A DNA stretch of 64,000 bases from positions 62,001-126,000 of the forward strand of contig PMSV01000008.1 of NCBI GenBank assembly GCA_003168265.1. The letters are read 5' to 3'. Under the pieces are notes generated by a model. That model was not told the origin of the DNA. It was given only the letters and a program-made list of their open reading frames with translations, and made no database searches. Positions 1 through 64,000 of this stretch are shown here, in pieces (position 1 is the first letter of the stretch; each line of letters opens with the position of its first letter). This DNA is from Chitinophagaceae bacterium. GTDB taxonomy: Bacteria > Bacteroidota > Bacteroidia > Chitinophagales > Chitinophagaceae. The translations under genes were made by a program, and so were the position numbers.

Positions 1-245
1 CAAGATTGCGTGGACAGGGTGTGGCCCTTTTCCGGGAAGAAGTGGCTAAGGGCATGAGCGAGGCTGCTGAACAGATGAAGAAGGCCAACCTGGATACGAA
101 TGTGATCCTTTTCAGCATGTGGACTGAAGCACTGAAGAATTTTGCAGAAGTCGGAAAAGGCAATGTAATCTTCCTTGACGGCAGTGCCCAGGGCATGGAT
201 GCTACGATGAAACAGATCCAGGCGCTGATGCTTAAACAGAGCTAG
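1..245 (+). CDS. SPFH/Band 7 domain protein, C-terminal end (partial)
   Basis: The first 80 visible codons (reading frame 3, open to the window edge) match the C-terminal end of prokaryotic SPFH/Band 7 (stomatin/prohibitin-like) proteins. The helical FREEVAKGMSEAAEQM segment, the ILFSMWTEALKNFAEVGKG stretch and the IFLDGS motif are typical of that family. These proteins are usually membrane-associated scaffolds that form oligomers. The N-terminal membrane anchor and most of the SPFH domain lie outside the window, so membrane topology cannot be judged. The gene ends in TAG and is followed by about 200 bp without another gene. Confidence 0.75.
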   Translation, partial: RLRGQGVALFREEVAKGMSEAAEQMKKANLDTNVILFSMWTEALKNFAEVGKGNVIFLDGSAQGMDATMKQIQALMLKQS

Positions 246-445
246 GCCCGGTTGAAGGGATTGCAAGTGACTGCAGAAAGCAATATGGCGGATGCCGATA
301 CCCGTGATCTTAGGCTTTAACCAATCCACTAACCATTCCATTCCAGGCTCTTCCCTTGGCGCATGTATCAGGATGACCAGGGCGGTCTTTCCACCGAGTG
401 CACGTTGGTCCCGATGCGTACGGATGAATAACTTTATTGCAACAT

Positions 446-1459
446 ATGATTGATTTTCGTTCAGATACAGTGACCAAACCCAGCCCCGGCATGTTGGAAG
501 CCATGATGAATGCTCCTGTCGGGGACGACGTATTCGGGGAAGATCCCAGCATCAACCGCCTGGAATCTATGGCCGCAAACCTATTTGGAATGGAAGAGGC
601 CCTCTATTGCCCAAGCGGTACGATGAGTAACCAGGTGGCCATCCGCTGCCATACCCAGCCCGGAGATGAAGTCGTCTGCGCTTCCAATGCCCATGTCTAT
701 ATCTATGAGGGGGGAGGCATAGCAGCCAATTCGGGTTCTCAGGTCAGGCCTATTGAGGGGGATTTCGGTAGGATTCGCGCCGAACAGGTAGAGGCAGCCG
801 TTAATCCTGATGATGTTCATAAAGCCCGCAGCTCCCTGGTTTGCCTGGAGAATACTTCCAACCGCGGCGGTGGTAGTTGTTATGATTTTTCAGAGATACT
901 CCGTATTCGGGAGGTTTGCAATAAAAATAAATTGCAGTTGCACCTGGATGGGGCCCGTTTATTCAATGCCCTTGTGGCAAGAAAGGAGCAAGCTGCCGAA
1001 CACGGGAAAGTTTTTGACAGTATTTCTATATGCCTGAACAAGGGACTTGGTTGCCCTATAGGAAGTGTTTTATTGGGCAGGAAGGAATTTATCCGAAAGG
1101 CCAGAAGAATTCGAAAGGTCTTTGGGGGAGGAATGAGGCAGGCAGGCTTCATGGCGGCAGCCGGCATCTATGCACTGGAACACAATATTGAAAGATTATC
1201 TATCGATCACGGTCATGCAGAGGCATTGGCTTCGGTCCTGGGTGAAACGGGATTTGTGAACAGGCTTTTTCCGGTGGAAACTAATATACTTATTGCGCAG
1301 ACCCGGCCGGACATGCCGGCAGCCAGTGTTGCCGGACTTTTACTGAAAAAGGATATACAGGTCATTGCCATTTCTTCTGATCAGATTCGGTTCGTTACCC
1401 ATTTGGGTATAACGGAATCGATGATGGATAAAACCCTGGATTCGATAAGAGGGCTTTGA
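446..1459 (+). CDS. ltaE: Low-specificity L-threonine aldolase (beta-eliminating lyase family)
   Basis: PLP fold-type I enzyme expected to cleave L-threonine/L-allo-threonine to glycine and acetaldehyde in the cytoplasm. The N-terminus (MIDFRSDTVTKPSPGMLEAM), the VGDDVFGEDP segment and the PSGTMSN loop are characteristic. D168 in LHLDGAR would contact the pyridine nitrogen and K199 in ICLNKGLGCPIGS is the PLP-binding lysine. The 337-residue length is normal. I prefer ATG 446 over an in-frame TTG nine bases upstream because family members begin MIDFRSDT. It sits 41 bp before pgi on the same strand, but pgi has its own promoter-like box. Confidence 0.92.
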   Translation: MIDFRSDTVTKPSPGMLEAMMNAPVGDDVFGEDPSINRLESMAANLFGMEEALYCPSGTMSNQVAIRCHTQPGDEVVCASNAHVYIYEGGGIAANSGSQVRPIEGDFGRIRAEQVEAAVNPDDVHKARSSLVCLENTSNRGGGSCYDFSEILRIREVCNKNKLQLHLDGARLFNALVARKEQAAEHGKVFDSISICLNKGLGCPIGSVLLGRKEFIRKARRIRKVFGGGMRQAGFMAAAGIYALEHNIERLSIDHGHAEALASVLGETGFVNRLFPVETNILIAQTRPDMPAASVAGLLLKKDIQVIAISSDQIRFVTHLGITESMMDKTLDSIRGL

Positions 1460-1473
1460 CTTGGTATTCTGCT

Positions 1474-1481
1474 TAATTTTG
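1474..1481 (+). promoter_or_regulatory. TAnnTTTG-type -7 box before pgi
   Basis: TAATTTTG matches the Bacteroidota primary sigma factor -7 consensus TAnnTTTG exactly, 20 bp before the pgi ATG. A TTTG lies 15 bp upstream (1455-1458), somewhat closer than the usual 17-20, so the -33 element is uncertain. Confidence 0.4.
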
Positions 1482-1500
1482 GTTTACAATTATCAAACTT

Positions 1501-3135
1501 ATGTTCCCCAAGACTTCCCCTTTAGAAACAAAGGCCTGGTTTAATCTTAAAGATCATTTTGAACAGGAAATGAAGAGCACGCGCATGCGCAGCCTGTTTC
1601 AGCAGAATGGGGAGAGATTCTCAAAATTCTCACTGCATTTCGGGGACCTGCTTTTCGATTATTCTAAAAACATCATTACTGAGAAAACAATGGGCATGCT
1701 GATTCAACTGGCCCGCGAATCCGGACTTGCAGAAGCTATTGAAGCCATGTTCAATGGCGAAAAAATCAATCAGACGGAGGATAGGTCCGTGCTCCATACA
1801 GCCCTTCGTAATTTCTCCGGCCAACCTGTCTATTCCGATGGAAAAGATGTAATGGGAGAGGTGTTTGCTGTATTGAATCATATGAAGGAATTCTGTCGCC
1901 AGATCCATGAAGGCCATTGGACAGGTTATACCGGAAAAAGAATAAAATACATTATCAATATCGGCATCGGAGGAAGTGACCTTGGGCCGGTAATGGTCAC
2001 GGAGGCCCTGAAACATTATTGGATCGATGGCATGGAGCCCTATTTTGTATCCAATGTCGATGGCACTCATATCACCGAAACATTGAAACTGGTAAACCCG
2101 GAGGAGACCCTCTTCCTGATCGCTTCCAAGACTTTTACAACCCAGGAAACCATGACCAATGCTTTTACAGCAAGAAAATGGTTTCTGGATACTGCAATGG
2201 ATGAACAGCATATCGGAAAACATTTTGTCGCTTTGTCCACTAATGAGAAGGAAGTCGTCAAATTTGGTATTGATAAGGAAAACATGTTTGGCTTTTGGGA
2301 TTGGGTGGGAGGGAGGTATTCCTTTTGGAGCGCCATCGGCCTTTCCATTGCACTAAGCATCGGTTACGACCGTTTTGAAGAATTGCTGAAAGGGGGACAT
2401 GAATCTGATCTGCATTTCCGGCAAAACCCTTTTGAAAAGAATATTCCTGTCGTCATGGCCCTGGTGGGTCTTTGGTATAGGAATTTTTATGGTTCCCAAA
2501 CCGAAGCCATACTTCCTTATGACCAATACATGCACCGGTTTGCTGCCTATTTCCAGCAGGGCAATATGGAAAGTAACGGGAAAAGCGTGGACCGAAAAGG
2601 ATACCCGGTGACCTATGCTACGGGTCCTGTTGTCTGGGGAGAGCCGGGTACCAATGGCCAGCATGCGTTTTATCAACTGATACACCAGGGAACCACCCTG
2701 ATCCCCTGCGATTTTATTGCACCTGCAATTTCTCATAATCCTGTCGGGGATCATCATGTAAAGCTGCTTTCCAATTTTTTTGCACAAACCGAGGCATTAA
2801 TGAACGGAAAGACTAGAAACGACTTACTGTCAGAGAATGTCCCGCAGGAACTCATCCCTTATAAATCTTTCACGGGCAATCGCCCCACCAATTCCTTCCT
2901 GCTAAAAGAGATTACTCCATTTTCCCTGGGTAAACTGATTGCTCTGTATGAGCATAAGATCTTTGTCCAGGGAGTGATCTGGAATATCTACAGCTTCGAT
3001 CAGTGGGGTGTGGAACTGGGCAAACAACTTGCCGGAAAAATCCTTCCTGAACTGGAGCACGGAGACTGGGTTAACTCCCATGATGGTTCTACCAATGGAT
3101 TGATCAATGCGTTCAAATCAATGAGAGAGCAATAG
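1501..3135 (+). CDS. pgi: Glucose-6-phosphate isomerase
   Basis: Interconverts glucose 6-phosphate and fructose 6-phosphate in glycolysis/gluconeogenesis. Full-length (544 aa) member of the classical PGI family: the sugar-phosphate loop [10 protein letters not shown] (about residues 154-163), the [16 protein letters not shown] signature, the [10 protein letters not shown] catalytic-Glu region and the [13 protein letters not shown] segment are present, and the C-terminus has the [17 protein letters not shown] family signature. No anomaly seen. Start ATG 1501 follows a TAATTTTG -7 box. Confidence 0.97.
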
Positions 3136-3199
3136 TGGATGCATTTTGGCAGCCTTTTTTAACATTTGTCTAAGAATGTGAATATATTGGTCAGACGTT

Positions 3200-3219
3200 A
3201 TTATACAGGCCTGTATAAT
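3200..3219. promoter_or_regulatory. 20-bp perfect palindrome in the upstream region of a lipoprotein gene
   Basis: ATTATACAGGCCTGTATAAT is its own reverse complement over all 20 bases. It overlaps a TATAAT at 3214-3219 and the near-consensus -7 box TAATTTCG (3216-3223, one mismatch to TAnnTTTG). A dyad over a promoter core is the usual arrangement for a repressor operator. No regulator gene is adjacent, so the binding protein is unknown. Confidence 0.45.
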
Positions 3220-3351
3220 TTCGCGTAGCATTCTAAAACCTCTGAATCAAATATGTTGAGCATTAAAGCATTGGGGTATCAAAATAAAACCCTTTCTATA
3301 TCGTTTTTAGCACAGTTATTGCGACTCTTTAATATTAATAATCCGATACCA

Positions 3352-4410
3352 ATGCCTATTAAAACCTTAGCTCCCAGGTATTTATACCTGTTTCTCCTAG
3401 TTCCCGCATTTTTATTCTGGATGGGATTTTCCTCCTGTAACAGTGTACAATCCCAGCAGCAAAGGAGGATTCAAATTAGCGCCGACAGCATTATAAAGAG
3501 CGATTCGATTGCAATGGCAGTTGGCATGCCTCTCGATACTGCACTTTACAATGAAAGAATGGCCAAATTGGCCAATGGAGATTCTTCCGGAAGATGGCCT
3601 GTAAGATCAGCATATCCCGAGTCGGGTGCGATCCTGCCTTTTAAACGTATTGTCGCTTATTATGGGAATCTTTACTCCAAAAGAATGGGCGTCTTGGGAG
3701 AATACCCGGAAAAAGAAATGCTCGGAAAGCTGACGGAAGAGGTAAAGAAATGGCAGGCAGCCGATACGACCATGGAGGTGCAGCCGGCTTTGCATTATAT
3801 CGCAGTTACGGCACAGGGCTATCCCGGAAAGGACAACAAATACAGACTGAGGATGCCTTTTAAACAGATTGATTCTGTTTTGAAAATGGCTGCTAAGATC
3901 AATGCCATCGTTTTTCTTGACGTTCAGGTGGCTTTAAGTAATGTGCAAACAGAAATTCCTTTGCTTGAACCTTATTTGAAAATGCCCAATGTCCATTTGG
4001 GAATCGATCCCGAATTTTCCATGAAGACGGGCAAGAAACCTGGTACAGTGATCGGAACAATGGATGCAAGTGATGTGAATTTTGTTTCGGAATATCTCGC
4101 GAAACTGGTAAAGACAAATGATCTTCCCCCAAAGATCCTTGTGGTACATCGCTTTACCCAGGCCATGCTGACCAACTATAAGAATATCAAACTGCGTCCC
4201 GAAGTGCAGATGGTCATGGACATGGACGGATGGGGCGCTCAATCGAGGAAATACACTACTTACAGGGAATTCATATCCAAGCAGCCGGTCGAATTCACCG
4301 GATTCAAATTATTCTATAAAAACGATTTCAGGGAGAAGGGAAGCCGCATCCTGACTCCCCAGGAGGTATTGAAACTCAAACCCCAACCGGTTTATATCCA
4401 GTATCAGTAA
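3352..4410 (+). CDS. Conserved lipoprotein of unknown function, TIM-barrel-like
   Basis: The N-terminus has a hydrophobic segment (LYLFLLVPAFLFWMGFSSC) ending in a lipobox-like Cys, suggesting an exported lipoprotein of about 352 aa. An in-frame ATG at 3253 would add 33 residues before the signal; I prefer 3352 because the signal sequence then starts at the N-terminus. The mature part alternates short strands and helices (INAIVFLDVQVALS, VHLGIDPEF, PPKILVVHRFTQAML, VQMVMDMDGWG), which looks like a (beta/alpha) barrel with acidic residues at strand ends. I do not recognise a characterised family and assign no activity. It is monocistronic and lies behind the 20-bp palindrome. Confidence 0.7.
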   Translation: MPIKTLAPRYLYLFLLVPAFLFWMGFSSCNSVQSQQQRRIQISADSIIKSDSIAMAVGMPLDTALYNERMAKLANGDSSGRWPVRSAYPESGAILPFKRIVAYYGNLYSKRMGVLGEYPEKEMLGKLTEEVKKWQAADTTMEVQPALHYIAVTAQGYPGKDNKYRLRMPFKQIDSVLKMAAKINAIVFLDVQVALSNVQTEIPLLEPYLKMPNVHLGIDPEFSMKTGKKPGTVIGTMDASDVNFVSEYLAKLVKTNDLPPKILVVHRFTQAMLTNYKNIKLRPEVQMVMDMDGWGAQSRKYTTYREFISKQPVEFTGFKLFYKNDFREKGSRILTPQEVLKLKPQPVYIQYQ

Positions 4411-4447
4411 GCGATTAATTGGGCTTTGTCAGTGGCGGGCTCACCTG

Positions 4448-4813
4448 TCACCGGCTCAGCAGGAACATGCGCGTGACCACAAAGGCAACGATGCAAAATA
4501 CCAGGATCACGATGATGGCAATATAGATCCAGGGATATTCAGTTATTTTTCTCCGTTCACGTTCCAGCTTCTTTTTTTGTAGCTGATCGTGCAGATTTTT
4601 TTTAAGCTGTTCCACCAGCACCTGCAGGTCTTTTTTGTCTTTGACTCCCTGCAAGCCCTGCACGGCATCCTGGAGGATTTCACTTGAGCCGATCCTTTCC
4701 TCGAATTCGGAGCGCTCAGCTTCAGAAAGCTTATCCAGAATATAGTCGATCAATTTTTGATCGTCGTGTTCTCCCCTTTCCCGGGTCAATATGTCAAGAA
4801 GGTCATTTTTCAT
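4448..4813 (-). CDS. Small single-pass membrane protein paired with ECF sigma factor
   Basis: 121 aa: an acidic N-terminal half (LIDYILDKLSEAERSEFEERI), a charged coiled-coil-like middle (KKDLQVLVEQLKKNLHDQLQKKKLERERRK) and one C-terminal transmembrane helix (WIYIAIIVILVFCIVAFVV). Its start overlaps the end of the sigma factor gene by 11 bp, implying translational coupling. The early segment resembles the N-terminal part of Bacteroidota anti-sigma proteins (LDKLSEAERSEFEERI), so an anti-sigma role is a reasonable inference. It has no FecR domain and no zinc-binding HxxxCxxC motif. Confidence 0.75.
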   Translation of the reverse strand: MKNDLLDILTRERGEHDDQKLIDYILDKLSEAERSEFEERIGSSEILQDAVQGLQGVKDKKDLQVLVEQLKKNLHDQLQKKKLERERRKITEYPWIYIAIIVILVFCIVAFVVTRMFLLSR

Positions 4814-5375
4814 TTTTGTGCATTAAATTCAATTTCCTGTCCATAAGAATACGAAGATTTCTTTTTCCGTTCTGAATATGGCTTTTCACCTGCATTATCG
4901 TGAATCCCGTCTTTTCAACTATCTCCTGGTAGGATTTGTTCTCCAGGTAGAATAAGGTTACACAAAGTTCCTGTTCAGGGCTTAATTCGGGCAAAGAAGC
5001 ATTCATAGCTTCCAGTAAGATCTCTTTTTCCACAAGGACATTCTGCCTGTATTCTTCTTCCGGGATCCGTCTTTCGTCGATTTCCAGGGTCCTGTTACCG
5101 TTTTGTCTCAGCTTCATGAGACAATAGTTGCGCGCAACCATGTAGATCCAGGATTTAAAATAAGCTACCCTGTATTTCTTTAATTCGGTGATTACCTTAA
5201 CAAAAACCTGTTGAACCGCATCCCTGGCTTCTTCTTCATTCTTCAGGTATTTCATGCAAACACCGAAAAGGAGAAGGGTATACCTTTCCAAAAGAGCGCC
5301 CATATAACGGTTTTCGTGGTTCTCATAATACCGTTCCAGCAACTCATGATCGGTGATATGGCTGTAATCTTCCAC
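4803..5375 (-). CDS. RNA polymerase sigma factor, ECF (sigma-70 family)
   Basis: 190 aa with region 2 (LLLFGVCMKYLKNEEEARDAVQQVFVKVI and the WIYMVARNYCLMKLR segment) and region 4 (LSPEQELCVTLFYLENKSYQEIVEKTGFTIMQVKSHIQNGKRNLRI) of extracytoplasmic-function sigma factors. Translation appears to start at GTG 5375; the next in-frame ATG would cut region 2. The gene overlaps the following small membrane protein, the usual sigma/anti-sigma layout. It lies 75 bp after a TauE/SafE gene. Target promoters are unknown. Confidence 0.88.
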   Translation of the reverse strand: MEDYSHITDHELLERYYENHENRYMGALLERYTLLLFGVCMKYLKNEEEARDAVQQVFVKVITELKKYRVAYFKSWIYMVARNYCLMKLRQNGNRTLEIDERRIPEEEYRQNVLVEKEILLEAMNASLPELSPEQELCVTLFYLENKSYQEIVEKTGFTIMQVKSHIQNGKRNLRILMDRKLNLMHKNEK

Positions 5376-5450
5376 CGCTTGTGATAAAGTTTTAATTTCT
5401 ATTAGATGCAGAAAACCCGGATTTTCACATGCAAGTGAAGGCTGGCTTGA

Positions 5451-5822
5451 TCATTTATCAAAAAATAACATTTTCCCTGCAACAACCACCAATAGTAATG
5501 CAAATATTTTCTTGACTGTGGAATCGGCGAGGCTTAGGGAAATCTTACTTCCCAGGAATCCTCCGATCAGAAATCCCAAAAAGAGGAGCAGGACAATTTT
5601 CAGATCGATATAGCCCTTTTTATAATAGTTTATGACAGCGAAAATGCCTGCAGGAAGAAGGAGGATCCCAAGTGAAGTACCCTGGGCCTGGTGCTGGTCG
5701 AAACCTAGAATATAAACCAAGGCTGGTACAATGATGATTCCACCGCCGATACCAACAAGACCGCTGAGAATGCCGGCTACAAGGCCGATTATCAATATGA
5801 GGACAAGTGTTTGACCTGACAT
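5451..5822 (-). CDS. TauE/SafE family permease, half-size
   Basis: 123 aa with about four transmembrane helices. The first carries the family's glycine-rich turn (GLVAGILSGLVGIGGGIIIVPALV). TauE/SafE proteins are normally about 250 aa, made of two homologous halves of this size, and are linked to sulfite/sulfonate or other anion export. This protein corresponds to one half and presumably works as a dimer. No broken second half is visible in the 75 bp downstream, so I treat it as a natural short form. It lies 34 bp after the pyrophosphatase gene. Confidence 0.82.
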   Translation of the reverse strand: MSGQTLVLILIIGLVAGILSGLVGIGGGIIIVPALVYILGFDQHQAQGTSLGILLLPAGIFAVINYYKKGYIDLKIVLLLFLGFLIGGFLGSKISLSLADSTVKKIFALLLVVVAGKMLFFDK

Positions 5823-5856
5823 AATAAATCATCTTTAATATAACTGCAAGCCGGGC

Positions 5857-6402
5857 CTATTTATTCCCGAAATTCGTTTTGTATAATTCAATTGCATCTT
5901 CGATGACTTTAAGCGCCGTTGTCTTATCACCGAATTCTTCCACTACCACCGTCTTGTTCTCCAGTTTCTTGTATTCTTCGAAGAAATGCCTCAGCTCTTC
6001 AAAAAAATGCTTGGGAAGTTCTTCGATATTGTTGTAATGATTAACACTGGGATCCTTAGCAGCCACGGCGATGATCTTATCATCCGCATCCCCGCTGTCC
6101 ACCATTTGCATGACGCCCATGACTTTTGCCTCCATCAGGCAAAGAGCCTGAACGGGCAATGAGGTAATGACCAGGATATCCAGAGGATCCTTGTCATCTC
6201 CATAGGTTTGAGGAATAAAGCCATAATTGACGGGGTAATAAAAAGAAGAATAAATCACACGGTCAAGTTTCAACAGGCCGCTATCCTTGTCGATTTCGTA
6301 TTTGCATCGGGAGCCTTGGGGAATTTCGATAATGGCATTAACGATTCTGGGGGCGTTCCTTCCGTGGGAGACGCCATGCCAGGGGTGAGAAACAGTCATC
6401 AT
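5857..6402 (-). CDS. ppa: Inorganic pyrophosphatase (family I)
   Basis: Hydrolyses PPi to two phosphates, pulling biosynthetic reactions forward. 181 aa, normal for bacterial family I enzymes. Visible signatures: [25 protein letters not shown] start, [23 protein letters not shown] with the metal-binding D-x-D-P-x-D, and the [11 protein letters not shown] segment. C-terminal part is normal. Probably transcribed with the downstream TauE gene (34 bp gap). Confidence 0.95.
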
Positions 6403-6498
6403 GAGATGGAGTTTTAATACAAACCTAAAATAATTCGATTACTAATCAAAGAATGCAAGTTTCCCCGATTCAATCAGGATTCTGTTGCTAGTGAATTG

Positions 6499-6867
6499 TT
6501 ATGATTTCCGGCTTTTTGGCCGATAGGTCAGGACATTCACCTTTTCGGTCGTAATCAGGCCGCCTCTTCCGCATTCCTCAAATAATTGCTCAACCTTCGG
6601 CAGAAAGGCATCGATTTTGGATTCCTGATCCACTATTTCCAATACAATGGGCAAATCCTCCGAAATATCGATCAATTTGGCAGCGTGGATGGTCGAACTG
6701 GCCCCATAACTCAGGATACCTCTGAGCACAGTGGCCCCGGCAAGTCCCTGCTTTCTTGCTTCCAGGACAATGGCTTCATAGAGCGGGGTATGGCCGATCT
6801 TGTCGATTTCTCCGATAAAGATTCTCAATAATTTGGACTGGCCTTCGAGTTCCATAATCATAACCAT
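6499..6867 (-). CDS. DUF190 family (PII-like) protein
   Basis: 122 aa from ATG 6867; ATG 6861 and 6855 are alternatives. ELEGQSKLLRIFIGEIDKIGHTPLYEAIVLEARKQGLAGATVLRGILSYG is the DUF190 signature, a small ferredoxin-like/PII-like fold. The start codon lies inside the end of crcB (10-bp overlap), so translation is probably coupled. DUF190 genes are commonly found beside crcB and are thought to be regulators or accessory proteins of that channel, but the ligand is not established. A longer open frame reading back through crcB is an artefact of the other frame. Confidence 0.88.
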   Translation of the reverse strand: MVMIMELEGQSKLLRIFIGEIDKIGHTPLYEAIVLEARKQGLAGATVLRGILSYGASSTIHAAKLIDISEDLPIVLEIVDQESKIDAFLPKVEQLFEECGRGGLITTEKVNVLTYRPKSRKS

Positions 6868-7235
6868 TTTAATAATACGATGCCGCAGAATGTGGCCATA
6901 ATTCCCAAAATAATGCTTCCTGCTACATAAAGACCGGCGTATAGAAAATCTGCTGCTCTGAGTAATGTTACATTTTCGTAGGCAAATGAAGAAAAAGTGG
7001 TAAATCCTCCGCAAATGCCCGTTGTCAGAAAAATTCGCCATTCAGGTCCAATCAGGTTTCCCTTCTCCGATAGTGCATAAAATACCCCAATCAGAAAACA
7101 GCCCAAAATATTCACAGTAAATGTGCCAAAGGGAAATGGATGAGGGTAATGCTGCTGAAAATATTTCTGGCAGAGGTAGCGGGCAATAGAACCAATGCTG
7201 CCTCCCAAACCCACGATGAGCAGATTTTTCAACAT
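6858..7235 (-). CDS. crcB: Fluoride ion channel CrcB/Fluc
   Basis: 125 aa, four transmembrane helices. Fluc signatures are present: GGSIGSIARY, the FTVNILGCFLIG helix with its conserved Asn, and GGFTTFSSFAYE with the TTFS break. These channels work as dual-topology dimers that release cytoplasmic fluoride. A single copy suggests a homodimer. The start codon shares one base with the stop of the upstream lipoprotein gene (TAATG) and its end overlaps DUF190, so three genes form a tight operon. I saw no fluoride riboswitch upstream. Confidence 0.93.
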   Translation of the reverse strand: MLKNLLIVGLGGSIGSIARYLCQKYFQQHYPHPFPFGTFTVNILGCFLIGVFYALSEKGNLIGPEWRIFLTTGICGGFTTFSSFAYENVTLLRAADFLYAGLYVAGSIILGIMATFCGIVLLKWL

Positions 7236-7636
7236 TAACGAATATTATACATGAGTTCTTTGAGATCGGCCACCCATTCCCCATTCACTTTTACGATTTT
7301 GATGGTTGTCGTGTCCTTCTTAAAGGTATTATAGTACTTGTAAGAGGTGACCGAATCATTCAGGGTATGAATATCTATAGGCCTGATTTCTGCATCCCTG
7401 TATTTTAGCTTCTCTTCAGAAGAAAGGCTGTCGTAAGTGCTTTTCCATTTTTGCAGCAGAAGCCGGTTCGTGGAATCTCCAAGTAAATAGAACCTGGCCT
7501 TTTCATAATTTCCATCCAGGGAGGCCCTTATGAATTCTCTTCCTGCATCCTGTGCATCCTCGGCCCTTGTGAATGAGGGTTCACTGTGGCATCCCGCCAG
7601 AGCAATAGCCAATAAAACCCCAACTGTTCTTTTCAT
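7235..7636 (-). CDS. Small lipoprotein, DUF4878-like
   Basis: About 133 aa. Signal sequence MKRTVGVLLAIALAGC ends in a good lipobox. The mature part (AGREFIRASLDGNYEKARFYLLGDSTNRLLLQKW, later TYKYYNTF and VKVNGEWVADL) has the layout of NTF2-like DUF4878 lipoproteins. Start taken as ATG 7636; an in-frame TTG lies nine bases upstream. Its stop codon overlaps the crcB start, so it is the first gene of the fluoride-channel operon. Its role there is unknown. Confidence 0.8.
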   Translation of the reverse strand: MKRTVGVLLAIALAGCHSEPSFTRAEDAQDAGREFIRASLDGNYEKARFYLLGDSTNRLLLQKWKSTYDSLSSEEKLKYRDAEIRPIDIHTLNDSVTSYKYYNTFKKDTTTIKIVKVNGEWVADLKELMYNIR

Positions 7637-7662
7637 AATAGGCAAATATAATAATAAAAAAA

Positions 7663-7684
7663 GCCTGCTGGGAATTCAACAGGC
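7663..7684 (-). terminator. Rho-independent terminator after phoH
   Basis: On the minus strand GCCTGTTG and CAGCAGGC (one G-U pair) form an 8-bp stem around a 6-nt loop, directly followed by seven T. It lies 32 bp after the phoH stop and separates phoH from the lipoprotein/crcB operon. Confidence 0.75.
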
Positions 7685-7715
7685 GGGTTAGTAGTTTGAT
7701 GCCAAAGGGAATAGA

Positions 7716-8693
7716 TTACTTTTCTAGTGTTCCGGATTCAGTATTTTTATCTCTTTCATAAGCTCTGATGATGGCTTTGACGAGGCGGTGACGGACGACA
7801 TCTTCTTCATCGAGTTCAATATGGGAAATGCCATCAATATTTTTCAAAATATAAAGCGCTTTTGCCAGACCGCTTTTCTGATTCTTAGGAAGGTCGATCT
7901 GGGTCAGATCCCCTGTGATAATTGCCTTTGCATTGGCCCCGATCCGGGTCAGGAACATTTTCAATTGAAGGTCCGTCGCATTTTGGGCCTCGTCCAGAAT
8001 AATAAAGGCATTGTCCAGCGTGCGGCCCCGCATATAGGCAAGGGGGGCGATCTCGATCGTACGGGTACTCATATAATATCCCAATTTATCAGCGGGGATC
8101 ATGTCGTCCAATGCATCGTATAACGGTCTCAGGTAGGGATCGATTTTCTCTTTCAGGTCCCCCGGAAGGAATCCCAGGTTTTCACCGGCTTCCACGGCCG
8201 GCCGGGTTAGGATAATTTTTTTTACCTGTTTGTTTTTTAAGGCACGAACGGCCAGCGCGACAGCAGTATAGGTCTTACCGGTTCCGGCAGGTCCTATTGC
8301 AAAGAGGATATCATTTTTTTCCGTGGAGCCCACCATGCGCTTTTGGTTAGCAGTCCTTGCCCGAACGGTCTTCCCATTGGGTCCGAATACCAGGATATCG
8401 TTGGGATGCTTGTCGATGAAATGATCGACGGTTTCCGCATCATCTCCACCCAGGATCTGTTCGAAATAATTTTCGCTAACATGCCCGTTTCTTTCCAGGA
8501 ATTGAACAAGCAGGTCAATCTTTTCTTTAGCCGATTCGATCTGCTCCGGAGCACCGCTCAATTTGATCTGCGTACCGCGGGAGAGTATTTTGAGAAGGGG
8601 AAATTTTTTCTTTAGTATGTCCAGTTTTCCATTGTTAACACCGAAAAATTCAATAGGGTTAACGCTTTCAAGGTTGATTATTGTTTCTGTCAA
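7716..8693 (-). CDS. phoH: PhoH family protein (ATPase, KH-like N-terminus)
   Basis: 325 aa. The N-terminal 80 residues form the KH-like region of PhoH/YbeZ proteins. Walker A GPAGTGKT lies at about 134-141, Walker B IILDEAQN at about 231-238, and the TGDLTQIDLP motif follows. PhoH/YbeZ proteins are linked to RNA metabolism with YbeY; the exact reaction is not settled. Translation seems to begin at TTG 8693: the reading frame upstream has no ATG before a stop, and the protein begins in the usual family fashion. A TAAATTTG box lies 54 bp upstream. Confidence 0.93.
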   Translation of the reverse strand: MTETIINLESVNPIEFFGVNNGKLDILKKKFPLLKILSRGTQIKLSGAPEQIESAKEKIDLLVQFLERNGHVSENYFEQILGGDDAETVDHFIDKHPNDILVFGPNGKTVRARTANQKRMVGSTEKNDILFAIGPAGTGKTYTAVALAVRALKNKQVKKIILTRPAVEAGENLGFLPGDLKEKIDPYLRPLYDALDDMIPADKLGYYMSTRTIEIAPLAYMRGRTLDNAFIILDEAQNATDLQLKMFLTRIGANAKAIITGDLTQIDLPKNQKSGLAKALYILKNIDGISHIELDEEDVVRHRLVKAIIRAYERDKNTESGTLEK

Positions 8694-8746
8694 TTCAATC
8701 TTTTTTAGGTTCGAAAAAAGAGCCTGTCAATTGTTAGGGTTATTTT

Positions 8747-8754
8747 CAAATTTA
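8747..8754 (-). promoter_or_regulatory. TAnnTTTG -7 box before phoH
   Basis: TAAATTTG on the minus strand, about 54 bp before the TTG start of phoH. No convincing -33 TTTG at 17-20 bp was found. Confidence 0.4.
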
Positions 8755-8845
8755 ATGATTCAACTCTGTTATTAAGCCCTTTTATTTATCAACAGATGTG
8801 AATATGTAATAATTACACTTCTGAAGCAGAATGGTTCAAAAAAAA

Positions 8846-8867
8846 TGGCATTCAGAAATGAATGCCA
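8846..8867 (-). terminator. Strong Rho-independent terminator ending the five-gene operon
   Basis: TGGCATTC and GAATGCCA form a perfect 8-bp stem with a 6-nt loop. On the minus strand it is followed by eight T. No T-run exists on the plus side, so it acts for leftward transcription. It sits about 200 bp after the stop of the YCF48-like gene, leaving a long untranslated 3' segment. Confidence 0.85.
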
Positions 8868-9060
8868 CCTTAACTTCATGACGGGCGAAAAATGGGATTA
8901 AAATTGATTAATTTTCCCGGAGTAGGGTATAGCGACTATTTCTCAGACCCGGGAACCAGAACCTGGTTTAAAGATGTGGAAAACTATTCGTCCGAGTATA
9001 TTTTTCTAGTTGTCAGATGTAACTTCGCATTTACATTGATTAGCTTAATTGCGGCGGAAA
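8868..9060 (-). ncRNA. Candidate structured RNA or structured 3' UTR
   Basis: No credible gene, yet several stems are visible. ATGTAA/TTACAT (9017-9022 with 9031-9036, extended by TCA/TGA). AACCAG/CTGGTT (8954-8959 with 8963-8968, 3-nt loop). CCCGG/CCGGG (8916-8920 with 8949-8953) enclosing ATAG/CTAT (8929-8932 with 8936-8939). A strong terminator follows at 8846-8867. Either a separately transcribed small RNA or the long 3' UTR of the upstream operon. I could not match it to 6S RNA, tmRNA, RNase P RNA or SRP RNA by eye. Confidence 0.3.
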
Positions 9061-9064
9061 GCGC

Positions 9065-10084
9065 CTATTCAGTTTCTGTGAGTTTGGCGATTCTTCCACC
9101 GGCGCCGGCCAGAAAAACGATCTTCCCTTTCTTGGCTTTTCTACAGACATGGAATCCTTCGGGGCTAATGGATTTCCAATTCATTCCCCCGTCCAGGCTG
9201 AGATCGGCACCGCTTATTCCGCAACAAATGATCCTGTCTTTGGTGATGAATTCGACACAACTCTTGTATCCATGGGGAGCTGTCTGAGGAAGGATCCAGG
9301 TTTTTCCTGCATCGTGAGTAAGAACGCAGTTTTTCAGGGAACTGCTGTTATTGGCAAAATCGCCGCCTACAATGATGAGGTTCATCCCCCCTTCTAATTT
9401 TTTATTATCCCATACAGCGATTGAATTGGCTCCCGTCGTAGTGGTACCCTGTATGATGGGCAGGTCGATCTGTTTGTCCCTTATGAAAAGCCTGGATCTT
9501 GTTCCTCCGCTAACAAAACAGGCTTCCCTTCGGTTCAGCGGACGGATATTCGTGCCGCTGGCTGCAAAGCAGGCTTCGCCAGGATCTGCTGATGGCAATT
9601 CGATTTTTGGAATTCGATGCCAGCTATCTCCCCCGTCAAATGAGCGGATTATATAAAATTTTCCATCCAGCGGATCGCCAATCGCAATTCCACTGTCCTT
9701 GTTCCAAAATTCCATCGCATCTAAGAACATGCCTTTGGCAGAATCACTAAAGACCGTTTTCCAGGTATTGCCTCCGTCTGTGGTTTTAAGCAGGATTGCA
9801 GGGTCGCCCACTGCCATAATGATGGCGGTTTTGGCGCTGAAGGCCTGGATGTCCCGGAAATCCCTTTTCTCATAATTCTTAACCTGCATCCATTGCCAGG
9901 TCTTGCCCCCATCTTTTGAGCGAACTACCATGCCTTGGTTTCCGCTGGCCCAGACAATCTGATCGTTGACAGCGCTGAGTCCGCGAAGGGAAATCTTATC
10001 GTGGCTGGTCAGTATTTCTATTTTCTGAGCTGAATCGAAAAGGAAGAGGGAAAGCAGGCAGATAAGGAATAAATTTTTTTTCAT
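9065..10084 (-). CDS. Secreted YCF48/BNR-repeat beta-propeller protein
   Basis: 339 aa with a signal peptide (MKKNLFLICLLSLFLFDSAQ). Repeated modules of the sort VRSKDGGKTWQW, LKTTDGGNTWKTV, IRSFDGGDSWHRI, LTHDAGKTWILP and LSLDGGMNWKS are Asp-box/BNR or YCF48-type blades of a beta-propeller. The family includes photosystem assembly factor YCF48 and many uncharacterised exported proteins, and no enzymatic motif is evident. The start overlaps the end of the dehydrogenase gene by 4 bp (ATGA), so it is the last gene of a five-gene operon. Confidence 0.88.
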   Translation of the reverse strand: MKKNLFLICLLSLFLFDSAQKIEILTSHDKISLRGLSAVNDQIVWASGNQGMVVRSKDGGKTWQWMQVKNYEKRDFRDIQAFSAKTAIIMAVGDPAILLKTTDGGNTWKTVFSDSAKGMFLDAMEFWNKDSGIAIGDPLDGKFYIIRSFDGGDSWHRIPKIELPSADPGEACFAASGTNIRPLNRREACFVSGGTRSRLFIRDKQIDLPIIQGTTTTGANSIAVWDNKKLEGGMNLIIVGGDFANNSSSLKNCVLTHDAGKTWILPQTAPHGYKSCVEFITKDRIICCGISGADLSLDGGMNWKSISPEGFHVCRKAKKGKIVFLAGAGGRIAKLTETE

Positions 10085-11052
10085 GATTTAACAGGTTTAA
10101 CCTGGTAAGGGATTTTATCACCCTTTGATGCAGCGATAATATTTTCCGCTGCCAGCCTCGCCATAGCTCCCCTGGTCTCTTCGGTAGCGGATCCGATATG
10201 AGGTAAAACAGCGACGTTGGGCATATTCAGCAAAGGATTTGAAGCCAGCATGGGTTCAGGATTGGTAACATCCAGGCCGGCCCCCCAGATCAGGTTTTCC
10301 TGCAAGGCAAGGATCAGGTCTGCTTCGTTATGGATTGCTCCGCGGGCAGTGTTGATGAAAATGGCGTTCTTTTTCATGAGGGAAAAAACAGAATAATCGA
10401 AGCGAGACCTGGTTTCAGGCGTAAGGGCTGTATGGACAGAAAGAACATCGCTGCTTTTCAGCAATTCTTCAAAAGAGACCAATTTGGCACCAAGTTCCCG
10501 CTCCGCCTGGGAATGCGGACGTCGGTTGTGGTAAATAATGGGCATTGAAAAAGCAGCAGCCGATTTTTTGGCCATTTCAAATCCGATCTTGCCCAGCCCA
10601 AAAATGCCCAGGGTTTTTCCCTCCAGTTCGATTCCCAGGTTATCTGTTGGTTCATAGAATCCCCATTCAGCACTAAGTATTCTTTTGTGCATGAAAATGG
10701 CTTTTCGGGAGACTGCCAGCATTAGCAGGAAAGCTATGTCGGCGGTGGCCTTGCTCAAGACGCCGGGAGTATTACCGACAGGAATTTCCAGCCGCGCAGC
10801 GGCTGCCACATCGATATTATCATAACCGACGGCCATTTGAGCGATCACTTTTAAATGGCGGCAGGATTTTAAGAAGAGCTCATCGATCAGGTCCTGTCCA
10901 ACGCTGATCAACCCATCATAATCCTGGCAAAAGCGGATCAATTCATCCTGGCTGATGTCTCTTTTTTCAACCCACTCGGTAAATTCTATGCCTGACTGCC
11001 GGAGCATTTCTGTTCCGGTAGCTGAGATCTTTCGAGTGATAAAAACCTTCAT
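10081..11052 (-). CDS. D-2-hydroxyacid dehydrogenase (glyoxylate/hydroxypyruvate reductase type)
   Basis: 323 aa from ATG 11052 (MKVFITRKISATG). NAD(P)-binding motif GIFGLGKIGFEMAKK is central. The catalytic triad region is present: Arg in SVHTALTPETRSRF, Glu in DVTNPEP, His in LPHIGSATEET. This matches GyaR/GhrB-like D-glycerate/glyoxylate reductases; the exact hydroxyacid is not determined. Ten bp separate it from the upstream Gfo/Idh/MocA gene and it overlaps the YCF48 gene, so it belongs to the same operon. A longer reading frame upstream is in a non-homologous stretch and is unlikely. Confidence 0.92.
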   Translation of the reverse strand: MKVFITRKISATGTEMLRQSGIEFTEWVEKRDISQDELIRFCQDYDGLISVGQDLIDELFLKSCRHLKVIAQMAVGYDNIDVAAAARLEIPVGNTPGVLSKATADIAFLLMLAVSRKAIFMHKRILSAEWGFYEPTDNLGIELEGKTLGIFGLGKIGFEMAKKSAAAFSMPIIYHNRRPHSQAERELGAKLVSFEELLKSSDVLSVHTALTPETRSRFDYSVFSLMKKNAIFINTARGAIHNEADLILALQENLIWGAGLDVTNPEPMLASNPLLNMPNVAVLPHIGSATEETRGAMARLAAENIIAASKGDKIPYQVKPVKS

Positions 11053-11062
11053 GCTGCAAATA

Positions 11063-12259
11063 TTAGGACAACACTTTTTCCGAGATCTTACCCGACTCTT
11101 TATTTTTAAGTATGACTTTCTTAGCCCCAAAATGAGTCATTTCCTCTTTGATAAGAAAGTTCTCCGAATCATATTCTGCAAGATGGCTGTCTTTTGTGAC
11201 TCCCGTCCTTCCTCTCCAGATATCCAGTTTTACTGGTTCCCAGAGTTTGGATTTGGCTGATCGATAGGAGGCATCTAATATGCAATTCACAACGTAACCA
11301 TCATAAAAAGTCTCTTTCGGAGAAACGCCGCGCTCCATTGCATTGAACATATCCGTGAACATATGATTATAACCCAAATCATTTATTTCATCGCCGACAG
11401 GAAAGAGCCAGCCTGTATTGCTTTCCGCTTTTTCTGCTATATAATCTGCACCTTTTCCAGTAGTGAACATTTCAAAACCCGTTCTCAGAAAATTATTCAG
11501 CCAGATCGTTCCCTCGCTGCCCATCACCTCGTCCCGGAGGTCCATGCCACCCCGGAAAGTCCAACTCACTTCAAACTGACCAATGGCCCCGTTTTCATAT
11601 TTGACCAGCCCGATCGCATGGTCTTCGGCTTCGATGGGTTTGACCTGCGTATCCGCCCAGCACATGACTTCGATCGGTCTGATGTCCTTGCCAATAAAAC
11701 TCCTGGCGATTTCTACACAATGACAACCCAGATCTAATATGCAGCCTCCGCCGGCCTTTTCAATGTCCCAAAACCACTCGCTATGCGGACCGGGATGGGT
11801 CTCGCGGGATTTTGCCCAGAGTATCCGTCCCAGGGCGCCATTTCTCACGCTTTCATGGGCCTTAATGAATTTCGGTGTATAGACAAGGTCCTCGAGATAA
11901 CCGTTAAAAATGCCCGCTTCCTCAACGGCCAGAAGCATGCGTTTTGCTTCCTCACTGTTGCGGCCCAGGGGCTTGGTGGTGATCACTGATTTTTTATGTT
12001 TGCAGCAAAGCAATACGGCCGCTTCGTGCAGATTATTCGGAAGGGCGATGCAAACCACATCCGCTTCCGGATGGGAGATGGCCTCCTCCATATTTGTGGT
12101 CCAATGATCACAGTGATAATCACTGGCAAATTTTTTAGCGCTTTCTTCCCGGCGGGCATAGATGCTGGTGATATGGTCCCGGCTTCTTTGTCCGAGTAGC
12201 GAATCAGCATAGAATCTCCCGATGAATCCGGAGCCGAGCATGGCTATTCTTTTCGACAT
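11063..12259 (-). CDS. Gfo/Idh/MocA family oxidoreductase
   Basis: 398 aa. N-terminal Rossmann motif IAMLGSGFIGRFYADSL, then VVCIALPNNLHEAAVL and the catalytic-lysine motif TTKPLGRNSEEAK (usually EKP). The WFWDIEKAGGGCILDLGCHCVEIAR segment carries the HxxD-like substrate region. Such enzymes oxidise or epimerise sugars and cyclitols with NAD(P). It lies between an MFS permease and a hydroxyacid dehydrogenase in one operon, so a catabolic step on an imported sugar or sugar derivative is the likely role; the substrate is unknown. Confidence 0.9.
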   Translation of the reverse strand: MSKRIAMLGSGFIGRFYADSLLGQRSRDHITSIYARREESAKKFASDYHCDHWTTNMEEAISHPEADVVCIALPNNLHEAAVLLCCKHKKSVITTKPLGRNSEEAKRMLLAVEEAGIFNGYLEDLVYTPKFIKAHESVRNGALGRILWAKSRETHPGPHSEWFWDIEKAGGGCILDLGCHCVEIARSFIGKDIRPIEVMCWADTQVKPIEAEDHAIGLVKYENGAIGQFEVSWTFRGGMDLRDEVMGSEGTIWLNNFLRTGFEMFTTGKGADYIAEKAESNTGWLFPVGDEINDLGYNHMFTDMFNAMERGVSPKETFYDGYVVNCILDASYRSAKSKLWEPVKLDIWRGRTGVTKDSHLAEYDSENFLIKEEMTHFGAKKVILKNKESGKISEKVLS

Positions 12260-12291
12260 CTGTGTGGGTATTAATTAATGAAATAATCATT

Positions 12292-13497
12292 TCATGCAGT
12301 CTGGATTTCCTTTTTCTCACGGAAAAATAAAATAAAATAGATGAATACTGCTACAGCTATTCCGGCCGGTACGAACCATACGCTGGTCCAGTTGTGTAAG
12401 CCATCCTGCTTTTTGTACTCATCGACCACCTGTCCGGAAATCCAGGTGCCGATGAACATTCCCACTCCATAAGTGGCAAAGGTGAAAAGACCCTGGGCCG
12501 AATTCTTGATCCTTTCTCCTGCTTTCTTTTCCGTGTACATATAGCCCGTCACGAAAAAGAAATCGTAACAAACACCGTGCAGAACGATCCCGGCATACAG
12601 CATCCATTGGTTTGTACCAGCATTACCATAGGCAAAACAGATATATCTCAGGATCCAGGCCGTCATTCCAAGCAGCAACATATTTTTTACCCCGATATTG
12701 GTAAATAGAAAAGGAATGGCAAGAATGAAAATGCCTTCGGATACCTGTCCCAGGATCATTTTACTAGCCACATTCTTTAAGCCAATCTCATTCAGAAAGG
12801 GATTGGCGAATCCATAATAAAATGAAAGCGGAATACACACTAAAATGGCCGCAATGAAAAAGATGAGATAGGGCCGGTTTCGAAATAAGACAAAAGCATC
12901 TTTTCCAAGGGCCTTGCCAGCAGAAGCCTGATCGGTTTGTGCTTTTGGAGGGGTATTCGGCAGGATAAAACTATAGAGCCCGAGAATGGTTGAAACAGCG
13001 GCGGCGAGGTAAAAAGTAAAGTTGGTCTTTTCCCATCCCAGGTTGCCGATCACCAGGCCTGCCAGGATCCAGCCGATCGTTCCGAAGACCCTGATCCAGG
13101 GGAATTGCCTGCCCGGCTCGTTCATCTGATGAAAGGCCACACTATTTGAGAGGGCAATTGTTGGCATGTACAAAAGGGAATAGGCCAGGATGACCCAGAT
13201 AAAGGGCCCGCTGTCTTCCATTCGGGTCGCCAGGAAAAGAAGCAGCGCTCCGATCAGGTGCATGAACCCCATGATCCTTTGGGCCGAAAAATAACGATCG
13301 GCAACAAGTCCAACGAAAATAGGAGAGATCATTGTAGCAACAGCCAGCGCACTAAATGCTTTTCCGATATCGGCATCCACATGGGCTCCATGAAAATGGG
13401 CTCCCATATAAGTGCCCATGGTTACATACCAGGAACCCCAGATAAAATATTCCAGTAGCATCATTATGGAAAGCCTGATTCCGGTATTTGTCTTCAT
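12292..13497 (-). CDS. MFS transporter, nucleoside:H+ symporter (NupG/XapB) type
   Basis: 401 aa with about twelve transmembrane helices. The start (IRLSIMMLLEYFIWGSWYVTMGTYM), the FVGLVADRYFSAQRIMG loop and the NEPGRQFPWIRVFGTIGWI segment match the nucleoside-permease branch of MFS. In Bacteroidota and Planctomycetota this branch often sits beside Gfo/Idh/MocA genes and may carry sugars or sugar acids rather than nucleosides. It is the second gene of the five-gene operon (31-32 bp gaps on both sides). Confidence 0.88.
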   Translation of the reverse strand: MKTNTGIRLSIMMLLEYFIWGSWYVTMGTYMGAHFHGAHVDADIGKAFSALAVATMISPIFVGLVADRYFSAQRIMGFMHLIGALLLFLATRMEDSGPFIWVILAYSLLYMPTIALSNSVAFHQMNEPGRQFPWIRVFGTIGWILAGLVIGNLGWEKTNFTFYLAAAVSTILGLYSFILPNTPPKAQTDQASAGKALGKDAFVLFRNRPYLIFFIAAILVCIPLSFYYGFANPFLNEIGLKNVASKMILGQVSEGIFILAIPFLFTNIGVKNMLLLGMTAWILRYICFAYGNAGTNQWMLYAGIVLHGVCYDFFFVTGYMYTEKKAGERIKNSAQGLFTFATYGVGMFIGTWISGQVVDEYKKQDGLHNWTSVWFVPAGIAVAVFIYFILFFREKKEIQTA

Positions 13498-13528
13498 ATT
13501 AATAGTAGTTGGATTTATAATTCGATCA

Positions 13529-14386
13529 TCAATTTGTTTTTACATTTTTTTCCCAATCTGTTTCCTGAAGCGCCGGATCGTTTTCTTTCTTTAAAAAATC
13601 AGCTCCGGCAAAGGCCCCTTTATTTTCCGAGAGCATCAGCATTTCATCGGCAACGACCTCTACAGGTTTTCTCCAACCCAGGGAATCGTCGTTATGAGCA
13701 GGGTTGGACAAGGAATTATAGCAGGAGATCAGCGACCACCTGGGTTTGTCGGAAAGGTTGGCTTCGGAACGATGCAGAGTATTGGGATGAAAGAACAATG
13801 TGTCCCCGGGCTGCAGCCTGACATATACGAGTTCCATAGTTTTCAAAGCAAGGTCGACCATTTCCATATCGGCCCCCACTTGTTCACCTGAAAATCCGTG
13901 ATTGACCCTTCCCAACTTATGTGAACCTCTTATGACCTGAAGACAACCATTCTCCGGATTTGCCTCTGTCAAAGCTACCATTACACTGGTCAACTGATCG
14001 GGGAAAAGGAATTGGTTTTTATACCAATACCCATAATCCTGGTGCCATTCCCAGGCGCCTCCCACCCTCGGCTCTTTTTGCATCAGCTTGGTATGAAAAT
14101 GACAAACAGGGGAATCGCTGTCGAGCAGCAGGGCCGCCGAGCCCACCATTCGTTTGCTCCTGATCAATAAACTGTAAATATCATCTCCAGGCGTGAACCA
14201 GAGCGTGAGTTTTGTTTTCTTACCCGATTGGTCATTCAGGTCGAGAGCATTTTCCCTGATGATGGAGTCTCCGCTCGCGATGCGGTACAATTTGCCTATC
14301 TCTTCCGGACTAAAGAATCCTGGCAGGATGACGAATCCATCCCGGTGGTAATCGCGAACTTCGATTTCATTTAGCAAGCGCGACAT
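13529..14386 (-). CDS. Phytanoyl-CoA dioxygenase (PhyH) family protein
   Basis: 285 aa from ATG 14386 (MSRLLNEIEVRDYHRDGFVILPGFF). Fe(II)/2-oxoglutarate oxygenase of the PhyH family. The facial triad is visible as HQDYGYWY (His-x-Asp) and the later His in FFHPNTLHRSEAN; the basic 2OG-binding residue would be the Arg in HRSEAN. These oxygenases hydroxylate small molecules, and only a few are characterised. It is the first gene of an operon with a permease and two oxidoreductases. A TTG further upstream (14434) is less likely as start. Confidence 0.88.
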   Translation of the reverse strand: MSRLLNEIEVRDYHRDGFVILPGFFSPEEIGKLYRIASGDSIIRENALDLNDQSGKKTKLTLWFTPGDDIYSLLIRSKRMVGSAALLLDSDSPVCHFHTKLMQKEPRVGGAWEWHQDYGYWYKNQFLFPDQLTSVMVALTEANPENGCLQVIRGSHKLGRVNHGFSGEQVGADMEMVDLALKTMELVYVRLQPGDTLFFHPNTLHRSEANLSDKPRWSLISCYNSLSNPAHNDDSLGWRKPVEVVADEMLMLSENKGAFAGADFLKKENDPALQETDWEKNVKTN

Positions 14387-14558
14387 ATGATAGTTTTTAA
14401 TTCGAATATTATTTGGAGTGTTTAATTGGCTCAAAAATTACAAAGAATTCGGGTAAAACGAGAATCTGTCAGAACATGAATATAAATTGATTGTTTATAG
14501 GCATGACCGGTATCCGGGTTTATCAAATACCTCAAACTTCAATTATATTGCAGCGCTT

Positions 14559-15215
14559 ATGAGGACATATGAGGATACGTATCGCCATAAGGGGATGCGA
14601 AAACAATTGATCGATTCTATCGCTCAAAAAGGGATTACCGATGAACGGGTGCTGGATGCTATGCTTCATCTTCCGAGGCATTATTTTATGGATTCCGCAT
14701 TCGATAAGATCGCTTATGAAGACCGGGCCTTCCCTATCGGTGAAGACCAAACCATCAGCCAGCCTTATACAGTTGCCTATCAGACCCAACTGCTCGAATT
14801 AAAACCATTTGAAAAAGTCCTCGAAATAGGAACCGGGAGCGCCTACCAGGCCAGCGTGCTGGCTGAAATGGGGGCGCAGGTTTTTACGATCGAGAGACAG
14901 AGAAAACTCTTTGAGCAAAACAAAAACTTTCAATATGTCAGAAAATTCCCTGGCATCAAATTTTTTTATGGGGATGGTTATGAAGGACTTCCCACCTTTG
15001 CGCCTTTCGATAAGATCATTGTGACCGCAGCCGCGCCACTGATTCCGCCTAAACTGCTGGAGCAATTGAAAACGCAAGGAAAGATGGTCATTCCGATAGG
15101 GGATGGGAAAGTGCAACGAATGTTCAGAATCACCAAAAAGGAAGGAGGGATCCTGCAGGAAGAGGAATTTGATAATTTCTCTTTTGTACCCATGTTGGAA
15201 GGAAGAAATAACTAA
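14559..15215 (+). CDS. pcm: Protein-L-isoaspartate O-methyltransferase
   Basis: 218 aa from ATG 14559; a TTG 72 bp upstream would give an atypical N-terminal extension. SAM-dependent repair methyltransferase acting on isoaspartyl residues of damaged proteins. Signatures: ERVLDAMLHLPRHYFM, IGEDQTISQPYTVAYQTQLL (substrate binding), VLEIGTGSAYQASVLAEMG (SAM motif I) and DKIIVTAAAPLIP. It lies head-to-head with the dioxygenase operon and runs convergently into the alpha/beta hydrolase gene with a 12-bp gap. Confidence 0.93.
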   Translation: MRTYEDTYRHKGMRKQLIDSIAQKGITDERVLDAMLHLPRHYFMDSAFDKIAYEDRAFPIGEDQTISQPYTVAYQTQLLELKPFEKVLEIGTGSAYQASVLAEMGAQVFTIERQRKLFEQNKNFQYVRKFPGIKFFYGDGYEGLPTFAPFDKIIVTAAAPLIPPKLLEQLKTQGKMVIPIGDGKVQRMFRITKKEGGILQEEEFDNFSFVPMLEGRNN

Positions 15216-15227
15216 AAAACCTGCTAC

Positions 15228-16100
15228 TTAGATAAATTCAATGGCCTGTTTAATCACCGCTTCATCCCGATAAATTCTCCGGTGACCGAGGCCTTCTGTT
15301 AAAATAATTTCCACATTGGGCAGACTGTCTTCTATCACCGGTTTAACATCCCGGATCGGAGTGATCCGGTCCAGCCTGTCATGAAACCACCTGATATTTG
15401 CTTTGATCTCATGAAGTGTCCTGCGCACGGAAAAAAAATCAGGGGGATGACCAATTTTTTCAATCATCAATCGCTCGAATATTTCTTTTGTCTCTTCATC
15501 CAGGCCCAATAATTGGCTGAACTGATCTGCGGCTGTTCTTGCCTCCGTTGCAGGAGCAATCAGCACGAGCCGGGTATCAGGGCTGGTGGGAACGGATTCC
15601 AGATAATGGCAAATGGCGAGTCCGCCTAATGAATGAGCGAGATAGGAATTCATGGGTCCATATTGTTCACAGAAAACCCTGATCGCTTCCACATAAAGAG
15701 GGAGATTGATTTGCTTTCCTCCTGAATTTCCATGAGCTGGAGCATCCAGTCCATATACCTCATGACCTTTTTTCAAAAAGCCCTGGATAAAGTCAGAAAA
15801 CTTTAAAGCGTTCGATTCGAAGCCATGCAGGATCAGCACCTTTCTGGGAAGCTCAGCCTCCGCGTTTAGAGAGATGGCTTTCCGGTTAATCCACCGATAA
15901 CCCTGTAGCCGATGCCCTTTCAATGAAAGCAGGAGCTTCTCAGCCTTATGAAAGAGCGGCCCATCCGCAATTTTGGGTTTTTGCATGGGAGTGCTAAACA
16001 GACGGAGCGCTTGTTTAGCAGCTTTCTCTTTTGATACCAGGGCCGTCATGCGGATGAAGGCTCTCAAATATCCCATTCCGAGTTTTTGCTTTAACTTCAT
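15228..16100 (-). CDS. Alpha/beta hydrolase
   Basis: 290 aa, no signal peptide. Alpha/beta-hydrolase core: oxyanion loop ILHGFESNALKF, DAPAHGNSGG, nucleophile elbow AHSLGG (Ser in A-H-S-L-G), acid near DRLDRITPIRD and a C-terminal His in EGLGHRRIYRDEAV. Substrate cannot be told from sequence; such cytosolic esterase/lipase-like proteins are common. It is divergent from the DUF2520 gene with a 19-bp gap. Confidence 0.85.
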   Translation of the reverse strand: MKLKQKLGMGYLRAFIRMTALVSKEKAAKQALRLFSTPMQKPKIADGPLFHKAEKLLLSLKGHRLQGYRWINRKAISLNAEAELPRKVLILHGFESNALKFSDFIQGFLKKGHEVYGLDAPAHGNSGGKQINLPLYVEAIRVFCEQYGPMNSYLAHSLGGLAICHYLESVPTSPDTRLVLIAPATEARTAADQFSQLLGLDEETKEIFERLMIEKIGHPPDFFSVRRTLHEIKANIRWFHDRLDRITPIRDVKPVIEDSLPNVEIILTEGLGHRRIYRDEAVIKQAIEFI

Positions 16101-16119
16101 AATGAGGCAAATTTAATCA

Positions 16120-16878
16120 ATGCGAGTTGTACTTATAGGTGCCGGAAATACGGCCACAGTGCTTGGATCCAATATATTGCATGCAGGTCATGAAGTGGTG
16201 CAGGTACTAGGCCGATCAGAAGATCATGCCTCCAGACTGGCAGAAGCTCTGAATGCTTCATTTATTCTGTCCTGGGATCAATTGACAAGGGAAGCGGATA
16301 TCTATATCCTGGCCATTCCTGACGACCATCTATATGATCTTGACGACAAAATGAATTTGGATGATAAATTGGTCGTTCATGTGGCAGGTTCGGTACCAAT
16401 GGAAGTGATTGGCAGAATCAGCACTCGCTACGGGGTGCTTTATCCTCTGCAAAGCCTCAGAAAAGAAGTCCCAAATATTCAGAATATCCCCCTTCTCATA
16501 GATGGTAGTACACCCTTAGTGCTGGAGGAAATCTCCAGGTTTGCCCGGACCCTTTCAGATACGGTGGAAATGGCATCGGACGATAAAAGGATGAAACTGC
16601 ACCTGGCAGCCGTCATTGTAAGCAATTTTTCCAATCATTTATTTGTACTGGCCCAGGAGTATTGCGAAAGGGAAAAACTGAGTTTTAGCCTGCTGCTTCC
16701 CCTGATTTTTGAAACTGCTTTTCGGCTGCAGTTTGCTCCGGCCTCCGCCATGCAGACGGGCCCGGCTATTCGTCATGACCAAAAGACAATAGAAAAGCAT
16801 TTGCATTTGCTGGAGTCCGAGCCTTCAATACGGAAGATTTACGAGGTCTTCACCCGAAGCATTCAGGCATTGCTATAA
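16120..16878 (+). CDS. Rossmann-like and DUF2520 domain protein
   Basis: 252 aa. N-terminal NAD(P)-binding Rossmann segment MRVVLIGAGNTATVLGSNILHAGHEVVQVLGR, then an all-helical C-terminal half matching DUF2520 (LAAVIVSNFSNHLFVLAQEYCEREKLSFSLLLPLIFET, the ASAMQTGPAIRHDQKTIEKH motif). Overall it resembles pyrroline-5-carboxylate reductase-like dehydrogenases, but no activity is established for this branch. First gene of the DUF2520/KdsC-like/UbiA/Maf cluster (37 bp to the next gene). Confidence 0.88.
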   Translation: MRVVLIGAGNTATVLGSNILHAGHEVVQVLGRSEDHASRLAEALNASFILSWDQLTREADIYILAIPDDHLYDLDDKMNLDDKLVVHVAGSVPMEVIGRISTRYGVLYPLQSLRKEVPNIQNIPLLIDGSTPLVLEEISRFARTLSDTVEMASDDKRMKLHLAAVIVSNFSNHLFVLAQEYCEREKLSFSLLLPLIFETAFRLQFAPASAMQTGPAIRHDQKTIEKHLHLLESEPSIRKIYEVFTRSIQALL

Positions 16879-16915
16879 TTTGGGTATATTTCCTGTCTAA
16901 AAATCGGGAAAGTAT

Positions 16916-17446
16916 ATGAGCGGTAAGAACCTGTTACACTACTTTAAATCCATTAAGACTTTTGTATTTGATGTGGACGGAGTTTTAACAGACGGCACGA
17001 TATTGTTACTCGATGATGGACAACAGGCAAGAAAAATGAATATTAAGGATGGCTATGCACTGCAATTGGCGGTGAGAAGAGGTTACCGGGTTCTGATCCT
17101 TTCCGGTGCAGATTCTCCGGCAGTAAGGGCCAGGCTTGAAAAACTGGGGATAAGGGATTTGCTTACAAAAGTGGAAAATAAGAGACAGGCCCTGGCTGAT
17201 TATATGGACAGACATGGATTGGAACCATCGGCTGTATTGTTCATGGGAGATGATATGCCGGATTATGAATCGATTGGTTTTGCCGGATTGGGCTGTGCTC
17301 CCTGCGATGCTGCTGACGAAATAAAACATGTGGCGCGGTATATTTCCCCATTCAAGGGGGGTGAAGGTTGCGTCCGCGATGTGATTGAAAAAGTATTGAG
17401 ACTGAACGATCATTGGACTTCGGATCCTTCCATATCTTCCATATAG
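16916..17446 (+). CDS. KdsC-like HAD phosphatase (3-deoxy-D-manno-octulosonate 8-phosphate phosphatase type)
   Basis: 176 aa C0-type HAD hydrolase without cap domain. Motif I FDVDGVLTDG (nucleophile D19, D21), motif II LILSGADSPAVRARLEKLG, motif III lysine in ENKRQAL, motif IV FMGDDMPDYE. The C-terminal GGEGCVRDVIEKVL corresponds to the KdsC GGxGAVRE motif. It would dephosphorylate KDO-8-phosphate for lipopolysaccharide core synthesis. No other kds gene is in the window, so the specific substrate is by family only. Confidence 0.88.
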   Translation: MSGKNLLHYFKSIKTFVFDVDGVLTDGTILLLDDGQQARKMNIKDGYALQLAVRRGYRVLILSGADSPAVRARLEKLGIRDLLTKVENKRQALADYMDRHGLEPSAVLFMGDDMPDYESIGFAGLGCAPCDAADEIKHVARYISPFKGGEGCVRDVIEKVLRLNDHWTSDPSISSI

Positions 17447-17496
17447 AGAACCCCTTTCAAATTGTTTATATTGCAGAAGAATCATTCCATGTCTTT

Positions 17497-18435
17497 ATGC
17501 TGATAGTTGGCGCATTTTTCAGGCTCATTCGCTGGCCCAATCTTTTTTTTATAGCGCTTGCCCAGTCACTGTTTTATTATGCAATCCTATTGCCGGGTTT
17601 TCAAACTGTAGGACTGAAGAACACCCTTTCGCCGAATATGTTCTTTTTTTTGGTACTCTCCTGTCTTTTCATCGCGGCCGCCGGTTATATTATCAATGAT
17701 TATTTTGACCTTAATATTGACCGGGTCAATAAGCCTGGTAAAATGGTGGTGGAAAAGATCATTAAAAGACGCTGGGCAATTATCTGGCATGGATTACTTT
17801 CCGGTCTGGGAATACTAATTGGCATATATATCAGTTTTTCAATTCACAATCCTATTATCTGGATTTCTCATTGTGCGGCAGTCGCCCTCCTCTTATTTTA
17901 CAGTACGACTTTTAAGAGAAAGCTTCTGATTGGTAATATCATCGTTTCCTTTCTTTCAAGCTGGGTGCTGCTTGTGCTTTATCTCTGTGAATTCCGCCTG
18001 CACACTTTCGTGCATCCCATCTATCATCAGGTACTTTCCAGAATTTTCAAATTCGCGATTCTTTATGCCGGCTTTGCCTTTATTCTCTCCCTGGTCCGAG
18101 AGGTGGTTAAAGATATTGAGGATATGGAGGGCGATGCCAGTTACAAGTGCAGGACCATGCCCATCGTTTGGGGAGTAGATGTTTCAAAGGTCTTTGCAGG
18201 GACCTGGCTGGTTGTACTGATCTTATCCATGGCCATACTCCAGTTTTATGTGCTTCAGTACAAATGGTGGTGGGTAGTAGTTTATTCGGTCCTCTTCGTT
18301 ATCCTACCACTGCTCTATATCCTGCGAAATCTTTATAGGGCAAGGGCACAGGAAGATTTTCATGAGCTTAGCGGGGATATCAAATTGGTGATGTTCACAG
18401 GCATTCTTTCTATGGCCCTGTTTTTAATTTTTTAG
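17497..18435 (+). CDS. UbiA family prenyltransferase
   Basis: 312 aa from ATG 17497 (MLIVGAFFRLIRWPNLFFIALAQSLFYYAIL); an upstream TTG in the same frame overlaps the HAD gene and is unlikely. Eight to nine transmembrane helices. First Asp-rich motif INDYFDLNIDRVNKPGK (NDxxDxxxD) and second motif REVVKDIEDMEGDASY bind the prenyl diphosphate through Mg2+. Bacteroidota members are often labelled geranylgeranylglycerol-phosphate geranylgeranyltransferases; the real acceptor here is unknown. It is followed after only 3 bp by maf. Confidence 0.9.
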   Translation: MLIVGAFFRLIRWPNLFFIALAQSLFYYAILLPGFQTVGLKNTLSPNMFFFLVLSCLFIAAAGYIINDYFDLNIDRVNKPGKMVVEKIIKRRWAIIWHGLLSGLGILIGIYISFSIHNPIIWISHCAAVALLLFYSTTFKRKLLIGNIIVSFLSSWVLLVLYLCEFRLHTFVHPIYHQVLSRIFKFAILYAGFAFILSLVREVVKDIEDMEGDASYKCRTMPIVWGVDVSKVFAGTWLVVLILSMAILQFYVLQYKWWWVVVYSVLFVILPLLYILRNLYRARAQEDFHELSGDIKLVMFTGILSMALFLIF

Positions 18436-18438
18436 AAA

Positions 18439-19011
18439 ATGGAAAAAATTATATTGGCCTCCCAGTCTCCAAGGCGCAGACAATTGCTTGAATGGGCAGA
18501 AGTGGATTTTGAGGTCATTGTCAGTAAAGCGGATGAGTCATTTCCTTCCTCTCTTCGTCCTCAGGAAGCGGCTATTCATATCGCATCTGAAAAGTGCAGG
18601 GCAGTCCGGGATATAACGCGTCGGAACCGACTGATTCTCGCTGCAGATACTCTGGTTATACTGGATGATGAAATTATTGGAAAACCCCTGAACCGGGAAG
18701 ATGCTATCGGCATTTTGAGCAGGTTATCGGGTAAGAAACATCTGGTCATTACCGGGGTGATCCTTGAAAAGGCAGAAAAAACTATGGCTTTCGCCGATTT
18801 AACCGAGGTCTGGTTTCATGAACTGGCCAGGGAGCAAATAAGTTTTTACGTGGATAAATATCAGCCCTATGATAAAGCCGGAGCTTATGCCATCCAGGAA
18901 TGGATTGGAGTGGTCGGTATTAAAAAGATATCCGGCGATTTTTATAATGTGATGGGCCTACCTGTAAGTCGCGTAGTCAGGGAATTGGCTGGATTTTTTC
19001 CTAAAAAGTAA
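18439..19011 (+). CDS. maf: Maf family nucleoside triphosphate pyrophosphatase
   Basis: 190 aa. Start IILASQSPRRRQLLEWA is the Maf signature (SxSPRR). LAADTLVILDDEIIGKPLNREDA and the YQPYDKAGAYAIQEWIG segment complete the active site. Maf proteins hydrolyse dTTP, UTP and modified NTPs, acting as house-cleaning enzymes, and are linked to septum inhibition when overproduced. Last gene of the 16-19 kb plus-strand cluster and tightly coupled to the UbiA gene. Confidence 0.94.
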   Translation: MEKIILASQSPRRRQLLEWAEVDFEVIVSKADESFPSSLRPQEAAIHIASEKCRAVRDITRRNRLILAADTLVILDDEIIGKPLNREDAIGILSRLSGKKHLVITGVILEKAEKTMAFADLTEVWFHELAREQISFYVDKYQPYDKAGAYAIQEWIGVVGIKKISGDFYNVMGLPVSRVVRELAGFFPKK

Positions 19012-19019
19012 AAGCAGGC

Positions 19020-19090
19020 GGAATTGGTTGTAGAAACACCTTCTATGAAGGTGAGAAAATTTTCAAATTTTCTATTAGCTGACCAATTCC
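19020..19090. terminator. Nested inverted repeats between convergent genes, probable bidirectional terminator
   Basis: Three inverted repeats lie between maf and the OsmC gene. CACCTTC/GAAGGTG (19037-19053, 3-nt loop). AGAAAATTT/AAATTTTCT (19054-19073, 2-nt loop). An outer pair GGAATTGGT/ACCAATTCC (19020-19028 with 19082-19090), whose right arm lies in the end of the OsmC coding sequence. No long T-run follows the GC-rich stem, so strength is uncertain. Confidence 0.4.
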
Positions 19091-19494
19091 TCCCAATGAA
19101 AAACCACTTTTACTTCAATAGCCGGATTTATACTATAAATGACCGGACAGGTATGTGCGGCTCTTTCCAGCACCGTTTTTTGTTTCTCATCCAGAGAAAG
19201 GGATGTGGGGAAATGAAAGGTCAGATTTATCCCGCCGATCCTCCTGGGGTCGGCTTTCATGATCTTTTCGATTTCTATTTTCATGCCTTTAAGGTCAACC
19301 TTCATATCCCGGGCCTTTATGCCCATAATTGTCATCATGCAACTCCCGAGAGCTGTTGCTACAAGATCGCTAGGGGAAAACCGTTCTGCTTTTCCCTGAT
19401 TATCAAGTGGTGCGTCCGTTTCAATAACGGAACCCGAAAATAAATGGGTGGCAACCGTTCTGAGGCCCCCATCGTAAATAACAATAGATGTCAT
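19075..19494 (-). CDS. OsmC/Ohr family protein
   Basis: 139 aa. OsmC family features: FSPSDLVATALGSCMMTIMGIKARD with the first redox Cys, and AAHTCPVIYSINPAIEV with the second. These proteins reduce organic hydroperoxides with two cysteine thiols. The sequence is closer to the YhfA/OsmC-like branch than to classical Ohr, so peroxidase activity is not certain. Convergent with maf. Confidence 0.9.
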   Translation of the reverse strand: MTSIVIYDGGLRTVATHLFSGSVIETDAPLDNQGKAERFSPSDLVATALGSCMMTIMGIKARDMKVDLKGMKIEIEKIMKADPRRIGGINLTFHFPTSLSLDEKQKTVLERAAHTCPVIYSINPAIEVKVVFHWEELVS

Positions 19495-19539
19495 TATTTT
19501 TTTTACCTAAATTTACGCCGGATAAATTAATTCGTTATT

Positions 19540-20361
19540 GTGAATAAACTTTTGTTGATTTTTTTCACCAGTATGGCCTTTGACTGTTTGTTTGCATCAG
19601 ACTTAATGGCCCAGGATTCCACCTATAATTCCAGTAATAACAACCGCAATGCTAAAAAAGACCGGATCAACAGGATGTTGAAAATGGAGGAAGATGGGGA
19701 TCTTATTTTCAATAAGCACAATATTTTTGGCATTAAATTATCCACAGACGGCTATGGGGTATTTTTTGAAAAGGGAAAGTATATTAGCAACAGCAAGACG
19801 CGCATACTTCAGTTTGAATTGAATGAGATCAGAAGCCCCAAAGAGAAAAGGATTCCTTCTGACGACATTTTTTTTGGCAGTTCCGTCATCGCGTATAAGC
19901 TCAACAATTTTTTTCAATTAAAGGCATCTATCGGCGAAGAACGTCTGATCGGAGGGAAGGGCAATAAAAACGGCGTAGCCGTGACCTGGCTTTATACCGC
20001 AGGTGTAGGGCTGGGTATCCTGAAACCCTATTACGTGAATTCCACGATCTCCAGTGATCCGTCAGGAAATACCCATCAATACACTTTCGCACAGATATTG
20101 GCGGATACCGTCAATACCTATGGGATCGAGGGAGCTGCAGGTATATTGGTAGGTTGGGGTCATATTTCCCTCAAGCCCGGTTTAAATGCAAAGACCGGAA
20201 TGCGGTTTGACTATGCCCGGTTCAATACATCTATAACTGCCATCGAAACCGGAATAAAAGCAGAATACTATTTCGGAGATATCCCCATGGTCTACAATGT
20301 GCCTTCCAAGGCTCTCTATTTCGGAGGCTATGTTACCATTATGTTTGGAGGTAGAAAATAA
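19540..20361 (+). CDS. Exported protein of unknown function, probable outer-membrane beta-barrel
   Basis: 273 aa starting at GTG 19540, just after an in-frame stop. The first 25 residues (NKLLLIFFTSMAFDCLFASDLMAQ) form a signal peptide. The mature part is rich in amphipathic strands (GIKLSTDGYGVFFEKGKY, ILQFELNEI, VTWLYTAGVGLGILKPYYV, FGGYVTIMFGG) and ends in alternating aromatic/glycine residues, as in outer-membrane barrels. No named domain recognised. Its end carries a promoter-like element for lipA. Confidence 0.75.
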   Translation: MNKLLLIFFTSMAFDCLFASDLMAQDSTYNSSNNNRNAKKDRINRMLKMEEDGDLIFNKHNIFGIKLSTDGYGVFFEKGKYISNSKTRILQFELNEIRSPKEKRIPSDDIFFGSSVIAYKLNNFFQLKASIGEERLIGGKGNKNGVAVTWLYTAGVGLGILKPYYVNSTISSDPSGNTHQYTFAQILADTVNTYGIEGAAGILVGWGHISLKPGLNAKTGMRFDYARFNTSITAIETGIKAEYYFGDIPMVYNVPSKALYFGGYVTIMFGGRK

Positions 20362-20373
20362 CCTTTAATTTTG
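20344..20373 (+). promoter_or_regulatory. Promoter for lipA, TTTG-N18-TAATTTTG
   Basis: TTTG (20344-20347) and TAATTTTG (20366-20373) match both elements of the Bacteroidota promoter consensus with an 18-bp spacer. The -33 part lies in the last codons of the preceding gene. The lipA ATG is about 74 bp downstream of the -7 box. Confidence 0.6.
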
Positions 20374-20446
20374 GTGAGTTTTTAAATGAGGGGCTCGCCT
20401 GTTTCCATACATGCCAAGGCTGAATCCGGATTTAAATAAGTGAAAA

Positions 20447-21376
20447 ATGATTGATTTACCAATAATTGGTGAAAACCAGGAAAATCCAGTCTACACAAAA
20501 AAGCCGAACTGGCTCAGGGTTAAATTGCCGATTGGTGAAAATTATAAACATGTGCGTGAATTGGTTGATCAGCATAAACTGCATACCATCTGTGAAAGCG
20601 GCAACTGCCCAAATATGGGAGAATGCTGGGGGGAAGGAACTGCCACCTTTATGATACTAGGCAATATTTGCACCCGGAGCTGCGGTTTTTGTGCCGTTGC
20701 CACCGGCCGTCCGGATCCGGTAGACTGGGATGAGCCACAACGGGTTGCTGAAGCCATACACCTGATGAAGGTCAAACATGCCGTGATCACTTCAGTGGAT
20801 AGGGATGAATTGAAAGATGGTGGAAGTATCATCTGGCAAAATACTATCCAGGCGATTAAGGTGCTTAACCCTAAAACCACTCTTGAGACCCTGATTCCCG
20901 ATTTCAAGGCGGAACACGAAAATATTCAAAGGATCATGGAGGTGGCTCCGGAGGTGGTTTCCCACAATATAGAAACGGTGGAAAGGATGACCCGCCAGGT
21001 CCGGATCCAGGCAAAATACTGGCGTAGCATGGAAACCCTGAAGATTTTGAAAAAGGGCGTCATGAGAACCAAGAGTGGGATCATGCTTGGACTCGGGGAA
21101 AAAAGGGAAGAAGTGATCCAGACACTGAATGATCTAAGAAACAGCGGGGTGGATGTGGTTACCATCGGCCAATACCTTCAACCCACTCAAAAACACCTTC
21201 CCGTAGTTCGATTTGTCCATCCTGATGAATTCAGGGAACTGAGGCAGATCGGTTATGAACTGGGTTTTGATTATGTGGAAAGCGGCCCGCTCGTGCGTTC
21301 TTCCTACCATAGTGATAAACATGTGGTCCCTGGATACGGAAGGCAGCAGTGGTTGAATGAACAGGCATATAACTGA
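20447..21376 (+). CDS. lipA: Lipoyl synthase
   Basis: 309 aa radical-SAM enzyme that inserts two sulfurs into the octanoyl group on lipoyl domains. Auxiliary cluster cysteines lie in [12 protein letters not shown] (C49, C54, C60), and the radical-SAM CxxxCxxC is CTRSCGFC (C75, C79, C82). The C-terminal [17 protein letters not shown] includes the conserved RSSY. Length and spacing are normal. Followed after 37 bp by an unrelated exported glycosidase. Confidence 0.97.
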
Positions 21377-21413
21377 TTTCCCTCGGGTTTCCACTCAGGA
21401 ACCCAACCTGAAT

Positions 21414-22358
21414 ATGAAAAAACTCCTTCTATTTTTATTTTTTCCTATACCTGTTTTTGCACAATTGCGCTGGCAAAAAATGGATTCTGTCTATGGGCCA
21501 TTGCCCTCTTCCATACATATTTACCGTTCTGCTGAGAAACTTGACGGGCGCCCGTTCATAGCCTATTACCTAAGCGCCAGGCTTAAAGATAAGGGACTGC
21601 TGTTCACTACACAGATTGCAAAAAACACCCGCTATACTCCTTCACAGTTTTTTCAGTATGAATCCAATCCCATTGTGCTTGTCAATGGAGGATTTTTTTC
21701 TTATCAGGGCAATCAGAACATCAGCCTTGTTGTCAGAAATGGGAAGATCCTGGGTTATAATGTCAAATCACTTGCCGGAAACGGTCCTGATTCTTCCCTG
21801 TATTATTATCCTACCAGGGGTGCCCTCGGGATCTCACGAAAGGGAAAGGCCGATGTGGCATGGGTCTTCAATGATTCCTCGAATCACTGGGCCTATGCTT
21901 TTGAATGGAATCCGGTAATTGCCAAAGGGGAAGACGAGAATCCATCGATCTATGATCTCAATGACATCAATTGGAAATGGTGGAAAGTCCGTACTGCCAT
22001 TGGCGGCGGCCCAGTTCTAATCCATGATGGCAGGATCTTCATAACGGACCGGGAAGAGGAAATTTCATTTGGAAAAGACAGCATTCGACCGGCTACGGCA
22101 ATCGGTTATACTTCCGATGATCGCCTGATCATTTTGGTAGTTCAAGGCCGTTCCCCTGGAATTGCGCAAGGTGTCAGTTTGACCGAAGAGGCCCTTATCT
22201 TAAAGGAACTGGGTTGCTATGAAGCCCTGAATCTGGATGGAGGGGGCAGCAGTTGTATGCTGGTCAATGGAATGGAAACCATAAAACCTGCCGACCCGGA
22301 TGGAGAGAGGCCGATAACCAGCGTATTCCTCATCAAATCCAAGCCTGGGCGGTTGTAA
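21414..22358 (+). CDS. Exported phosphodiester glycosidase family protein (NAGPA/DUF2233)
   Basis: 314 aa from ATG 21414, with signal peptide MKKLLLFLFFPIPVFA. Family landmarks: NGGFFSYQGNQNISLVVRNGK, AIGGGPVLIHDGR, RPATAIGYTSDDRLIILVVQGR and the LNLDGGGSSCMLVNG motif, all of the NAGPA-type domain found in the lysosomal uncovering enzyme and many bacterial exported proteins. It would cleave a sugar-phosphodiester bond in the periplasm; the substrate is unknown. A TTG-started extension overlapping lipA is unlikely. Confidence 0.88.
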   Translation: MKKLLLFLFFPIPVFAQLRWQKMDSVYGPLPSSIHIYRSAEKLDGRPFIAYYLSARLKDKGLLFTTQIAKNTRYTPSQFFQYESNPIVLVNGGFFSYQGNQNISLVVRNGKILGYNVKSLAGNGPDSSLYYYPTRGALGISRKGKADVAWVFNDSSNHWAYAFEWNPVIAKGEDENPSIYDLNDINWKWWKVRTAIGGGPVLIHDGRIFITDREEEISFGKDSIRPATAIGYTSDDRLIILVVQGRSPGIAQGVSLTEEALILKELGCYEALNLDGGGSSCMLVNGMETIKPADPDGERPITSVFLIKSKPGRL

Positions 22359-22737
22359 GGTAATTCTACGATTTCTTTATGGTACTATTCCGATTGGCTG
22401 ATTGATCGATTTCTATTAGTTTTAATAATATTTATTTCCACTCTGAAAATCACTCCCTTACTCCTGCTGATGAATTCAGAATTTGAATGACGTTAAAAAT
22501 GGCTGAACAATCGGCAGATTTCGCAAACAGTCAAATCTGTGGCGCCGAAAACAGCAAACCCTTGTATATGGTATTTATCTGGAATAAAAAAGGTGCGAAT
22601 AGCGGTAAAAATACCGCGTTTTACCCCATGCCTGAGACCTGTCCGGTTGATTAGCTTTATGAAAGCAAGCTTGCTGAACGAAACCTCCAAAATTAAGCTT
22701 TATCGTACCCGCCACCCAAATCTGAAAAGACCAACTT
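22359..22737. other. Intergenic region, no clear gene
   Basis: A 55-codon open frame (22487-22654) and a GCGGTA/TACCGC hairpin (22602-22617) lie here. The sequence is AT-rich on the left. I recognise no RNA family and no consensus promoter. It probably contains the promoter of the response regulator gene. Confidence 0.4.
22487..22654 (+). CDS. Short open frame, doubtful (55 aa)
   Basis: ATG 22487 to TAG, 55 codons, upstream of the response regulator. The peptide begins MTLKMAEQSADFANSQICG and has no signal peptide, membrane segment or known motif. The frame overlaps an inverted repeat at 22602-22617, which favours a non-coding explanation. Listed because nothing else fills this gap. Confidence 0.15.
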   Translation: MTLKMAEQSADFANSQICGAENSKPLYMVFIWNKKGANSGKNTAFYPMPETCPVD

Positions 22738-23364
22738 ATGACCAACATCGCCATTATCCAGGACAATGCAAGTTTTGCCCTTGGCCTTGCGGAGCATTTT
22801 TCGCGCACCAACGGGTTCAGGATTACTCTCATTTGTGATAGCGCAGAAACCGCCCTCAAATCTCTTCGGGCTTTTCCTGTTGACGTCGCCATCATCGACA
22901 TTGGGCTTAAAGGTGATAGCGGTATCTGGCTGATGGAGCAGATTCAGGCTGAAAATATTCAGACCAAATGCCTCGTCTTATCTAATCACCATGATGACGA
23001 ACATGTTTTCGATGCGTTCAATGCAGGAGCTTCCGGATACCTGTTGAAAACGGCAAGTCTAATAAATCTGATCGAGGCCTTGCACGATCTGCTTAAAGGC
23101 GGTATTCCGATGTCACCTTCCGTTTCATATAAGCTGGTACAATATTTCAGACAGTTGCATCGGAAGTCTAAAAAGACAGACCCTTCTCTTAGTACGAGGG
23201 AGGTCCAGATCATGTACCAGATTTCCAGGGGCCTGCTCTATAAGGAAATAGCTGCTACCCTTGGGATTGAAAGGGAAACCGTAAAAAAACACCTGAGCCG
23301 TATTTATTCCAAACTACATGTCCAGAACAAGATAGAGGCGATCAATAAATTCTATGGCAATTAG
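22738..23364 (+). CDS. LuxR/NarL-type response regulator, orphan
   Basis: 208 aa. Receiver domain: acidic start IIQDN, phospho-acceptor D54 in AIIDIGLKG, VLSNHHDDE, and Lys in GASGYLLK. C-terminal GerE-type helix-turn-helix: STREVQIMYQISRGLLYKEIAATLGIERETVKKHLSRIYSKLHV. A transcription factor controlled by phosphorylation. No histidine kinase is adjacent; the nearest one, at 38.6 kb, has its own partner. A second, defective regulator follows 140 bp downstream. Confidence 0.92.
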   Translation: MTNIAIIQDNASFALGLAEHFSRTNGFRITLICDSAETALKSLRAFPVDVAIIDIGLKGDSGIWLMEQIQAENIQTKCLVLSNHHDDEHVFDAFNAGASGYLLKTASLINLIEALHDLLKGGIPMSPSVSYKLVQYFRQLHRKSKKTDPSLSTREVQIMYQISRGLLYKEIAATLGIERETVKKHLSRIYSKLHVQNKIEAINKFYGN

Positions 23365-23504
23365 CAGATCGGGTCATTTATTCGAAAGTTTGATTTCTGC
23401 CCTGACCGATTAATCTTCAAACTGACATTTAATTTCAAAAAGCCATGATCGCGTATTTCTCCTCATTATTACCCTTTTCGAGTGAATTCCGCTCATGAAA
23501 ATGG

Positions 23505-24119
23505 GTGTTTTCCCCCTTCTTCAATTTTGAAGCTGATTTTAATTTTGGGAGGTTAATCGATTCTAAAACCATTAATTCTTTTAAGTTGATCTCTGTAGCC
23601 ATTGTGGATAAGGATTTCCAATTTGTCAGATCTCTTTCCCGATATTTTCAAAATCGCAGTCAGTTCATCGTAACAGGCAACTACTATAACGTGATGGATG
23701 CTTTACATGGACTTAGAGAAATACCTGTGCAGATCGTATTGATCGATATTGATATGCATGTTGAGGATTGCCTGGGGCTTATGCGAGCATTGCAGACTTT
23801 TGAAGTTGAGTCTAAGTGCATGGTATTGACTAATCTTCAGGATGAGCGGATTGCTTTTAAAGCCTTTAGTGCCGGCGCATCGGGTTATCTTCTTAAGGAA
23901 AGCACCAGTGAGTGCATCAATGAAGCGATGGAAGAATTGTTAAATGGAGGATCTCCAGTCTCGCCGCTTGTTTCCAAAAAATTGATGCATTCCCTGGATT
24001 TCAGATTGGAGGAAGACAGAGAAAGGATTGCAAATAACCATAAGTCCACTCGTTTTGCAATACAGGAAGGTTTAAAGGGTTTTTGGAAAAACATCAGGGG
24101 ACTGCCCGGCATATTCTAA
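23505..24119 (+). CDS. Response regulator receiver protein with degenerate, truncated HTH
   Basis: The receiver domain is intact: IVDKD, phospho-acceptor D81 (from GTG 23505) in VLIDIDMHV, VLTNLQDE and GYLLKEST. After it, where the NarL-family HTH should be, the tail reads STRFAIQEGLKGFWKNIRGLPGIF and stops. It lines up loosely with the first half of a GerE helix-turn-helix (STRExQIxxGLxKGFxxKxIAxxLGI), suggesting a decayed remnant. The start is uncertain: no in-frame ATG exists; GTG 23505 or TTG 23586 are candidates. It may be a receiver-only protein or a pseudogene. Confidence 0.7.
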   Translation: MFSPFFNFEADFNFGRLIDSKTINSFKLISVAIVDKDFQFVRSLSRYFQNRSQFIVTGNYYNVMDALHGLREIPVQIVLIDIDMHVEDCLGLMRALQTFEVESKCMVLTNLQDERIAFKAFSAGASGYLLKESTSECINEAMEELLNGGSPVSPLVSKKLMHSLDFRLEEDRERIANNHKSTRFAIQEGLKGFWKNIRGLPGIF

Positions 24120-24125
24120 AATTTC

Positions 24126-24686
24126 TCAGTTTTTATCAGCAAAATATTGAAGCACGACTGCATTCTTGCTCAGGTCCTTTACTGACTGAAGTTTCAATTT
24201 TATCCGCCCATTCACATAATTGGAAAATAACCTTGCACCATGACCTGCGATGACAGGCTGTATAACGAAATAAAATTCATCGGCAGGATCCATCTCCAGT
24301 AGCTGGGAAATAAAACCTGGCCCACCAAAGACGATCAGGTCCTTTCCAAATTTGTTTTTTTCATCCTGGATCCACTCTGCAGTCAGTTCTTTTTTAAAGC
24401 TGGTATTCTGCCATGCCGGTTCACTCTTAATTTTTGAAAAGACAATTTTTTCCATACCGCTGATACGGTCTGCAAAACCTACCATTCCTTTTGTTCCGCT
24501 CCGATGTTTTGCCAGCAAGGGCCAGTATTATTCGAAAAGTTCGAATGTTATTCTTCCTAAAAGAACTGTATCGATATTGTTCATGAATTCGTTGACAAAT
24601 TCAATTCAGTCTTCACCCATTTCAGCCACATCGTTGCTGCAAAAACCGTCCGGAGAAATAGCCAGGTAAATGATCAGTTTACGCAT
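24126..24686 (-). pseudogene. Dihydrofolate reductase-like (RibD C-terminal family) pseudogene, two in-frame stops
   Basis: Reading from ATG 24686 in one frame gives MRKLIIYLAISPDGFCSNDV, a typical start of the DHFR-like/RibD_C family, but TGA occurs at 24608-24606 and TAA at 24530-24528. Beyond them the same frame continues intact (YWPLLAKHRSGTKG, KIVFSKI, DLIVFGGPGFISQLL, LFSNYVNGRIKLKL) to the normal end. The TGA replaces a position where relatives usually have Trp (TGG to TGA). No frameshift is needed, so these are two nonsense mutations and the gene is probably inactive. The remaining open part is 24518-24126. Confidence 0.85.
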
Positions 24687-24725
24687 GGTCGACTTTTTTA
24701 TTGGCAATTCTCTTAAAAGCAAAAA

Positions 24726-24750
24726 GCTGGCGCAGAAGATCTGCGCCAGC
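24726..24750 (-). terminator. Rho-independent terminator of the beta-sandwich lipoprotein gene
   Basis: GCTGGCGCAGA and TCTGCGCCAGC form an 11-bp perfect stem with a 3-nt loop, followed on the minus strand by TTTTTGCTTTT. It lies 44 bp after the stop at 24794. Confidence 0.85.
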
Positions 24751-24793
24751 CTGAATTAGATGGCTGTCAAAAAACATTTGGGTTCGCCAAGGT

Positions 24794-25762
24794 TTATTTC
24801 CGGAAATAGATGTCCACCTGGCCATCGCTAGAACTGTTGCTGACCACAACTGCTTTTTGGGCAGCTCCGCTGCTTGCCTGTGCTGTCGTCCAACTGATAC
24901 TGGGATGGGTAGAACCTTCCAGAATATCAATACCTGTCATCGCAAGGTCCACATTGGGTGGATATTCCGTACTTGTATTGGTCACACCATAGGATTCAAG
25001 GGTTTCGGCAGCCCAAAAAGCCTGGGGAACACCGGTCGCATTTAATGTCGTCGTCGGGTAACCGGTGAAGGATGAATTATAATTATAACTGCTGCCTGAG
25101 GCTGAGGTTTCAGTCATAACGCCTGTCAGTGCGGTTCCGGTGCTTACTTCAACCAGTGAACCAAAAAAAGCCTGGCTGCTGGAAACATACCAGTTGGTGA
25201 TCGCCCAGTACTTGCCGCCGCCTGCAGCTGAGGGGCCCCATTGCAATACAGGTTGAATGATATAGGAACTGGCAGTTGTTCCATCCTGCATGCCATTGAA
25301 AAGGAAAATGGTCTGGCTTCCTTTTTTACTAGGCACAGAAGGAACGGTCCAATCGGTAGTGAAGGAGGTGATGGGACTGGTTGTAGTTGGATTAGACCAA
25401 TAGGTGTAGGCGATCCAACCTTCAACTTCGGGAAGCCTGTTGTCTGTGCGGGTTCCGGCAAGAGGAGAAGAATTAGAATGGGTTTCACCTATTCTGACTT
25501 CTCCAAAATCTTCAGCCATTCGGCCTGATTTCAGTTCCACTTTCTGTAACCTGCCATCCTGAACCCTTATTCCAAAGCCAGGTTCAATAAAATGGACATT
25601 GGATTTGGCCATATAGCCGGCCGGAGTGAGCACCATGTCTCCATTGGTAACGGATGTAGGAGAGGAGCTGTTCGGACTGCTATTGTTTTTTGAGCATCCT
25701 GTGACAAGAATAAAGGCCGTAAAGGCCAGGGCCATCAGTTGTGTGAGTTTTCCTGTTCTCAT
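24794..25762 (-). CDS. Lipoprotein with G1-peptidase/lectin-like beta-sandwich
   Basis: 322 aa. Signal and lipobox MRTGKLTQLMALAFTAFILVTGC followed by a Ser/Asn-rich linker. The main domain contains FTTDWTVPSVPSKKGSQTIFLFNGMQD, SYIIQPVLQWGPS, YWAITNWYVSS and, near the end, VDLAMTGIDILEG. Strands and Trp spacing recall the G1 (eqolisin) beta-sandwich, where a Gln and a Glu are catalytic, but I cannot confirm these residues; it may be a binding protein. No partner genes nearby. Low-complexity Ser/Thr regions suit an exposed protein. Confidence 0.65.
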   Translation of the reverse strand: MRTGKLTQLMALAFTAFILVTGCSKNNSSPNSSSPTSVTNGDMVLTPAGYMAKSNVHFIEPGFGIRVQDGRLQKVELKSGRMAEDFGEVRIGETHSNSSPLAGTRTDNRLPEVEGWIAYTYWSNPTTTSPITSFTTDWTVPSVPSKKGSQTIFLFNGMQDGTTASSYIIQPVLQWGPSAAGGGKYWAITNWYVSSSQAFFGSLVEVSTGTALTGVMTETSASGSSYNYNSSFTGYPTTTLNATGVPQAFWAAETLESYGVTNTSTEYPPNVDLAMTGIDILEGSTHPSISWTTAQASSGAAQKAVVVSNSSSDGQVDIYFRK

Positions 25763-26003
25763 ATATGTGGGTTTTAGTTTTGACTGAATGACTAACGATA
25801 AGATTTGAGAATACAGATCTTTGTATGGAATGGAGGTGATTAGTAAATATAGTCCCTTTTCTCATTCCAGAAAAAAATATCGCCTTGATGCGAATAGCTT
25901 TTTGAAAAATCATTCTACCGGTATTTTTCAATAGTTCCCCGTTGGAATAAATATCGTTTGGTCAATCAACCTTTTTCACTTTTTTTCCGTCTTTAGAAAG
26001 TCA

Positions 26004-28841
26004 ATGAATATCAAGGCTTTTCTGCTGCAGGGTTTGCTAATCATTATGATTTTTCCGCATGCGGTAAAAGGACAGGCCGTGCGGCGAAGTTCGGTTCCCC
26101 GCGCTTCGGTAAAAGGAAAGATCCTGGATAGCGCCAATAGCCAGGTCATGACTGATGCAACCATAACGGTCCATCCAATGTCAGGGGACAGCTCATCTGC
26201 CGTTTTTGCTATCGCGGACACCAAGGGGGCTTTCCAGATTAAGGGCCTTTCCGCAGGTCGTTATAAAATGATGATCAGTTTTGAAGGGTACCGTCATATT
26301 GAGATGATATTTCTCCTCAATGGGAAAGACCTGGACCTTGGAACTTTTAAAATGCGACATACGATTGACGCACTTCCTGAGGTATTCATCGAGAAACCAC
26401 CCATGCGAATCAAAAAAGATACGGTTGAATACAATGCTAGTTCCTATACTGTCAAGCCTAATGCTGTGGTAGAAGACCAATTGAAAAAATTACCCGGAGT
26501 TCAGGTGGATGCTTCCGGCAATATCACGGCCCAGGGTGAACAGGTCACCAGGGTACTGGTCAACGGAAAACGTTTTTTCACGGATGACCCCAAACTTGCG
26601 ACTCGCAATCTGCCTCCGGAAATGATTGAAACTTATCAGATTTTCGATGACGTGGACGATCAGAGTAAGTTCTCGGGTTTTGATGATGGCAACAGGATAA
26701 AGACCCTAAACATTATTACCAGAAAAGACAGAAGACAAGGGTACTTTGGGAGGGCTGTGGCAGGAGCCGGGACAGATCAAACCTATGATGAGTCCTACAA
26801 TTTTCACCGATTTGAAAACGACCGTCAGATCTCCCTGCTCGGCCAGGCCAATGACATCAATAAACAAAATTTTACAGCCCAGGATATTTTGGGTTCTTCC
26901 GGAAGCAGGAGAGGGAGCGGGGGAGGACCCTCAGTGGCAACAAACCAAATGTCACCCGGGATAACTACAGTTTGGGCCTCGGGGATCAATTACCGCGACA
27001 ATTGGGGACATGGGCTGGAAGGTTACGGAAGTTATTTTTATAATTGGACCCATGCTTCCACGGCAACTCAATCGCTCACTGAAAAATTCTTTGCCGATAG
27101 CTCCAATATGATCAATAGCAACAATTCAGGCATTGCCAGGACCGGAGCCCACCGCGTCGCATTCAATATCGAATCCCATGCGGACAGTGCTGATATGGTG
27201 GTATTCAGGCCAAATATTGTGTTCCAGACAAGTCAGCCGCAATCTGTTTCCCAATCAGGCGAGTTGGATCAGGACGGAGACTCGATCAGCAATTCAAATG
27301 GAAACAATAACAGTAAGACCCATGGCTTCAATGTGAACGGCTCCAACCTGACCTACCGCCACCGCTTCGGACAGACCCACCGTACACTAACATTCGATAT
27401 CACGGGAACTGTCAATATCAATGAAGGGGATGGTTACAATAACGCAAACAATGAATTCTATAAACTGGATTCAATGCAATTATTAAAACAGTATTATCAG
27501 GATTCATTGTATTCAGTTTCCCTAAGCCCGACAATTTCTTATACCGAACCTCTAAGCGCTCATACTGCACTTCAATTAAGCTATAATCATAGCTATAATC
27601 GTTCTTATACAGTGGGAAATACCTATGATTTTTCTACGGCTATCGGCGAATATTCAGAATTTGACAGCCTCTTCAGCAATACCTACCGTTTCCTGTCCAA
27701 TTCAGACAGGCTGACCTTAAGCTGGAGGGGTCAGGAGGGCAAACTCAGCCTCAACCTCGGTACGGGAGTACAATTGCTGAGGTTCAATAGTCTGAATACG
27801 ACAAAGGATATCGATGTAGATCACGATTACCTCAATTTTACTCCAACCGTCAGTATCCGCTATTCATTTACCAGTCGCCAGCGGTTACAGATCTATTATA
27901 TGGGTCGCACAGGAACTCCTACCGCATCGCAATTGCAGCCGCTGACCACGACCACCGATAATATCAATTACACTTTAGGCAACCCTGATCTTAAACCGCA
28001 ATTCACCCATAGTATCCGAATGCTCTTCTCCTCCTATGAACCTTCCAGCCAGCGGGTGATCTTTGCTACTGTCAATGCAAGCGCCATCGTGGATGATATA
28101 CAAAACACGATCACTCCCAATCTCAAAGGTGGAGAAACTACTTCCTTTGTAAACCTCAACGGCACCTATACAGCGGCAGGATATTTCAATTATGGATTTG
28201 CTTTGCGCAGGCCCAAATCCAATCTAAACCTTATTGCCAATATCAATTATGCCCAGAGTCAAAACCTGCTGGACACTTCCCTTATCAGGGAAGAATATGC
28301 CCATGATTATACACATACGACGGGACTTTCCGGTACCGTCTCCTGGACCTCCAATATCAAAAAGAATTTCGACATGAACCTGAGTGCGGCCTCCAACTAT
28401 ACGATTGCCCGCAATAGCCTCAGGCCTTCGCAAAATCTGGATTATTTTTCAGAAGTCATCGATGGAGAATTCACCGCCTATACCAATAGCGGCTGGTTGA
28501 TCGCTTCGGCATTTACCTATACCTATACGGATAACCAGACGCCCGGCTACAATGCAAGCGTACCACTCTGGAGCCCTTCTATTGCCAAGGAATTATTCAA
28601 AAAGAAAAACGGAGAGATTCGCTTATCTCTCTTCGATGCGCTCAACAAAAATACCTCAGTGTCCAAGTCTGTCACACTAAACCAGGTAACGGATACCCGT
28701 ACCGAAGTATTGAGTCGTTACCTGATGATGAGTTTTATATACAACCTCAATAATTTTTCGGGGAATGGTCAGAAAAGAATGCCCGGAGTTTTCCCCAGGG
28801 GTATGCGTGGCGGAGGGGGTGGTTTTCGGAATAACCAGTGA
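26004..28841 (+). CDS. Outer membrane beta-barrel protein with CarboxypepD_reg-like domain (OMP_b-brl_3, TonB-dependent receptor-like)
   Basis: 945 aa with signal peptide (MNIKAFLLQGLLIIMIFPHAVKGQ). Residues about 35-115 form a carboxypeptidase-regulatory-like domain (VKGKILDSANSQVMTDATITV). A plug-like region follows (TVKPNAVVEDQLKKLPGVQV, VTRVLVNGKRFFTDDP), then a long barrel rich in aromatic, Asn and Ser strands. The C-terminus is Gly-rich (MRGGGGGFRNNQ). This matches the outer-membrane OMP_b-brl_3 family, related to TonB-dependent receptors; the cargo is unknown. Neighbours give no hint. Confidence 0.9.
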   Translation: MNIKAFLLQGLLIIMIFPHAVKGQAVRRSSVPRASVKGKILDSANSQVMTDATITVHPMSGDSSSAVFAIADTKGAFQIKGLSAGRYKMMISFEGYRHIEMIFLLNGKDLDLGTFKMRHTIDALPEVFIEKPPMRIKKDTVEYNASSYTVKPNAVVEDQLKKLPGVQVDASGNITAQGEQVTRVLVNGKRFFTDDPKLATRNLPPEMIETYQIFDDVDDQSKFSGFDDGNRIKTLNIITRKDRRQGYFGRAVAGAGTDQTYDESYNFHRFENDRQISLLGQANDINKQNFTAQDILGSSGSRRGSGGGPSVATNQMSPGITTVWASGINYRDNWGHGLEGYGSYFYNWTHASTATQSLTEKFFADSSNMINSNNSGIARTGAHRVAFNIESHADSADMVVFRPNIVFQTSQPQSVSQSGELDQDGDSISNSNGNNNSKTHGFNVNGSNLTYRHRFGQTHRTLTFDITGTVNINEGDGYNNANNEFYKLDSMQLLKQYYQDSLYSVSLSPTISYTEPLSAHTALQLSYNHSYNRSYTVGNTYDFSTAIGEYSEFDSLFSNTYRFLSNSDRLTLSWRGQEGKLSLNLGTGVQLLRFNSLNTTKDIDVDHDYLNFTPTVSIRYSFTSRQRLQIYYMGRTGTPTASQLQPLTTTTDNINYTLGNPDLKPQFTHSIRMLFSSYEPSSQRVIFATVNASAIVDDIQNTITPNLKGGETTSFVNLNGTYTAAGYFNYGFALRRPKSNLNLIANINYAQSQNLLDTSLIREEYAHDYTHTTGLSGTVSWTSNIKKNFDMNLSAASNYTIARNSLRPSQNLDYFSEVIDGEFTAYTNSGWLIASAFTYTYTDNQTPGYNASVPLWSPSIAKELFKKKNGEIRLSLFDALNKNTSVSKSVTLNQVTDTRTEVLSRYLMMSFIYNLNNFSGNGQKRMPGVFPRGMRGGGGGFRNNQ

Positions 28842-29064
28842 TGTTTCCAATTTTTATTATTCCTTTCTTCTAAGTAAATCCAGGCAGCTTCCTTTCATTT
28901 TATCCCAACTTTGGCGCAGGGCCAATATGAGTTTTTCCTGATCAGTACGCTGGAAGGCCGCCGGTCTCTTAAAAAAAATATTCGAGGTGAACCATTGCAC
29001 AAAATAGATGTTATAACATCGAAGCTACTAATTTTTTAAAATTATGTTTTTTAAACAATTGAAT

Positions 29065-29697
29065 ATGAGTTTATTAGAATCTTTGAATTGGCGATATGCC
29101 ACCAAGAGAATGAATGGAAAAAAAATCCCTCAGGAAAAATTGGAGGCCATCCTTGAGGCGGCCCGCCTGGCTCCGACTTCCAGCGGTTTACAGCCTTTTA
29201 AAATTCTTGTGATCAGCAACCCTGAAATGCTAAAGAAAATACAGGTCATTGCTCATAATCAGCAACAGATCTCGGAAGCCTCTCATCTTCTTGTTTTTGC
29301 TGCCTATGACAATATCACGGAAAAAAATATTGAAGAAGTCTTCTTCCAGGTAACAAGGGAAAGAGGACTTGCTGAGGATTCCCTGGACGAATATGCCAAC
29401 AGGCTGAAAACTGTTTTTGCAAGCCGCAGTCTGCAGGAACGTTTTGAATCCGCCGCACGTCAGGCCTATATTGCTTTTGGAATTGCCATTGCGGCGGCAG
29501 CAGAGCAAAAGGTAGATGCAACTCCAATGGAAGGTTTCAATGCCGAACAATTGGACCAGTTGCTTGGACTTAGAGAAAAAGGGCTTCGCAGTTTGACCCT
29601 GCTTCCGCTTGGGTACAGGGACACGGAAAAAGACTGGTTGGCAAATATGAAAAAAGTAAGAAAACCTAAAGACCAGATTTTTATTGAATACAATTGA
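29065..29697 (+). CDS. NAD(P)H-dependent nitroreductase family oxidoreductase
   Basis: 210 aa from ATG 29065 (MSLLESLNWRYATKRMNGKK), the usual family N-terminus; ATG 29044 would add seven residues. FMN-binding nitroreductase fold: LEAARLAPTSSGLQPFKILVI, the ARQAYIAFGIAIAAAAEQKVDATPMEGF segment and LLPLGYRD near the C-terminus. Typical of NfsB/YdgI-like enzymes that reduce nitro compounds or quinones. Monocistronic, ending at a terminator-like hairpin. Confidence 0.9.
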   Translation: MSLLESLNWRYATKRMNGKKIPQEKLEAILEAARLAPTSSGLQPFKILVISNPEMLKKIQVIAHNQQQISEASHLLVFAAYDNITEKNIEEVFFQVTRERGLAEDSLDEYANRLKTVFASRSLQERFESAARQAYIAFGIAIAAAAEQKVDATPMEGFNAEQLDQLLGLREKGLRSLTLLPLGYRDTEKDWLANMKKVRKPKDQIFIEYN

Positions 29698-29727
29698 TCA
29701 TTTGAATTTTGATATGAGTGGGTCCCG

Positions 29728-29753
29728 ACTGATTTGATCAGTGGCCTTTTTTT
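29728..29753 (+). terminator. Terminator after the nitroreductase gene
   Basis: ACTGAT/ATCAGT (3-nt loop) extended by CC/GG across a bulged G, followed by CC and seven T (29747-29753). It lies between convergent genes. Confidence 0.55.
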
Positions 29754-30118
29754 CAGGAGTTTCCCATCATTGTGACCAGGTTTGCGGAATCCAGGGCCTG
29801 TTTATGATTGTATTCGAAAGTCATTCTCTTGATATTGATGATATCAATAATGGTTCCGATACCGCAGAATCCACCGGTAAATAAATACAGAAGGCCCAGG
29901 GCAGTATCCCCGATCACAAAACGCTGGATGCCCGCAACTCCGAAAAATCCGATGATCGTAAGAATCAGCAGATTCTGCTGATCCTTTCTTTTTCCCTGGT
30001 AGAATATTATGAATTGCTGCTGCTGGTTTTCAGTCATATCCTTCAGCAGGGATTGCAGGACCATCAATTCATCGGGTTGCAATCCCGGAAGCATCATGAG
30101 CAATTGTTGTTGGTTCAT
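29753..30118 (-). CDS. TM2 domain-containing membrane protein
   Basis: 121 aa from ATG 30118 (MNQQQLLMMLPGLQPDELMVLQSLL). Soluble helical N-terminus, then two transmembrane helices joined by a short loop: NLLILTIIGFFGVAGIQRFVIGDTALGLLYLFTGGFCGIGTIIDIINI, the TM2 domain. Function of TM2 proteins in bacteria is unknown. The gene overlaps the upstream DUF2752 gene by about 50 bp. Confidence 0.88.
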   Translation of the reverse strand: MNQQQLLMMLPGLQPDELMVLQSLLKDMTENQQQQFIIFYQGKRKDQQNLLILTIIGFFGVAGIQRFVIGDTALGLLYLFTGGFCGIGTIIDIINIKRMTFEYNHKQALDSANLVTMMGNS

Positions 30119-30413
30119 ATCGGCCAATTTGGTTTTTATCAGCAATTAAAGGTTTGAGCGTTTGGAAGATCAAGACGATTGTCGCCGGAATCCCGAAGGG
30201 ATGCTCCCGGAAGGATTTCAGAAACTGAAAATGCATTGCATCGTGAATCGCATGGCCGATCCCGCAACCGGGACAATGCGTAAAGCCCATCCACTTGAAA
30301 AGGCAGAAAGATGGTCCGCCAACCGCATCATTTAAAAAATAGAGGAGAACCAGGCTGATACCCCAAAAAACGCTTTCAAGGTAAGAGCCCTGTTTTTTTC
30401 CAAGTGATCCCAT
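30069..30413 (-). CDS. DUF2752 membrane protein
   Basis: 114 aa with two to three transmembrane segments. The FTHCPGCGIGHAIHDAMHFQFLKSFREHPFGIPATIVLI region, with C-P-G-C-G before a helix, is the DUF2752 signature. The last part overlaps the TM2 gene by about 50 bp in a different frame; this pair is often adjacent in Bacteroidota. No function is known for DUF2752; the CPGCG could bind metal or act in redox chemistry (inference). Confidence 0.85.
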   Translation of the reverse strand: MGSLGKKQGSYLESVFWGISLVLLYFLNDAVGGPSFCLFKWMGFTHCPGCGIGHAIHDAMHFQFLKSFREHPFGIPATIVLIFQTLKPLIADKNQIGRYEPTTIAHDASGIATR

Positions 30414-30457
30414 GTATATTTAAAGTTATGGATTGTATTCTAATTTCTAGTATTTTT

Positions 30458-31015
30458 TTACGCCTTCATCCATTGTTCCAGGCTGAGTACTTCCGCCTGC
30501 CTGGGAAAGATCTTCCTCAGTAATACCCGGTGAACTTCTTCATCCATATCTGCACAGCAATCTGAAATTACACTGATCTGGAAATCCTTATCAGCAGCTT
30601 CCCTCAATGTGGACAATACCACCCCGGAAGTAGCTATCCCGCATAGAATCAGATGGCGTATATCTTTTGCCCGAAGGACAACTTCAAGATCGCTTCCCGT
30701 GAATGCACTGACCCTTCTTTTAACGACCCTGATTTCGTCCTCCTTTGGTGCCAATGAAGGATCCACTTTCAGAAATTCTGTTGCGTCCGAGCTGGCAAAG
30801 CGGGCCCTCCCTGCCGAAAAACCTTTGTTGAAATCGCTGACTTCCGGAGCGCCTTTTCGAAAACCTACGGTCACATAGATCACAGGAATATTCAAAACCC
30901 GCGCATGGGCGATCGCCTGGGCTGTCTTGTTTTTTAGATCCGAAGAATCGGGAAGAATGCCAAGGATTGATGTCTGCATGTCCATCACAAGGATGGCGCT
31001 TTTTGGATTGCTCAT
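30458..31015 (-). CDS. Isochorismatase-fold hydrolase lacking the usual catalytic Cys
   Basis: 185 aa. Fold features are clear: AILVMDMQTSILG with the first acidic residue, a Lys in RVVKRRVSAFTGSDLE, and LILCGIATSGVVLSTLREAADKDFQISVISDCCAD. The position that is normally Cys in GxxTxxCV is Val here (GIATSGVVL). The Cys-less branch of the fold includes isochorismatases EntB/PhzD, so it could be a true isochorismatase-like enzyme or a different hydrolase. No siderophore or phenazine genes are nearby. Confidence 0.85.
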   Translation of the reverse strand: MSNPKSAILVMDMQTSILGILPDSSDLKNKTAQAIAHARVLNIPVIYVTVGFRKGAPEVSDFNKGFSAGRARFASSDATEFLKVDPSLAPKEDEIRVVKRRVSAFTGSDLEVVLRAKDIRHLILCGIATSGVVLSTLREAADKDFQISVISDCCADMDEEVHRVLLRKIFPRQAEVLSLEQWMKA

Positions 31016-31083
31016 GTTTTATTTATTATTTTTTCGACAATCTTACTGCCATTAATAAACTTACCAATACATATAGTAGTGAA

Positions 31084-32388
31084 TTATCTAATGACTGTTT
31101 CGGTTTCTTCTAATCCACGGGTCAGTGCTTCGGCGGTCATATCGGGCTGCTTTTGTACTGAAAGCTGTTCTTCCCTATGATCATTAATCAGGGTTTTCGA
31201 AAATACAAGCGCAATCAGAATGGCAATACAACCTTGAATGAGGATGGTGTCAGGAGCCCCGATCTTCTGGGATATCGTCCCTACCATTAATCCTCCCAGG
31301 GGCAGCATGCCAAACATGGCCATGGCAACATAACTTATCATTCTCCCCCTCATATTGTGAGCGGAACGGACTTGCACAATCGTGATGAAGATAGTGGATA
31401 AGGACATGGTACCAAATCCGGCCAGCACGGCAAATGGCATGGCATTCGGAAAATGGGTTAAATGGGAAAAGCCGATAAGGGCAATTCCGAGCAGGGAGGT
31501 ATTTATCAGCAAAACCTTTCTCAGGTTGATCCCCGGTTTAATCGAGGCCAGAAAAATCGTACCTGCGATGGCTCCCATGCCGATAAAACTATAGATATAT
31601 CCGAAAGTGAGCGCATTGCCTTTAAATATAGTTTTAGCGAATACCGGCAGGAGCGTATCATAGGGCATGACCAAAAAACAAAGTAATCCCAGCATTAGTA
31701 TGAGCATGCTGATGGAGGGAGTATTCTTCAAATACCGGAAACCATCCCGGAATTCTAAAATCGCTTTCTTTTTTTCAGGAGGCTTTACATGGATGGGCAA
31801 TTTGAGTAGGGTCAAAGAACCGAGGACTGCCAGGAAGCTTAAAGCATTGAGCAGAAAACAGACACCGGAACCGAATTTTTGCAGAATGATCCCGGAGAAA
31901 GCCGGTCCAATTAGCCTCGCTATATTGACCATGGATGAATTGAGCGCCATGGCATTGGGTAATTCGGATTTGTCTTTTATCAATTCATGCACGAGGGGTT
32001 GACGGGCAGGCACATCAAAAGCATTGATCGTGCCCAGGATCACATTTAGTGCAAAAATCTCCCAAAGCCGGGAATGACCGCTTAAGACAAGGATGGCCAA
32101 GACCAGGGCCTGCAAGAGCGAGGCCGATTGGGTGATCAGCAGGATCCTGTAGCGCTGATAACGGTCTGCTATGATTCCTCCGTAAAGGGAGAACAGAAAG
32201 GAAGGGAACTGGGCGGTGAATACACTCAGACCCAGCATGAAAGGAGAATGGGTCAATGAATAAATGACCCAACTGATCGCTGTTCTTTGCATCCAGGTCC
32301 CGATCTGTGAAATTGACTGCCCGGTAAAAAAGAGGGCATAATTCCTGTTGCGGAAAGCCCTGAAAGTATCTATTTTATTGATCCTCAT
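31084..32388 (-). CDS. MFS transporter (EntS-like, drug/enterobactin exporter type)
   Basis: 434 aa from ATG 32388 (MRINKIDTFRAFRNRNYALFFTGQSISQIGTWMQRTAISWV), the standard start of this MFS branch (MFS_3). About twelve transmembrane helices, loop GGIIADRYQRYRILL. The start overlaps the end of the MarR gene by 14 bp, so both are on one transcript and the exporter is probably induced when MarR releases its operator. Substrate unknown, likely a toxic small molecule. Confidence 0.9.
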   Translation of the reverse strand: MRINKIDTFRAFRNRNYALFFTGQSISQIGTWMQRTAISWVIYSLTHSPFMLGLSVFTAQFPSFLFSLYGGIIADRYQRYRILLITQSASLLQALVLAILVLSGHSRLWEIFALNVILGTINAFDVPARQPLVHELIKDKSELPNAMALNSSMVNIARLIGPAFSGIILQKFGSGVCFLLNALSFLAVLGSLTLLKLPIHVKPPEKKKAILEFRDGFRYLKNTPSISMLILMLGLLCFLVMPYDTLLPVFAKTIFKGNALTFGYIYSFIGMGAIAGTIFLASIKPGINLRKVLLINTSLLGIALIGFSHLTHFPNAMPFAVLAGFGTMSLSTIFITIVQVRSAHNMRGRMISYVAMAMFGMLPLGGLMVGTISQKIGAPDTILIQGCIAILIALVFSKTLINDHREEQLSVQKQPDMTAEALTRGLEETETVIR

Positions 32389-32812
32389 ATAATCGTCCCA
32401 ACAGGCCCAGGGCTTGATAAAGGCTTTCTTTTTCTTCTCTGTTATATATATTACTGATGCGCATGGCCAGCCAATCCTCTTTTTCTTTTCTCCTTTGCTC
32501 AAGCCGGAGCAGGCCCTTTTTTGATAGGGATACGATGGTCTTTCTTTTGTCCGTTGCGGATTCCTTTCGGTTTATATAATCCATTTCTTCCAGCCGGTGC
32601 AGGACCTGGGACATGAACTGGGAGGAGATCTTCAACTGGGCGCAAAGTTCGGATGGGAGGGCCCGCTCCTGTGAAAGAAGAATCCTGACCACATTCTCTT
32701 CTGCAACAGATAGTTGCGCCGGGCCGCCGAATTGCTTTCGCAGGTTACGCCTGAGCCTGGCTAATGCATCGCGCAATTGATGAGCCAGTTTCAGGTCTTT
32801 TTCTGAAGGCAT
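32375..32812 (-). CDS. MarR family transcriptional regulator
   Basis: 145 aa from ATG 32812; the TTG further upstream lies inside the operator and is excluded. Winged helix: LSVAEENVVRILLSQERALPSELCAQLKISSQFMSQVLHRLEEMDYINRKESATDKRKTIVSLSKKG, with the DxRxxxV-type wing as DKRKTIV. It is translationally coupled to the MFS exporter. The near-perfect dyad just upstream suggests autorepression. Confidence 0.93.
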   Translation of the reverse strand: MPSEKDLKLAHQLRDALARLRRNLRKQFGGPAQLSVAEENVVRILLSQERALPSELCAQLKISSQFMSQVLHRLEEMDYINRKESATDKRKTIVSLSKKGLLRLEQRRKEKEDWLAMRISNIYNREEKESLYQALGLLGRLYEDQ

Positions 32813-32845
32813 GCTGGAAAGAATTAATTTGTTAAGATTATTTGT

Positions 32846-32869
32846 AAAGTAATTTTGCAAAGTTACTTT
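32846..32869. promoter_or_regulatory. MarR operator overlapping a TAACTTTG -7 box
   Basis: A 24-bp inverted repeat (22 of 24 symmetric positions), with AAAGTAA and TTACTTT arms and a TTTGCAAA core. On the minus strand TAACTTTG (32865-32858) is an exact TAnnTTTG -7 box, so bound repressor would cover the promoter. The MarR ATG lies about 46 bp downstream. Confidence 0.75.
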
Positions 32870-32910
32870 GATATTTTCAGAAAAAAAAATAAATGACGGG
32901 ATTGAGAAAA

Positions 32911-32940
32911 TAGAAAACCCGGAGAATTCCGGGTTTTCTA
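32911..32940. terminator. Terminator after the T9SS cargo gene
   Basis: A 13-bp perfect stem (TAGAAAACCCGGA / TCCGGGTTTTCTA) with a 4-nt GAAT loop. It contains T-runs on both sides, so it can act in both directions. It lies 60 bp after the stop at 33001 and before the MarR promoter. Confidence 0.85.
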
Positions 32941-33000
32941 CTCAATTATTCAGAAACGGGGTACGATCTGATTCCATATTTTATCCTATCGATGCATGTA

Positions 33001-34398
33001 CTATCTTTTAATAAGTTTGTTATTGTATACAGATCCGTTGGCCCCCAGCACATGGAAAATATAGGTCCCGCTGGGAAAGTTGCTAACGTTGATGCTATTG
33101 GCTCCCATATTGAGTATGCCTGAATAAACCATTTTTCCGAAATCGTCATAGATAACAGCATGTGCACCGGCTGCTCCTGAATTATTTTGAACATATACCA
33201 CATCATGGGCCGGGTTGGGCCAGAGTGCAATTTGATTGTTCTCTGAACCGGCAACCTGAATGATGGAAACAGAAGAATACCTGCTGTTTCCGCTCATATC
33301 GATTTCTTCAATGCGATAGTAATTGGCTCCGACTACTGGATTGGGATCTGAGCTGGTATAATTGTTGCTTTCTTCGTTGAAACCCGTATAGGTCAGGGTT
33401 TTCCAGGTATTACCATCCACGCTTTTTTCAACATTGAATCCTTTAACCTGTGATGCATTGCCGATTGTCCAGTTGATTGAAACCTGCTGGTCCTGGTATG
33501 CTGTTGTAAAAGAAGTCCAGGACAGGGGCAACACTTCTACAGGAAAACTACAGGACGTCAGATCGGATATGGTATTTCCGTTCGAAACATTGATCGTGCC
33601 AATTGTAGTGAGGGTCCCGGTCGAAAGATCTGCCATTTTATACAGAATATTGTTGGCATCACTCAGGTACATGTCCCCTGACAGATTAAAAGCTATTCCT
33701 TTGAAGTCCTCGCCATCGGGCGTGGCTGTAGTGAAATCGACTTCCTGAGTAAGGGTAATCGAAGACTTACTTGTGGTGGGCAGCGGAGCAGGAAGTTTGA
33801 AAAGACCATAATTGCTGGTGCTTGATGTAACGATCCAGAGATTTCCAATGCCATCAATGGCCATATCGCCGGAAATCTGCGTTACCATCAGCGTACTGAT
33901 ATTGTTTCCTTTATTGTCAACCAATTTGGAGGTAATTGTAGTCCATGTATTCAATAAAATATTATAATAATAAAGATGACCGGTCTCGTCATCGCAATAG
34001 TATCCCAGACCATCGGCAGTAACAGCACCCTGTACGATTCCTGTTCCCAGGCTCACGGGGCTGTTGGCCAGCGTTGCATATACTGTTAACATCGGATCAT
34101 AGCTTACAAATGTCTGGCTCCCTGAACTGGGGTCCACGAGAAAATAATAAAATTTCCCGTTCGCTGAACTATACCCCAGCGCATTGCTCACGTTTGCAGA
34201 AGCGCCTGAATAAGGAGTGGTATTGATCTGAGAACCAATCTGCGCATCGCTGGTATTCACCTGGTATAAGGCGCCATTCCAGTCTATTGCAAAAAGGTTA
34301 TTGGGATTGCTACAAATTTGCGCTTGGGTCAGGTCATTGTTCACTAAAAGAACCAGACCAAGTGCCAGGGCTTTTAGGTGGGTAGATTTTTGCTTCAT
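33001..34398 (-). CDS. T9SS type A sorting-domain secreted protein
   Basis: 465 aa from ATG 34398, with signal peptide (MKQKSTHLKALALGLVLLVNNDLTQAQ). The first 300 residues show repeated YxxD/GNLWIV-like segments, a possible propeller (DUF6923-like). A fibronectin-like module follows (VSINWTIGNASQVKGFNVEKSVDGNTWKTL), then the T9SS type A C-terminal domain (IALWPNPAHDVVYVQNN ... GTYIFHVLGANGSVYNNKLIKR). Such a C-terminus directs export across the outer membrane by the Por/T9SS machine. Activity unknown. Confidence 0.88.
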   Translation of the reverse strand: MKQKSTHLKALALGLVLLVNNDLTQAQICSNPNNLFAIDWNGALYQVNTSDAQIGSQINTTPYSGASANVSNALGYSSANGKFYYFLVDPSSGSQTFVSYDPMLTVYATLANSPVSLGTGIVQGAVTADGLGYYCDDETGHLYYYNILLNTWTTITSKLVDNKGNNISTLMVTQISGDMAIDGIGNLWIVTSSTSNYGLFKLPAPLPTTSKSSITLTQEVDFTTATPDGEDFKGIAFNLSGDMYLSDANNILYKMADLSTGTLTTIGTINVSNGNTISDLTSCSFPVEVLPLSWTSFTTAYQDQQVSINWTIGNASQVKGFNVEKSVDGNTWKTLTYTGFNEESNNYTSSDPNPVVGANYYRIEEIDMSGNSRYSSVSIIQVAGSENNQIALWPNPAHDVVYVQNNSGAAGAHAVIYDDFGKMVYSGILNMGANSINVSNFPSGTYIFHVLGANGSVYNNKLIKR

Positions 34399-34594
34399 AT
34401 TCGATAGGGTTGATTTGAGTAAAATAATTGATAACCTCTTAAGCCCCAAAACATGCCAATAGTTAATGAATTGATTATTAGTTAGATGCGAGGCCTCTGG
34501 GAAATGAAAAATTCCGAAATCGGGAATGATTTCATTTATTGGAGAAATCAGCTTTTTATGATCTGGTCAACAGGACAGAAGCCCGGGTAGTCCT

Positions 34595-34602
34595 TAAATT
34601 TG
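34595..34602 (+). promoter_or_regulatory. TAnnTTTG -7 box before the LLM oxidoreductase
   Basis: TAAATTTG, 13 bp before the ATG, so the transcript would have a very short leader. No -33 TTTG at standard spacing was found. Confidence 0.4.
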
Positions 34603-34615
34603 CGTAAATCTTCGT

Positions 34616-35641
34616 ATGGAATTCGGAATCAGCAGCTTTGCGGAATTGACCCCCGATCAGCAAACCCATCAAACCATCAGTCCGCAACAGCGCATGAAGG
34701 ACCTGATTGAGGAAATCGAACTGGCAGACCAGGCAGGGCTCAAGGTGTTTGCTCTGGGTGAACACCACCGGCCGGACTTCATCTCTTCGGCACCGGCCGT
34801 TATCCTCGGCGCCGCAGCAGCCAGGACGAAGAATATCAAATTAAGCAGCGCCGTAACCGTCCTGAGTTCAGACGATCCTGTGCGGGTCTTTCAGAATTTC
34901 GCCACGATTGACCTGATTTCTTCCGGAAGGGCTGAGATCATGGCGGGCCGGGGTTCCTTTATTGAATCCTTTCCTCTTTTCGGTTATGATCTGGAAGATT
35001 ACGATTCCTTATTCGAGGAGAAACTGAATTTGCTTCTGCGAATCAATGAAACGGAAAAGGTTTCCTGGAAAGGAAGGCATCGGCCTGACATTCCGGGATT
35101 AGGAATTTATCCAAGGCCATATCATGAAAAGCTCCCGATCTGGATCGCTGTAGGTGGAACTCCGGCTTCAGTTATCCGGGCCGCTACCCTGGGCCTTCCC
35201 CTCTCTCTGGCTATAATCGGTGGAAAACCGGATCAATTTATACCCTTGGTCGATCTTTACAGGAGGACAGCCGAGAAGGCGGGACATGGAATATTGCCCC
35301 TGGCAATTCACTCTCATGGGTACCTGGCCGATGAATCCAGGCAGGCGGCCGATGAATTTTATCCCTCCTATGCTTATGTCATGAATAAGATAGGCAAAGA
35401 AAGAGGCTGGTCCGGCATGACAAAGACCCAATACGAAGCCCTGCTTGCTCCTCAGGGCGCCTTGCTGACCGGCAGTCCCCGGCAGGTAATAGACAAGATC
35501 CTATTTGAACATTCTTTATTTAAAAACAGCCGTTTCCTACTTCACATCAGCGTTGGCACCCTGCCTCATAACCAGGTCATGAAATCTGTCGAACTTTATG
35601 CAGGCAAGGTAGTTCCCGAAGTTCGCAAGGCTATTGGATAA
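34616..35641 (+). CDS. LLM class flavin-dependent oxidoreductase
   Basis: 341 aa luciferase-like monooxygenase TIM barrel. Starts [13 protein letters not shown], then [23 protein letters not shown] (the EHH motif), [39 protein letters not shown], and a C-terminal [11 protein letters not shown]. The group uses reduced FMN or F420; here FMN with an unknown substrate is most likely. Monocistronic. Confidence 0.92.
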
Positions 35642-35697
35642 ATTCCGTATTAAGGTTTTGGGCTAAAATTTCCTCCAGATCCGCACATTAAAAGGAA

Positions 35698-35705
35698 TAA
35701 ATTTG
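35698..35705 (+). promoter_or_regulatory. TAnnTTTG -7 box before the exported hydrolase
   Basis: TAAATTTG, 23 bp before ATG 35729. -33 element not clear. Confidence 0.4.
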
Positions 35706-35728
35706 TCTGCAACCAAAACTGAAAACAT

Positions 35729-36547
35729 ATGGAAAAGGCGATCTGCTCTTTATTAATTATTTTTCTATCCTCCATAATTTATGGACAGCAATCCATACCT
35801 TATGGCAATAACCCGGCTGCCGGAAAATATTATGAGGTCAGGGGAATCAAACTCTATGTTGAAACCTATGGCAGCGGGAAGCCGCTTTTGCTGATTCATG
35901 GCAATGGCGGCAGCATCTCGGCATTCAGGGACAATATTCCCTATTTCGAGAAAAAATATAAGGTAATTGCCGTGGATAGCCGGGCACAAGGAAAGTCTAC
36001 TGACCCTGGTGACTCCTTAAGCTTCGAAATGATGGCCGATGATTTTGCAGCGCTGCTTAAAAAAATGGGAATTGACTCGGCTTATGTGATCGGATGGAGC
36101 GATGGGGGGATCAATGCCCTGGTACTTGCCATGAGGCATCCGGAAATGGTGATAAAACTGGCATCAACAGGAGCCAATCTCACACCGGATTCCCTGGGTA
36201 TTGTGCCTTGGCTCTGGAAGGAAATGCAAAAGCAGTATACGCAGGATAAGGACAAGCCTAGGACGACTGTAAAGGAAAAAAATGACTGGAAGATATTCAT
36301 GCTCGACTATAATCAGCCCAATATTCCTTTTTCAGGATTGCGGGCAATCCGTTGTCCATCATTGATCATTTGCGGAGATCATGACCTAATCCCGATCGAA
36401 CACACTACAAAAATCTTTCAGGCCATACCAAGGGCTTATTTGTGGGTAGTGCCGGACTCAGGCCATCCGACCCTGATCCAGCATCGCGACCAGTTCAATG
36501 AGACCGTGGAGGAATTTTTCAATAAACCCTTTTCATTGCCCAAATGA
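35729..36547 (+). CDS. Exported alpha/beta hydrolase
   Basis: 272 aa with signal peptide (MEKAICSLLIIFLSSIIYGQQ). Core: LLLIHGNGGSISAF (oxyanion), AVDSRAQGKSTDPGDSL, nucleophile elbow GWSDGG, acid in ICGDHDLIPI, and His in PDSGHPTLIQ. Typical of esterase or C-C hydrolase-like periplasmic enzymes. Two bases separate its stop from the convergent M28 peptidase gene. Confidence 0.88.
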   Translation: MEKAICSLLIIFLSSIIYGQQSIPYGNNPAAGKYYEVRGIKLYVETYGSGKPLLLIHGNGGSISAFRDNIPYFEKKYKVIAVDSRAQGKSTDPGDSLSFEMMADDFAALLKKMGIDSAYVIGWSDGGINALVLAMRHPEMVIKLASTGANLTPDSLGIVPWLWKEMQKQYTQDKDKPRTTVKEKNDWKIFMLDYNQPNIPFSGLRAIRCPSLIICGDHDLIPIEHTTKIFQAIPRAYLWVVPDSGHPTLIQHRDQFNETVEEFFNKPFSLPK

Positions 36548-36549
36548 AT

Positions 36550-38043
36550 CTATTTTTTGAATAGCTCTTTCCAGGCCGCTTCATATTTATCGCCGGAAAT
36601 CCAAAGAGGCTGCAAAGGATCATCCGCTATGTATTTGGCCGAAAGTATAAACGCATAGATATACCTGAGTGCATAATTGAGGTCGAAATTTCCTACCTCA
36701 TCGCTTAACTGATGATAGCGCTTATTGATTTCATCATCAAAGGTCTTGATACCTAAACTGAATGTGGGCGAAGGAATCCCCTTATCTGCCAGATTCACGT
36801 TGTCGCTGCGGTCAAACAGGTTTTGTTCAGGGGCCGGGTCGGGGGTAGCAGTCAGACGGAATGCGGCAGATGCTTTCTTGATATGATCATCCGTCGAAGT
36901 CCTTCCCAGGCCGATTACCGTTACGATGCTGGTGTCATTATAATTGGCATTGTCGATATTGAGATTGTAGACCAAATGATTCAACGCTATAACGGGGTGA
37001 AGGCTGAAATACCTGCTTCCGATCTCGCCAATCTCTTCTCCGGTATAGGCGATAAAAAGAATGGATCTTTTAGCCGGATGGGCAGAAAAATACCTGGCTG
37101 CAGCGATCACGGCTGTGACTCCGACTGCATTGTCCCTGGCTCCATTATAAATGCTATCCAGTTTGCCTTCTTCCAATTTGGGTTGCTTTGCCACACCCAG
37201 GTGGTCATAGTGGGCAGATAGCACAATGAACTGATCCTTCAATTTGGGATCGGTTCCTTCCACCCAGCCGACGACATTCTCAGCGGGGATTTTTTTCACC
37301 TGGCCTTCATTGATTTCGATTTGGCCATTCATTGTTTGGTTCTGAGGCAGGTTGGCCGGATTTTCATTTAAAAGGAAAACGGGTAGGGATAGGCCCTCAT
37401 CGATCTTAGGCCGGTCATTCTGAAAGTATTGGACGATCCGTCCCCAGTCAATACCCATTGGACGGAATAATTCTATCAGGGCTAAACCGCCTTTGTCCTG
37501 AATTGACTTTGATTTTTCGCGCATGTCCTTTAAGGACTCACGCCATTTGGAGCTATCTGTATATCCCATTTTGCTGATTACGATCTTTCCCCTGATATCG
37601 AGTTTTTCAAGTTCTTCCCTGGTACCGAATCCGGCATAAACGAGAGGAGCGCTGGACTGGAGGTTTTGGCCCTCCACCTGAATGAATTGATCAATATTCT
37701 TATAAACCTTATCCTGGATGGAAATCGTTCCTGATTTGCCATGACTATTCATAGTTATGGCAAATGATTGGAAATAGTCCGGGGCCTCCTTGAATTCTTT
37801 CAGGCCCAGACTGCGGTATTCTTCTGCGATATACCTGGCAGCAATGTGGATCTCCGGCCTTGCCGTTGCTCTTCCCATGAGTTCATCTGAGGCCAGAAAG
37901 CGAAGGGGGGCGATCGCAATGGAAAAAGGGTTTTCGGATTTAATCTGCTCGACAGGGTTTTGTTGGGCGATAGCTGCAATTATCGCAAGGCTTGCACAAA
38001 ACAGAGAGCAGGTTTTTTTTAATACGGTTCGAAAAGCTGACAT
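36550..38043 (-). CDS. Exported M28 family metallopeptidase
   Basis: 497 aa with signal peptide. A PA-like insertion (VYAGFGTREELEKLDIRGKIVISKMG) precedes the M28 domain. Zinc ligands and catalytic residues: His in SAHYDHLG, bridging Asp in YNGARDNAVGV, Glu pair in YTGEEIGEIGS, Asp in NLNIDNANY and His in NKRYHQLSDE. Probably a periplasmic di-zinc aminopeptidase. It lies 24 bp downstream of a lipoprotein gene, probably co-transcribed. Confidence 0.92.
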   Translation of the reverse strand: MSAFRTVLKKTCSLFCASLAIIAAIAQQNPVEQIKSENPFSIAIAPLRFLASDELMGRATARPEIHIAARYIAEEYRSLGLKEFKEAPDYFQSFAITMNSHGKSGTISIQDKVYKNIDQFIQVEGQNLQSSAPLVYAGFGTREELEKLDIRGKIVISKMGYTDSSKWRESLKDMREKSKSIQDKGGLALIELFRPMGIDWGRIVQYFQNDRPKIDEGLSLPVFLLNENPANLPQNQTMNGQIEINEGQVKKIPAENVVGWVEGTDPKLKDQFIVLSAHYDHLGVAKQPKLEEGKLDSIYNGARDNAVGVTAVIAAARYFSAHPAKRSILFIAYTGEEIGEIGSRYFSLHPVIALNHLVYNLNIDNANYNDTSIVTVIGLGRTSTDDHIKKASAAFRLTATPDPAPEQNLFDRSDNVNLADKGIPSPTFSLGIKTFDDEINKRYHQLSDEVGNFDLNYALRYIYAFILSAKYIADDPLQPLWISGDKYEAAWKELFKK

Positions 38044-38067
38044 ATCATTTAATTTGATTCTGAATAA

Positions 38068-38523
38068 TCAGGGTTTTACCCGCACATATTTTTCAATGAT
38101 TTCCCGGTCGATGCCCGCTCCCTCCACTTTTTCCATGCCTTTTTGGATCAGAGTATCTCCCTGGATGCTGACGGTAAAGGAAAAGGTTTTCCCTTCCCAG
38201 TTCCGGTCATTATAATAATCAAGATGTTCCTTATAATTATTTCCGGAGAGCGTATAGGCGCCTCCGCCTGCATCAAAATGAAGGGGGGAATCCTTTGGGG
38301 TATTCACATTGTGTTTGAGAAATGCAAAATGCGTTGCGTTGATGATCTTGATCATTTGCTGGTGGTCCGTATAGTCTGTAAAGACGCTGTCTCCCCTGGT
38401 GACCGTAATGCCCAGTACCAATTGCCAGGTGCCCAATATATTTATCTGGGGGTTCCTATTTTGAAGTTTGCAGGAATCAATAAATATTACACAAATCAAG
38501 AGGAGTTGATATGTTTCCCTCAT
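38068..38523 (-). CDS. Small lipoprotein, lipocalin-like
   Basis: 151 aa. N-terminal signal with lipobox (LLLICVIFIDSC). Mature part begins INILGTWQLVLGITVTRGD and continues with strands (MIKIINATHFAFLKHN, GGGAYTLSGNNYKEHLDYYNDRNWEGKTFSFTVSIQGDTLIQKG), a pattern of Bacteroidota lipocalin-like (DUF4488-type) lipoproteins. It is divergent from the histidine kinase gene and probably co-transcribed with the peptidase. Confidence 0.75.
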   Translation of the reverse strand: MRETYQLLLICVIFIDSCKLQNRNPQINILGTWQLVLGITVTRGDSVFTDYTDHQQMIKIINATHFAFLKHNVNTPKDSPLHFDAGGGAYTLSGNNYKEHLDYYNDRNWEGKTFSFTVSIQGDTLIQKGMEKVEGAGIDREIIEKYVRVKP

Positions 38524-38591
38524 GCAGTGAATTTTTAATAAAGATAAAAGGATGAATGGGTATGACGGGAAATATTTTTATATTGGGGTGA

Positions 38592-40529
38592 ATGAAACTT
38601 CTAAGCGCCCTGTATGTCATTTTGATCGCAGCCTTTTCAGATAAGGCAGTTGCCCAGACAAACATGATCGAATTGCTGAAAAGGTCTGTTGAGTCTGCCG
38701 AAACCCCCGTTCAGAAGATGGACGCCGTTATGGCTCTATGTGATCAAGACCATTCCCTGAATATTGATACGCTTTTTCATTATGCCGATATGGCCCGCCT
38801 GTTGGCGGGTAATCTCCATGACGATAAAAAGGCTGTCCTGGCAAGAACATTTATGGAAAAATGGCTCGGACGGAGAACACTTTATGACAGCGCCATGCAC
38901 ATGTGCGATAAGGACATGAAAAGACTCGACTATCGAAAGGACGGCGATGTGTATGCCAGGGTGATGATGGAGAAATTGTATGATCTGGTGCGTACCAGCC
39001 GGCATAAAGAGGCTTTAGATCAATCCTATCATTTCCTCGAACAGGCTGAAACCCTGCAGGACACTTCAAGCCAGATCTATTGTAAGTTTATTATCGGCAG
39101 TGTATACAGAAACCTGCAACAAACCGATATTGCACTTGACTGGTTTTTGAAGGGGAACCAAACTGCGCCCGGAGAAAGCTGGGAGGAAACCAAGAACCGA
39201 TTCCGCTTGTTCTTTTTGATCGGACAAATGTATAATTGGAGGGCAAACGATGCAGCTCTTTCTTCCACTCATATTCAGGATTCACTTCTCAGCGAAGAAT
39301 TTACCCATCGGGCCATACGAGATAGCAGGCGATTCGAAGACCTGACGATACTGGCCAACTCACTGGGCCTGGAGGATGCCAATAATAACAGCAAGAAAGA
39401 AATAGTCTTTAGCAATATCCAGGAGACCCAAAAGATATTTCTGGAATTGAACGATACCCTGAGTCTTCAGAACATTATGTTTCAGTTCTGTGATTATTAC
39501 AATATGGTCAATCAGCCTCAAAAATCCGTAGCGCTTTGTTTGAAAAATGCACCGTTGTTCAGGACGGCGAATTCGGGCCAGATGCTCGATTATTTTGACA
39601 AATTGGGAGAGTCCTATATGAAAATGGGAAATTACAGGGACTTTTCCCAAACCCTGGTTCGAGAGATGCAATATAAGGACTCCATTTACAATATCAATTC
39701 CGAACATGATCTCGCGGATCTGAATGCGAAATACGAGGATCAGAAAAAAGAGAATATCATCATTCAACAAAAACTTGACATTACCTCCAAACAGAATACC
39801 CTGCTGATTATCTCCCTTGTTGCAGGCTTGCTTTTAATTTTCATGGTCTTTCTTTACCGCTTTTACAGCAGACGTCAAAAATTACAGCGGCAGCAGGAGG
39901 CGGCTGCAGTGGCTTCCGCGGAGGAGGCGGAGAGAAAAAGGATTTCCGCCGATCTGCATGATAATATCGGCGCCTATGCTGCCGCAGCAGCCTCCACCAT
40001 CGCTACCATACTTCCGGAGGATGCTGAGAGCCGCAGCAACCTGGGGCAACTGAAAAATAACGTGCAGGACATGATCACCCAGTTGAACGATTCGATCTGG
40101 GCCCTGAACAGAAAGGAAGTGCAGCTTACGGCCATAAGTGACAGGTTCAAGGTTTTTATTCAAAAGCTGGAATTGGCTTATCCTTCGGTAGAAATCACAT
40201 TACAGGAACAAATTGAAGAGGACCTCTTACTCAGTCCTACACAGGCCCTCCATCTATTCCGGATCATGCAGGAGGGCCTCAACAATGCACTGAGACATAG
40301 CCAATGCATGGCTATACAGGTCGATATTCTGAGCGATAGAGAATCGATGCATATTTCCATCACAGACAATGGGATTGGAATGGGAGGTTCTGTTTCTCGG
40401 GGGAATGGAATTAATAACTTGAAAATGAGGGCTCAGGAATCCGGATGGCAGGTAGATTGGTTGCCTGGAGAGGTTGGAGGTACCCGGCTTTTGGTCACTA
40501 ATATGTCTAAAAATTCTACTACAAATTGA
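38592..40529 (+). CDS. TPR-containing sensor histidine kinase
   Basis: 645 aa. Signal peptide (MKLLSALYVILIAAFSDKAVAQ), a periplasmic helical-repeat (TPR-like) region to about 395, a transmembrane helix (TLLIISLVAGLLLIFMVFLYRF, about 402-423), then a coiled-coil linker and a HisKA_3-type dimerisation domain with phospho-acceptor H456 in ERKRISADLHDNIGA. The HATPase_c domain has the N box LFRIMQEGLNNALRHSQ, DNGIGM and GNGINNLKMRA. Cognate regulator follows after 39 bp. The signal sensed is unknown. Confidence 0.93.
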   Translation: MKLLSALYVILIAAFSDKAVAQTNMIELLKRSVESAETPVQKMDAVMALCDQDHSLNIDTLFHYADMARLLAGNLHDDKKAVLARTFMEKWLGRRTLYDSAMHMCDKDMKRLDYRKDGDVYARVMMEKLYDLVRTSRHKEALDQSYHFLEQAETLQDTSSQIYCKFIIGSVYRNLQQTDIALDWFLKGNQTAPGESWEETKNRFRLFFLIGQMYNWRANDAALSSTHIQDSLLSEEFTHRAIRDSRRFEDLTILANSLGLEDANNNSKKEIVFSNIQETQKIFLELNDTLSLQNIMFQFCDYYNMVNQPQKSVALCLKNAPLFRTANSGQMLDYFDKLGESYMKMGNYRDFSQTLVREMQYKDSIYNINSEHDLADLNAKYEDQKKENIIIQQKLDITSKQNTLLIISLVAGLLLIFMVFLYRFYSRRQKLQRQQEAAAVASAEEAERKRISADLHDNIGAYAAAAASTIATILPEDAESRSNLGQLKNNVQDMITQLNDSIWALNRKEVQLTAISDRFKVFIQKLELAYPSVEITLQEQIEEDLLLSPTQALHLFRIMQEGLNNALRHSQCMAIQVDILSDRESMHISITDNGIGMGGSVSRGNGINNLKMRAQESGWQVDWLPGEVGGTRLLVTNMSKNSTTN

Positions 40530-40568
40530 GCATAGGAATTTGATCCGGTTAGCTTCAATTTTGCTATT

Positions 40569-41249
40569 ATGCTAGAAAAAGAGTCCATTAAGATAGCTTT
40601 GGCCGAAGACAATGTCATCAGCCGGAAAAGCTTTCTGGACAGGGCCAGGCTGATCCCGGAATGGAAGATCATATTTGTCGCTTCAAATGGAAAAGATTGT
40701 ATGGAAAAACTGGAACAGCTTACAGAGGAGCAAATGCCCGATCTGATCTTTATGGATATTGAAATGCCCGGGATCAACGGAATATCCACCATCTCCATGG
40801 CCAAGGCGCTCTATCCTCAACTATTCTTTATTGCTTTTACTGTATTTGACGATGATGAAAAGATTTTTGAGGCCATCAAGGCCGGAGCAAGCGGTTACCT
40901 GCTGAAGCACGAGGATTATTCGGTCCTGAAGGAAGCTGTTCTCAATGTAATAGAAAATGGAGGCGCCCCGATGAGCCCGGCCATTGCCCGTAAAGCATTG
41001 CAGATGTTGAGCCGCATGCCCGAACTCAATAAGACCGTTACCGAACAAATGCCCGATCATTTGACAGCCAGGGAAAAAGAGATCCTGCAATACACGGTCA
41101 ATGGTTGGGATGCCAAAAGGATTGCTGCAAAATTGTTCATAAGTACTCTGACTGTTCGCAAACATATCGCCAACACTTATCAAAAACTACATGTCCAGTC
41201 CCGGGCAGAAGTCATGAATATGGCCCATAAGAACAATTGGTTGAAATAA
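40569..41249 (+). CDS. LuxR/NarL-type response regulator (partner of the TPR kinase)
   Basis: 226 aa. Receiver: IALAEDN, phospho-acceptor D63 in LIFMDIEMPGINGI, AFTVFDDDE, and Lys in GASGYLLKHED. HTH: LTAREKEILQYTVNGWDAKRIAAKLFISTLTVRKHIANTYQKLHVQSR. With the preceding kinase it forms a complete two-component system. No target genes can be inferred from the context. Confidence 0.94.
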   Translation: MLEKESIKIALAEDNVISRKSFLDRARLIPEWKIIFVASNGKDCMEKLEQLTEEQMPDLIFMDIEMPGINGISTISMAKALYPQLFFIAFTVFDDDEKIFEAIKAGASGYLLKHEDYSVLKEAVLNVIENGGAPMSPAIARKALQMLSRMPELNKTVTEQMPDHLTAREKEILQYTVNGWDAKRIAAKLFISTLTVRKHIANTYQKLHVQSRAEVMNMAHKNNWLK

Positions 41250-41291
41250 ACTGCCAGCTATGGGTCAAACAGGCACTACAATCGAATGCAT

Positions 41292-41299
41292 TAAATTTG
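41292..41299 (+). promoter_or_regulatory. TAnnTTTG -7 box before fbp
   Basis: TAAATTTG, 24 bp before ATG 41323. It lies inside a longer frame that would start at ATG 41260, so the internal ATG 41323 is the more likely start. Confidence 0.5.
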
Positions 41300-41322
41300 C
41301 GGACGATTGTAAACCGACAGCA

Positions 41323-42339
41323 ATGAATCCAATCAACAGAAAGGTTCTTACTCTTGACGAATTCACCATACAGCAGCTTCGTAATTTTCCACAGGCGACC
41401 GGTGAACTCAGTAATTTACTCCGCGATATCGGCCTGGCTGCAAAAAGGGTCAATGTAGAGGTTAATAAGGCCGGCCTGGTGGATATCCTTGGAGATGCGG
41501 GCAGCGTCAATGTCCAGGGAGAGGATGTAAAAAAACTGGACGTATTCGCCAATAATCAGTTCATGGGAGTGTTGCGTCATGGCATCAGTTGCGCGGGTAT
41601 TGCCAGTGAAGAACTGGATGATATTGCGATATTCGACGATGAGATAAGCAACCAATCCAAATACATATGTCTTTTTGACCCCCTGGATGGCAGCGGAAAT
41701 ATAGATGTGAATATTTCGATCGGAACGATCTTTTCTGTGTACAGAAGGATAGGCACTAAGGGAGAACCCTGTTCCAGGGAAGATTTTCTGCAGCCAGGGA
41801 TCCGGCAGATCGCCGCCGGTTACATCATCTATGGTTCCTCCACTATGATGGTCTATGCCACCCGCAGGGGAGCGAACGGTTTTACCCTTGATCCTTCCAT
41901 TGGCGAGTTTACGCTTAGTCATCCTGATATCAAATGTCCTTCTGACGGGAAGATCTATTCAGTAAACCATGGTAATTTTTTCCAATATGGAGATGGCGAA
42001 AAAAAATATATTGATACCTGCCAGAAAAAGAACAAAAGAAATGGTGGCCCATATACCCAACGCTATATCGGAAGTATGGTAGCCGACTTGCATCGTAACC
42101 TGATCAAGGGAGGCATCTTTATGTATCCCGGGACGACCGAAAAGCCAAGGGGAAAACTCCGCTTATTGTATGAATGCAATCCCTTTGCCTTCATACTGGA
42201 AGTTTGCGGGGGAAGAGCTACCGACGGGAAAGAGAGGATACTTGATATAATACCACAGGAACTCCATGAACGCACACCTTTTTTTGCCGGCAGCACGCTG
42301 ATGATGGACGAACTCGAGCAATGCATGAAAGATCATTAA
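41323..42339 (+). CDS. fbp: Class 1 fructose-1,6-bisphosphatase
   Basis: 338 aa from ATG 41323 (MNPINRKVLTLDEF). Gluconeogenic enzyme that removes the C1 phosphate from fructose 1,6-bisphosphate. Mg2+ site: GIASEELDD and CLFDPLDGSGNIDVNISIGTIFSV (the DPLDGSSN-type motif). RYIGSMVADLHRNLIKGGIFMYP and EVCGGRATDG complete the active site. ATG 41260 adds 21 residues without family support and precedes a promoter box. Convergent with the ABC permease gene. Confidence 0.95.
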   Translation: MNPINRKVLTLDEFTIQQLRNFPQATGELSNLLRDIGLAAKRVNVEVNKAGLVDILGDAGSVNVQGEDVKKLDVFANNQFMGVLRHGISCAGIASEELDDIAIFDDEISNQSKYICLFDPLDGSGNIDVNISIGTIFSVYRRIGTKGEPCSREDFLQPGIRQIAAGYIIYGSSTMMVYATRRGANGFTLDPSIGEFTLSHPDIKCPSDGKIYSVNHGNFFQYGDGEKKYIDTCQKKNKRNGGPYTQRYIGSMVADLHRNLIKGGIFMYPGTTEKPRGKLRLLYECNPFAFILEVCGGRATDGKERILDIIPQELHERTPFFAGSTLMMDELEQCMKDH

Positions 42340-42344
42340 GATTA

Positions 42345-43091
42345 TTAAGCTTCCATCTTACGGAAGGTATAGACCCCCAGTCCCATCAGCAGAGCCATAG
42401 TCAGGAACATGACCGTAAAATCCGTAACCAGGCCAAAATGGCTCTGATTGATCAGGGTCGCTCGCATGGCATCGACAGCATAGGAAAGCGGATTAATGGA
42501 GGCAATGACCTTCATGACACCTGGTATATTGTCCAGGGGAAACATTGAGCCGGAAAGAAAGAAAAGTGGGACGACCAGGAAATTGGTCACCGCCATAAAA
42601 CCGGGCATATCATTTACCAGGGCTCCTACTGCGGAGCTGAAACCGACCATTGAAAGAGAAAGAACGATCATGCAAAGCAGAGTTCCTCCAAAAGCGACCC
42701 AATTGTAGGGGTGAAAGCCGAATGCAAGGGCGATCAGGAATAGAACGATTCCCTGTATTACTCCAATGGTTGCCCCCCCCAGCGCCCCCCCAAACATGAT
42801 GGTGGTCCTGCTCACCGGCGCGACCAGGGTCTCTTTCAAGAAACCAAATTGTTTGTCGAAAATGATATTCGCACCCCAGAATATTGAAGTGAATAAAATG
42901 GTCTGTGCTATGACGCCGGGTACGATGAACTGGATATAGCTTCCTCTTCCCGCTTTTTGGAATATCGAATTAAACCCATATCCGAGTGCGAGAAAATAAA
43001 CCAGGGGCTGAATGACACTCAGCATCATACGCAATCCTGACCTTCTGTATTTTTTTATCTGCCTGAGCCAAAGAATATAAAGCGCTTCCAT
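42345..43091 (-). CDS. ABC-2 type transporter permease
   Basis: 248 aa with six transmembrane helices. LSVIQPLVYFLALGYGFNSIF, IVPGVIAQTILFTSIFWG and LVVPLFFLSGSMFPLDNIPGVMKVIASINPLSYAVDAMR are typical of DrrB/NodJ-type ABC-2 permeases. It lies 10 bp after its ATPase gene, in the same operon. Likely exports a hydrophobic compound or an envelope component. Confidence 0.92.
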   Translation of the reverse strand: MEALYILWLRQIKKYRRSGLRMMLSVIQPLVYFLALGYGFNSIFQKAGRGSYIQFIVPGVIAQTILFTSIFWGANIIFDKQFGFLKETLVAPVSRTTIMFGGALGGATIGVIQGIVLFLIALAFGFHPYNWVAFGGTLLCMIVLSLSMVGFSSAVGALVNDMPGFMAVTNFLVVPLFFLSGSMFPLDNIPGVMKVIASINPLSYAVDAMRATLINQSHFGLVTDFTVMFLTMALLMGLGVYTFRKMEA

Positions 43092-43101
43092 CGTCGTTGG
43101 T

Positions 43102-43905
43102 TTAGTTTCTATTGTTCATTACTCTCCTGATCCTTTCTCTCTTGCTATCCGAACTACTGAGTGTTTCGTCCCTGACCCCGGTGCCTGTCAATTCCAGGTA
43201 AGCTTTTTCCAGGTTCTCCGTTCCGGTCTGTTGTCTCAATTCCTCGGCTGTACCCCTGGCGACGATCTTTCCGTGGTCAATGATTGCGATCCGATGCGCG
43301 ATGGCTTCCGCTTCAGCCAGATAATGGGTAGTGAAAAAAATCGTCATGCCCTCTTCCTTGTTCAATTTTCCGATATAATTCCAGAGAAGATTGCGGGTTT
43401 GGGCATCCAATCCCAGGGTGGGTTCATCGAGGAAAAGGATTTGTGGATGATGAAGCAGCCCCCTGGCTATTTCCAACCTTCTTTTCATCCCTCCTGAAAA
43501 GGTTTTGACCATTGAATCCTTGCGGTCCCATAATTCCACCAGTTTAAGCAATTCCTCAGATCGCTCACGGGCCCGGGTCCGGTCAAGATGGTAGAGCATG
43601 GCATGAAGTTCCAGGTTTTCATAAGCTGTCAGGTCCCCATCAAGGCTCGGGTCCTGGAACACGATCCCGAAAATTCTGCGTGCCTTGTTCTGTTCATGAA
43701 CTACATCCACTCCATTCAGAAGCAATCGACCTGTGGTAGGATGGAGGAGGGTTGTCAGCATCTTGATCGTGGTGCTCTTGCCTGCTCCGTTGGGTCCCAG
43801 GAAGCCGAAAATCTCCCCTTTTTGAACATTAAAGCTAATGCCGTCTACAGCAGTCACTTCCTTGTATTTTTTACTGACTTCCTGAACTGATATGATTTCT
43901 TCCAT
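43102..43905 (-). CDS. ABC transporter ATP-binding protein (DrrA-like)
   Basis: 267 aa. Walker A GPNGAGKST, Q-loop FQDPSLDGDLT, signature SGGMKRRLE, Walker B LFLDEPTLGLD and the switch His in FFTTHYLAEAE. Together with the downstream permease it forms an exporter of the DrrAB type. A second, divergent ATPase gene starts about 155 bp away. Confidence 0.94.
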   Translation of the reverse strand: MEEIISVQEVSKKYKEVTAVDGISFNVQKGEIFGFLGPNGAGKSTTIKMLTTLLHPTTGRLLLNGVDVVHEQNKARRIFGIVFQDPSLDGDLTAYENLELHAMLYHLDRTRARERSEELLKLVELWDRKDSMVKTFSGGMKRRLEIARGLLHHPQILFLDEPTLGLDAQTRNLLWNYIGKLNKEEGMTIFFTTHYLAEAEAIAHRIAIIDHGKIVARGTAEELRQQTGTENLEKAYLELTGTGVRDETLSSSDSKRERIRRVMNNRN

Positions 43906-44060
43906 ATTGAAATTATTAGGGACCAGACGAATGTATTGCCAATTTATTTTGAAAGGATAATAATTTACAAATATTTAAAAACACGATACAAGAAAAATTA
44001 GAAAAGGAAAGCTTTCTCCCGGACCCGGCCGTAATGAATTCTTTACTAAATTGCCTTAAT

Positions 44061-44825
44061 ATGGCAAATACGATCATTTCAGTCAAAGACCTGGTAAAAA
44101 AATACGGTGATTTTGAAGCAGTGAAAGGAATCAGTTTTGAAGTCAGAGAGGGGGAAATTTTCGGACTGCTAGGCCCTAATGGAGCAGGGAAATCAACGAC
44201 CCTGGAGATCATCGAAACACTCCGCCAGAAAACAAGCGGAAAGGTAATCGTCAATGGGATCGACCTGGATCAGCATCCGGAATCCATTAAGAAGATCATT
44301 GGAGTTCAATTGCAGACTTCAGGTTATTATCCAGGCCTGCGGCTTTCTGAATTGATTGAACTTTTTGGGGGCTTATATAACCAGCCGGTCGAACCCCTGA
44401 AGTTATTGGATCTCGTCAACCTGCGAGACAAAGCAAGGTCAAAATTCAAGGAACTAAGCGGCGGACAAAAGCAGCGTTTTTCCATAGCCACTACCCTGAT
44501 CAATAAACCCAATATCATTTTCCTGGACGAACCAACCACCGGCCTTGATCCCCAGGCAAGACGCAATCTTTGGGACCTTGTAACGGATATCCGCTCCAAA
44601 GGAACGACTGTCATCATCACAACTCATTATATGGACGAAGCCGAAGTGCTTTGTGACCGGGTCGCCATCATTGATTCAGGAAAGATCATTGCCATGGATA
44701 CTCCGGATGCATTGATCGACCAACTTGTATCCACTGGGTTTGAAAGGCCTAAGGAAGTCAAACAAGCGAACCTGGAAGATGTATTCATCCATATGACGGG
44801 GCATGCGCTAAGAGAGGAAGCATAA
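44061..44825 (+). CDS. ABC transporter ATP-binding protein without adjacent permease
   Basis: 254 aa from ATG 44061 (MANTIISVKDLVKKYGDFEAV); ATG 44034 is an alternative. Walker A GPNGAGKSTT, signature SGGQKQRFS, Walker B FLDEPTTGLD, switch His TTHYMDEAE, and a C-terminal QANLEDVFIHMTGHALREE typical of DrrA-like exporters. No permease follows; the next gene is a DinB/BstA protein. It might share the divergent permease or use one elsewhere. Confidence 0.92.
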   Translation: MANTIISVKDLVKKYGDFEAVKGISFEVREGEIFGLLGPNGAGKSTTLEIIETLRQKTSGKVIVNGIDLDQHPESIKKIIGVQLQTSGYYPGLRLSELIELFGGLYNQPVEPLKLLDLVNLRDKARSKFKELSGGQKQRFSIATTLINKPNIIFLDEPTTGLDPQARRNLWDLVTDIRSKGTTVIITTHYMDEAEVLCDRVAIIDSGKIIAMDTPDALIDQLVSTGFERPKEVKQANLEDVFIHMTGHALREEA

Positions 44826-44856
44826 ACTGACCAATCTCAATTCAATAAATATTGTT

Positions 44857-45378
44857 ATGGACGAGCGTTATCCTATCGGAAAATACGAACCCCAGCCTTT
44901 TAGCAATGACCGGAAGAATCAATGGTTGCAGGATCTTCGCATCCTGCCTGACCAGCTTGAACAAAGTATTCTGAACATGGATGAAAAGCAATTGGATATT
45001 CCCTATCGCGAAGGAGGCTGGACTATTCGTCAATTGATTCACCATGTGGCGGACAGTCATATCAATGCTTATATCCGGTTTAAGCTCGCGCTGACGGAAG
45101 ATAATCCTACGATCAAACCTTATGACCAGGAAGCCTGGGTGGCGCTGGATGATGTCCAGTCGGTGCCGATCAATATTTCACTAACCTTACTGCACGCACT
45201 GCATACGAGATGGTATGCTGCTCTTCGGAACCTGCCGGATGATTCCTGGCAGCGGACTGTCTTTCATCCGGAGCAGAAAAAAAATATTTCTCTTTGGTAT
45301 TTACTGGGTAGCTATGCCTGGCATGGCAAGCATCATGTGGCTCACGTAAACCGGTTGAGAGAATCCAGGGGTTGGTAA
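44857..45378 (+). CDS. DinB superfamily protein, YfiT/BstA (bacillithiol transferase) type
   Basis: 173 aa. Start MDERYPIGKYEPQPF, then IPYREGGWTIRQLIHHVADSHINAYIRFKLALTEDNPTIKPYDQEAW, and the C-terminal YAWHGKHHVAHVNRLRES. The His residues in HHVADSH and WHGKHHVAH form the metal site. Family members (YfiT) are metal-dependent and linked to bacillithiol S-transfer; that assignment comes from family only. It is part of a run of closely spaced plus-strand genes. Confidence 0.88.
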   Translation: MDERYPIGKYEPQPFSNDRKNQWLQDLRILPDQLEQSILNMDEKQLDIPYREGGWTIRQLIHHVADSHINAYIRFKLALTEDNPTIKPYDQEAWVALDDVQSVPINISLTLLHALHTRWYAALRNLPDDSWQRTVFHPEQKKNISLWYLLGSYAWHGKHHVAHVNRLRESRGW

Positions 45379-45407
45379 TTCTTGTAGAAGGAAAATGAAT
45401 TATTGGA

Positions 45408-45965
45408 ATGAAAGATTTAAGATGGAAGACCCTGTCTTCCGAATACCTGTTTAAAGACAACTGGTTCACTATCAGAAAGGATAAGTGCGAGGCCGCAAAC
45501 GGAAAGATCATTGATCCTTATTACGTTTATGAATTCCCTGACTGGGTTACGGCTGTTGCCCTGACTCAGGACGGGAAGTTCGTAATGGAGCGGCAATATC
45601 GCCATGCACTTGGTGAAGTCAATTATGAAATTCCCGGCGGATGCGTCGATGATACGGATAAAAGCCTGGAGGAAGCGATAGCCCGTGAACTCAGGGAAGA
45701 AACGGGGTATGTTTTTTCACAGTATGAATACCTGGGAAAGACCTCGGCCAACCCATCTACCAATGACAATTGGATGCATATGTACCTGGCTACCGGCGGG
45801 AAATTGGTTTCAAGTCAGAAATTGGATCACAATGAAGAAATTGAAATTTATTTGTTCAGCATCGAAGAAATGAAGAAATTGCTGAAAGAAAATCAGCTTA
45901 TCCAGGCCATGCATGTTACGGCACTCTTCTATGCCCTGGATAAACTGGGAGAGTTAAAGTTCTAA
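45408..45965 (+). CDS. NUDIX hydrolase (ADP-ribose pyrophosphatase-like)
   Basis: 185 aa. The NUDIX box GGCVDDTDKSLEEAIARELREETGYV matches the Gx5Ex7REUxEExGU pattern with a slightly longer first loop. It would hydrolyse nucleoside-diphosphate-linked substrates such as ADP-ribose. Upstream strand YYVYEFPDWVTAVALTQDGKFVMERQYRHA is typical of the ADPRase group. 29 bp after the DinB gene. Confidence 0.9.
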   Translation: MKDLRWKTLSSEYLFKDNWFTIRKDKCEAANGKIIDPYYVYEFPDWVTAVALTQDGKFVMERQYRHALGEVNYEIPGGCVDDTDKSLEEAIARELREETGYVFSQYEYLGKTSANPSTNDNWMHMYLATGGKLVSSQKLDHNEEIEIYLFSIEEMKKLLKENQLIQAMHVTALFYALDKLGELKF

Positions 45966-45990
45966 TCCCGCCCCTTGAATTATCCTTCTG

Positions 45991-46962
45991 GTGATTGCTG
46001 CACTATTACCTGTTAAAGCATTCACCTTGAAAAAATTCCTCCCTTTCCTCAACGGGAAATACTCGACAGCCCCCGGACTGGCAGCATCCCGGAAAGATGA
46101 TCCTTCCGATCCGGTATTTCTCATTGACCGAAATTATCCGTCATATATTTTTAATAAGGATTGTTGCAGAAAGGAGAACCTGAACAAATATTATTGCGAA
46201 GACCGGCCTTCTGGGACTGTGATGAGAACCCTTAACAGGTGGATAACGGGCCAATTACTTCAGGAATATCCTGACCTATTTTCATTTAATAAAGAAGATG
46301 GGAATTATATTTTCTATAACCACCAGCTCAATGAACTTTTGAGATGGAAGGAGGACTGGATTCTTATCGAAGGCAATAAATACAGGTCTTTGTTTGATGG
46401 TCTTTGTTCCCAGGTCCAGGAAGATATGGCTGTTTGCGAGCTTAACGGAGGCAATGACAGGATCACGGCGATCCACTTGTGCGCCCCCAATCACTGGGCG
46501 GCTTCGGAAAAGATTGGTCTTTCATTTGACCGTGTTCACGGCCCCGTGCCAGGCATGCATTCCACTCTGCAGCACTTTCCAAAAATGTTGAAGGCGATAG
46601 TTCAAAAGGAAAGATTTATTCGATACGCATGGGGTATATCAAGTGATGACCGGTTAAATCACCATCCCGTCCCTCCACTTGGGAAGGATGCATTGCAATG
46701 GGCAGGGAGAAAGCTTGGCCCGGGTTTCGAGACCTTTGTTCGGGTGGAAAGACAAAATCTGATCGGTTTTGCTTCACTGGATTTCTTTCTTTTCAGCATC
46801 CGGACTTTCTTTTACCCAATTGGAAGCCTGAATAAGATGGAGAGAATTGCATTGCTTAACGCCGTTCAATCCATGACACCCGACTCGTTAGAATATAAGG
46901 GACTTAGCGGTAGCCTGGACTTTCTCATAAATTTATTAGCGGATAATACCCCGGTTATATAG
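45991..46962 (+). CDS. DUF3445 (heme-dependent oxidative N-demethylase alpha-like) protein
   Basis: 323 aa from GTG 45991; TTG 46027 is an alternative and no early in-frame ATG exists. The central part matches DUF3445 (ITAIHLCAPNHWAASEKIGLSFDRVHGPVPGM), the family of heme-dependent oxidative N-demethylase alpha subunits. FIRYAWGISSDDRLNHHP and FVRVERQNL follow in the usual order. The amine substrate and electron partner are unknown, and no reductase gene is next to it. 25 bp after the NUDIX gene. Confidence 0.75.
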   Translation: MIAALLPVKAFTLKKFLPFLNGKYSTAPGLAASRKDDPSDPVFLIDRNYPSYIFNKDCCRKENLNKYYCEDRPSGTVMRTLNRWITGQLLQEYPDLFSFNKEDGNYIFYNHQLNELLRWKEDWILIEGNKYRSLFDGLCSQVQEDMAVCELNGGNDRITAIHLCAPNHWAASEKIGLSFDRVHGPVPGMHSTLQHFPKMLKAIVQKERFIRYAWGISSDDRLNHHPVPPLGKDALQWAGRKLGPGFETFVRVERQNLIGFASLDFFLFSIRTFFYPIGSLNKMERIALLNAVQSMTPDSLEYKGLSGSLDFLINLLADNTPVI

Positions 46963-47060
46963 AAGTTAATCCTTGCTGATGGAGGGCTGGCCTGGAGCGG
47001 GGACCAGCTTGTTTCTTAATAAATGAAGGCATTTCATAATCAAAATACTGCTGCATTGGT

Positions 47061-48608
47061 TTAAAGACAGGCGCCCACTCCTTTCACCGGCAAGGGCTTG
47101 CCCATAAAATCTTCTTTTCCGCGTTCGATCCCATAAGTCTTATAAAGGTCCGATCCAGATCTTTTTAGAAAGGAAGAATCCGGCAATAAATAGGCCTTCA
47201 TCCAAATCAGGCTATCTGCATTTCTGATCTGGGCTTTCCCGGGATCCTGAAAATGAGGATCCAGATTACTACCCTGGACCACCCCATTCTCCGACTCCTG
47301 TCCGGATTTATTCATCCAATCACGGAAATTAAATACTCCCTCAGAGGAAAATCCTTTTTGGAGACTATGCCAATCGTTTCCAATAAAAAGATCCCTTCCT
47401 TTATCGCCCCGGATCAAACTATCCCAGGCTACAAAAATATTGTTGAAAAAACGGAACCTTCTGTTTTTACTCATTACCGAAAAACTCAGGTCAGCTTCAT
47501 GAGCATTATAAATACTATTATTATAAAAATCGCAATTGTAGAATTGTAGTTCATCTCCTGAACCATTCCAGATAAAAACCCCCGCACGGCCTTCCGATAC
47601 CAGACCGTCATTCTCACTGATATTGAATCGATAGATATTATCATGCCAGGGGCTGGCTCCCGCATATTGGAAAAGACAATAACCCGCTCCCTGGTTGCCA
47701 TAGGAAAAACAATACTGAATAACTGAATGGGTAACTCCACCGTCCAGATCGAATCCCCCTCCGTCCGCGGCACCTTTTGAAGTTTTATTAAGGAAGGAAA
47801 GACAGTGCTCGATCAATATGCTATCGGCCTCATAGGCCCAGATACCGACCGGTCCATTGCCTGTACGAGGCATATCCCATCCATTTTCCGAAGCCATGCA
47901 ATGGTCAATATGTACATTGGTGCAATGTCCGACTATGATCCCGTTGCCGCTATGGTTATCCAGTTCGGTGGGATCTCCCGGATTATTGACAGCCCGACAA
48001 TGAATAATATCGATATCGCGACTGCTCTTCTTATTTTGATCATCTCCATCTACAGTAATGCCAGCCGAACCATTATCGTGCGCATAGATATCAATGCAGG
48101 TCATATTCCTGGAAGCATATATGAAGAGGCCGGATTTTTGGAAACCTGAAATGTCCAGATTACTGACTGTTACATGGTTCGTGACTTTTAATAAAACGCC
48201 ATCTCGTTTATTGCCTGTCTTCCTTCCGGAGCCCCTTAAATGCAGTCCGGAGATCTCGATATAGGAACAATTGTCGATAGTGAGGCCAATGCCCTTTCCA
48301 GCATCGATCAAGGCCCATCCCCTCCGATAGGAACCTATGACAACGGGGAAATCCTTTTGACCGCTTTTCTTTGAGTCCAGAATCAGGCTTCCACTGAAGG
48401 AATCCCCGGCCCTGAAAAAAACCGAATCTCCAGGATGCAAAACGAGCCGGTTGAATTTGGCGATTGATCGAAGAGGATGAACCAGGCTGCCCTCATTTTG
48501 GTCATTACCCGACTCACTGAAATAATAATTTCGGTTTCTGAACCGATGCCCGGGAGCGAATGAAAATAATAATCCTGTCAGCAGGCAAATGGCAGTTCTT
48601 TTTTTCAT
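47061..48608 (-). CDS. Exported right-handed parallel beta-helix protein
   Basis: 515 aa with signal peptide (MKKRTAICLLTGLLFSFAPG). Repeated short strands (YIEISGLHLRGSG, HVTVSNLDISGFQKSGLFIYASRN, CIDIYAHDNGSAGITVDG, VHIDHCMASENGWDM, SILIEHCLSFLNKTSKG) form a right-handed beta-helix of pectate-lyase type. The N-terminal motif YYFSESGNDQNEGSLVHPLRSI is the common start in polysaccharide lyase/DUF1565-like proteins. Catalytic residues cannot be assigned; a glycan-acting role is likely but unproven. Confidence 0.85.
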   Translation of the reverse strand: MKKRTAICLLTGLLFSFAPGHRFRNRNYYFSESGNDQNEGSLVHPLRSIAKFNRLVLHPGDSVFFRAGDSFSGSLILDSKKSGQKDFPVVIGSYRRGWALIDAGKGIGLTIDNCSYIEISGLHLRGSGRKTGNKRDGVLLKVTNHVTVSNLDISGFQKSGLFIYASRNMTCIDIYAHDNGSAGITVDGDDQNKKSSRDIDIIHCRAVNNPGDPTELDNHSGNGIIVGHCTNVHIDHCMASENGWDMPRTGNGPVGIWAYEADSILIEHCLSFLNKTSKGAADGGGFDLDGGVTHSVIQYCFSYGNQGAGYCLFQYAGASPWHDNIYRFNISENDGLVSEGRAGVFIWNGSGDELQFYNCDFYNNSIYNAHEADLSFSVMSKNRRFRFFNNIFVAWDSLIRGDKGRDLFIGNDWHSLQKGFSSEGVFNFRDWMNKSGQESENGVVQGSNLDPHFQDPGKAQIRNADSLIWMKAYLLPDSSFLKRSGSDLYKTYGIERGKEDFMGKPLPVKGVGACL

Positions 48609-48699
48609 CAGCAGAAGAATGAGTTTCCAATAGGCGAATCAGCCCATTCAAATATAGCTCGCTTATTGCAAAAAAAAGTTCAAACCTGGAAGGAAAAAA

Positions 48700-48721
48700 C
48701 CACCCGGCACCAGCCGGGTGG
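48700..48721 (-). terminator. Rho-independent terminator after the NHL lipoprotein gene
   Basis: CCACCCGGC/GCCGGGTGG, 9-bp perfect stem with a 4-nt loop, followed on the minus strand by six T. It lies 14 bp after the stop at 48736. Confidence 0.88.
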
Positions 48722-48735
48722 CCTAATGCATTCTA

Positions 48736-49818
48736 TTATGGCTGTTCGTTGATCACACGGATTTCATTGTTATATTCATCAGCAACATAGACATTCCCCT
48801 TGTTATCCGGAAGCACAGCGATCGGATGATAAAAAGTGGCAGCACCAACAGGGCCATTGGCATTTCCCTGTGCGCCAGTCCCCGCATAGGTACTGACCAT
48901 TCCGCTCGAATTAATGAGTCTGATGCAATTGTTGAATAAGTCAGCTACATAAAGATTCCCCTGGTTATCGAAATGACAGGCAATCGGATAATAAAAAGAA
49001 GCGCCGGATGACGGCCCGTTCACCAAACCCTGTGCTCCTGAACCGGCAAAAGTGCTGACCATCCCTGTGGAAACGGTAATAAGGCGGACGACGTTATTGC
49101 CAATATCCGGAATATAAATATTGCCATTTGCATCCATAGCCATACCGTAGACTGAAGCGAAAGTAGCAGTAGCCACAGGGCCATTGGTCATGCCGCTGAC
49201 CCCAGCAACTCCCGCATAAGTACTGACCATGCCGGTGGAAAGCGTGATTTTACGTATCACCAGGTTTATTCCATCTGCCACATAAATATTCCCGCTGGCG
49301 TCTATAAGCATTTCTTCAGGATGGCTAAATTCAGCGGTTGCCAAGGTACCATCCAGGTAGCCCTGAACTCCGGATCCGGCCAGGGTTGTCACAGTGCCTG
49401 ATGGACTGATTTCCCTGATCACGTTGTTTTCTTCGTCGGCGACCAGCATGTCTCCCTGGCCGTCAAATACGATATGAGCCGTGCCGTTGAATTCGGCTGA
49501 CAGGGCCTGTCCGTTAACCAGACCAACGGCTCCATTTCCGGCAAAAGTGCTAACGGCATTGGTGCTCAAATTGATAGAACGTATCAGGCTATTGCCCCAG
49601 TCTCCAACATATAGCAGACCATTGCTTCCGAGGGCAATGTCGGAAGGCGAGGTAAAGCTCGCAGAAGTTCCTGTGCCATTGGAAGCTCCGGCAGCACCGC
49701 TGCCAGCCAGTGTAGTCACGCTTAGCACTTTTGGTGTTGAGGGGCTGCTTTTCTTACAGCCATAGGAGAACAGGATCAAAAAACAAAAACAAAGAATGAT
49801 AGAACGTAATGCTGTCAT
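48736..49818 (-). CDS. NHL-repeat six-bladed beta-propeller lipoprotein
   Basis: 360 aa. Signal and lipobox (CFLILFSYGC). Six repeats of about 52 residues, each with an AGSGAxGxxNG segment, then DxxGNIYVADxxNNxIRxI (e.g. GNIYIPDIGNNVVRLI, GNLYVADLFNNCIRLI, GNVYVADEYNNEIRVI), which is the NHL propeller. Probably a binding scaffold on the outer membrane surface. A copy of a conserved 125-bp element lies 133 bp upstream. Confidence 0.92.
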   Translation of the reverse strand: MTALRSIILCFCFLILFSYGCKKSSPSTPKVLSVTTLAGSGAAGASNGTGTSASFTSPSDIALGSNGLLYVGDWGNSLIRSINLSTNAVSTFAGNGAVGLVNGQALSAEFNGTAHIVFDGQGDMLVADEENNVIREISPSGTVTTLAGSGVQGYLDGTLATAEFSHPEEMLIDASGNIYVADGINLVIRKITLSTGMVSTYAGVAGVSGMTNGPVATATFASVYGMAMDANGNIYIPDIGNNVVRLITVSTGMVSTFAGSGAQGLVNGPSSGASFYYPIACHFDNQGNLYVADLFNNCIRLINSSGMVSTYAGTGAQGNANGPVGAATFYHPIAVLPDNKGNVYVADEYNNEIRVINEQP

Positions 49819-49951
49819 ATTTGATGATTATAAGATGATAAGAATTGTCCTGATAACGGTAATAAAATTATCCTTTCAGCGGACGGATGTCAATAACCCA
49901 AATGGACTATTTATCCTGATCTAAATACATTATATTTAATCACAGTTGTCT

Positions 49952-50076
49952 GACTAAGTTATAAGAAATAATGGGTATAAAAAAGGGTAATTCCGGGAAC
50001 TAACCTATATGGTTGATTTTGGGTTACTACACACAAAATAGAACCACGAGTAAAGTTAAAAAATTCTCCGGACAGC
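49952..50076 (-). repeat. 125-bp conserved intergenic element, copy A
   Basis: About 86% identical to 52533-52657 in opposite orientation (17 mismatches and two one-base indels by my count). On the minus strand it contains GGTTAGTTC and its partner GAATTACCC as a stem with one mismatch, followed by six T. It lies upstream of the NHL gene (133 bp) and downstream of DUF4386. Confidence 0.85.
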
Positions 50077-50092
50077 CGGTATTATTTTTCGA

Positions 50093-50157
50093 CTATTCAG
50101 TGAGATTATTCAGTGAGATTATTCAGTGAGATTATTCAGTGAGATTATACAGTGAGA
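50093..50157. repeat. Five tandem copies of a 13-bp repeat
   Basis: Unit TTATTCAGTGAGA: three exact copies (50106-50144) flanked by CTATTCAGTGAGA (50093) and TTATACAGTGAGA (50145). Intergenic. No spacers, so not a CRISPR array. Could be a variable-number repeat or a protein-binding array. Confidence 0.85.
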
Positions 50158-50377
50158 TAATACAAGAGGTGGGCCGTAGCCGGCTGCAGGTTCCAGGAAA
50201 AAAGGCGGAATAACAGCTTCTATCAAAATAATTTTTAAATTCATTTGAATGCTGCCAATTAAGAGTGCAAAATGTGAATATAATAACTGAACGCAACCAA
50301 AATAATAGTGCGATTTATGTGACTCTTAAAGAATTAGGAAACGGCGTTCAATATATTAGGCTATTGTGGCTAACTCT

Positions 50378-51094
50378 TCAATGGGAGCCGTCAGTTCCAT
50401 TGATTTCTTCCCTTTTCTTGATGCGCCATCCCTTAATAAGCAACCAGAACATAAATATCAATTCGCCAAAATAGGTGATTGTAATAAAATTCAAATTAGC
50501 CTTGGGATATAAAAATGGCTGCAGGGTACTAGTCAAATAACCTAAACCGGCAATGATCAGGCAGATCCCTATGATCCTGGGAATATAGCCGGATCTGAAA
50601 ACGAGATAACCGACCATAATCAGGTGAAAGGCAAAAAAGAAAAATCCAAAAGACCATTCATCCCGAAAAGCAAATAATGATTGCATGACCAGGCTATGCA
50701 GATATTCGGGAGAATAGACGGCCAAATGATCCGCCGGATGTATCAAATGCAAGACCGTAACCAGATGAACGGTTGCTACCAGGCTGATCACTGCATACAC
50801 CAGTTGGAACCAGGCTGTCAGCAGAGAGAGGTTTTCATTGACAGGTTTTAATAATCCATAAAGCGCCCATGCGACAACGATGTCGCAAATAAAATTAAAC
50901 AGGTAGCTCAGGATGCCGGAAATAAAGAGCGTCTCGTGATCTGCTATATTTTTAAATGTTATAGCAGCATTTCCCGGATCTACCAACTTGCCATATACCA
51001 TAAATTCGGCATAAGGAGAGGTTGACATAAGCAGTATACCGATCCCTGCAATAAGCCCAAATGCATTCAGCGATATTTTGCTCCTAGAGTCCAT
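50378..51094 (-). CDS. DUF4386 integral membrane protein
   Basis: 238 aa with six to seven transmembrane helices. AFGLIAGIGILLMSTSPYAEFMVYGKLV, LFISGILSYLFNFICDIVVAWALYGLLKPVN and AWFQLVYAVISLVATVHLV match the DUF4386 family. No function is known. A short tail (IKKREEINGTDGSH) follows the last helix. It lies between the two inverted copies of the 125-bp element. Confidence 0.88.
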   Translation of the reverse strand: MDSRSKISLNAFGLIAGIGILLMSTSPYAEFMVYGKLVDPGNAAITFKNIADHETLFISGILSYLFNFICDIVVAWALYGLLKPVNENLSLLTAWFQLVYAVISLVATVHLVTVLHLIHPADHLAVYSPEYLHSLVMQSLFAFRDEWSFGFFFFAFHLIMVGYLVFRSGYIPRIIGICLIIAGLGYLTSTLQPFLYPKANLNFITITYFGELIFMFWLLIKGWRIKKREEINGTDGSH

Positions 51095-51420
51095 GCTGGA
51101 TAAATTTCACAAAGGCATGGCTTCAAGATAGGTTATTTCCAAAGACCTTTAGTAAAATATAAGCTCGTTTTGGCTATGAACGAAGACCATTCTTGCACAA
51201 CATGTCTCTTTATTCTGCTCTTAATCCATCATTTCAGAAAGCATACAACAAGGAACTTGTGCAAAAGCGGGCAAAAATCTGAACTCCCCATGCGGGAGTG
51301 TTTATCAGATTAGGATAAAAAAACCACTCTGGCATTGGTAACCTTCGGTAACCTGCATGCCGCCGCCCGACGGAGCATAAGTGGTACTTAATTTGATAAT
51401 CTTACTGAAACAGAATCAAT
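51095..51420. other. Intergenic region between divergent genes
   Basis: Contains a small hairpin ACTCCC/GGGAGT (51283-51299) and a direct repeat GGTAACCT (around 51340-51355). No gene or exact TAnnTTTG box found. It should hold the promoters of the DUF4386 and the outer-membrane protein genes. Confidence 0.4.
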
Positions 51421-52179
51421 ATGAAAAAAGCAGTCATTTTTTTTAATGTGCTTGTTTTTGGCAATTTAAGCGGAGCGAAGGCTCAATTTAATAAAGGAAC
51501 GCTGATGCTGGGCACGACGATTGGGTCGACTGCCTATTCTTCTGCGAACAGCGACTACGATTATGTCAATGGCGAGGTGCGCAATACAGGGACGAAAACC
51601 TACAGCTTCAGCATAGGGCCTCAACTGGGCATTTTTGTGGCAAGAAACGTGGTAGTCGGAACGTCCGTCGCCTTTTCGACGACGACCACTAATACCAACA
51701 CCACAATAACCAATGCTTCCAGTACCACGGGGACAAAATCTTCCACTACTAATTATACGATTGGCCTTGGCCCTTTTGTTCGCTATTATTTTGCCAATGC
51801 ATTTGCAAAGAACCTTTTTTACCTGCAGGTCAATGGCAACGTGGCTTCGGGAAGTGGGAGCAGTTCGGGAAGCGGGTTTACAACGACGAACACCGATCAG
51901 ACAAGCGGTTCGGTCACCGGCATCTTCAACTGGAATGCCGGCGGGAGCATCGGGCTGGAACATTTCTTTGACAAACACGTGGGAATGGACGTATCACTGG
52001 GTTATTTGTATTCTTACGCCAGGAGTGGCAATAAAAATACGACGGTCACTACAACTGACGCTTCGGAGACCGTCACTACCAGTACCAGTAATTACAACCT
52101 GACCACGGGTACCAACGGCATTACCTTCGCTGTGGGTTTCCATTGGTTCCTTTGGCAGGAACCGGGTAATGGGCATTGA
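51421..52179 (+). CDS. Outer-membrane beta-barrel protein, Thr/Ser-rich
   Basis: 252 aa with signal peptide (MKKAVIFFNVLVFGNLSGAKAQ). Strands LMLGTTIGSTAYS, YSFSIGPQLGIFVARNVVVGTSVAF, IGLGPFVRYYFA, WNAGGSIGLEHFFDKHVGMDVSLGYLYSYA and ITFAVGFHWFLW form an eight-stranded porin-like barrel (OmpA/OMP_b-brl type). Loops are unusually rich in Thr/Ser/Asn, which suggests exposed loops. The partner or ligand is unknown. Confidence 0.85.
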   Translation: MKKAVIFFNVLVFGNLSGAKAQFNKGTLMLGTTIGSTAYSSANSDYDYVNGEVRNTGTKTYSFSIGPQLGIFVARNVVVGTSVAFSTTTTNTNTTITNASSTTGTKSSTTNYTIGLGPFVRYYFANAFAKNLFYLQVNGNVASGSGSSSGSGFTTTNTDQTSGSVTGIFNWNAGGSIGLEHFFDKHVGMDVSLGYLYSYARSGNKNTTVTTTDASETVTTSTSNYNLTTGTNGITFAVGFHWFLWQEPGNGH

Positions 52180-52686
52180 GCCTGACCAGGGTTAGCAGGA
52201 TGGCCGATATCAGAATAGTCATCCCTTGATGGGAAGATAGTGGAATTTTTTCTACAGATTTACTCATCCATCCTGCATGTGGATGCTCATTCAAACTAGG
52301 ATAAAAAAATCAGGCTATTGGCGCATTTGATGATATACGATCACGGGAATGCATTACTGGATTTTTGTTTTCTGTTCATTCTCTATTTACGCTTGCATAT
52401 TCGAACAGCGCCTGCATTGAAAGCACCTGTTAAAAAATATGATACGCTGATAAACAGTACATTATAAACAGCTACCTGAATTTTCTCTGTAGTTTAGAAG
52501 CACAACAGCCTTGATGGGCCCATACGGAATACGCTATCCGGAGATTTTTTAACTTCACTCATAGTTCTATTTTGTTTGTCGTAAACCAAAATTAGCCATA
52601 TAGGGTAGTTCCGGGGACTGCCCTTTTTTTATACCCTCTCTTTCTTATAACTTAGTCGGAGAAGAGTAATTTAAAAATCTACCACG
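52180..52686. other. Intergenic region with copy B of the conserved element
   Basis: The left 350 bp show no gene. The right part is the conserved element 52533-52657 with its terminator-like hairpin, 29 bp before the acyl-CoA ligase start. Confidence 0.6.
52533..52657 (+). repeat. 125-bp conserved intergenic element, copy B
   Basis: Inverted copy of 49952-50076. It contains GGGTAGTTC/GGACTGCCC, a 9-bp stem with 3-nt loop CGG and two G-U pairs (52602-52622), followed by eight T. Relative to copy A, several stem positions change but keep pairing. It ends 29 bp before ATG 52687, so the hairpin could act as an attenuator for that gene or as a terminator of the upstream gene. Confidence 0.85.
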
Positions 52687-54312
52687 ATGCTTGGCCAAAT
52701 GATGCAATTTCCTCTGCTCGTTCCGAAATTACTTGAGCATGGAGCCAGGGTTTTTCCCCGACAGGAAATAATCAGTTACCTGCCCGATCAGACGATTCAC
52801 CGCTATACCTATGCGGATTTATACAAAAGAAGCAAAATGCTCAGCCATGCACTCAGCGAGAAGCTGGGTATCGCCAGGGGGGACATGGTCGGAACTTTTG
52901 CATGGAACCATTATCAACACCTGGAACTTTATTTCGGCATCCCGGGAGCAGGGGCAATATGTCATACCATCAATGTCCGGCTTTCTACTTCACAAACCGA
53001 ATTCATCATCAACAATGCGGAAGACCGCTGCTTATTCGTGGATGCCAGTCTCGTGCATCTGATAGAACCTATTGCCGCCGCACTACCCAGTGTTAAACAT
53101 TATATCCTGCTCAATGCGCCTGCCGGTTTTCAATGCAGGTTGCCTGGGTTTATCCATTATGAGGACTTGATTTCAGGCTCACCGGAAGATGGGGAATGGG
53201 GCTGCACTGATGAAAACGAAGCATGCGCAATGTGCTATACAAGCGGTACGACCGGCCTGCCCAAGGGTGTTTTGTATTCGCATCGCTCCACTTGTCTGCA
53301 TGCGATCATGGTCGGGCTTCCCAATTATGGTTCCTTGTGTTTAGCTGACAGATTACTCGTGATCGTGCCGCAGTTCCATGTAATGGCCTGGGGGATACCC
53401 TATGCGGGCATACTTTCCGGTTCGGCCCTGATCATGCCTTCCTGTTTATTGCAGCCTGAAGCCATTGTCCGGATGATCCAGGAACAAAATGTGAATAAAG
53501 CCAGTGGAGTCCCCACCATCTGGCAGGGGGTTTACGCTTATTTGAAAAAAAATGAAATCAGGAATCTTTCTTTAAAGGAATTTCTTATAGGAGGCGCTAC
53601 TGCTCCTCCCAACCTGATCGATCATTTCCAAAAGGACTTCGGAATAGAAGTCATTCATGCCTGGGGGATGACCGAGACCTCACCTGTAGGCACAATTTCC
53701 AAACTGCATACCCACCATCAAAGCCTGTCCGATCTGGAAAAGCTGAAACTCAGGTCCATGCAAGGGCAAACACTACCCTTTACCGAGATCCGGATCATGA
53801 CGGAACAGGGAGAGATCGCGCCCTGGGATGGAAAGACTGTAGGGGAAATCCAGATCCGCGGAGCATGGATCATCGGATCCTATTTCAAGACCACTGTAGA
53901 AGATAGTTTTACAAAGGATGGATGGTTTAGAACAGGGGACGTCGGGTATTTGAATGAAGAAGGTTTTTTACTGATCACCGATCGGGCAAAGGATCTGATC
54001 AAGAGTGGCGGGGAATGGATTTCAAGTGTAGCCTTAGAGGTTACCTTAATGTCGCATCCTCTGATCAGGGAGGCTGCTGTGATCGCCATCCCCGACGAGA
54101 TTTGGACCGAAAGGCCGCTCGCGGCTATCATATGGAAAGATAAAGAGCAAACTGCAGAAGCGGATGAGATAAGAGGATTCTTATCCGGTTCATTTGCAAA
54201 ATACCAGTTGCCTGATCAATTCATCTTCCTTCGGGAAATACCAAAGACCAGCGTTGGCAAATTCGATAAAAAGCGTATGCGCCAGTTATATGCCGAAGGC
54301 AATCTCAAATAA
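52687..54312 (+). CDS. Acyl-CoA ligase (AMP-binding, medium/long-chain fatty acid type)
   Basis: 541 aa. Adenylate-forming enzyme that activates fatty acids to CoA thioesters. P-loop-like motif YTSGTTGLPKGVLYSHRS, A5 WGMTETSPVG, GWFRTGDVGYLNEEGFLLITDRAKDLIKSGGEWIS, and the C-terminal Lys in PKTSVGKFDKKRMR. Closest in layout to AlkK-like medium-chain ligases; chain length is uncertain. Preceded by copy B of the conserved element. Confidence 0.92.
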   Translation: MLGQMMQFPLLVPKLLEHGARVFPRQEIISYLPDQTIHRYTYADLYKRSKMLSHALSEKLGIARGDMVGTFAWNHYQHLELYFGIPGAGAICHTINVRLSTSQTEFIINNAEDRCLFVDASLVHLIEPIAAALPSVKHYILLNAPAGFQCRLPGFIHYEDLISGSPEDGEWGCTDENEACAMCYTSGTTGLPKGVLYSHRSTCLHAIMVGLPNYGSLCLADRLLVIVPQFHVMAWGIPYAGILSGSALIMPSCLLQPEAIVRMIQEQNVNKASGVPTIWQGVYAYLKKNEIRNLSLKEFLIGGATAPPNLIDHFQKDFGIEVIHAWGMTETSPVGTISKLHTHHQSLSDLEKLKLRSMQGQTLPFTEIRIMTEQGEIAPWDGKTVGEIQIRGAWIIGSYFKTTVEDSFTKDGWFRTGDVGYLNEEGFLLITDRAKDLIKSGGEWISSVALEVTLMSHPLIREAAVIAIPDEIWTERPLAAIIWKDKEQTAEADEIRGFLSGSFAKYQLPDQFIFLREIPKTSVGKFDKKRMRQLYAEGNLK

Positions 54313-54457
54313 GGATAGAGATTGTTCAAGAGCTTGCACCTTACTCTCTCTAAAGGGATTTTCATCATTATTCCTGCCATTTCTCCCATTTGTGTAAAAC
54401 CGCCCAACTCTATGTTAATATTGCCATTTCTTTGCAACATAGGACCCGTTTTATCGT

Positions 54458-54465
54458 TATTTTTG
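54458..54465 (+). promoter_or_regulatory. TAnnTTTG -7 box before the tail-specific protease
   Basis: TATTTTTG, 7 bp before ATG 54473. A transcript from it would begin at about that ATG, so either translation is leaderless or it starts at ATG 54494. Confidence 0.4.
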
Positions 54466-54472
54466 GTTAGGA

Positions 54473-56635
54473 ATGTTTAAAGTTTTAAAAAATATGATCA
54501 TCAAAAAAAGAAACCTGCCTGTTCTAGTACTTATCCTGGCAGGAGGTGTGTTTTTGGCCTTCAGAAGCCTTGGTTTTGGGGGTAATCCGAATTCCAAATA
54601 CGAAAAGATAGTGCACAATGTGGGGGAGATGCTTGAGCAAATACATTATAGCCCCAAAATCATCGACGACAAATTCTCCGAGGAGGTTTTTAAAAAATAC
54701 CTTTCCGATGTGGATGTTGAAAAAAATATCCTGTTACAAAAAGACATTGATGCATTATCCAAATACCGGACTAGGATCGATGATGAAATCCTGGGAAAAG
54801 ATGGCCTGGATTTTGTTCCCGCCGTTTCTGTCATATTCAAGAAAAGAATGCTGGAAGCCGAGCAGATCTATAAAGAAATCCTTTCTTCCCCTTTTGATTT
54901 CACGGTTAACGAATCAGCCAATTTCGATTATGACAAGATCAATTTCCCCAGGAATGAGTCGGATAGGAAGGAGGTTTGGAGAAAGCGCCTCAAATACCTG
55001 ACGCTGGAAAGATATGCCGATATGCTTGAAGTCAGAGAGACCAATAAAGGCAGTAAGGATTTTGTAGTAAAGACCGATGCCGAATTGGAAAAGGATGCAA
55101 GGGCCAAGGCCATGAATTCCATGGATCGATTTTTTGACCGTCTCAAACTGAAGGCAAATGATGACGATGATCGCTTCAATATCTTTGTACAGGACATCGT
55201 GCAATCGATGGACCCTCATACCGATTATTTTCCTCCCGTTGATAAACGTTATTTTGACGAACAGATGAGCGGACATTTTTTTGGAATCGGCGCTTCCCTT
55301 TTAAGGGATGAAGACGGCAATATTAAAATCGCCAGCCTGATCTCAGGCAGCCCCGCTTCCAAATCCGGACAGATAGAAGTGGGAGATGTGATCCTGAAAG
55401 TTGGTCAGGGCACTCTTGAGCCCATGGATTTGAGAGGGTACTTTGTAGAAGATGCTGTAAAAGTGATCCGTGGAACCAAGGGGACAGAAGTCAGGTTGAC
55501 GCTTAAAAAGAAGGATGGTTCCGTAAAAGTGATTTCCCTGATAAGGGATGAGATCGTTCAGGACGAATTGACTTTTGCAAAGAGTGCAATCGTCAATACA
55601 GAAAAAGGGAAGATTGGATATATATATCTGCCTGAATTCTATGCCGATTTCGACAATCCAAAAGGCAACCGTTGTTCCATAGATGTGGCTCATGAGGTAA
55701 TGAAACTGAAAGACGAGAAAGTGGATGGCATCGTCATCGACCTTAGAAATAACGGAGGTGGGTCTCTCTACGATGTGGTGCAGATGGTCGGTCTTTTCAT
55801 TCCACAGGGACCCGTGGTTCAGGTAAAGGACCGGGATGGCAAAGCCCAGGTATTGAACGATCATGACAAATCCGTATTATACGATGGACCACTGGAAGTG
55901 ATGGTCAATGAATACAGCGCTTCTGCATCAGAAATTTTTGCAGCGGCAATCCAGGATTATAAGAGAGGTGTGATCATCGGAAGCTCTTCTACCTATGGGA
56001 AGGGAACCGTTCAGCGCAATATCGCTTTGGATAAGAGCATGGGTTTCATGGAAGGCAATAGTGAACTGGGATCCGTTAAGTTGACCCTTCAGAAATTCTA
56101 TCGCATCAATGGTGGTTCTACCCAATTAAAGGGGGTTGCCTCAGATATCGTGTTACCGGATATTTTGGAATATTCCAAAAATGTCAGGGAGAAAGACAAT
56201 CCCGACGCATTGCCCTGGGACGAAATTCAAAAAGCGGATTACAGTCCCTGGAAATATGCTTATGATATCAATACCATCAGTAACGAAAGCCGGGACAGGA
56301 CCAATAAGAACCTTGCTTTTAGTGTAATAAAGGACGATGCGCAATGGCTGGAAAAGCAAAATGAAAAGGAATATCCGCTAAGCCTGGAAAAATACAGCGA
56401 GGAGCAAAAGCAGATCAAAACCAAATGGAAGGAAATTGAATCCAACAGTAAGTTGCAAAAGGAAATTGATGTGGTCGGTCTTCCCGAGGATGCTGGAAAA
56501 TATACCGGGGATCCGGAAAAAGAAAAACGTTATGGGCAATGGCTTAAAGGCCTTCGAACTGATGTTTACCTGGATGAAGCAGTTAAAGTAGAAGATGACA
56601 TGGTGACTCAGAAGAATGTGGTTTACAGGCAGTAA
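54473..56635 (+). CDS. Carboxy-terminal processing (tail-specific) protease, S41A
   Basis: 720 aa from ATG 54473; ATG 54494 (MIIKKRNLPVLVLILAGGVF) is an alternative. N-terminal membrane anchor/signal, helical Prc-type N-domain, PDZ domain (about 260-350: GIGASLLRDEDGNIKIASLISGSPASKSGQIEVGDVILKV), and the S41 catalytic domain: S484 in NEYSASASEIFA and K510 in STYGKGTVQ form the Ser/Lys dyad. The C-terminal DUF3340-type region is typical of the long Prc form. It degrades or trims periplasmic proteins. Confidence 0.94.
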   Translation: MFKVLKNMIIKKRNLPVLVLILAGGVFLAFRSLGFGGNPNSKYEKIVHNVGEMLEQIHYSPKIIDDKFSEEVFKKYLSDVDVEKNILLQKDIDALSKYRTRIDDEILGKDGLDFVPAVSVIFKKRMLEAEQIYKEILSSPFDFTVNESANFDYDKINFPRNESDRKEVWRKRLKYLTLERYADMLEVRETNKGSKDFVVKTDAELEKDARAKAMNSMDRFFDRLKLKANDDDDRFNIFVQDIVQSMDPHTDYFPPVDKRYFDEQMSGHFFGIGASLLRDEDGNIKIASLISGSPASKSGQIEVGDVILKVGQGTLEPMDLRGYFVEDAVKVIRGTKGTEVRLTLKKKDGSVKVISLIRDEIVQDELTFAKSAIVNTEKGKIGYIYLPEFYADFDNPKGNRCSIDVAHEVMKLKDEKVDGIVIDLRNNGGGSLYDVVQMVGLFIPQGPVVQVKDRDGKAQVLNDHDKSVLYDGPLEVMVNEYSASASEIFAAAIQDYKRGVIIGSSSTYGKGTVQRNIALDKSMGFMEGNSELGSVKLTLQKFYRINGGSTQLKGVASDIVLPDILEYSKNVREKDNPDALPWDEIQKADYSPWKYAYDINTISNESRDRTNKNLAFSVIKDDAQWLEKQNEKEYPLSLEKYSEEQKQIKTKWKEIESNSKLQKEIDVVGLPEDAGKYTGDPEKEKRYGQWLKGLRTDVYLDEAVKVEDDMVTQKNVVYRQ

Positions 56636-56655
56636 TTAAATATATTTCTTAGGTC

Positions 56656-56678
56656 GGCCCCCGAATATTTCGGGGGCC
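56656..56678 (+). terminator. Terminator after the tail-specific protease gene
   Basis: GGCCCCCGAA/TTCGGGGGCC, 10-bp stem with a 3-nt loop, followed by TTTATGTTT. 20 bp after the stop. Confidence 0.75.
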
Positions 56679-56792
56679 TTTATGTTTCCTGTCCATCTTT
56701 ACAATTCCATTAACAAATATTGGAATTGAATCTGCGTTACCCATATATCCCCCTGACTAGATCGTAGAAGGCCTTTCATTAATTTAATTAAC

Positions 56793-57647
56793 ATGAAAAA
56801 ATTTCTGCTCGTAATTTTCACCATGCCTGTTTATTTGCAGTTTGCGCAGGCCCAATGGCATCTGGATCTGTTCGGCGGGATTGCAAATTATTCAGGCGAC
56901 CTTCAAAGCAAATCCTTTACGACCCAACAATCCAACGGCGGAGCGGGGGTCGCCTTGAGATATGATCTAAATGGACATTTTTCTCTTCTATCGGGTTTGA
57001 ACTATGGAAAATTGGGGGCTTCGGACCAGTTCAGTCAGGAAGCCGACCTGAGAGCCAGGAATCTGAGTTTTGAGACGAATATTTTCGAATGGAATCTTAT
57101 GGCTGAATACGATTTATTTGATATTTCCGAAAAGAGATTTACGCCATATGCTTTCGCAGGATTTGCTATTTTTCATTTCAATCCCTATGCCTATGATACG
57201 TCGGGACAAAAGGTTTACCTGCGGCCCCTAAGCACGGAAGGCGAGGGGTTGCCCCAATATCCGGACAGGAAACCTTATTCGCTCATTCAACCCGCTATTC
57301 CCTTTGGAGGAGGCATTAAATTCAGAGTAACTTCCAATGTGACTATTGCCTATGAAGTCTCTTTCAGAAAACTTTTCACGGACTATCTGGATGATGTCAG
57401 CACGACCTATGTAGACAAGAATATCTTACTTCAGGAAAGAGGACCCCTTGCTGTGGAAATGGCCTACCGGGGCAATGAAATAAAGGGAGGGGATCCTGAT
57501 TATCCGGCGGCCGGGTCCATTCGGGGAGATCCAAAACATAAGGACTGGTATTATTTTTCCGGAATCAAAGTGAGCGTTGGCCTTGGGAAAATTCGAAACA
57601 CGCTTAACCGGAAAGGAGTGATAGACTGTCCTAAAAAAGTAACCTGA
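56793..57647 (+). CDS. DUF6089 outer-membrane beta-barrel protein
   Basis: 284 aa with signal peptide (MKKFLLVIFTMPVYLQFAQAQ). WHLDLFGGIANYSGDLQSKSFTTQQSNGGAGVALRYDLNGHFSLLSGLNYGKL and FTPYAFAGFAIFHFNPYAYD match DUF6089, a Bacteroidota outer-membrane barrel family. PFGGGIKFRVTSNVTIAYEVSFRKLFTDYLDDVSTTYVD is the strongly conserved part. Function unknown. 43 bp before the UbiD-family gene. Confidence 0.9.
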   Translation: MKKFLLVIFTMPVYLQFAQAQWHLDLFGGIANYSGDLQSKSFTTQQSNGGAGVALRYDLNGHFSLLSGLNYGKLGASDQFSQEADLRARNLSFETNIFEWNLMAEYDLFDISEKRFTPYAFAGFAIFHFNPYAYDTSGQKVYLRPLSTEGEGLPQYPDRKPYSLIQPAIPFGGGIKFRVTSNVTIAYEVSFRKLFTDYLDDVSTTYVDKNILLQERGPLAVEMAYRGNEIKGGDPDYPAAGSIRGDPKHKDWYYFSGIKVSVGLGKIRNTLNRKGVIDCPKKVT

Positions 57648-57665
57648 CGAGCAGGAAATCTGATC

Positions 57666-57673
57666 TATTTTTG
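57666..57673 (+). promoter_or_regulatory. TAnnTTTG -7 box before the UbiD-family decarboxylase
   Basis: TATTTTTG, 17 bp before ATG 57691; -33 element unclear. Confidence 0.4.
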
Positions 57674-57690
57674 TCATTCAAATTTAAGGA

Positions 57691-59577
57691 ATGGCATACC
57701 GGAATCAAATGGATTTCATCAAAGCACTCGAAGCAGCAGGAGAGTTATATCGCATTTCCGCCTACGTGGATCCGAAACTGGAAATGGCGGAGATCACAGA
57801 CAGGATCAGCAAGTCAGTTAATGGGGGACAGGCGCTACTGTTCGAGAATACGGGATATGATTTTCCGGTGATCATGAATGCCTATGGAAGCGAGAAGCGG
57901 ATGTGCATGGCTTTGGGGGTGAAAGAACTGGACCAGGTGGCTTCTGATATTGAAGGGATATTTAAATTACTGGCTTCCCCAAAAGAAAATCTGATCGATA
58001 AGTTAAAACTATTACCCCGGTTGAGCCAGTTTGCGAGTTGGATGCCCAGGTCAGTCAAAGGCAGGGGGGATTGCCAGCAGGTAATCATGGAAAGACCGGA
58101 TATCACAAAACTTCCCATAATCACTTGCTGGCCCAAGGACGGAGGCCCCTTTGTAACCCTTCCCATCATCCATACAAAGGACCCTTTAACAAAGATCAGG
58201 AATGTGGGAATGTACCGGATGCAGGTATTCGGACCTGAGCTTACAGGCATGCACTGGCATCGCCATAAAGTGAGCGCCAGGCATTTTAACGAGTATAAAA
58301 AATTAGGCATTAAAATGCCTGTTGCAGTGGCCCTGGGAGGCGACCCGGTTTACGCCTATTCCGCTACCGCTCCACTGCCGGAAAACGTAGATGAATATAT
58401 GCTTGCAGGTTTTTTACGCAAAAGAAAAGTGGAATTGGTCCGTTGTCTCAGCCAGCCAGATATTGAAGTACCTGGGGATGCGGATTTTGTCATTGAAGGC
58501 TATGTTGATCCTGATGAAGAATTGATCTGGGAAGGGCCATTCGGAGACCATACAGGCTACTACTCCCTCCCTGACTGGTATCCGCGCTTCCACATCACCT
58601 GTATTACGCACCGCCGTGATGCTGTTTACCCGGCTACCATTGTGGGTGTTCCTCCCCAGGAGGATGCCTGGCTGGGGAAGGCAACCGAAAGGATCTTCCT
58701 CGCTCCCATCAAAATGACCCTGTTGCCGGAAATCATCGATATGGATATGCCTGTGGAAGGAGTTTTTCATAACCTGGTCATTGCCAAGATCAAAAAGGAA
58801 TTTCCCGGACATGCGCAAAAAGTGATGAATGCCATGTGGGGAGCCGGCCAGATGATGTTCAATAAAATCCTGGTTGTTGTGGACGAGAATGCGGACCTGA
58901 AAGATTATGGAAAACTGGCCCAATATGTTTTCAGGAATCTTACTCCTGGAAGGGATATCTATTTTTCTCAAGGACCGATGGATGTGCTTGACCATAGTTG
59001 CAGCAAATTGGGATTTGGCGGCAAAATGTGCATCGATGGCACGCAAAAATGGGAAGAGGAGCGTGATGGCGAAGAACCTGTAAAGAACCAAGCTTCAGTC
59101 GAAACGGGCGCTATGCTGAAAGATCGATTCTCCGAAATCAAAGCTGTCAATGATCAATTATTGAGTCTTGGAATCAACTGTCTTATAGTTTCCGTAAAAA
59201 AAGATCGCCCCACTCAGATCAGGGATCTGCATGTCAAAATCACGGAGATCCTGGGCCCTTATATGAAGATGATATTGTATGTAGAGCATACGATCGATCC
59301 CAATGACCTCCCAATCGCATTATGGAGGTTTTGCAATAACCTGGATCCAAGGAGGGACCATATAATAGCCAATACTATCATGGGATTTGATGGAACGATG
59401 AAGACCAAGGATCTGGATAATTTCCAAAGAGAATGGCCGAATGTGATCGTTGCGGACGACCAAACGATTAGAAGTATAGATCAAAAGTGGGAAAACCTCG
59501 GAATCGGCCCTTTTTTAGCTTCCCCCTCCTTGAAATTAAAAGAACAGGTGTATGGGGAGGAAGCCTCTGTGCACTAA
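57691..59577 (+). CDS. UbiD family decarboxylase, menaquinone-biosynthesis type
   Basis: 628 aa. prFMN-dependent decarboxylase of the UbiD family. ELYRISAYVDPKLEMAEITDRI start, PIITCWPKDGGPFVTLPI, NVGMYRMQVFGPELTGMHWHRHKVSARH (prFMN/metal region), LGGDPVYAYSATAPLPE and E281 in WEGPFGDHTGYYSLPDWYPRFHIT, the acidic catalytic residue. The long C-terminus matches the menaquinone (futalosine-pathway) decarboxylase branch. No other menaquinone gene is nearby, so the role rests on family. Confidence 0.92.
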   Translation: MAYRNQMDFIKALEAAGELYRISAYVDPKLEMAEITDRISKSVNGGQALLFENTGYDFPVIMNAYGSEKRMCMALGVKELDQVASDIEGIFKLLASPKENLIDKLKLLPRLSQFASWMPRSVKGRGDCQQVIMERPDITKLPIITCWPKDGGPFVTLPIIHTKDPLTKIRNVGMYRMQVFGPELTGMHWHRHKVSARHFNEYKKLGIKMPVAVALGGDPVYAYSATAPLPENVDEYMLAGFLRKRKVELVRCLSQPDIEVPGDADFVIEGYVDPDEELIWEGPFGDHTGYYSLPDWYPRFHITCITHRRDAVYPATIVGVPPQEDAWLGKATERIFLAPIKMTLLPEIIDMDMPVEGVFHNLVIAKIKKEFPGHAQKVMNAMWGAGQMMFNKILVVVDENADLKDYGKLAQYVFRNLTPGRDIYFSQGPMDVLDHSCSKLGFGGKMCIDGTQKWEEERDGEEPVKNQASVETGAMLKDRFSEIKAVNDQLLSLGINCLIVSVKKDRPTQIRDLHVKITEILGPYMKMILYVEHTIDPNDLPIALWRFCNNLDPRRDHIIANTIMGFDGTMKTKDLDNFQREWPNVIVADDQTIRSIDQKWENLGIGPFLASPSLKLKEQVYGEEASVH

Positions 59578-59665
59578 TTACCGTATTATCAAAGGGTGGA
59601 TTATCTTTGACCGCTTATTATAACTGCTATTTAATCAATTATTATTAATTATTATTTACAATCGT

Positions 59666-60502
59666 ATGAATCGAATCTATGCTGCTGTTATCCTTTTGTC
59701 AGTCATCATTGCCGGTGGCTGTAAGAAAACCCCAAGTACGCCTACACAGGGCACCCTTCCTTCCGGCTATTATTTTGTAAAGGCCATGGCCGTTATTTCC
59801 TATGATTCTCTTGGCGACCGCATCGATTCCGTGGTGACGAGTTATATTTATGATTCCAAGGGGCGGAGCACGAATATACAGGTGGCTGAATACGATATTA
59901 GCGTCAATCCGAACGGTAACTTGCTTTATACCTACAATACCGTTTATACCTATAACACAAATACTGTCCAGGTTTCCGAACCCGGAACATCGACCGAGAC
60001 TTATTATATTGACGCAACGACCGGCCTTGCCGACAGTTCCGTCACAGTAACCAGCGGTACAGCTACAACAGTAGTTTACTACTATAATTACAATAGCAAT
60101 GGCTACCGGATCAGCGACTATTCTTATACGAATAACAGTGGTCAGTATAGCAAAAGTTTTGTAGACAGTTTCACGATTTCAAATGGCAATATTGTCCAGC
60201 AGGTTACCCGTAATTATAATGATGTTTACGGGGGAACCAATGATACCATCACCTCTACTTTTCCAGTCCCGCCACTAGCTACTCCCAATGAGCCGGTCAT
60301 TAGCGAGTACCTGACTTCTTTTGGGGTGACGGGGAAACAAAGTTCAGGACTGCTGAATTCAGTTTATTCCAATTACAATGGAATCGTCGTTTCGCTCAAT
60401 TATGGCTACACATTTGATTCCGATAACCGGGTAGTCACCCTGGTTGAAGCGAGTCAGAATGCAGGACTGCTTTATGCGACGGTCCATTATTATTTTGAAT
60501 AG
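59666..60502 (+). CDS. Lipoprotein with repeated Tyr/Asn/Ser strands
   Basis: 278 aa. Signal and lipobox (MNRIYAAVILLSVIIAGGC). Mature part is a string of short strands with YNTNTVQVS, YYYNYNSNGYRI, YGYTFDSDNRVVTLVE, resembling YD/RHS-like repeats or the DUF4595-like lipoproteins common in Bacteroidota. No function assigned. It ends at a bidirectional terminator. Confidence 0.8.
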   Translation: MNRIYAAVILLSVIIAGGCKKTPSTPTQGTLPSGYYFVKAMAVISYDSLGDRIDSVVTSYIYDSKGRSTNIQVAEYDISVNPNGNLLYTYNTVYTYNTNTVQVSEPGTSTETYYIDATTGLADSSVTVTSGTATTVVYYYNYNSNGYRISDYSYTNNSGQYSKSFVDSFTISNGNIVQQVTRNYNDVYGGTNDTITSTFPVPPLATPNEPVISEYLTSFGVTGKQSSGLLNSVYSNYNGIVVSLNYGYTFDSDNRVVTLVEASQNAGLLYATVHYYFE

Positions 60503-60524
60503 CAAAAACCTATGCAGAAAATAA

Positions 60525-60555
60525 ACGAGGCCGTCTTCTAAAAAGACGGCCTCGT
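60525..60555. terminator. Bidirectional terminator between convergent genes
   Basis: ACGAGGCCGTCTT/AAGACGGCCTCGT, 13-bp perfect stem with a 5-nt loop, between stops at 60502 (+) and 60584 (-). Confidence 0.85.
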
Positions 60556-60583
60556 ACTTCATAAAATTAAATTTCTGCTCTAC

Positions 60584-61177
60584 CTAATTACTGCTTACAT
60601 TCAAAAGCAGGTGATTCCATTGTTCGATAGGCAGTGAAGAAGAAGCGATGGTAATCGGCAGAATATAGTTCTGAACGCTGTCCATATTTGCAAAATTAAA
60701 GGTCACATTGGTGCTATCCAGTCTCTGACCGGACGGAACTGTCAGGCTCATGGTGGTAATTGTGTAACAATTGGAAGGCATCAACGTGAAAATTCCGCCA
60801 TTGGCTGCATTAAAGGAATTGAAATAGGCCGTATCCAGTGCCAATGTAGCTGTAACAGAGGTACTCAATGGGCTGGGTGAAGCCACATTCACATAGACCG
60901 GAACAAATGGAGAACCCGAACTGAGTTCAGCGGGCACGGGTTCTTGCAATCCTCCAATTGTATAAGTCCATGTAGTGCTACTGGGATTGTAAACATATTG
61001 TACTACACCGTTACCCTGATAACCTATGACCACGCTGGGTGCAGCTAGTGGGATATCGATAGAAGCCGAAACACCGGCGAAATCGATATATTCCGGCCCG
61101 TTTTTCAGACAGGAACTAAGTCCGAATAAAGCGATCAGGAGAAGAATGCCTGTTGTATATTTCTTGATGACTTTCAT
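60584..61177 (-). CDS. DUF1735-type surface lipoprotein
   Basis: 197 aa. Lipobox LIALFGLSSC. Mature part FAGVSASIDIPLAAPSVVIGY, then PVYVNVASPSPLSTSVTATLALDTAYFNSFN and PSGQRLDSTNVTFNFANMDSVQNYILPITIASSS match the DUF1735 (BT_3987 N-terminal-like) domain, which usually accompanies SusC/SusD pairs and sits on the cell surface. It is the third gene of the cluster (55 bp after SusD) and likely helps bind a nutrient. Confidence 0.88.
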   Translation of the reverse strand: MKVIKKYTTGILLLIALFGLSSCLKNGPEYIDFAGVSASIDIPLAAPSVVIGYQGNGVVQYVYNPSSTTWTYTIGGLQEPVPAELSSGSPFVPVYVNVASPSPLSTSVTATLALDTAYFNSFNAANGGIFTLMPSNCYTITTMSLTVPSGQRLDSTNVTFNFANMDSVQNYILPITIASSSLPIEQWNHLLLNVSSN

Positions 61178-61232
61178 TTTAATGTTTTTTCGTTTTTAAT
61201 CTGAATCGATAAAATTTAATCAACTTGAGATT

Positions 61233-62852
61233 TTACGGCATCCAGAAAATCTTAGTGTTAAATGGATCTACGGAAGCTCCTCCGGCAGCGGCCCAGGAAA
61301 CATTATTACTGTTTATTTCTTCCAGGGGGTAATAATACCTGAAAGGCATATGAGACTCAGGTGCTGATGTGCTTGCTGGAACGATCGGATAACCGGTATT
61401 GCTAGCTGAATTGAAAGTTCTTCTCCAGTCGGTGTAAACTTCGGAAACAGTGGTACCATTCAAAGCAGCCCATTTCTGTTCTAGGATCGTATGAACCAGG
61501 CTGTCGGTACTTGCAGTGGTTGGAAAAGCTACCCAGGGCAGGTTTTGGTTATAGTAAGTTTGTGCGGCCGTTGTAGCGGCTGCGCTGCTACCCCCCACAT
61601 TCAAATATAAATAAGATGCAGTTATCCCGTTCTGATAAAGGGTTTGTGCCGCTGTCGCACCACCTGGCAACCATCCATAGAGAGTGGCTTCCGCCTGCAG
61701 AAAATTACTTTCGGCAGCAAGCATAATAACAGCTCCCTGACTTGCAGCTTGTATGAGACCGGAACCGATACCTGATCCAATTGCTGTATCTGTTCCGGGC
61801 AGAGTTATTGACCCCTGGCTTCCCAGATTGTCTCCGGAATAACCGGTAGTGCTGGATTCAGTGAAAACTATCGGATAAGGTGGGTTGAAATAATTCGGAT
61901 TGGTGGGAGTGACATTATTTGCTGCATAGAAATATCCCACTCTGGGATCATTTGTATTATAATAAAAATTTATTGCTGTCTGGTTAGCCTTTATATAGGT
62001 GTATTCCCCATTGATGGATCCACTTGGGCTCAGTCCGAATCCGCCATACATAGGATTGGGCTGGGAACTTGAATAACCCGGGTTAACCAAAGCGTCTGTA
62101 GTGAGATATCCATAGGAAGAAGTTGCAGCAGCTTCTGTTTGGAGATAGCTCTGCTTGGTGGTCACAGCAGACTCATGGATCAATAGCCTCAGTTTTACTG
62201 AGTTGGCGAACTGCAACCAGTTGGTCATATTGCCTGCGAACAATACATCATCATTTCCCGGCGTAACCACGGCTGCGTTGCTCAGGTTTGCATTAATGCT
62301 TGTCATGGCTGCATCCAGTCTTGCTACCAGGGTGTCATAGATCCCGCTTGCATCATCGTATTTCGGGAAGAAATTCGCGTTCGCCTGCAGGGCCTGGCTG
62401 AAAGGGATATCGTTATATAAGTCAACGAGGTTGGCGTAACAAATCGCTTCCACTACATTAGCGATCGCATTATAGTTTGCATAGTTTGTCTCGCCTGCAG
62501 TAGTGGTCACGATATAGTTCAGGTTGGTCAGGATTCCATAGTAATTATCCCAAAGCTCAGGGGCCGTATTACTCATGATATAATCCTGAACAGGGGAATT
62601 AAAGGAATAACCAGCGGAATAGTTCCAGTATCCTAACCAAGCGGCCTGGTCTTCATAACTCGTATTCACTCCGTAACTATTGGAGGCAATTGCCAGATTG
62701 GTCAGGGTTGGCGGAAGGATAAGGTTCGGAGGATTCACAACACCTGTACTCGGTGTGTTCGGGTTATTCTGAAGACTCTCTATGAAAGACTTCTTGCAAC
62801 TACCCATGATCAGGACCGCCAGAAGAAAAGTTATTATATGTAATTTTTTCAT
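61233..62852 (-). CDS. SusD/RagB-like nutrient-binding lipoprotein (SusD_2 type)
   Basis: 539 aa from ATG 62852 (MKKLHIITFLLAVLIMGSC, lipobox). NNPNTPSTGVVNPPNLILPPTLTNLAI, ELWDNYYGILTNLNYIV, NAIANVVEAICYANLVDLYNDIPFSQALQ and ILEQKWAALNGTTVSEVYTDWRR match SusD-like family 2. It caps the SusC channel on the outer membrane and captures a glycan or peptide. 41 bp after susC. The nutrient cannot be inferred, as no degradative enzyme is in view. Confidence 0.93.
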   Translation of the reverse strand: MKKLHIITFLLAVLIMGSCKKSFIESLQNNPNTPSTGVVNPPNLILPPTLTNLAIASNSYGVNTSYEDQAAWLGYWNYSAGYSFNSPVQDYIMSNTAPELWDNYYGILTNLNYIVTTTAGETNYANYNAIANVVEAICYANLVDLYNDIPFSQALQANANFFPKYDDASGIYDTLVARLDAAMTSINANLSNAAVVTPGNDDVLFAGNMTNWLQFANSVKLRLLIHESAVTTKQSYLQTEAAATSSYGYLTTDALVNPGYSSSQPNPMYGGFGLSPSGSINGEYTYIKANQTAINFYYNTNDPRVGYFYAANNVTPTNPNYFNPPYPIVFTESSTTGYSGDNLGSQGSITLPGTDTAIGSGIGSGLIQAASQGAVIMLAAESNFLQAEATLYGWLPGGATAAQTLYQNGITASYLYLNVGGSSAAATTAAQTYYNQNLPWVAFPTTASTDSLVHTILEQKWAALNGTTVSEVYTDWRRTFNSASNTGYPIVPASTSAPESHMPFRYYYPLEEINSNNVSWAAAGGASVDPFNTKIFWMP

Positions 62853-62893
62853 GTAATTCAATTTTTGATTGATTAGAATCATTGCCATGCTGC

Positions 62894-64000
62894 TTAGAAT
62901 GTGAAGGACAGAGTTCCTGTGTACTGTCTTGTCGGTGGCAGCTCATAGAATGTATTGTTACCAAGACCGTTCGAATTATCATAGTTGAATTCAGGATCTG
63001 TAAACCTGTTCTCTTTAGGCCTGAACATCAGGAAATTGTTAACTAGTAAAGTGATTTTGGCTCCTTTGAAGAATTTCATCTGGGAAGCCACTGCTTTTGT
63101 GAAGTCATAAGTCAGACGAACAGTGCGCACCTTCCAGGCGGCGGCATTTTCAACATAGGGAGTTTGAATAGCCGTATTTGACATGAAATAGGCCCAGAAA
63201 TTGATATTTCCATCCTCTACATAGGTGCTTGTATTCGGAACCAATTTCCCGTTCTGCATTACTTCGGAGTTCGGGAAAATGAAATTCTGTCTTCCGTTGG
63301 CGGCAGTGTTTCCGGCTACACCAGTGAAGTCCAGGGATTTTTCTGCTGAATTATAGAATACATAACCCCCTCTGTAGTCTGCAATTATCTGAAGGGTGAA
63401 CTCCTTATAGGTTAGAGTCGAGGTGAGACCCAAAATGTATTTGGGAGTGGTTCGGCCAACGGCAATCAACCCCTGAGCTACACTAGGCATACCGTCAACC
63501 GGATCGACGATGACCTTGTGTGTCGCTGAATCCCTGACGAAGTCCTGCACATAAAGTTGGGGGAATACCATGCCTACAATGGCTTCATTGTTATTGCCGA
63601 TATAGGTCTGCGTTGTGGCATTTGCTCCGCTCCCATATAAATGATCAACGGTTGTGGTATTGATCGCCAGGTTGGCCTTCATATTCCAGAACCAGTCTTT
63701 TGTTTTAACCACATCGTATTTGACGTCGAATTCCCAACCTTTAGAAGTAGTCTGTGCTGCGTTAAGGCTCGCAGACTGGAAACCTGTAGAGGAAGTGAGT
63801 CCTACCGTGAACAACTGATTGTAGTTGACATCATGATAGTAATTCACATCACCTGTCAGGCGATTGTTCAGCGTACCGAATTCAAATCCTCCTTCAAACT
63901 CATTCGTAGCTTCAGGCACATTGCCGGGATTGTTGAAGTTTGTACTAAGAGACAGGGCGGACAGACCTCCATAAGGATAGGGAGAAGGGACACCGAAAGT
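62894..64000 (-). CDS. SusC/RagA TonB-linked outer-membrane transporter, C-terminal part (partial)
   Basis: Open to the window edge; about 368 C-terminal residues visible. LSTNFNNPGNVPEATNEFEGGFEFGTLNNRLTGDVNYYHD, KGWEFDVKYDVVKTKDWFWNMKANLAI, KYILGLTSTLTYKEFTLQIIADYRGGYVFYN and the end LPPTRQYTGTLSFTF are SusC/RagA barrel segments. The terminal Phe is typical of outer-membrane proteins. With SusD and DUF1735 it forms a nutrient uptake cluster. The plug and start lie beyond the window. Confidence 0.92.
   Translation of the reverse strand, partial: TFGVPSPYPYGGLSALSLSTNFNNPGNVPEATNEFEGGFEFGTLNNRLTGDVNYYHDVNYNQLFTVGLTSSTGFQSASLNAAQTTSKGWEFDVKYDVVKTKDWFWNMKANLAINTTTVDHLYGSGANATTQTYIGNNNEAIVGMVFPQLYVQDFVRDSATHKVIVDPVDGMPSVAQGLIAVGRTTPKYILGLTSTLTYKEFTLQIIADYRGGYVFYNSAEKSLDFTGVAGNTAANGRQNFIFPNSEVMQNGKLVPNTSTYVEDGNINFWAYFMSNTAIQTPYVENAAAWKVRTVRLTYDFTKAVASQMKFFKGAKITLLVNNFLMFRPKENRFTDPEFNYDNSNGLGNNTFYELPPTRQYTGTLSFTF

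Follow-up and report, generated by a model that had tools for sequence, protein, structure and literature searches.

Inverted Repeat Pair and Its Neighbourhood

The window, a 64,000-nucleotide stretch of contig PMSV01000008.1 of a Chitinophagaceae bacterium, contains two inverted copies of an intergenic repeat among genes for an NHL repeat protein, a DUF4386 protein, an outer-membrane-like protein with no Pfam match and an acyl-CoA ligase. These genes have no common function. Wider segments around both copies were aligned with MAFFT, and positions 49952–50076 (forward strand) and 52533–52657 (reverse strand) were identical in 107 of 126 alignment columns (85%), so the inverted repeat of about 125 bp and about 86% identity described in the original prediction is real. 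The landmark GACTAAGTTATAAGAAA occurs exactly twice in the window and nowhere else even with up to three mismatches, against 0.13 occurrences expected from shuffles. ACAAAATAGAAC also occurs twice, but two matches with at most one mismatch were reached in 5 of 100 shuffles.

Each copy carries a hairpin and a T-run, and the strand and outward orientation of the runs are as first described. The hairpin of copy 1 has a weaker predicted energy than that of copy 2 (−5.4 vs. −13.9 kcal/mol). All three stem changes reported to keep pairing are present, but a fourth was overlooked: pair 3, which is G-C in copy 2, is a U/C mismatch in copy 1. The description of both copies as non-coding holds for most of their length but not for the inner 30 bp or so, which are dead transposase codons. 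Homology to related sequences begins slightly outside the aligned block, at a terminal repeat (49941 and 52668). No Rfam family was found in the window at the gathering threshold, and sub-threshold matches to sbrA and mir-320 were taken as chance. Folding of whole copies gave strand-dependent z-scores from +0.57 to −1.83 and was of little use, since the two hairpins of this DNA module are separate. The features of both copies are listed in Table 1.

Table 1. Features of the two repeat copies in the window
Feature	Position	Strand	Basis or remark
Copy 1: degenerate left end of an IS4-family insertion sequence	49941..50077	+ (transposase sense)	Aligned with relatives' left ends that continue into the transposase gene
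Copy 1, left terminal repeat CACAGTTGTCTGACTAAGT (relatives: CACTATTGTCCGACTAAAAT)	49941..49959	+	
Copy 1, T6 run after the hairpin	49979..49984	−	
Copy 1, hairpin GGTTAGTTCCCGGAATTACCC, one pair broken	49985..50005	− (outward, antisense to transposase)	
Copy 1, decayed sense −7 box TGATTTTG, consensus TAnnTTTG	50014..50021	+	Consensus from PMC7366714 and PMC9723704
Copy 1, dead transposase start, ACG (ATG in relatives)	50046..50048	+	
Copy 1, putative antisense box TAACTTTA within the first transposase codons	50051..50058	−	Sequence and family pattern
Copy 1, CGGACAGCC, transposase codons x-G-Q-P, TIR-like, inverted orientation	50069..50077	+	
Copy 2: degenerate left end of the same insertion sequence as copy 1	52533..52668	− (transposase sense)	
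Copy 2, putative antisense box TAACTTCA	52550..52557	+	Sequence; variant known from a subgroup of relatives
Copy 2, dead transposase ATG, frame lost about 7 codons on	52560..52562	−	
Copy 2, predicted antisense RNA, 69 nt, if still transcribed; folds as two hairpins	52562..52630	+	Inference and fold
Copy 2, putative sense −7 box TAATTTTG	52587..52594	−	Sequence
Copy 2, hairpin GGGTAGTTCCGGGGACTGCCC	52603..52623	+ (outward, antisense to transposase)	
Copy 2, T7 run after the hairpin	52624..52630	+	
Copy 2, left terminal repeat TACTCTTCTCCGACTAAGT	52650..52668	−	

Relatives and Identity of the Repeat

The whole-genome search suggested with the original prediction was carried out by blastn with the segment around copy 2 as the query. 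It recovered copy 1 (E = 5.3e-34, 82%) and two further, partial copies on another contig, C21:52027-52090 (91% over 63 query positions) and C21:157691-157804 (76%), which end at other points than copies 1 and 2. Over 58 genomes, blastn matches were confined to this genome and one congener. A sequence-only model built from four copies gave hits at E ≤ 0.01 in 8 of 33 genomes of the genus; several of these hits were weak, and L021, L017 and L018 look like chance and were left unused. With the congener's transposase as the query, matches were obtained in 45 of 394 genomes of the family (E ≤ 1e-20), and with an alignment of 16 transposases in 32 of 395 genomes of the class (E ≤ 1e-40). A scan of named genomes gave 79 loci among the matches listed, mostly from Bacteroidota, with hosts including Flavihumibacter fluminis, Chitinophaga niastensis, Niabella aurantiaca, Pedobacter cryoconitis and Flavobacterium frigoris; two listed matches are titled outside this phylum, as a Chlorobiota and a Hyphomicrobiales metagenome-assembled genome.

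Three sets of left ends, 75 in total, were assembled from relatives. The first (n = 22) comprised locus L015 and 21 of 30 loci in which a motif search located the left end (nine gave none). The second (n = 11) was taken from 27 loci and holds those whose transposase start, on visual inspection, placed them in the same subgroup; the other 16 belong to other DUF4372 groups or are cut. The third, hereafter the fresh set (n = 42), came from the 79 best-listed loci after 10 were skipped (five too short upstream, five without a start codon fitting the rule) and 27 near-duplicates were dropped.

In locus L015, the sequence passes from the repeat through the hairpin and an ATG into the start of a DUF4372-type transposase, and the congener's copy (L008) likewise continues into such a transposase start. 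Three transposases of the relatives scored 205–215 bits against NF033592 (transpos_IS4_1; cut-off 115), with both PF14294 and PF01609 above their cut-offs. The frame was open for at least 380 codons in 63 of the 75 elements. Element ends were measurable in 48, with a median length of 1407 bp and terminal repeats alike at 10–14 of 14 positions (e.g., CACTATTGTCCGACTAAAAT / ATTTTAGTCGGACAATAATG); exact target duplications of 9 bp were found in 19 of these and of 8 bp in 2, in a fit that scored terminal repeat and duplication jointly and is thus biased toward finding both. Relatives with a whole transposase, matching ends and 9-bp duplications do exist, mostly in Bacteroidota.

Comparison with these elements shows both window copies to be, as judged by homology, fossil left ends of an IS4-family insertion sequence with a PF14294/DUF4372 and PF01609 transposase (NF033592). 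Each consists of the left terminal repeat, the leader and the first 12 or so transposase codons; the remainder of the element, including the right end, is absent. The transposase is dead in both, by loss of the ATG in copy 1 and by a frameshift after about seven codons in copy 2. The original observation is confirmed and its interpretation partly supported. Of the three options then offered, a small mobile repeat comes nearest, since the copies are the end of a mobile element, which need not be mobile by itself.

Remnants of the Element in This Genome

No whole transposase of this kind was found in the genome, either by a PF14294 search or with the congener's protein as the query, and no transposase match lies within the window; the search with the alignment of transposases returned two fragments with stops. 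Together with these two fragments, the genome holds four left-end and three right-end scraps. The possibility of domestication was addressed with a left-end and a right-end model built from the same five relatives. The left-end model matched 12 times, in 6 of the 33 genomes, and the right-end model 11 times, in 7 of 33, with 4 and 3 of these matches in this genome, so there is no left-end excess. The window copies are ordinary transposon debris in decay.

A MITE-like unit of about 130 bp, extending from the left terminal repeat to the TIR-like CGGACAGCC in the transposase start and moved by a full-length relative, was also considered. Copies 1 and 2 both lose homology within about 10 bp of this motif, which looks like an inverted version of the terminal repeat core and is fixed as a nucleotide sequence: within the first 17 codons, 72 of 86 Gly-Gln pairs are written as GGACAG, the part matching the core, vs. 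6 of 24 elsewhere. However, neither copy is flanked by a target duplication when cut at the motif, the other two genome copies stop elsewhere, and the relatives with 9-bp duplications use the true right end as their far end. The four copies lack a true right end and a duplication and have three different lengths, and the congener's copy continues into a transposase. As right-end scraps exist too, plain decay suffices. This reading is improbable.

The arrangement of the pair (inverted, with the terminal repeats outermost, 2.7 kb apart and an AT-rich site on each side) could also suggest a composite transposon in which two outward-facing left ends carry the DUF4386 and outer-membrane protein genes. 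The outer flanks ATATTTAAT and ATTTAAAAA fail as a 9-bp duplication, and with flanks so mismatched the composite structure is unsupported; no transposase was found in the window, and 4 other genomes among the 33 in the genus contain relatives of the outer-membrane protein. We regard such a transposon as highly improbable.

One option in the original prediction was a leader, of attenuator or riboswitch-like type, for the downstream NHL lipoprotein or acyl-CoA ligase gene. A transposon leader taken over to regulate these and other genes downstream of the T-run would fit the observation that all four genome copies precede a gene with the hairpin facing it, but a shared orientation in four of four has a chance of 1 in 8, the downstream genes are unrelated and a stem pair of copy 1 is broken. 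The inner end consists of transposase codons, no Rfam match was obtained, and left-end scraps are not over-represented relative to right-end ones (4 vs. 3), so nothing points to left ends being kept for neighbouring genes. The leader proposal is thus unsupported for copies that derive from a transposon and are remnants, co-option has a very low probability, and no evidence that the copies regulate adjacent genes was seen.

Leader Hairpin and U-Run

The 75 left ends have a hairpin between terminal repeat and leader, and its outer edge lies a median of 64 nt from the start codon (IQR 61–68, range 58–84). The best leader hairpin had a median energy of −14.4 kcal/mol and reached −8 kcal/mol or lower in 74 of 75 elements, whereas shuffled sequences had a median of −5.8 kcal/mol and reached this level in 57 of 225. 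Hairpin sequence varies from element to element. The covariation persisted in the larger alignment, and the selection on pairing that was suggested from the window copies is upheld at the family level. No Rfam family was found at the gathering threshold in seven loci with relatives.

Of the 75 elements, 44 have a run of at least six U in the 8 nt past the stem on the antisense strand, and 4 have one on the sense strand; the same criterion gave 19 and 1 of 225 in shuffles, which also favour the antisense side, so that base composition explains part of the U-run bias, although not all of it. A strong run was found on neither strand in 29 hairpins and on both in 2. In the subgroup nearest the window, several hairpins have a UUCG loop and a stem whose G-U pairs in the antisense RNA would be A/C mismatches in the sense RNA; other subgroups have the opposite bias. 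The option of a repeated terminator was half right, as the hairpin looks like a terminator of the element's own outward antisense RNA.

Putative Promoter Boxes and Start-Codon Repeat

In most elements, transposase codons 2–5 read nnY-AAA-nnT-Ann, which is the reverse complement of TAnnTTT[GA]. PMC7366714 gives TAnnTTTG as the −7 consensus for the main sigma factor of Bacteroidota, and PMC9723704 places the −7 consensus of Flavobacterium psychrophilum at −12 to −5; with this placement, an antisense start would fall opposite the first base of the transposase gene. In the fresh set, [CT]AAAnnTA stands exactly at +6 to +13 in 28 of 42 elements vs. 25 of 14,500 same-phase positions, and an antisense TAnnTTT[GA] box lies within the first 30 transposase nucleotides in 35 of 42 vs. 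39 of 1,506 control windows taken from more distal parts of these genes. The fourth codon ends in T in 32 of 33 elements, against 14.2 predicted from the amino acids, and the fifth starts with A in all 33, although each of these two codons specifies seven or more different amino acids across the elements. The subgroup nearest the window has an antisense box off consensus, TAnnTTC[AG] (7 of 22 in the first set). As a gene-start control, 184 ORF starts not removed by filtering were scanned, and the six with a box all belonged to same-group transposases that the filter had missed. Among sister transposases, a box within 25 nt was found in 4 of 12, all from one subgroup (L091, L092, L093 and L095), and in 0 of 8 from the others.

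The strict inward box TAnnTTTG was present in 13 of 22, 5 of 11 and 25 of 42 elements of the three sets. No −33 element was evident on either strand; for Flavobacterium johnsoniae, too, PMC7366714 states that none was found. In a second inverted repeat, the bases around the inward box pair with those just 5′ of the start codon. The values for own vs. swapped arms were −10.1 vs. −5.1 (n = 22), −8.1 vs. −4.8 (n = 11) and −8.1 vs. −4.5 (n = 42), and permutations at or beyond the real value numbered 0 of 2000, 0 of 2000 and 0 of 5000, respectively; in the second set, this repeat ranked in the top three for only 6 of 11 elements.

Terminators that shield mobile elements are common, and the hairpin may instead insulate the transposase from incoming transcription or end any transcript, with no dedicated antisense RNA. 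Eight of 75 hairpins are better on the sense strand by at least 2 kcal, compared with 26 on the antisense strand, and sense U-runs do occur in the few elements noted above. However, the prevalence of U-runs on the outward strand (44 to 4) would stop outgoing rather than incoming RNA polymerase, and insulation accounts neither for the TAnnTTTG-like box on the antisense strand nor for a spacing that stays close to 64 nt. This reading is considered unlikely.

Proposed Control Module

Taken together, the box, its spacing, the hairpin and the U-run lead to the prediction of an antisense RNA, about 70 nt long, that would run outward over the whole transposase leader. From conservation in the relatives we infer a compact control module at the left end, with two promoters. 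A weak inward promoter with the −7 box TAnnTTTG would produce a transposase mRNA with a leader of about 20–25 nt. A promoter on the opposite strand, with its −7 box over transposase codons 2–5, would give an outward RNA that starts opposite the start codon, complements the entire leader and terminates at the hairpin and U-run. By pairing with the transposase mRNA, this RNA would block translation, as RNA-OUT does in IS10. The second inverted repeat would join the inward −7 box region to the bases just 5′ of the start codon. As the element's own mRNA would begin inside this repeat, its start codon would stay open, while a transcript reading in from outside would hide it. IS10 and IS50 have similar protection against transcripts reading in from outside. 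A description of such protection for the two elements was not found in the available part of PMC4265352.

As a family-level prediction drawn from comparison, the antisense module is well supported. It is likely that a group of insertion sequences of Bacteroidota combines RNA-OUT-like antisense control with hiding of the start codon and a TIR-like site in the transposase gene. As a whole, the locus is very probably explained by fossil left ends of an IS4-family element whose family carries an antisense control module.

The predicted RNAs of both window copies fold as two hairpins each, and it may be asked whether the fossils still transcribe the RNA of about 70 nt, which would act in trans against newcomer insertion sequences and make the debris an RNA-based memory. 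Copy 2 retains a strong outward hairpin, the T7 tail and the antisense box of its subgroup. Copy 1 is damaged, left ends are not preferentially kept (4 vs. 3), and pairing of the copy-2 RNA with the element leader of the nearest congener is weak (−6.3 kcal/mol vs. −40.1 kcal/mol for a perfect match). Such a memory is decidedly improbable.

The comparative evidence points to a widespread IS4-family group, mostly of Bacteroidota, with an IS10-type antisense brake that uses the phylum's own promoter boxes. If this is true, antisense control of transposition is not peculiar to a few proteobacterial elements, and repeated intergenic hairpins in Bacteroidota may be recognised as transposon ends rather than taken for riboswitches. 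The group would also be one concrete candidate source for antisense transcription of unexplained origin that PMC4555090 describes across transposase genes in gut metatranscriptomes.

Comparison with Known Systems

The relatives share with IS4-family elements the transposase families (NF033592, PF14294 and PF01609), a length of about 1.4 kb, imperfect terminal repeats and 9-bp target duplications, whereas the window contains left-end remnants only and a whole copy was not found in this genome. Antisense control of transposases is already known as a kind from IS10 and ISPpu9. The present arrangement was not found described for these elements in the open-access literature searched.

In ISPpu9 of Pseudomonas putida, the small RNAs Asr9 and Ssr9 and a structured 5′ UTR are described in PMC8450116. 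The likeness is that an antisense RNA together with leader structure controls the transposase, as predicted here; the element and host are different, and the likeness is one of description.

A close parallel is the RNA-IN/RNA-OUT system of IS10 (Tn10). According to PMC5006887, RNA-OUT is 69 nt long, has its end at nt 47 of the element and prevents translation of the transposase. The antisense RNA predicted here is of about the same length (69 nt in copy 2) and would likewise run from near the transposase start to near the end of the element. The two differ in sequence, no Rfam family, and so no known antisense RNA family, reached the gathering threshold in the window or the seven loci, and the RNA of the present elements is a predicted one with promoter boxes of the Bacteroidota type. 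Unlike IS10, these elements have an extra inverted repeat with diverged arms across the inward promoter and the start codon.

A conserved hexamer within the transposase gene

In the relatives of copy 1 (the degenerate left end of an IS4-family insertion sequence), the sequence GGACAG is fixed at the nucleotide level at about codons 8–12 of the transposase. Within the first 17 codons, it encodes 72 of the 86 Gly-Gln pairs, compared with 6/24 elsewhere. GGACAG resembles the core of the terminal repeat in inverted orientation, and most members of the subgroup whose ends read ACCGAC have CGGTCA in its place. The hexamer may be an internal site for transposase binding, lying upstream of the putative antisense promoter. 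The corresponding site in the window is listed in the table, together with a tandem array which directly adjoins the inner end of copy 1.

Features around the inner end of copy 1
Feature	Window position	Description
Counterpart of the GGACAG site	50069-50077	codons about 8-12 of the transposase in relatives
Tandem array	50094-50158	five 13-bp units, TATTCAGTGAGAT, 98% matches

An antisense TAnnTTTG-like box was also found in the first transposase codons of all four members of a sister subgroup (L091, L092, L093 and L095), whose transposase N-terminus ends in LFSQ; the box is absent from the other sister transposases, which lack this motif (8/8).

Right ends, relics and copies

In the alignment of the relatives' right ends, a second inverted repeat, GGGGGTACT-CCCC, is conserved just after the transposase stop codon, at a distance of about 100 bp from the right end. 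This repeat may terminate the transposase mRNA.

In congener G013, three contigs (C204, C223 and C326) break at the left end of the insertion sequence, the pattern expected when an assembly merges the copies of a multi-copy element, and the sole copy extending into the transposase contains stops. In another congener, G024, a lone left-end relic (locus L013, about 1501-1599) lies upstream of a sigma-factor-like gene, which its inward promoter box faces; a capture of the promoter by this gene is possible.
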